In this document: positions 1 to 14,354 of the stretch, one piece after another | Layout of the letters: each line of letters begins with the position of its first letter | How positions within the stretch are numbered: position 1 is the stretch's first letter | The notes under the pieces: model-generated | Seen by the model: only the letters and a program-made list of their open reading frames with translations | The model's database searches: none | Told to the model about the DNA's origin: nothing | Assembly: GCA_016875255.1 (NCBI GenBank) | Contig: VGRU01000073.1 | Coordinates: 1 to 14,354 of the forward strand | DNA: 14,354 bases | Direction of reading: 5' to 3' | From: Deltaproteobacteria bacterium | Lineage (GTDB): Bacteria > Desulfobacterota > BSN033 > UBA1163 | Made by a program: the position numbers and the translations under genes

Positions 1-506
1 TTGTTTTTACCGCCTTCGCTAATGAGGAGCCTCCCTGCTTCGGATTTCCCAATATGGGGAGCATGGTTTATGCAAAATCTCTAAAAGAACAGGGGCGTCC
101 GGTTGAGGTGATGGTTTCGCTGGAGATGATCGGATTCTTCCGTCCGGAACGGATCCAAAACTATCCTCTTCCGGGGATGAACCTTTTTTATCCCAGAACA
201 GCGGACTTCGTTGGGGTTGTTGGGAATTTTCGCTCATTAAAATATGTCTCCCTATTCAAAAAGGGGATCAGAAAACACTCGGCCATTGAAGCGAGGTCGT
301 TAATCGCTCCGGAATTTTTCGGAGGCATCAGCCTTTCGGACAATTCTTCCTTCTGGCGTCATGGATATAAAGCCATCATGGTGACCGACACCTCGTTCTT
401 CAGGAATCAGAATTACCACCAGGAGACCGATACGATCGATACCCTCGATTTTGAGAAGATGACAGAAGTGGTGAAGGGATTGCATTGCACTCTGTTGGAG
501 CTATAG
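1..506 (+). CDS. M28-family zinc metallopeptidase, 3' part (5' end outside window)
   Basis: The reading frame is open from base 3, so the window begins inside the gene; 167 C-terminal residues remain. Seen: an A-N-E-E-P-P motif near the start (M28 enzymes have a catalytic Glu followed by a zinc-ligand Glu here), then S-L-E-M-I-G-F, where most M28 enzymes have Asp in L-D-M-x-G and this one has Glu, and a late N-Y-H-Q-E-T-D-T segment supplying the last His ligand. These match the second half of M28 aminopeptidase-like domains, which hydrolyse peptide or amide bonds with one or two zincs. The first His and Asp ligands lie upstream of the window. The substrate cannot be told. An ATG at 54 is inside the conserved core and is not the start. 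The next gene begins 12 bases after the stop, behind a GGAAGGAG-type ribosome-binding site, suggesting co-transcription. Confidence 0.85.
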   Translation, partial: VFTAFANEEPPCFGFPNMGSMVYAKSLKEQGRPVEVMVSLEMIGFFRPERIQNYPLPGMNLFYPRTADFVGVVGNFRSLKYVSLFKKGIRKHSAIEARSLIAPEFFGGISLSDNSSFWRHGYKAIMVTDTSFFRNQNYHQETDTIDTLDFEKMTEVVKGLHCTLLEL

Positions 507-518
507 GAAGGAGAGGAT

Positions 519-788
519 ATGTCAAAGGAGATCAGACTTTCAAAGCCCAACGAGAAAGGATTGGTCTCCATCGAAGAGACCCTCCATCAAAGGCGATCTG
601 TCAGGGATTATAAGAAGAGCTCATTGTGTTTGATGGAGGTAGGCCATGTGGGACAGAATATCTCCCTTCAGGCTGTGGCCTTAAATATGGGTACAGTCAT
701 GATCGGAGCTTTTGATGATCGACAGGTCAAAGAGATCCTCGGAATTGAAGAAGAGCCTCTTTACATCATCCCGGTGGGTAACATTTGA
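519..788 (+). pseudogene. Nitroreductase-family protein with an internal in-frame deletion
   Basis: 89 residues. Residues about 17-34 (I-E-E-T-L-H-Q-R-R-S-V-R-D-Y-K) match the N-terminus of SagB-type/nitroreductase flavoproteins. Residues about 39-89 (M-E-V-G-H-V-G-Q-N, then A-V-A-L-N-M-G-T-V and a closing L-Y-I-I-P-V-G) match their C-terminus. Full-length members are about 180-220 residues and carry a central region with part of the FMN site and dimer interface. That block, roughly 100 residues, is absent between residues 36 and 38, with the frame preserved. Such enzymes reduce nitro compounds, quinones or enones with NAD(P)H through FMN. The start has a strong site (GGAAGGAGAGG), 12 bases after the M28 stop. 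Most likely a decaying gene; a functional mini-protein is less likely. Family assignment is firm, loss of function is inferred. Confidence 0.75.
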
Positions 789-855
789 AAGAGGGGGCTA
801 AAGCAGCCATCGGTTAAAATTTGGTAACAGTTTAGCACTTTGTAAAATACTTCAT

Positions 856-994
856 AAAATCCCTCCCCACCTCCCTTTTCCAAAGGGAGGAGAAATACTT
901 CCCCCTTTGATAATCTTTTTCCCCATAGACAACGGGGCAAAGGGGGATGACAATGGGTTCTCCCCTTTGGAAAAGGGGAGTTAGAGGGGATTTT
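856..994. repeat. 139-bp palindromic element with long imperfect inverted arms
   Basis: The left arm (856-909) and the reverse complement of the right arm (938-994) align over nearly their whole length. Both contain CCCTTTTCCAAAGGG-type cores and end in AAAATCCC. The 28-bp centre is not paired. Each arm also holds its own small hairpin. This fits a REP/MITE-type dispersed element between the nitroreductase remnant and the hydrolase. It could act as a terminator for the upstream pair. Open frames across it are by-products of the repeat. Confidence 0.75.
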
Positions 995-1044
995 GTCAAA
1001 ATTTTTAACTCAATTTGGGTATGATGGAATCCGGAGGAGGAAGC

Positions 1045-1830
1045 ATGCCGAACTATTCGATTCTTGATCACCCCCCCATATTGATGTTTATCTTCTATCC
1101 AAGAAGAGATTTCACCCCCTGCCCGGCAAATGGTTTCGATCTCTTGATACCCGTGGGCCATTCTGTTTCAATTTCGTGCCGGTTTTACGTCGGCAACCCG
1201 CAGTGGCCATCGATTCTTTTGTTCCATGGAAACGGGGAAGTGGTGAGTGATTACGACGAGACAGCCCCCCTCTATCACCAGAGAAAGGCGAACCTGATCG
1301 TTGCCGATTACCGGGGATATGGGGCAAGCAGCGGCATCCCAACCTTAACGGACCTCACGCAGGATGCTCATAAGATTTTCCAGGCCGTAAGAGAGGAGCT
1401 TTCGAAGAGGAATGGCAATCAAGACCTGTGGGTCATGGGAAGATCGCTGGGAAGCATCTCCGCAATCGAGCTTGCCTGTCGATACCAGGACATTCTTCGG
1501 GGCCTCATCATTGAGAGCGGTTTTTCCAGCGTGGTCAGGATCATCCGGCATTTCGGGATACCGGTCCATGGCACGCCGCTGGAAGGAATCGACCGGGAAT
1601 GCGTACAGATGATTGAAAAGATTCGCCTCCCCGCGCTCATCATCCATGGCAAAAACGATACGCTTGTCCCCCTCAAAGAAGCCGAAGACCTGTATCGCCA
1701 TCTTCCAACGGAGAGGAAAGAGCTTCTCATTATTCCAGGGGCAACGCATAATGACATCCTATATGTTGGGTTTAAGAAATATTTTGAAGCCATCGGCCGG
1801 TTTATAGAGGGTTCAGCAGGCGGTGGTTAG
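1045..1830 (+). CDS. Alpha/beta hydrolase (Bem46/ABHD13-like serine hydrolase)
   Basis: 261 residues from the ATG at 1045, chosen because GGAGGAGG lies four bases upstream; the frame opens earlier (TTG at 1015) but without comparable support. Alpha/beta-hydrolase landmarks: oxyanion-loop H-G-N-G-E at 61-65, D-Y-R-G-Y-G-x-S at 88-95, nucleophile elbow G-R-S-L-G with Ser134, acidic residue Asp205 in G-K-N-D-T, and His235 in A-T-H-N-D. The catalytic triad is complete and the length is normal. An N-terminal hydrophobic patch (P-P-I-L-M-F-I-F-Y-P) is typical of Bem46-like members and may contact membrane. Hydrolysis of an ester, thioester or amide is expected; the substrate is unknown. A 139-bp palindrome separates it from the upstream genes, and a MITE-like element follows 21 bases after the stop. 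Confidence 0.88.
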   Translation: MPNYSILDHPPILMFIFYPRRDFTPCPANGFDLLIPVGHSVSISCRFYVGNPQWPSILLFHGNGEVVSDYDETAPLYHQRKANLIVADYRGYGASSGIPTLTDLTQDAHKIFQAVREELSKRNGNQDLWVMGRSLGSISAIELACRYQDILRGLIIESGFSSVVRIIRHFGIPVHGTPLEGIDRECVQMIEKIRLPALIIHGKNDTLVPLKEAEDLYRHLPTERKELLIIPGATHNDILYVGFKKYFEAIGRFIEGSAGGG

Positions 1831-1851
1831 TTTCGATAGAAGTGGCATTAA

Positions 1852-1982
1852 GGGAACCTCTAATAATTCCAAATTCGTCACTACCGTCCCGTAACAAGTG
1901 CGGGATAAACTCCGGCGGGAGACCAGTCATATCAATAAAATCTGGATTCCGGCTTTCGCCGGAATGACATTTTAGAGGTAGC
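1852..1982. mobile_element. MITE-like element, copy 1
   Basis: It begins GGGAACCTCTAA and ends TTAGAGGTAGC, which are terminal inverted repeats with mismatches. It holds the hairpin ATTCCGGC-TTTC-GCCGGAAT (1946-1965) near its right end. The sequence GCATTAA occurs immediately outside both ends (1845-1851 and 1981-1987, overlapping the terminus), consistent with a short target duplication. A related copy in opposite orientation lies at 7428-7536. It has no coding capacity, so any movement would need a transposase supplied in trans. It lies directly upstream of the wrbA ribosome-binding site. Confidence 0.75.
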
Positions 1983-2014
1983 ATTAAAAAATAACAAGGA
2001 AGGAGGTACGAACG

Positions 2015-2626
2015 ATGAAGGTTTTAATTGTTTACTATTCCATGTATGGGCATGTGCATCGTCTCGCAGAGGCTATGGCTGAAGGAGCCAGGGAAGTAAC
2101 AGGAGCGGAAGTTGAACTGCGTCGTGTGCCGGAGACGCTGTCGGAGGAGGTGCTAAAGAAGATGGGGGCGTTCGAAGCTCAGAAGGCCTTTGCTCATATC
2201 CCGGTCTGCAATGTGGATGAACTCGCTTCTGCCGGCGCCATACTTTTCGGAACGCCGACACGGTTCGGGAATATGTGCGGACAGATGCGGCAGTTCCTTG
2301 ACGCAACAGGACAGCTCTGGGCAAAGGGCGCGCTGGTCGGAAAAGTCGGAAGCGTGTTTACGAGTTCTGCCACACAACATGGAGGGCAGGAATCCACCCT
2401 CCTCAGTTTCCACATCACGCTTCTTCATCAGGGGATGATCGTTGTCGGCTTGCCTTATAGCTTTCAGGGCCAGATGCGCATTGATGAAATCACAGGCGGG
2501 TCTCCCTATGGAGCATCAACGATTGCAGGCGGTCAGGGAGAGCGAATGCCGAGCGAAAATGAGTTGGCTGCGGCAAGGTTTCAGGGAAAACATGTCGCAA
2601 CGATAGCCGTTAAATTAGCGAAGTAG
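2015..2626 (+). CDS. wrbA: NAD(P)H:quinone oxidoreductase, type IV (WrbA)
   Basis: 203 residues, the usual WrbA length of about 200. Flavodoxin-like fold: beta-strand M-K-V-L-I-V-Y-Y then the FMN-phosphate loop S-M-Y-G-H-V at 9-14; G-T-P-T-R-F-G-N-M at 79-87; the [10 protein letters not shown] signature at 117-126; and the C-terminal [13 protein letters not shown] segment at 161-173. WrbA is a cytosolic tetrameric FMN enzyme that reduces quinones by two electrons, limiting redox cycling. The start is fixed by AAGGAGG at 2000-2006. It stands alone on its strand: a MITE-like element lies just upstream and a double hairpin downstream, and the next gene is convergent. Any private promoter must lie inside or beyond the element. 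No missing motif was seen. Confidence 0.95.
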
Positions 2627-2690
2627 GAAAGGATTTAACCCCTCAGTTACAGGGATCACGAAATTCCTGATTAAATTTAGTTACAACCCG

Positions 2691-2747
2691 ATAGGCGGGA
2701 CATTCCTGTCCCGCCTATGTTGGAGGCGGGGTTAGAAAACCCCGCCT
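2691..2747. repeat. Tandem double hairpin between convergent wrbA and SOD
   Basis: Hairpin 1 has a perfect 12-bp stem, ATAGGCGGGACA (2691-2702) with TGTCCCGCCTAT (2707-2718), and loop TTCC. Hairpin 2 has a perfect 10-bp stem, AGGCGGGGTT (2724-2733) with AACCCCGCCT (2738-2747), and loop AGAA. The outer ends also mirror each other, starting GATAGGCGGG and ending CCCGCCTATC. No T-run follows on either strand, so it is a REP-type palindrome that may serve as a transcript end or stabiliser rather than a classical terminator. Confidence 0.75.
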
Positions 2748-2807
2748 ATCGACTCCGACGATCAATGAAATGGAATTCCCCCAATAACCGAGGCATTATG
2801 AAAGGGT

Positions 2808-3518
2808 TTATTTTAACCTTGACTCTGCGGCTTTCCAGTGGACGTTTTTGAAGAAGGCTTCAATGTAATCGGCTCGCTTCAATCCGTAATCGATCATAAA
2901 GGCATGTTCAAAGACATCCAGTATCAGAATGGGTGTGCAGCCCGCAGGGTGGCCGACGTCGTGTTCATTGATCCAGAAGTTGATAAGCTTTCCAGTGAGT
3001 GAATCCTGGTATAGGATGGCCCAGCCGATCCCCCGCATCATCCCTGTGGCCTTAAAATCTTTTTCCCAGGTTTCGTAACTTCCAAAGTCATCGGAGATTT
3101 TTTTGAACAGCTTCCCGGTCCTGTCCGGTCCTCCCTTGCCCCCCAGATTTTCGAAGTAATATTCATGGAGCCTCATGCCGTTGAATTCCCATCCCAATCT
3201 CCTCTTCAATTCAGCGTATTCCGGGGAACTCATCTTTCCATCCTTGAGCATTTGACCGAGCGTGTCCATCAATTTATTGGTGTTTGTGACGTAACCCTGG
3301 TAGAGGGTGAAGTGGTTTTTCAGAAGTGCTTCACTAAACCCCTCCATTCCTAAAAGTGGGCTGTAATCTTTGGCCGTATAGGTCATCTTTTCCTCCTTTC
3401 TGGCCTGCGCGAGAGAAAGGCTGGGTTGCCCTGACAAAAAGGCAATGCCTCCAAGACTTGAGTAAGTTAAAAATTGGCGTCGGCTCAAAACCCATGCGTT
3501 TAGAGATCCCTTTCTCAT
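2808..3518 (-). CDS. sodB: Fe/Mn superoxide dismutase with Tat-type signal peptide
   Basis: 236 residues. Residues 12-30 (L-S-R-R-Q-F-L then a hydrophobic stretch ending at G30) form a twin-arginine leader, so export of the folded metalloenzyme is expected. The catalytic part starts near residue 45. Metal ligands expected in Fe/Mn SODs are present: His69 (K-N-H-F), His118 (L-H-E-Y-Y-F), and Asp201 and His205 (D-V-F-E-H-A-F, with Phe where most have Trp). The enzyme dismutates superoxide to oxygen and peroxide. The first ATG has GGAGAGG upstream. A second ATG at codon 45 has its own strong site and would give a 192-residue cytosolic enzyme, the standard length of unexported SODs. The gene is convergent with wrbA. 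Fe versus Mn preference cannot be decided from sequence. Confidence 0.93.
   Translation of the reverse strand: MRKGSLNAWVLSRRQFLTYSSLGGIAFLSGQPSLSLAQARKEEKMTYTAKDYSPLLGMEGFSEALLKNHFTLYQGYVTNTNKLMDTLGQMLKDGKMSSPEYAELKRRLGWEFNGMRLHEYYFENLGGKGGPDRTGKLFKKISDDFGSYETWEKDFKATGMMRGIGWAILYQDSLTGKLINFWINEHDVGHPAGCTPILILDVFEHAFMIDYGLKRADYIEAFFKNVHWKAAESRLK
3384..3397 (-). promoter_or_regulatory. Internal ribosome-binding site and alternative start within the SOD gene
   Basis: On the minus strand AGGAGG (3392-3397, extended as AAAGGAGG) stands five bases before the in-frame ATG at 3386-3384. It lies exactly at the junction between the Tat leader and the catalytic domain. This is a stronger site than the one at the annotated start. 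Use as a second start is inferred. Confidence 0.5.
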
Positions 3519-3541
3519 CGTCCTCTCCGAATGATTCGGCC

Positions 3542-3703
3542 TTAACCTAAGGCCCAGATCAATCCCACAATAGCGCCCAGCGGGACGCTGACATAGGGGT
3601 TGCAGGTGAGGGCTCAGGAGCTTCCAATGGACCGCGTGAGGTAACTCAGGAGAAAACCGGCCAGCCCACCGATAATCAAGCCTAAAAAAATTCTAAGAAT
3701 CAT
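3542..3703 (-). CDS. Candidate small membrane selenoprotein, DUF6132-like (in-frame UGA read as Sec)
   Basis: Reading from the ATG at 3703 through one in-frame TGA (3616-3614) to TAA gives 53 residues. Residues 2-22 form a hydrophobic helix with G-L-I-I-G-G-L-A-G. Residues 25-36 read S-I-G-S-S-U-A-L-T-C-N-P, and a second hydrophobic, Gly-containing helix follows. This two-helix pattern with a central C-x-[IL]-T-x-N-P-Y resembles DUF6132-type proteins, in which the position of U30 is Cys (from memory, not searched). GAGGAGG lies five bases before the ATG. Coding quality is kept on both sides of the UGA, and a hairpin suited to a bacterial SECIS follows. It lies between SOD and an MFS transporter on the same strand. 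Function unknown; the conserved Cys suggests redox or thiol chemistry at the membrane. The alternative is a nonsense mutation in a Cys-containing gene. Confidence 0.6.
3578..3590 (-). promoter_or_regulatory. SECIS-like hairpin downstream of the in-frame UGA
   Basis: In the mRNA, CAGC pairs with GCUG around the loop GUCCC; alternatively CAGCG pairs with CGCUG around UCC. The loop G is the 28th base after the UGA. Published bacterial SECIS models want a short stem about 16-37 bases after the UGA and a G within the first two loop positions, which this satisfies. The stem is short, so this is support and not proof. Confidence 0.4.
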
Positions 3704-3761
3704 AACTTCCTCCTCTTTAAAAATAGCATTCCATTGCCCTTAAATCAAGGAAAGTTAAAAG

Positions 3762-3833
3762 ATGGGGAGATGGGGAGATCGGATGATGGGGTGAAAAATT
3801 TTTTCTCCCCGCCTCCCCATCTCCTCATCTCCC
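3762..3833. terminator. GA-rich imperfect inverted repeat after the MFS gene
   Basis: Repeated GATGGGGA units on the left mirror CTCCCCATCTCC units on the right, around the centre AAAAATTTTTTC. It starts six bases after the MFS stop on the minus strand and is followed there by TCTTTTAACTTT. It can fold into a long hairpin followed by a modest T-run, consistent with a terminator isolating the MFS transcript from the small gene downstream. It may instead be a dispersed repeat. Confidence 0.5.
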
Positions 3834-3838
3834 TATTT

Positions 3839-5077
3839 TTATTTTTTAGAGAAGGTATAGAAAATCACGCTGGCGGTCATACTGAGGAAACAGATGAGAA
3901 AGGAGAGATGATAAGCCTCTGCCGGGTAGGATGCTCCCGTCCGTGGGAAAGATTCGATCACCTTTCCAAGAAGGGGCATGAAAACCCCTGCTCCAGCCAT
4001 GGTGAAGAAATTGACATAGGTCATCACTGTCCCTGAGATCGCACGGGGAAAGAGATCTTTGGCATGAGCATAGATCAACATCCCAAAGCCATGGAAGAAA
4101 CCGATAAAAAAGAAGATGAGGCCGAATAGGAAAGGATGCTCTATTCTCCATATACCGGTTAGAGGGATGAGGCTGATGCAATAAAGGCTCAATCCTATCA
4201 AAGCAACGCCCTTACGGGATTGAAAGTGGCGATCGGAGAGACGGCCTCCAATGGGGCTTCCCAAAATGACACCCATGGCAAGCAGGATCAGAAGATTTCC
4301 CGCCTGAACAGGAGAAAATCCTTTGATATAGATGAGATAAGGCCCTAACCATAAACCCTGAAGGCTGACAAAGACTCCATACCTGAAAAAGGCCACTGCT
4401 CCGAACTGCCAGAAGGCAAGCGATCCAGTGATGAGTCGAATCGACTGTAAAATTCCCATCTCAGGTTTATCCTGAGAGGGGGAAGATACCCTCCCCTCCT
4501 CAATCTTTTCCCCTTTTAAAATCCAGTAAACCAGGAAACTGAGGAGGATGGTAATCATCCCGGTCATTAAAAAGGTCATCCTCCATCCTATCGTGGAGGT
4601 GAGAAAGGCAAGAGGAGAGGCCGCAAAGATATTCCCTATGGTTCCCACAGCGGAGATCAAACCCACAAGGGTGGCAAATTTTTCCGGTGGGTATCGGAGG
4701 GTAAAGGTTTTAAAAGCGCCCATCAGCATCGGAGCCATTCCAGCCCCGATCATTATTCTTCCGATGAGGACGGAATGAAAAGAGTCCCCGAAGGCGAATA
4801 AAAAGGCACCCATGGCTCCAATGAGACAGGAGACGGACATGATCATTCGTGGACCGATTCGGTCGAGCATCGGGCCCATGGGGATCTGAAGCAGGGTGAA
4901 AACATAGAAGAAGGCCCCTCCGAGAACACCGAGCATTTCTGCATTCAGTCCCAGATCCCGAATGAGATTGGGAGCGATCACCGCATTGGAGACGCGGTAG
5001 AACTGGGAGAGAACAAAAAGACCAGAGAGGATGGAGAAGATGAGTATGAGTCTTGAAGGTTGAGGTGTTCTAACCAT
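3839..5077 (-). CDS. Major facilitator superfamily transporter
   Basis: 412 residues, about twelve hydrophobic segments with a central loop near residues 188-210, as expected for a 12-helix MFS carrier in the inner membrane. The loop 2-3 signature is visible at 68-78 (G-x-x-L-D-R-x-G-P-R-M), and its second-half counterpart at 278-289 (G-R-L-S-D-R-H-F-Q-S-R-K). The N-terminal F-Y-R-V-S-N-A-V-I-A-P-N-L region is of a type common in deltaproteobacterial MFS proteins with unassigned substrates. It would exchange a small solute by proton symport or antiport; the sequence gives no substrate. The first ATG lacks a clear Shine-Dalgarno sequence (GATAGAACCCCA precedes it), so the start is less certain than the frame. 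A GA-rich hairpin follows the stop. Confidence 0.88.
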   Translation of the reverse strand: MVRTPQPSRLILIFSILSGLFVLSQFYRVSNAVIAPNLIRDLGLNAEMLGVLGGAFFYVFTLLQIPMGPMLDRIGPRMIMSVSCLIGAMGAFLFAFGDSFHSVLIGRIMIGAGMAPMLMGAFKTFTLRYPPEKFATLVGLISAVGTIGNIFAASPLAFLTSTIGWRMTFLMTGMITILLSFLVYWILKGEKIEEGRVSSPSQDKPEMGILQSIRLITGSLAFWQFGAVAFFRYGVFVSLQGLWLGPYLIYIKGFSPVQAGNLLILLAMGVILGSPIGGRLSDRHFQSRKGVALIGLSLYCISLIPLTGIWRIEHPFLFGLIFFFIGFFHGFGMLIYAHAKDLFPRAISGTVMTYVNFFTMAGAGVFMPLLGKVIESFPRTGASYPAEAYHLSFLICFLSMTASVIFYTFSKK

Positions 5078-5384
5078 TGGGGTTCTATCTTGAGAAGTTT
5101 GATAAAGGAAATACTCAAAAAATTCTAAAAGGATTTGAGGACTCCGTCAAGTAAGATTTGGGTGTGTTAATGTAAGATTTTTGGCATAAAAAGAGAAGGA
5201 GTGTTATCCTCTTGGGAAGATTTTCGGCACAATACAATCCCAATGAAACAGGAGTCCCAAATCGAAAAGCTTTTCATCTTGTAATGACTATGATATCGTT
5301 GGACACTGATGTAAAATAACTCTTACCAATCATATTGTTTTCATTCCCTCCTTTTACCGGGCAGGGGAACTTTAGGGAGGACCT
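5078..5384. other. Divergent intergenic region, 307 bp
   Basis: AT-rich spacer between the minus-strand MFS gene and the plus-strand DUF362 gene; promoters for both should lie here. TAAGATTT occurs twice (near 5150 and 5173). No convincing sigma-70 or sigma-54 promoter, riboswitch or small gene was recognised. The only clear signal is the ribosome-binding site AGGGAGG just before 5385. Confidence 0.5.
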
Positions 5385-6712
5385 ATGAGCAAAGCAACGG
5401 TTTGGTTTATGGATGCTCGGTCAAGGCGTTTTCTGGAATCCACGGTCATTAAGGGGCGACAAATCCTTGAATATTCCGGATGGCTCGACCATCTCAAACC
5501 GGGAGATATCGTAGCCGTCAAAACTCACATGGGGGAGGCCTACAATGTCGGCTACTTAAGACCAGTCATTGTTCGAACATTTGTGGATGCCCTCAAAGAG
5601 CGGGTTGCAAACCATTTGTTACGGACACGACCACCATGCCCTATCACCCATGGATCAGCAGGGCGTTGGCCGTGGATCATCTCGAAACGGCTAACCGCAA
5701 CGGTTTTAATCAGGCATCCATGGGCTGTCCGATCATCATCGCAGACGGCTGGCTGGGAACAGACGATGTGATCGTTGATCTCAAAGGTCGAGGAAACTAT
5801 TTAAACAAACAGTTTGTCGCCCGAGCCATTGCGGATGCGGATGCCCTCTTTTCTCTCGCCCATTTCAAGGGTCACCCTGCCGGAGGTTATGGGGCAGCGA
5901 TCAAAAACATTGGTGTCGGTTGTGCAAGCAAACGGGGCAAGATGAACCTTCACGGCGCTCTGGCCGGTGATAAACCCGTCATTAATGCCGAGCTTTGCCC
6001 TGGACGAAAGTGTGAATGGTGGGAAACCTGTGAGGAATGTTGCCCGGAAGGTTCGATCAAGGTGACGGAGAAAGGGTTAGAGGTTGACCTCGAATCATGT
6101 GTCTATTGCTTTGCCTGCGCTAACTTATGTGTGAATATGGCCGGGATCAAGGCCATTCAGCGGTTCGATCACCTGCCCGCGCTGGGGAGGCGTATTGCCG
6201 ATTCAGCGCTTGCTACCATGATGACCAAGGAATCCGACAAAGTGTTCTTCATCAACTATGCTCTGGATATCACTCCTGCCTGTGACTGTTACGGATGGAC
6301 GGATACGCCTTTTGTGAACAGCATAGGAGTTTTGGCCTCTTACGATCCGGTCGCTGTGGACAAGGCATGTATCGATCTGATGAACCAAGCTCCCGGACTG
6401 ATCAATTCCGAAGCCGAAGAATTTAATGCCCTTGCCCCAGGGTCGAAAAAGTTAAATCTCATCAAGGGAAAAGATATTGAGGTTCAGGTCTATGGCGGGG
6501 TAGAGAATGGTTTGGGCGTAGCCGACTACGTGATTAAGGAAGTTCCTCTTGACCGAAGTCAAGAGGCCATCGCACGTCTCTATCCGGAGAAGGTAAGGGC
6601 GAAAAAACTCAAGCCGATGTATGAAAAGAATCATCCCCTGTCTAATCTGGACACCGTTTCCTTCGGCCGGCTTACTGAAGGAGTGGCCAATCCAAAGCAT
6701 CCCAAAAAGTGA
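5385..6712 (+). CDS. DUF362 / COG2768 Fe-S cluster protein, interrupted by a one-base frameshift
   Basis: The frame opened at the ATG at 5385 (AGGGAGG upstream) loses family similarity at codon 73. Similarity resumes at once in the -1 frame. Adding one G to the GGG at 5602-5604 restores E-R-G-C-K-P-F-V-T-D and gives a 442-residue protein. In corrected numbering, DUF362 core motifs include H-M-G-E at 48-51 and F-K-G-H-P-A-G-G-Y-G-A-A-I-K-N near 161-174. Two cysteine groups follow: residues 205, 210, 216, 219 and 220, and C-x2-C-x2-C-x3-C at 239-249, a classic [4Fe-4S] pattern. DUF362 proteins are ferredoxin-like and of unknown reaction. The deletion is in a short G run, so it is either a sequencing error or a recent inactivation. 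The rest of the frame is undamaged, favouring error or a very young mutation. Confidence 0.85.
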
Positions 6713-6736
6713 CGGAAATATGAAGGCCGGCCAATC

Positions 6737-6898
6737 ATGGGCTTTGCTTCGGAAGGAGTCCGGCTGGGATCGGCAATAACCATCCTGATCGCCGTCAGCC
6801 TCGGGTTCACCGAGGCGCTTTTAGCCAGTGCGGGTTGTTATCTCATCGTATTTTCAATATTTCTAAAAAAGGGGTTAAAAGATGATCGTAGAATTTAA
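6737..6898 (+). CDS. Small membrane ORF, possibly the C-terminal remnant of a larger transporter-like gene
   Basis: 53 residues from the ATG at 6737, in the same frame as the DUF362 gene that ends 24 bases earlier. It reads M-G-F-A-S-E-G-V-R-L-G-S-A, then two hydrophobic stretches and a basic tail (K-K-G-L-K-D-D-R-R-I). This looks like the last helices of an integral membrane protein and not a self-standing family I recognise. GAAGGCCGG is a weak upstream site. The end overlaps the first 17 bases of the carbonic anhydrase gene, so translation could be coupled. A genuine small protein and a decayed gene end are both possible. Confidence 0.35.
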   Translation: MGFASEGVRLGSAITILIAVSLGFTEALLASAGCYLIVFSIFLKKGLKDDRRI

Positions 6899-7409
6899 AG
6901 GAAAGCGTCCGAAGATTGACCCGACGGCATTTATTGCCGAGAATGCGATGGTCATTGGGGATGTGGAGATTGGGTCGGGAAGCAATATCTGGTTTTACAG
7001 CATCCTCCGGGGAGATATGAACTATATCCGGATCGGATCAAATGTGAACATCCAGGATTCATGTGTCCTTCACATCGACAAGAAGTTCTATCCCCTCATC
7101 CTTGAGGATGAAGTGGTCTTGGGTCACCGGGTGGTGGCGCATGGATGCAAGATCCGAAGGGGATCGCTCATCGGAATAGGAGCGATCCTTTTAAACGGAT
7201 CTGAGATCGGTGAGGAATCGATCGTTGGCGCAGGGTCCGTGGTCACTCCCAATACGATCATTCCGCCTAAAACCCTTGCTTTAGGCGCTCCTGCCAAACC
7301 CATTAGGCCTCTGAACGAGAAAGACCTCGAGATGATCAAGGACACCCTCCAGGACTACCAGGATTTAAAAAAGATTTATCAATCCCTTTCGAACCGTAAG
7401 GATTCTTAG
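6882..7409 (+). CDS. Gamma-class carbonic anhydrase-like protein (left-handed beta-helix)
   Basis: 175 residues, the usual size for compact gamma-carbonic anhydrase/YrdA/PaaY-type proteins. Hexapeptide repeats run from about residue 20 to 125 (for example A-M-V-I-G-D-V, S-L-I-G-I-G-A, S-I-V-G-A-G-S), followed by the C-terminal helix typical of the fold. Three zinc-ligand histidines align with the archaeal enzyme Cam: His64 (V-L-H-I-D), His82 and His87 (G-H-R-V-V-A-H-G-C). The R-G-D motif at 43-45 and Gln58 also match. A trimer with metal at the subunit interfaces and carbon dioxide hydration are expected, but many members lack measured activity. An AAGGGG sequence lies about ten bases before the start. 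It follows the DUF362 gene on the same strand; a MITE-like element follows the stop. Confidence 0.92.
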   Translation: MIVEFKGKRPKIDPTAFIAENAMVIGDVEIGSGSNIWFYSILRGDMNYIRIGSNVNIQDSCVLHIDKKFYPLILEDEVVLGHRVVAHGCKIRRGSLIGIGAILLNGSEIGEESIVGAGSVVTPNTIIPPKTLALGAPAKPIRPLNEKDLEMIKDTLQDYQDLKKIYQSLSNRKDS

Positions 7410-7427
7410 TTTGTTTCAAGGTTTATG

Positions 7428-7536
7428 GGTTCCTCTAAAAATGTCATTCCGGCGAAAGCCGGAATCCAGAAAGTTTTGAAATCACTGGATTCCCGCCTGC
7501 TGGGGAATGACGAACTGAGGATTATTAGAGGTTCCC
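7428..7536. mobile_element. MITE-like element, copy 2 (inverted relative to copy 1)
   Basis: The terminal repeats are GGGTTCCTCTAA and TTAGAGGTTCCC (10 of 12 bases pair). The internal hairpin ATTCCGGC-GAAA-GCCGGAAT lies at 7446-7465. The pentamer TTATG flanks both ends (7423-7427 and 7537-7541), consistent with a 5-bp target duplication. Its reverse complement matches the element at 1852-1982 at both ends and in the hairpin; the middle differs in length and sequence. Confidence 0.75.
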
Positions 7537-7541
7537 TTATG

Positions 7542-7784
7542 TCTTGAGTTGTCTATGTACACTCCCCAATCTCAAAAATTGATCTGCCAGTCCCCCCTTC
7601 CAATAGAATGTGAGTCATCCCATTTTTTAAATAGTTGCCTTGTTTTAAATATAAACATATAATTGCAGGAAATTACCATGGATCCCCCTGATGGTGGAGG
7701 GCAGTAGGAATTGCTGCCGCTGGTGCGTAAGAATGTAAAAAATTCAGACAAGAAGAATTGTTTGTTATGAGCAAAGGATAAATA
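7542..7784. other. Intergenic stretch without recognisable gene
   Basis: No intact ORF with a ribosome-binding site was recognised. Short frames such as one reading R-A-V-G-I-A-A-A-G-A could be the tail of an antitoxin-like partner of the next fragment, but stops in all frames and the lack of a clear family match prevent a call. A 96-codon frame on the minus strand spans the area but has no ribosome-binding site or family signature. Confidence 0.3.
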
Positions 7785-7958
7785 TTGAAGAAAGACCGTA
7801 AAAAACCAAGCCTTTACATCATTGCCGGTCCTAACGGTGCAGGGAAAACAACCTTTGCCCAAAAATTCCTTCCAAAATATAGAGTGACGGCAAACTTGAT
7901 TGAAGTTTCAAGTTGGAACCTTGGGGACATTCGGCCGGAGTGTGCCTGGGGGTATTAA
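7785..7958 (+). pseudogene. Truncated P-loop (zeta-toxin-like) kinase, N-terminal fragment
   Basis: A TTG start with AAAGGA eight or so bases upstream opens a 57-codon frame. Residues 9-31 (S-L-Y-I-I-A-G-P-N-G-A-G-K-T-T-F-A and following) contain a perfect Walker A, G-P-N-G-A-G-K-T, preceded by the strand typical of zeta-toxin/AAA_33-like nucleotide kinases of about 190-200 residues. Similarity stops around residue 44, exactly where the direct repeat beginning at 7917 enters, and the frame then ends at a TAA inside the repeat. The gene was therefore cut by the event that placed the repeat here. Intact relatives often sit beside a small antitoxin-like gene; none is recognisable here. Confidence 0.7.
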
Positions 7959-8133
7959 GAATCAGATGCTATCTATAAAAAAATTGCCATATTTCCAATG
8001 CACCTACCTATAATAGGCAGGGGTTGCCGGAGGGGCAACTGAAAAGAGGGACAATTGACCCGAGAGGAACTTTTTGAACTCATCACTGAAGTTCAGCGAC
8101 ACCAGAGTGAACTGGACGATGTGGAAGTAAAAT
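7917..8133 (+). repeat. Long direct repeat, copy 1 (about 217 bp)
   Basis: It starts AACCTTGGGGACATTCGG and ends at GTGGAAGTAAAAT. It matches 9285-9500 with scattered substitutions and one-base indels. It carries a promoter-like pair, a ribosome-binding site and the first codons of an AlbA_2-type protein. Together with copy 2 it brackets the RhuM-Fic gene. Confidence 0.9.
7984..8014 (+). promoter_or_regulatory. Putative sigma-70 promoter in repeat copy 1
   Basis: TTGCCA (7984-7989) and a perfect TATAAT (8009-8014) are separated by 19 bp, slightly longer than the optimum. The copy-2 counterpart keeps the TATAAT and the same 19-bp spacing. It could drive the short AlbA_2 fragment and the RhuM-Fic gene behind it. 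Confidence 0.35.
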
Positions 8134-8192
8134 TAGCCCAAGGCGGAACCCCCAAGCGTCCTTTTAGACCGGATTCGCAGAGAACGAGCTGA
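8055..8192 (+). pseudogene. AlbA_2 (Schlafen-type) protein, N-terminal fragment, copy 1
   Basis: 45 codons from a TTG with GAGGG four bases upstream. L-T-R-E-E-L-F-E-L-I-T-E-V-Q-R-H-Q and D-V-E-V-K-L-A-Q-G-G-T-P-K-R match the opening of AlbA_2-domain ATP-binding proteins, in which G-G-T-P-K-R is followed by the domain core. Here the match ends after G-T-P-K-R, the frame closes within 11 codons, and the RhuM-Fic gene begins 36 bases later. The first 26 codons belong to the direct repeat; the remaining ones do not. Confidence 0.6.
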
Positions 8193-8228
8193 AACCCCTT
8201 TCACCAAAGCAATAAAGCGGAGCAGTAA

Positions 8229-9239
8229 ATGAAATCAGCAGCGCAAAATAGAGGCCAAATAATTATTTATCGGACACCGGAAGGGAAAACAGAATTAGAA
8301 GTCAAACTGGAACGAGAGACCCTCTGGTTAAACCAATACCAATTAACGGATCTGTTTGAGACAGATCGGACTTCAATTCTCAAACATATCAAAAATATCT
8401 ATGAAACGAGCGAACTGTCTGAAAACGCAACTTGTGCAAAATTTGCACAAGTTCGAAAAGAAGGCAAAAGATCGGTAACAAGGCAAATTCTATACTACAA
8501 TCTTGATATGATTCTTTCTGTCGGTTATCGCATCAACTCGAAGCGCGGCACTCAGTTTCGTATTTGGTCAAACAACGTTTTAAAAGAATATCTGATGAAC
8601 GGATATGTTCTAAATGAAAAACGGTTAACTGAGCGGGAAACCCAACTGAAAACTCTAAAAACAAGCATTCAACTGTTGGAACGCAGCGTCATCAAGCAGG
8701 CTAACAAGTTAGATCAAGCAAGAACGCTGGTCAATATCATCGCTGATTTTTCCAAAGGGCTGGGAATCCTGGATGACTACGATAATGAAAGATTAGATAC
8801 CAGGGGTTTTACGGAAAAAGAGGCAGCTATTATTTCCTATAAAGAATGTAAACAAATTATCGGACAGATAAAAGATGTATTTAACTCTTCCTTATTCGGA
8901 CAGGAAAAGGATAGTAGTTTCCATGGCTCTATCAGGCAGATATATCAAACTTTTGCGGGCAGAGACCTTTATCCTTCCATCGAAGAAAAAGCAGCCGTTC
9001 TTCTCTATCTGATTGTTAAGAACCATTCTTTTGTGGACGGCAACAAACGGATTGCAGCCACAGTATTTCTCTATTTTCTTAATAAAAATGGCATGTTGTA
9101 CCGGAAGGACAAAACGACGTTGATCGATGGAAACACCCTGGCATCCATTACACTGATGATCGCTGAGAGTAATCCTGGCGAGATGGAAACAGTCAAAAGG
9201 ATCGTTATGAGCGTATTAAACAGGAGCAAAATATCTTGA
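8229..9239 (+). CDS. RhuM-family virulence protein with C-terminal Fic/Doc domain
   Basis: 336 residues. Residues about 8-130 match RhuM-type proteins (I-I-I-Y-R-T-P-E-G-K, then L-W-L-N-Q-Y-Q-L-T-D-L-F-E-T-D-R and Y-Y-N-L-D-M-I-L-S-V-G-Y-R). A helical linker follows at about 130-170. A Fic domain then spans to about 330, with the complete active motif H-S-F-V-D-G-N-K-R at 266-274, matching H-x-F-x-[DE]-G-N-[GK]-R. Fic enzymes usually transfer AMP or another nucleotide moiety to protein hydroxyls; RhuM was named from a Salmonella pathogenicity island and its molecular role is unclear. GGAG lies six bases before the ATG. It is the only gene in this accessory block that looks intact. It is flanked by direct repeats, and its AT-richer sequence differs from the surrounding chromosome, suggesting transfer. 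No cognate antitoxin was recognised next to it. Confidence 0.9.
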   Translation: MKSAAQNRGQIIIYRTPEGKTELEVKLERETLWLNQYQLTDLFETDRTSILKHIKNIYETSELSENATCAKFAQVRKEGKRSVTRQILYYNLDMILSVGYRINSKRGTQFRIWSNNVLKEYLMNGYVLNEKRLTERETQLKTLKTSIQLLERSVIKQANKLDQARTLVNIIADFSKGLGILDDYDNERLDTRGFTEKEAAIISYKECKQIIGQIKDVFNSSLFGQEKDSSFHGSIRQIYQTFAGRDLYPSIEEKAAVLLYLIVKNHSFVDGNKRIAATVFLYFLNKNGMLYRKDKTTLIDGNTLASITLMIAESNPGEMETVKRIVMSVLNRSKIS

Positions 9240-9284
9240 GTCCTGAAACCGATAATACCTCAGGCATCATCAGTAAGGTTTGTA

Positions 9285-9500
9285 AACCTTGGGGACATTC
9301 GGCTGGAGTGTGTCTGGGGTATTAAGAATCGGATGCCATCCATAAAAAAGTTGGCCTGTTTTCAATGCACCTACCTATAATAGGCAGGGGTTGCTGGAGG
9401 GGAAACTGAAAAGGAGGGCAATTGACCCGAGAGGAACTTTTTGAACTCATCACTGAAGTTCAGCGACACCAGATTGAACTGGACGATGTGGAAGTAAAAT
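9285..9500 (+). repeat. Long direct repeat, copy 2 (about 216 bp)
   Basis: Counterpart of 7917-8133 in the same orientation, offset 1368 bp. The last 80 or so bases are almost identical; the first half is more diverged. Its left edge abuts the small palindrome GGTTTGTAAACC. It leads into a short AlbA_2 fragment just as copy 1 does. Confidence 0.9.
9351..9381 (+). promoter_or_regulatory. Putative sigma-70 promoter in repeat copy 2
   Basis: TTGGCC (9351-9356) and TATAAT (9376-9381) with a 19-bp spacer, equivalent to the copy-1 arrangement. Called by consensus only. Confidence 0.35.
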
Positions 9501-9520
9501 CAGCAAGGCAGAACAACTAA
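9422..9520 (+). pseudogene. AlbA_2 (Schlafen-type) protein, N-terminal fragment, copy 2
   Basis: 32 codons from a TTG preceded by AAGGAGG. The first 26 codons repeat copy 1 with a single change (S to I at residue 18), then S-A-R and a rapid stop. A-C-T-A-A-G-C-G-A-C-T-T just downstream could encode the T-K-R-L continuation after frame loss, suggesting decay by small indels. Confidence 0.55.
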
Positions 9521-9604
9521 GCGACTTTTTGAACAGAGAGAGATATGAAGCAAACAGATCTTGATATCCTTCTTCATGAAGGGGAGGGGTCCATGTTGGA
9601 GTAA

Positions 9605-9727
9605 ACCCCGTTAGAAAGCTTTCAACTTTCTAACGGGAAAGCTCACACGGGGCATTAAACCCCGTGTTCGCTGAAAAGGAAACAGTCACCATCCCCGCAG
9701 CAGAGCTGCGGGGCTTTCTAACGGGGT
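9605..9727. mobile_element. 123-bp three-hairpin element with perfect 15-bp terminal inverted repeats
   Basis: The ends are ACCCCGTTAGAAAGC (9605-9619) and GCTTTCTAACGGGGT (9713-9727), perfectly complementary. Inside are three perfect hairpins: a 12-bp stem (9607-9618 with 9626-9637, loop 7), an 8-bp stem (9645-9652 with 9660-9667, loop 7) and a 9-bp stem (9693-9701 with 9705-9713, loop AGA). The left terminus can pair either with its neighbour at 9626 or with the far end. It has no coding capacity. No convincing target duplication was seen, and flanking gene sequence is missing, so insertion was accompanied or followed by deletion. Confidence 0.75.
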
Positions 9728-10640
9728 AAAAATATTAACTGAAGTGGTGGGTAAAGTTATGGTGATCATTGTTCGGGAAAGCGAGAACAAGCCTGTCCAA
9801 TGCCGTGAGGGATTCTTTTGGCGACAAGGGGCAAGCACCCAGAAACTTTCACGCGATGAGATACGGGATTTTTTCCGCATTGAAGGGGCGATCCGGTTTG
9901 ACCTATCCGTTTGTCCAAAATTCCGTTAACCTGACGACTTCGACCGGGAAAAATTCGATGCCTGGATTAGCCAGAGCCGGATCACCTCCAGAGGGAGGAT
10001 TGAGGATGTCCTGGCGAATATTGAGGTTGCTGAGCGTGCTGGGAGACGTCTCATCTTCCGAAATGCGGGGGTTCTCTTTTTTGCAAAAAATGTAAACCAT
10101 TTCTTTCCCCAGGCGTATGTCACCTGTCTTCTGGCAAAAGGTACGGACAAGGTCAATATTCTGGATCGCAAGGATTTTACTGGAGGTTTGGTAAGTGATA
10201 TCGAGGAAAGCCTCCGTTTCATTGAGAGGAACACGAGGACTGGTTACCGCATTGAGAAGTTAAGGCGTGAGGATGTGCCTGAATATCCCATGCGTGCACT
10301 TCGTGAAGCAATTACAAATGCTGTTATGCACCGGGACTACTTTGAAGCGGGCGCAAATGTTTTCGTTGAAATATACGACGATCGAATTGAAATCAGCAAC
10401 CCCGGAGGCTTGCCGAGGGGGCTAAACAGAGAAGAACTTGGCACTCGCAGTGTGAGGCGGAATCCGCTTATAGCAGACCTTCTTCACCGAATCGCCCTCA
10501 TTGAAAAAGCAGGGACAGGAATCCGACGCATGATAGAGGACGCAAAAAAGCATAAATGCCCTGAACCCAAATTCACAGTTAATGGATTCTTCACTGCCAC
10601 TTTCTGGCCAAACATCGAAATAGCTCGTAAAATCACCCCG

Positions 10641-10706
10641 CAGGTCACAGGGCAAGTTACCGAACAAGTTGGTGGACAAGTCAGTGAGCAAGTTACCCCG
10701 CAAGTG
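10641..10706 (+). repeat. Five-and-a-half 12-bp coding repeats (x-Q-V linker)
   Basis: Units begin CAAGT or CAGGT every 12 bases and encode four-residue repeats of the form Q-V-x-x (Q-V-T-G, Q-V-T-E, Q-V-G-G, Q-V-S-E, Q-V-T-P). They lie between the ATPase part and the C-terminal winged-helix part of the disrupted gene. Similar T-x-Q-V runs are common in this family. Copy number can change by slippage without breaking frame. Confidence 0.8.
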
Positions 10707-10975
10707 ATAGCAGTTCTTGAAGCGGCCCGAACGGCCCGCACTCGAGAGGAATTGCAGGGGGCAGTTGGTCTAAGGGACCGTGAACACTTTCGCAAGACAT
10801 ACCTCGAGCCATTGCTTGTGGCTGGCTGGCTTAAGATGACGATACCGGATAAGCGGCGAAGCTCAAAACAGCGCTACAGGACGACCGATCTGGGACGTAA
10901 AGTGCTGGCCCGACGGAGCAAAGGATCATAGATTTCTGAGATTGAAAGAGCAAGAACTGAGCTATTTTAGCTGAC

Positions 10976-11180
10976 GAAACATCATTGAGGTTAACGCCTT
11001 GGAAATCTTCCATCTCAAACAAAGTGATGTCGGTTATCCTTCTAACTTACATGGGTATTTCGCGGACCGTGGCTTGGGAATCATTGAAGTTCTGGGCAAC
11101 CTCGAAGTCCTGCAAGAGAAGAAACTTGGATTCTTCTGTTCGATCAAATGTCCAGGGTAGTTTGTTCTAAAAATATACGA
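10976..11180 (+). pseudogene. DprA/SMF-like fragment
   Basis: A frame without a start runs from after a TGA at 10973 and reads E-I-F-H-L-K-Q-S-D-V-G-Y-P-S-N-L, then L-G-I-I-E-V-L-G-N-L-E-V-L-Q-E-K-K-L-G-F-F-C-S-I-K-C-P-G before a TAG (11158-11160). V-L-K-I-Y-D continues in frame after the stop. This resembles the N-terminal part of short DprA-like (Rossmann) proteins, where C-S-x-K-C-P-G is followed by the nucleotide-fold core. The core is gone: the fragment runs into the 3' end of the convergent rubredoxin gene. Identification is from memory of the motif and is moderate. Confidence 0.5.
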
Positions 11181-11182
11181 CC

Positions 11183-11341
11183 CTAAACCTTCTCGAACAT
11201 ATCTTTGGGAGCGCCGCAGACCGGGCAGACCCAACCGTCAGGAACTTTAGCAAAAGGGGTATTCGGAGAGACGCCCCCATCCTCGTCGCCCTTTGCCGGA
11301 TCGTAGATGTAACCGCAAACCGTGCATTTGTATTTTTCCAT
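11183..11341 (-). CDS. Rubredoxin
   Basis: 52 residues, standard rubredoxin length. The Fe(Cys)4 site is complete: C6-x2-C9 (C-T-V-C-G-Y) and C39-x2-C42 (C-P-V-C-G-A), with the conserved aromatic Y4, Y11, F30 and W37 and the [10 protein letters not shown] segment. Rubredoxins are small cytosolic one-electron carriers that feed rubrerythrins and other oxygen- or peroxide-reducing enzymes in anaerobes. The ATG at 11341 is preferred because GGAGG lies five bases upstream. A longer frame from 11392 would add 17 residues unlike any rubredoxin, and these encode the operator-like repeats. It follows a rubrerythrin-like gene on the same strand, consistent with paired function, though 141 bp with repeats separates them. 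Confidence 0.95.
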
Positions 11342-11370
11342 TTCATCCTCCAAATGATGCTGTAGGGTCG

Positions 11371-11436
11371 TTTCACTTGAGGAGCATTTCATTTGAGGAG
11401 CACTCCGTTTGAGGGTGTTTTCGCATTAACCCTCAA
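11371..11436 (-). promoter_or_regulatory. Operator-like triple repeat and dyad upstream of rubredoxin
   Basis: The octamers ACTTGAGG, ATTTGAGG and GTTTGAGG start at 11375, 11391 and 11407, exactly 16 bp apart; the first two belong to a 16-bp tandem repeat (TTTCAYTTGAGGAGCA). The third overlaps a perfect 8-bp dyad, TTGAGGGT (11409-11416) and ACCCTCAA (11429-11436). The array lies 30-95 bp before the rubredoxin start, the expected place for a promoter operator. The binding protein is unknown. Confidence 0.45.
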
Positions 11437-11482
11437 GGCCGGAGGCCGTCCTAAAGTGAAGCGCTCTCAACAGCCCAGCAGG

Positions 11483-11929
11483 CTATTTCAAGACTTCATC
11501 GTCGTAGATTTTTTCGAGTTTCAGTTTGTGCTTGGCCTCCTCGTTGGCGAGCAAGGTGAAGAGTTTCTTCAAATCTCCGTCCGTGTTCGATTCCTTCATG
11601 TCAGTATAGAGTTTAAGGGATTTCTCCTCCCTTTTCATGGCAATCCGGAGTGTATCGGCATAAGAGAGATCGGGTTTCATTGCCATCTCGACCATATAGT
11701 CGCTGATATGAAGATCAGGAACCTTCTCAATCCTTTTCTGTGAAACCTTCTCCATATTCAGGTTTTGAAGTAATTTGCGGTGACCCTCCTCTTCTTTCGC
11801 AAGCGATAAAAAGAGCTCCTTCCCCCCGGAGTATTTTGTATTCTGACTGGCTCCGGTGTAAAAATTGAAAGCCTCAATCTCCTTGTCAATGGCAAACTGA
11901 ATGATCTCCTTAAATTTCTTCTCGTCCAT
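11483..11929 (-). CDS. Rubrerythrin-like ferritin-superfamily diiron protein (no rubredoxin domain)
   Basis: 148 residues forming a four-helix ferritin-like domain. The two half-sites each show the E-x2-[AS]-x3-Y and E-x2-H pattern: Glu17 with Tyr24, Glu47-x2-His50, Glu101 with Tyr108, and Glu131-x2-His134, a complete diiron site. It corresponds to COG1633-type proteins, which resemble rubrerythrin without its rubredoxin tail. In rubrerythrin the diiron centre reduces hydrogen peroxide with electrons from rubredoxin; here the separate rubredoxin gene immediately downstream could supply that function, which is an inference. The start has AAAGGAG six bases upstream. A short hairpin, AGCC-TGCTG-GGCT, follows the stop but has no T-run. 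Confidence 0.9.
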   Translation of the reverse strand: MDEKKFKEIIQFAIDKEIEAFNFYTGASQNTKYSGGKELFLSLAKEEEGHRKLLQNLNMEKVSQKRIEKVPDLHISDYMVEMAMKPDLSYADTLRIAMKREEKSLKLYTDMKESNTDGDLKKLFTLLANEEAKHKLKLEKIYDDEVLK

Positions 11930-11997
11930 AGTTTCTCCTTTGCGATTTTAAATTGGCCTCATTTTAAAGAAAGTAATCCTTAGGGTCAAGTTTTATT

Positions 11998-12089
11998 TAG
12001 TCGCATAGTCAATTAGTCTGTTCGTCGAATCGTCCATGCATCGGGCCGGAAAGACTATGAGACTATCAGACCATGAAACTATGTGACTA
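11998..12089. repeat. Imperfect inverted repeat at the 3' end of the ATPase gene
   Basis: The 23-base arms at 11998-12020 and 12067-12089 pair at 17 positions, with GACTAT-type words repeated inside (12052-12080). The inner arm includes the ATPase stop codon (12087-12089). It may act as a transcript end. It resembles the short GACTATGA repeat tracts dispersed in some deltaproteobacterial genomes. Confidence 0.5.
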
Positions 12090-14186
12090 CTCTCTTCTCA
12101 AGAGCCTCATCGAATTCAGGATGACCAGCAACGAGCTGGCCTGGTGCATCACGGCTCCGAGGATCATGGTCACCCATCCCTGGGCGGAAAGAAAAACCAG
12201 CACGGTGTTAAAAACAAGCGCAAAGGCGATATTTTCCTTAATCACCCGAAGGGCCCTGCGAGAGAGGCGGATAGCGGTCGGGATCTTTTCGAGTTCATCC
12301 GTCATCAATGCGATGTCTGCTGTCTCGATGGCAATATCCGTTCCTGCCGCACCCATGGCGATGCCGACATCAGCAGCGGCCAGCGCAGGCGCATCATTGA
12401 CCCCGTCACCAACCATGGCCACTGTCTGGCCCTGTTTTTTCCACTCCTTGACCCTCAATACTTTCTCTTCGGGAAGAAGATTTGCCTCGTACCGGATCCC
12501 TAATTCTTTTCCAATCCGGTCGGCAACCGATTCGCTATCGCCCGTGAGCATCCAGATTTCAGACAGCCCCTCTTTCCTGATCCTATCGATGGTGGCCTTT
12601 GCCTTCTCCCGCAAGGTATCCGCAATGGAAATCAGGCCGAGAAGGCGATGATCCAGAGACAGGAAAAGGGAGGTGGCTCCCTCCGACTCTTTCTGTTTCA
12701 AAACCTCCATGGCCGATTCCGAAATGGCAACCTTCTCCTCCCTGAGGAATTGGACGCGGCCTAACAGAATGGCCTTCCCATTCGACTGTGTCTTTACCCC
12801 CTTTCCTCTCAGGTTCTCAAAGGATTCGGGGTGAGGAATGATGAGGCCCATCTCTTCCGCTCTTTCCATGATCGCTTTTGCGAGGGGATGCTCGGAGCGT
12901 TTCTCGGCAATGCCTGCCCAGTAGAGGACCTCTTTTTCATTCAATCCATCGAATCCAATGATCCCTACCACTTTAGGCCTCCCATAGGTGAGGGTGCCTG
13001 TCTTATCCATCAAAAGAGTCTTCAATCTCCCCATCTGTTCGAGGTAAGCTCCTCCTTTGATGAGGATTCCCTGTCTGGCTGCATTTCCAATGGCGGCCAC
13101 CACAGCAGTGGGCGTTCCCAGCACAAGGGCGCAGGGACAAGCCACAATGAGAATGGTGATCGCACGGATAGCATCTCCTGTAATGAGAAATGTTGTGAGG
13201 GCGATTAAAAGAATGGCCGGGATGAAGTATCGGGCAAAACGGTCCATCACCCTCTGGGTGGGCGATTTTTCCGCCTGGGCCTCAAGGATCAAACGCTTGA
13301 TCTGGGCCAGCTTCGTATCTTCAGCCACCTGAGTGGTTTCAATCTCGCAGGAGCCGGACTCATTAATGGTTCCGCAGTAGACCCGGTCCCCGACTCCCTT
13401 CTCAATAGGGATTGATTCGCCGGTTAGCATCGACTGGTTGATCGAGCCGCATCCGGAGATGATCTTCCCATCCACAGGGATCCTCTCTCCGGGCTTGACG
13501 ATCACAACCTCTTTGGCCTTCACCTCCTCGATGGGAATTCGAACTTCTTCCTGTTCTCTTCTTACCCACGCTGTCTTTGGGGCAAGCTGGATCAGGGAGG
13601 AGATCGCTTTTCTTGTCTTTCCAACGGTGAGATGCTCTAAGAACTCGCCGAGAAGCATGATGAAGATGACGGTCGCGGCCTCCTGATAGGCGCCGACCGC
13701 TGTTGCTGCGATGGCGGCAATGGAGACGAGGGTATCCACATTTAAATCCGGGATCAAGAGGGCCTTAATGGCGCTTTTCAGAATGGGGTAGCCTCCAAGG
13801 ATCAAAGAGGCGATGGCAAAGGCCGTCGAAAGGTGGGCTGGTCCCAGGTGGAGCCACCCGGAGATATAGGATAGAACCAGCGTCATTCCGGAGGAGGCCA
13901 TAAAGAGCAAGGGCCTCATCTCACTCCAGAAGGCCCGAGTCTTCTGGGCGAGGGTCTCCCTGACGACATAACCGGGCTGGGTGATGGCCTTCTTGATCTT
14001 CTCCTCTTCGACCCGGTGCGGGTCATAATAGACCGTGGCCGAGGAGAGGACATAACTCACCTCTGCGGAGAGAACTCCGGGAAGGTGTTCCACCGAGCGC
14101 TCGATATTGAGAGCGCAATCCGCACAATGGATGCTTTCAATGTCGATGGTGACCTTGGACTTGCCTTCGAACTTTTTCTCTTCCAT
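12087..14186 (-). CDS. Heavy-metal-translocating P1B-type ATPase
   Basis: 699 residues, complete. An N-terminal HMA domain (about 10-76) has the metal-binding pair Cys21-x2-Cys24. Membrane segments follow from about 93. The actuator motif T-G-E-S is at 255-258, the metal-site C-P-C at 350-352, the phosphorylated Asp394 in D-K-T-G-T, S-E-H-P at 431-434 and the hinge G-D-G-V-N-D at 593-598. It pumps soft metal ions out of the cytoplasm using ATP. Metal choice is uncertain: C-P-C suits copper, silver, zinc or cadmium, while the last two helices carry F-N (659-660) and M-H-Q-A-S-S (680-685), close to the Y-N and M-x2-S-S of copper pumps but with changes. No clear ribosome-binding site precedes the ATG (CAAAACGG). 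Inverted repeats lie immediately beyond both ends. No copper chaperone or metal regulator is visible in the window. Confidence 0.94.
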   Translation of the reverse strand: MEEKKFEGKSKVTIDIESIHCADCALNIERSVEHLPGVLSAEVSYVLSSATVYYDPHRVEEEKIKKAITQPGYVVRETLAQKTRAFWSEMRPLLFMASSGMTLVLSYISGWLHLGPAHLSTAFAIASLILGGYPILKSAIKALLIPDLNVDTLVSIAAIAATAVGAYQEAATVIFIMLLGEFLEHLTVGKTRKAISSLIQLAPKTAWVRREQEEVRIPIEEVKAKEVVIVKPGERIPVDGKIISGCGSINQSMLTGESIPIEKGVGDRVYCGTINESGSCEIETTQVAEDTKLAQIKRLILEAQAEKSPTQRVMDRFARYFIPAILLIALTTFLITGDAIRAITILIVACPCALVLGTPTAVVAAIGNAARQGILIKGGAYLEQMGRLKTLLMDKTGTLTYGRPKVVGIIGFDGLNEKEVLYWAGIAEKRSEHPLAKAIMERAEEMGLIIPHPESFENLRGKGVKTQSNGKAILLGRVQFLREEKVAISESAMEVLKQKESEGATSLFLSLDHRLLGLISIADTLREKAKATIDRIRKEGLSEIWMLTGDSESVADRIGKELGIRYEANLLPEEKVLRVKEWKKQGQTVAMVGDGVNDAPALAAADVGIAMGAAGTDIAIETADIALMTDELEKIPTAIRLSRRALRVIKENIAFALVFNTVLVFLSAQGWVTMILGAVMHQASSLLVILNSMRLLRRE

Positions 14187-14191
14187 CCGTT

Positions 14192-14336
14192 TTGAAAAAG
14201 TTAATGGTTAAAGGGTAAGGGCAAAGATGCCCGTTTCGTTAGGGGGTTATGTTATTCGTGTTTAAAGTCTTTTAACCGTAACCCATTTACTTTAGACGAA
14301 ACCGGCTTCGTAACCTTAACCCAAAGACTTTTTGAA
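14192..14336. repeat. Imperfect inverted repeat element upstream of the ATPase
   Basis: The left arm from TTGAAAAAGTTAATGGTTAA and the reverse complement of the right arm ending ACTTTTTGAA match at about 19 of 26 positions. The interior holds the hairpin GGGCA-AAGA-TGCCC (14219-14232) and paired GTTTCGT words. It starts five bases before the ATPase ATG and runs nearly to the window end, so the ATPase promoter must be in or beyond it. No other gene is visible in this stretch. Confidence 0.45.
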
Positions 14337-14354
14337 TCTATATTCCGCAATCCG

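What the first reader, a model, noticed from the sequence alone, without database searches (positions are those of the whole stretch)
3542..3703. Candidate small selenoprotein hidden by an in-frame UGA
Seen: a 53-codon minus-strand frame with an optimal ribosome-binding site, two hydrophobic glycine-rich helices and one in-frame UGA between them, in the context S-S-U-A-L-T-C-N-P-Y-V-S. Known (from memory): DUF6132-type membrane proteins have a conserved Cys before x-[IL]-T-x-N-P at this spot, and deltaproteobacteria often use Sec in place of redox Cys. A hairpin whose loop starts with GU lies 24-36 bases after the UGA, within bacterial SECIS limits. Inferred: UGA encodes Sec. Neither half alone would be annotated by normal gene callers.
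Basis: partly seen in the sequence, partly recalled or inferred. Interest (0 to 1): 0.85.

Follow-up and report, generated by a model that had tools for sequence, protein, structure and literature searches.

The report
Hidden tiny membrane selenoprotein family
A 53-residue membrane protein, overlooked because its gene has a UGA in the middle, very probably carries selenocysteine there, and relatives with the same UGA occur across many families of one bacterial phylum.

Summary
The 53-codon minus-strand frame (3542-3703) has one in-frame UGA at codon 30. In 15 of 17 genomes of the same family the frame recurs with that UGA. Selection on protein is equally strong on both sides of the UGA (pN/pS 0.28 and 0.28) and ends at the TAA (0.99). 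Of 395 phylum genomes, 38 in 13 families carry a UGA form. Of 40 DUF6132-type database hits, 28 have Cys where the UGA stands. SelB, tRNA-Sec and UGA-containing formate dehydrogenase occur in the same family. All 39 aligned members have exactly one partner Cys near Sec. Some lineages place thioredoxin or thioredoxin reductase beside the gene. I infer a thioredoxin-fed membrane Sec-Cys relay. This clade has a covarying helix at +12 to +54 and a near-invariant GGN-loop hairpin 66 nt after the UGA, over the stop codon; the sister clade has an ordinary GGUC-loop SECIS at +19. A relocated SECIS is possible but unproven. No catalogue that I read lists the family.

The parts
3542..3703 (-). selenoprotein ORF, 53 codons plus TAA, Sec codon at position 30
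3709..3715 (-). ribosome-binding site GAGGAGG, 5 nt before the ATG
   Evidence: sequence
3614..3616 (-). Sec codon UGA, 16 of 16 in the f1 set
3602..3616 (-). U-A-L-T-C motif (residues 30-34): Sec and its single partner Cys at +4
3626..3700 (-). protein helix, glycine-rich, residues 2-26
   Evidence: AlphaFold model, mean pLDDT 84.8
3548..3598 (-). protein helix, glycine-rich, residues 36-52
3560..3602 (-). RNA helix 1: arms 3593-3602 and 3560-3568, 12 to 54 nt after the UGA, covarying
3574..3587 (-). inner RNA hairpin, loop CGCU at 3579-3582; kept only in part of the clade
3538..3554 (-). distal hairpin GGCCUUA-GGU-UAAGGCC over the stop codon, loop 3545-3547, 66 nt between UGA and loop; near-invariant in the clade
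2808..3518 (-). Fe/Mn superoxide dismutase, 23 nt downstream on the same strand
   Evidence: Pfam PF02777; same neighbour in four relatives by sequence
3839..5077 (-). MFS transporter upstream on the same strand
   Evidence: Pfam PF07690; neighbour in 9 of 13 f1 loci by sequence

Best explanation
The frame is one gene for a 53-residue, two-helix membrane selenoprotein, a sister clade of the DUF6132 family. Shown by comparison: one protein is under selection across the UGA, the UGA aligns with a conserved Cys of homologues, and the lineage has Sec machinery. Inferred: SelB inserts Sec at codon 30. Inferred, less sure: Sec30 and Cys34, at the turn between the helices, form a reversible selenenylsulfide that passes electrons from the thioredoxin system to a membrane or periplasmic target, probably as part of oxidative-stress defence. 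I put Sec itself at about 0.95 and the thioredoxin-coupled relay at about 0.5.
For: UGA in 16 of 16 f1 sequences, with synonymous change all around it. pN/pS 0.28 upstream, 0.28 downstream, 0.99 after the TAA. 38 of 395 phylum genomes, 13 families, carry a UGA form. The DUF6132 matches over the Pfam cut-off in this phylum sample, 12 in 10 of 395 genomes, each contain one UGA. Of 40 hits of the sister-clade profile in the protein database, 28 have a C-x4-C pair with the second Cys at the Sec position. Profile-profile match of the two clades: probability 98.4, E 6.8e-15. SelB, tRNA-Sec and UGA-containing FdhA in the same genomes. A canonical GGUC-loop hairpin 19 nt after the UGA in the sister clade, with covariation. 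Exactly one partner Cys within eight residues of Sec in 39 of 39. Thioredoxin 12-23 nt upstream in 6 of 7 f21 loci; thioredoxin reductase 14 nt downstream of the L067 gene. Superoxide dismutase downstream in the window and four relatives.
Against: No selenium or protein evidence exists. The window's own assembly is not held. Four database proteins (P0002, P0012, P0013, P0016) show Trp at the Sec position; gene callers reading TGA as Trp would explain this, but their DNA was not seen. G007, G102 and G107 lack a SelB hit over the cut-off; all are drafts, 88-96% complete, and G007 has a SelB-like fragment near a contig end. Strong tRNA-Sec is missing in G005, G010, G045 and G078, in searches that scored a capped number of candidates. 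G004 and G005 of the same genus lack the gene. Thioredoxin genes are not beside it in the f1 loci read. The bSECIS criteria are loose: 54% of codon-order shuffles pass.
Confidence: 0.85

Rival explanations
1. The Sec is real, but the protein binds a metal, metalloid or sulfur species with its selenol and thiol, and is not an electron relay.
For: Several predicted transport-related selenoproteins are thought to handle metals (PMC13188914, section 7). The window also holds a heavy-metal P-type ATPase, a rubrerythrin-type protein and rubredoxin. A CGGC-domain gene precedes two sister-clade copies (L085, L086; only L086 checked by Pfam).
Against: Thioredoxin and thioredoxin reductase neighbours occur in two separate lineages. 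The partner Cys moves from one side of Sec to the other while its number stays at one, which suits a bond partner better than a fixed ligand geometry.
Confidence: 0.3
2. The UGA is read as tryptophan or by general readthrough, not as Sec.
For: Four database entries show W at the position.
Against: UGA ends 3 of 13 other frames checked in the window and ends several of the relatives themselves. The 28 full-length homologues without W have Cys there. Sec machinery is present.
Confidence: 0.03
3. The UGA is a true stop: a 29-residue peptide, or a nonsense mutation.
For: Database entries stop there.
Against: Purifying selection downstream is as strong as upstream, and the UGA is invariant in 16 of 16 and recurs in 13 families.
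Confidence: 0.01

Closest known systems
DUF6132 (Pfam PF19628)
   Same: Length, two glycine-rich helices, the motif G-[ST]-x-[CU]-x-[LI]-T-x-[NS]-P in most; Cys at the Sec position. Clade profiles match at probability 98.4.
   Different: The window's protein scores 11.7 bits against a cut-off of 23.2. It lacks the upstream Cys and has Cys at U+4. Its Sec codon hides it from annotation.
Catalogued bacterial selenoproteins with a U/C pair (LULAXC-motif TsoA, YeeE/YedE, thioredoxin-like families; PMC13188914 Table 1)
   Same: One Sec, in many with a nearby Cys; probable redox role.
   Different: NCBIfam scans of the 16 f1 and 13 sister-clade proteins gave only weak matches, below cut-off, to families that are not selenoproteins. 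No entry of the table is DUF6132.
Canonical bacterial SECIS (as in fdhA of the same genomes)
   Same: Small apical loop starting with G-G or G-U. FdhA loops in f1 are GGUCU, GGGCU and similar at 18-19 nt; sister-clade loops are GGUC at 19 nt.
   Different: In the window's clade the GGN loop lies 66 nt after the UGA, over the stop codon, outside the 16-37 nt range given in PMC13188914.

Membership tests
bacterial selenoprotein | in-frame UGA conserved, with coding selection on both sides | tested here: met
bacterial selenoprotein | Cys homologues aligned at the UGA | tested here: met
   by way of the DUF6132 sister clade; no Cys form of the window's own clade was found
bacterial selenoprotein | Sec machinery (SelB, tRNA-Sec, a known selenoprotein) in the lineage | tested here: met
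   SelB 16 of 17 and tRNA-Sec 15 of 17 f1 genomes, SelA in G001, UGA-FdhA in 15 of 15 f1 carriers. The window's own genome could not be tested.
bacterial selenoprotein | SECIS hairpin with a G-containing loop start 16-37 nt after the UGA | tested here: inconclusive
   The window passes formally with loop CGCU at 31 nt, but 6 of 16 f1 sequences do not, and 54% of shuffles pass. Canonical in the sister clade.
bacterial selenoprotein | selenium in the protein | not testable with these tools
   needs 75Se labelling or mass spectrometry
DUF6132 (PF19628) | Pfam gathering score 23.2 bits | tested here: not met
   11.7 bits; 20 of 39 members of the wider set match at E 0.01. So it is filed as a sister clade, not as a member.
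DUF6132 (PF19628) | homology over the full length | tested here: met
   hhalign 52 of 53 columns, E 6.8e-15; sister-clade profile finds the G001 gene at E 2.2e-6
DUF6132 (PF19628) | C-x4-[CU] pair | tested here: not met
   The upstream Cys is absent in the window's clade; U-x3-C instead

The most novel reading that the evidence does not exclude
In this clade the SelB-binding SECIS hairpin has moved. It sits 66 nt after the UGA, over or near the end of the gene, with a GGN loop, and a covarying helix from +12 to +54 folds the intervening RNA away so that the loop is effectively about 23 nt from the UGA. It would be a natural two-part, stop-codon-overlapping bacterial SECIS. For: 26 of 28 clade-1-type sequences have this hairpin; 11 of 13 sister-clade genes, and L070 with its GGU loop at +20, lack a distal one; in L067 the protein runs 10 codons further, yet the hairpin stays at +65 with loop GGG, so it tracks the UGA and not the stop; the motif occurs only at this gene and at one decayed copy in 17 genomes. 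Against: pair statistics do not show covariation (two doubly changed cells; score 0.076, below the shuffled 0.105); the automatic consensus fold of all 28 picked a shifted pairing there, though the fold of the 16 f1 sequences found the hairpin; L069 has just 4 pairs in register; 2 of 13 sister-clade genes show some distal hairpin under the loose rule.
Probability: 0.4. Interest if true: 0.92.

Novelty: new variant of a known kind. Interest (0 to 1): 0.82.

Why it matters
It adds what appears to be an uncatalogued selenoprotein family, tiny and membrane-embedded, found in about a tenth of the sampled genomes of its phylum (38 of 395) yet cut at the UGA in the database entries that I saw. The Sec/Cys pairs and the swap of the partner Cys give DUF6132, a family of unknown function, a testable redox chemistry. 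If the distal hairpin is the SECIS, the rule that a bacterial SECIS loop lies within about 37 nt of its UGA has a natural exception, and searches built on that rule miss genes.

Tried and rejected
Rejected: pseudogene or true stop. Rejected: the distal hairpin as an intrinsic terminator, since no U-run follows; and as a genome-wide repeat, since in 17 genomes it occurs only at this gene and one decayed copy.

Led nowhere: Rfam on the window and on 3500-3720; PDB fold search, best E 4.4; NCBIfam. My general bSECIS scan separates poorly from shuffles, 31 of 40 against 21.5 +- 3.1, maximum 29 in 30 replicates. A first FdhA extraction failed by a wrong pattern and a second picked wrong codons in most loci; one search is the corrected one. 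K/R counts do not settle topology: 1.41 N-terminal, 0.74 in the loop, 0.38 C-terminal on average.

Counts: the three phylum searches each took 395 genomes, by their listings the same draw. Dropped before the count of 38: G095 (TGA not at the Sec position), G296 (22-residue partial, no TGA), G283 (no stop, 275-residue frame that by recall looks like UppP). G142 is counted from its table row only. The protein alignment of 39 rows leaves out L064 (frame broken upstream) and L070 (start unclear), which the RNA alignment of 28 uses, and L096 and L098, found later. L074, a second G008 fragment, is left out of all. L083 and several of L087-L108 repeat genes already held.

Novelty searches: 'DUF6132' gave one unrelated paper; further searches are. 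Haft and Tolstoy 2025 is not held, so prior mention there is not excluded. Su et al. 2005 on a 3'-UTR SECIS in E. coli is not held; I saw only its citation.

Full report
Observation. The window's assembly is not held; the nearest genome, G001, shares 21% of sampled words. Twelve named records with this gene are MAGs called Deltaproteobacteria, Syntrophaceae, Thermodesulfobacteriota, or uncultured proteobacterium or bacterium.

Conservation. A translated search of 40 relatives found the full 53-codon frame in 15 of 17 genomes of family f1, each with one internal stop, TGA at codon 30. The best match in the 23 other genomes had E 0.09. With the window this gives 16 sequences. TGA is 16 of 16 and TAA 16 of 16. 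Codon differences are mostly synonymous on both sides. Mean pN/pS is 0.28 before the UGA, 0.28 after it and 0.99 beyond the TAA. The UGA is therefore inside one protein.

Reach. The f1 profile matched 28 of 395 phylum genomes at E 0.01, the Pfam DUF6132 model 11 at E 0.001, with 13 matches that each hold exactly one TGA, and the sister-clade profile 32 at E 0.001. Joined and cleaned of three hits, 38 of 395 genomes in 13 families carry a UGA form. I saw no full-length Cys form in these three searches. Cys forms exist elsewhere. Of 40 database hits of the sister-clade profile (only the 7994 candidates sharing most words were scored), 28 have C-x4-C with the second Cys at the Sec position, 3 have Trp there, and 9 are halves cut at the UGA. 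Names given include Omnitrophica, Planctomycetota and Verrucomicrobiaceae. One half is Glov_2727 of Trichlorobacter lovleyi SZ, a 35-residue 3' half.

Machinery. SelB is over its cut-off in 16 of 17 f1 genomes and in 21 of 23 other carriers. tRNA-Sec scores over 75 bits in 15 of 17 f1 genomes and over the cut-off in 6 of 8 others tried; those searches scored a capped number of candidates. All 15 f1 carriers have a formate dehydrogenase alpha subunit with one TGA, besides copies without. In the 16 fdhA loci read, the context is UHSS, with a GGUCU, GGGCU or similar loop 18-19 nt on. SelB is nearly universal in these relatives, so presence and absence cannot be correlated.

Protein. AlphaFold gives helices 2-26 and 36-52 with a short helix 31-34 between (mean pLDDT 84.8, pTM 0.58); no PDB fold match at E 0.001. 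In 39 of 39 aligned members there is exactly one Cys within eight residues of Sec: at +4 in 26, -5 in 10, -6 in 3. None has both or neither. I read this as a bond partner that moved across the Sec. This is inference.

Neighbours. In f21, thioredoxin lies 12-23 nt upstream in 6 of 7 loci; in the seventh, L064, it overlaps through a frame break (Pfam checked for L058 only). In L067 a thioredoxin reductase over its NCBIfam cut-off starts 14 nt after the gene's stop, and a zinc-finger anti-sigma and a sigma factor lie upstream. In the window and L022-L025 (5 of 13 loci with long flanks) superoxide dismutase follows; an MFS gene precedes in 9 of 13 (by sequence, Pfam on the window's copies only). 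L022-L033 hold the same genes as twelve of L002-L016. Other loci have unrelated neighbours, such as galT. The context says redox, not one fixed operon.

RNA. In the sister clade, 9 of 13 genes have a GGUC loop 19 nt after the UGA on a stem of 5 pairs or more; L084 and L086 have 4 pairs; L078 and L082 have a mismatch. Covariation: 7 doubly changed cells against 2.1 +- 1.2 in shuffles, 0 of 500. L070 has GGU at +20. The other 27 clade-1-type sequences have no such loop. They have a helix from +12 to +54: 26 doubly changed cells against 12.0 +- 3.7, 0 of 500, and 87% paired against at most 51% when slid (28 rows, L070 included). They also have a hairpin of the type GGCCUUA-GGN-UAAGGCC with its loop at +66, overlapping the stop, in 26 of 28 sequences. 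Leu-52 is TTA in 16 of 16 f1 genes, against 20% of other Leu codons, and in 7 of 7 of the next set (six f21 genes and L065), against 6%. Apart from start, UGA and stop, codons 51 and 52 are the only invariant ones in f1. L068 keeps pairing with UCA and UGA in place of UUA and UAA. Pair statistics do not support this hairpin beyond its sequence conservation: score 0.076 against 0.105 in shuffles, and the consensus fold of all 28 chose a shifted pairing. Codon and phylogenetic constraint weaken all these tests.

Literature. PMC13188914: I read sections 5 and 7 in full, and passages. PMC9312934: abstract and the table section. PMC12013277, PMC13102595, PMC8659212 and PMC5371997: passages only. 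Neither catalogue table lists DUF6132 or this motif; PMC12013277 has no occurrence of DUF6132.

Verdict. The finding is a genuine hidden selenoprotein gene of a new family, by comparative evidence. Function and the relocated SECIS are proposals.

Noticed in passing
L114:529-1047 (-), L116:364-882 (-) and seven more fdhA loci (L115, L119, L121, L122, L123, L124, L126): In 9 of 16 fdhA loci read, a NuoB gene (PF01058 checked on L114 and L116; TIGR01957 over cut-off on L116) has an in-frame TGA at residue 37, at the first Cys of the CC motif (recalled as a ligand of the N2 iron-sulfur cluster). A stem with loop AGUUC at +24 is perfect in L121 and has one mismatch in the others. A possible second unlisted selenoprotein.
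   Followed up: partly
L074 (G008:C52), 102-173: A second, decayed copy of the gene's 3' half, with Cys at the Sec position and the distal hairpin motif still intact.
   Followed up: partly
L112, L113: HdrA-like frame with UGA in the C-x-x-U context next to fdhA; HdrA is a known selenoprotein family (name by recall and PMC13188914 Table 1).
   Followed up: no
window 2015-14186: Superoxide dismutase, NAD(P)H:quinone oxidoreductase of the WrbA type, rubredoxin, a rubrerythrin-type protein and a heavy-metal P-type ATPase lie in the same window.
   Followed up: no
L027:5293-6525: Downstream of the gene in G006 lies an oxidoreductase close to the SelD N-terminal-fusion type (TIGR03169, 282 bits against 310).
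   Followed up: no
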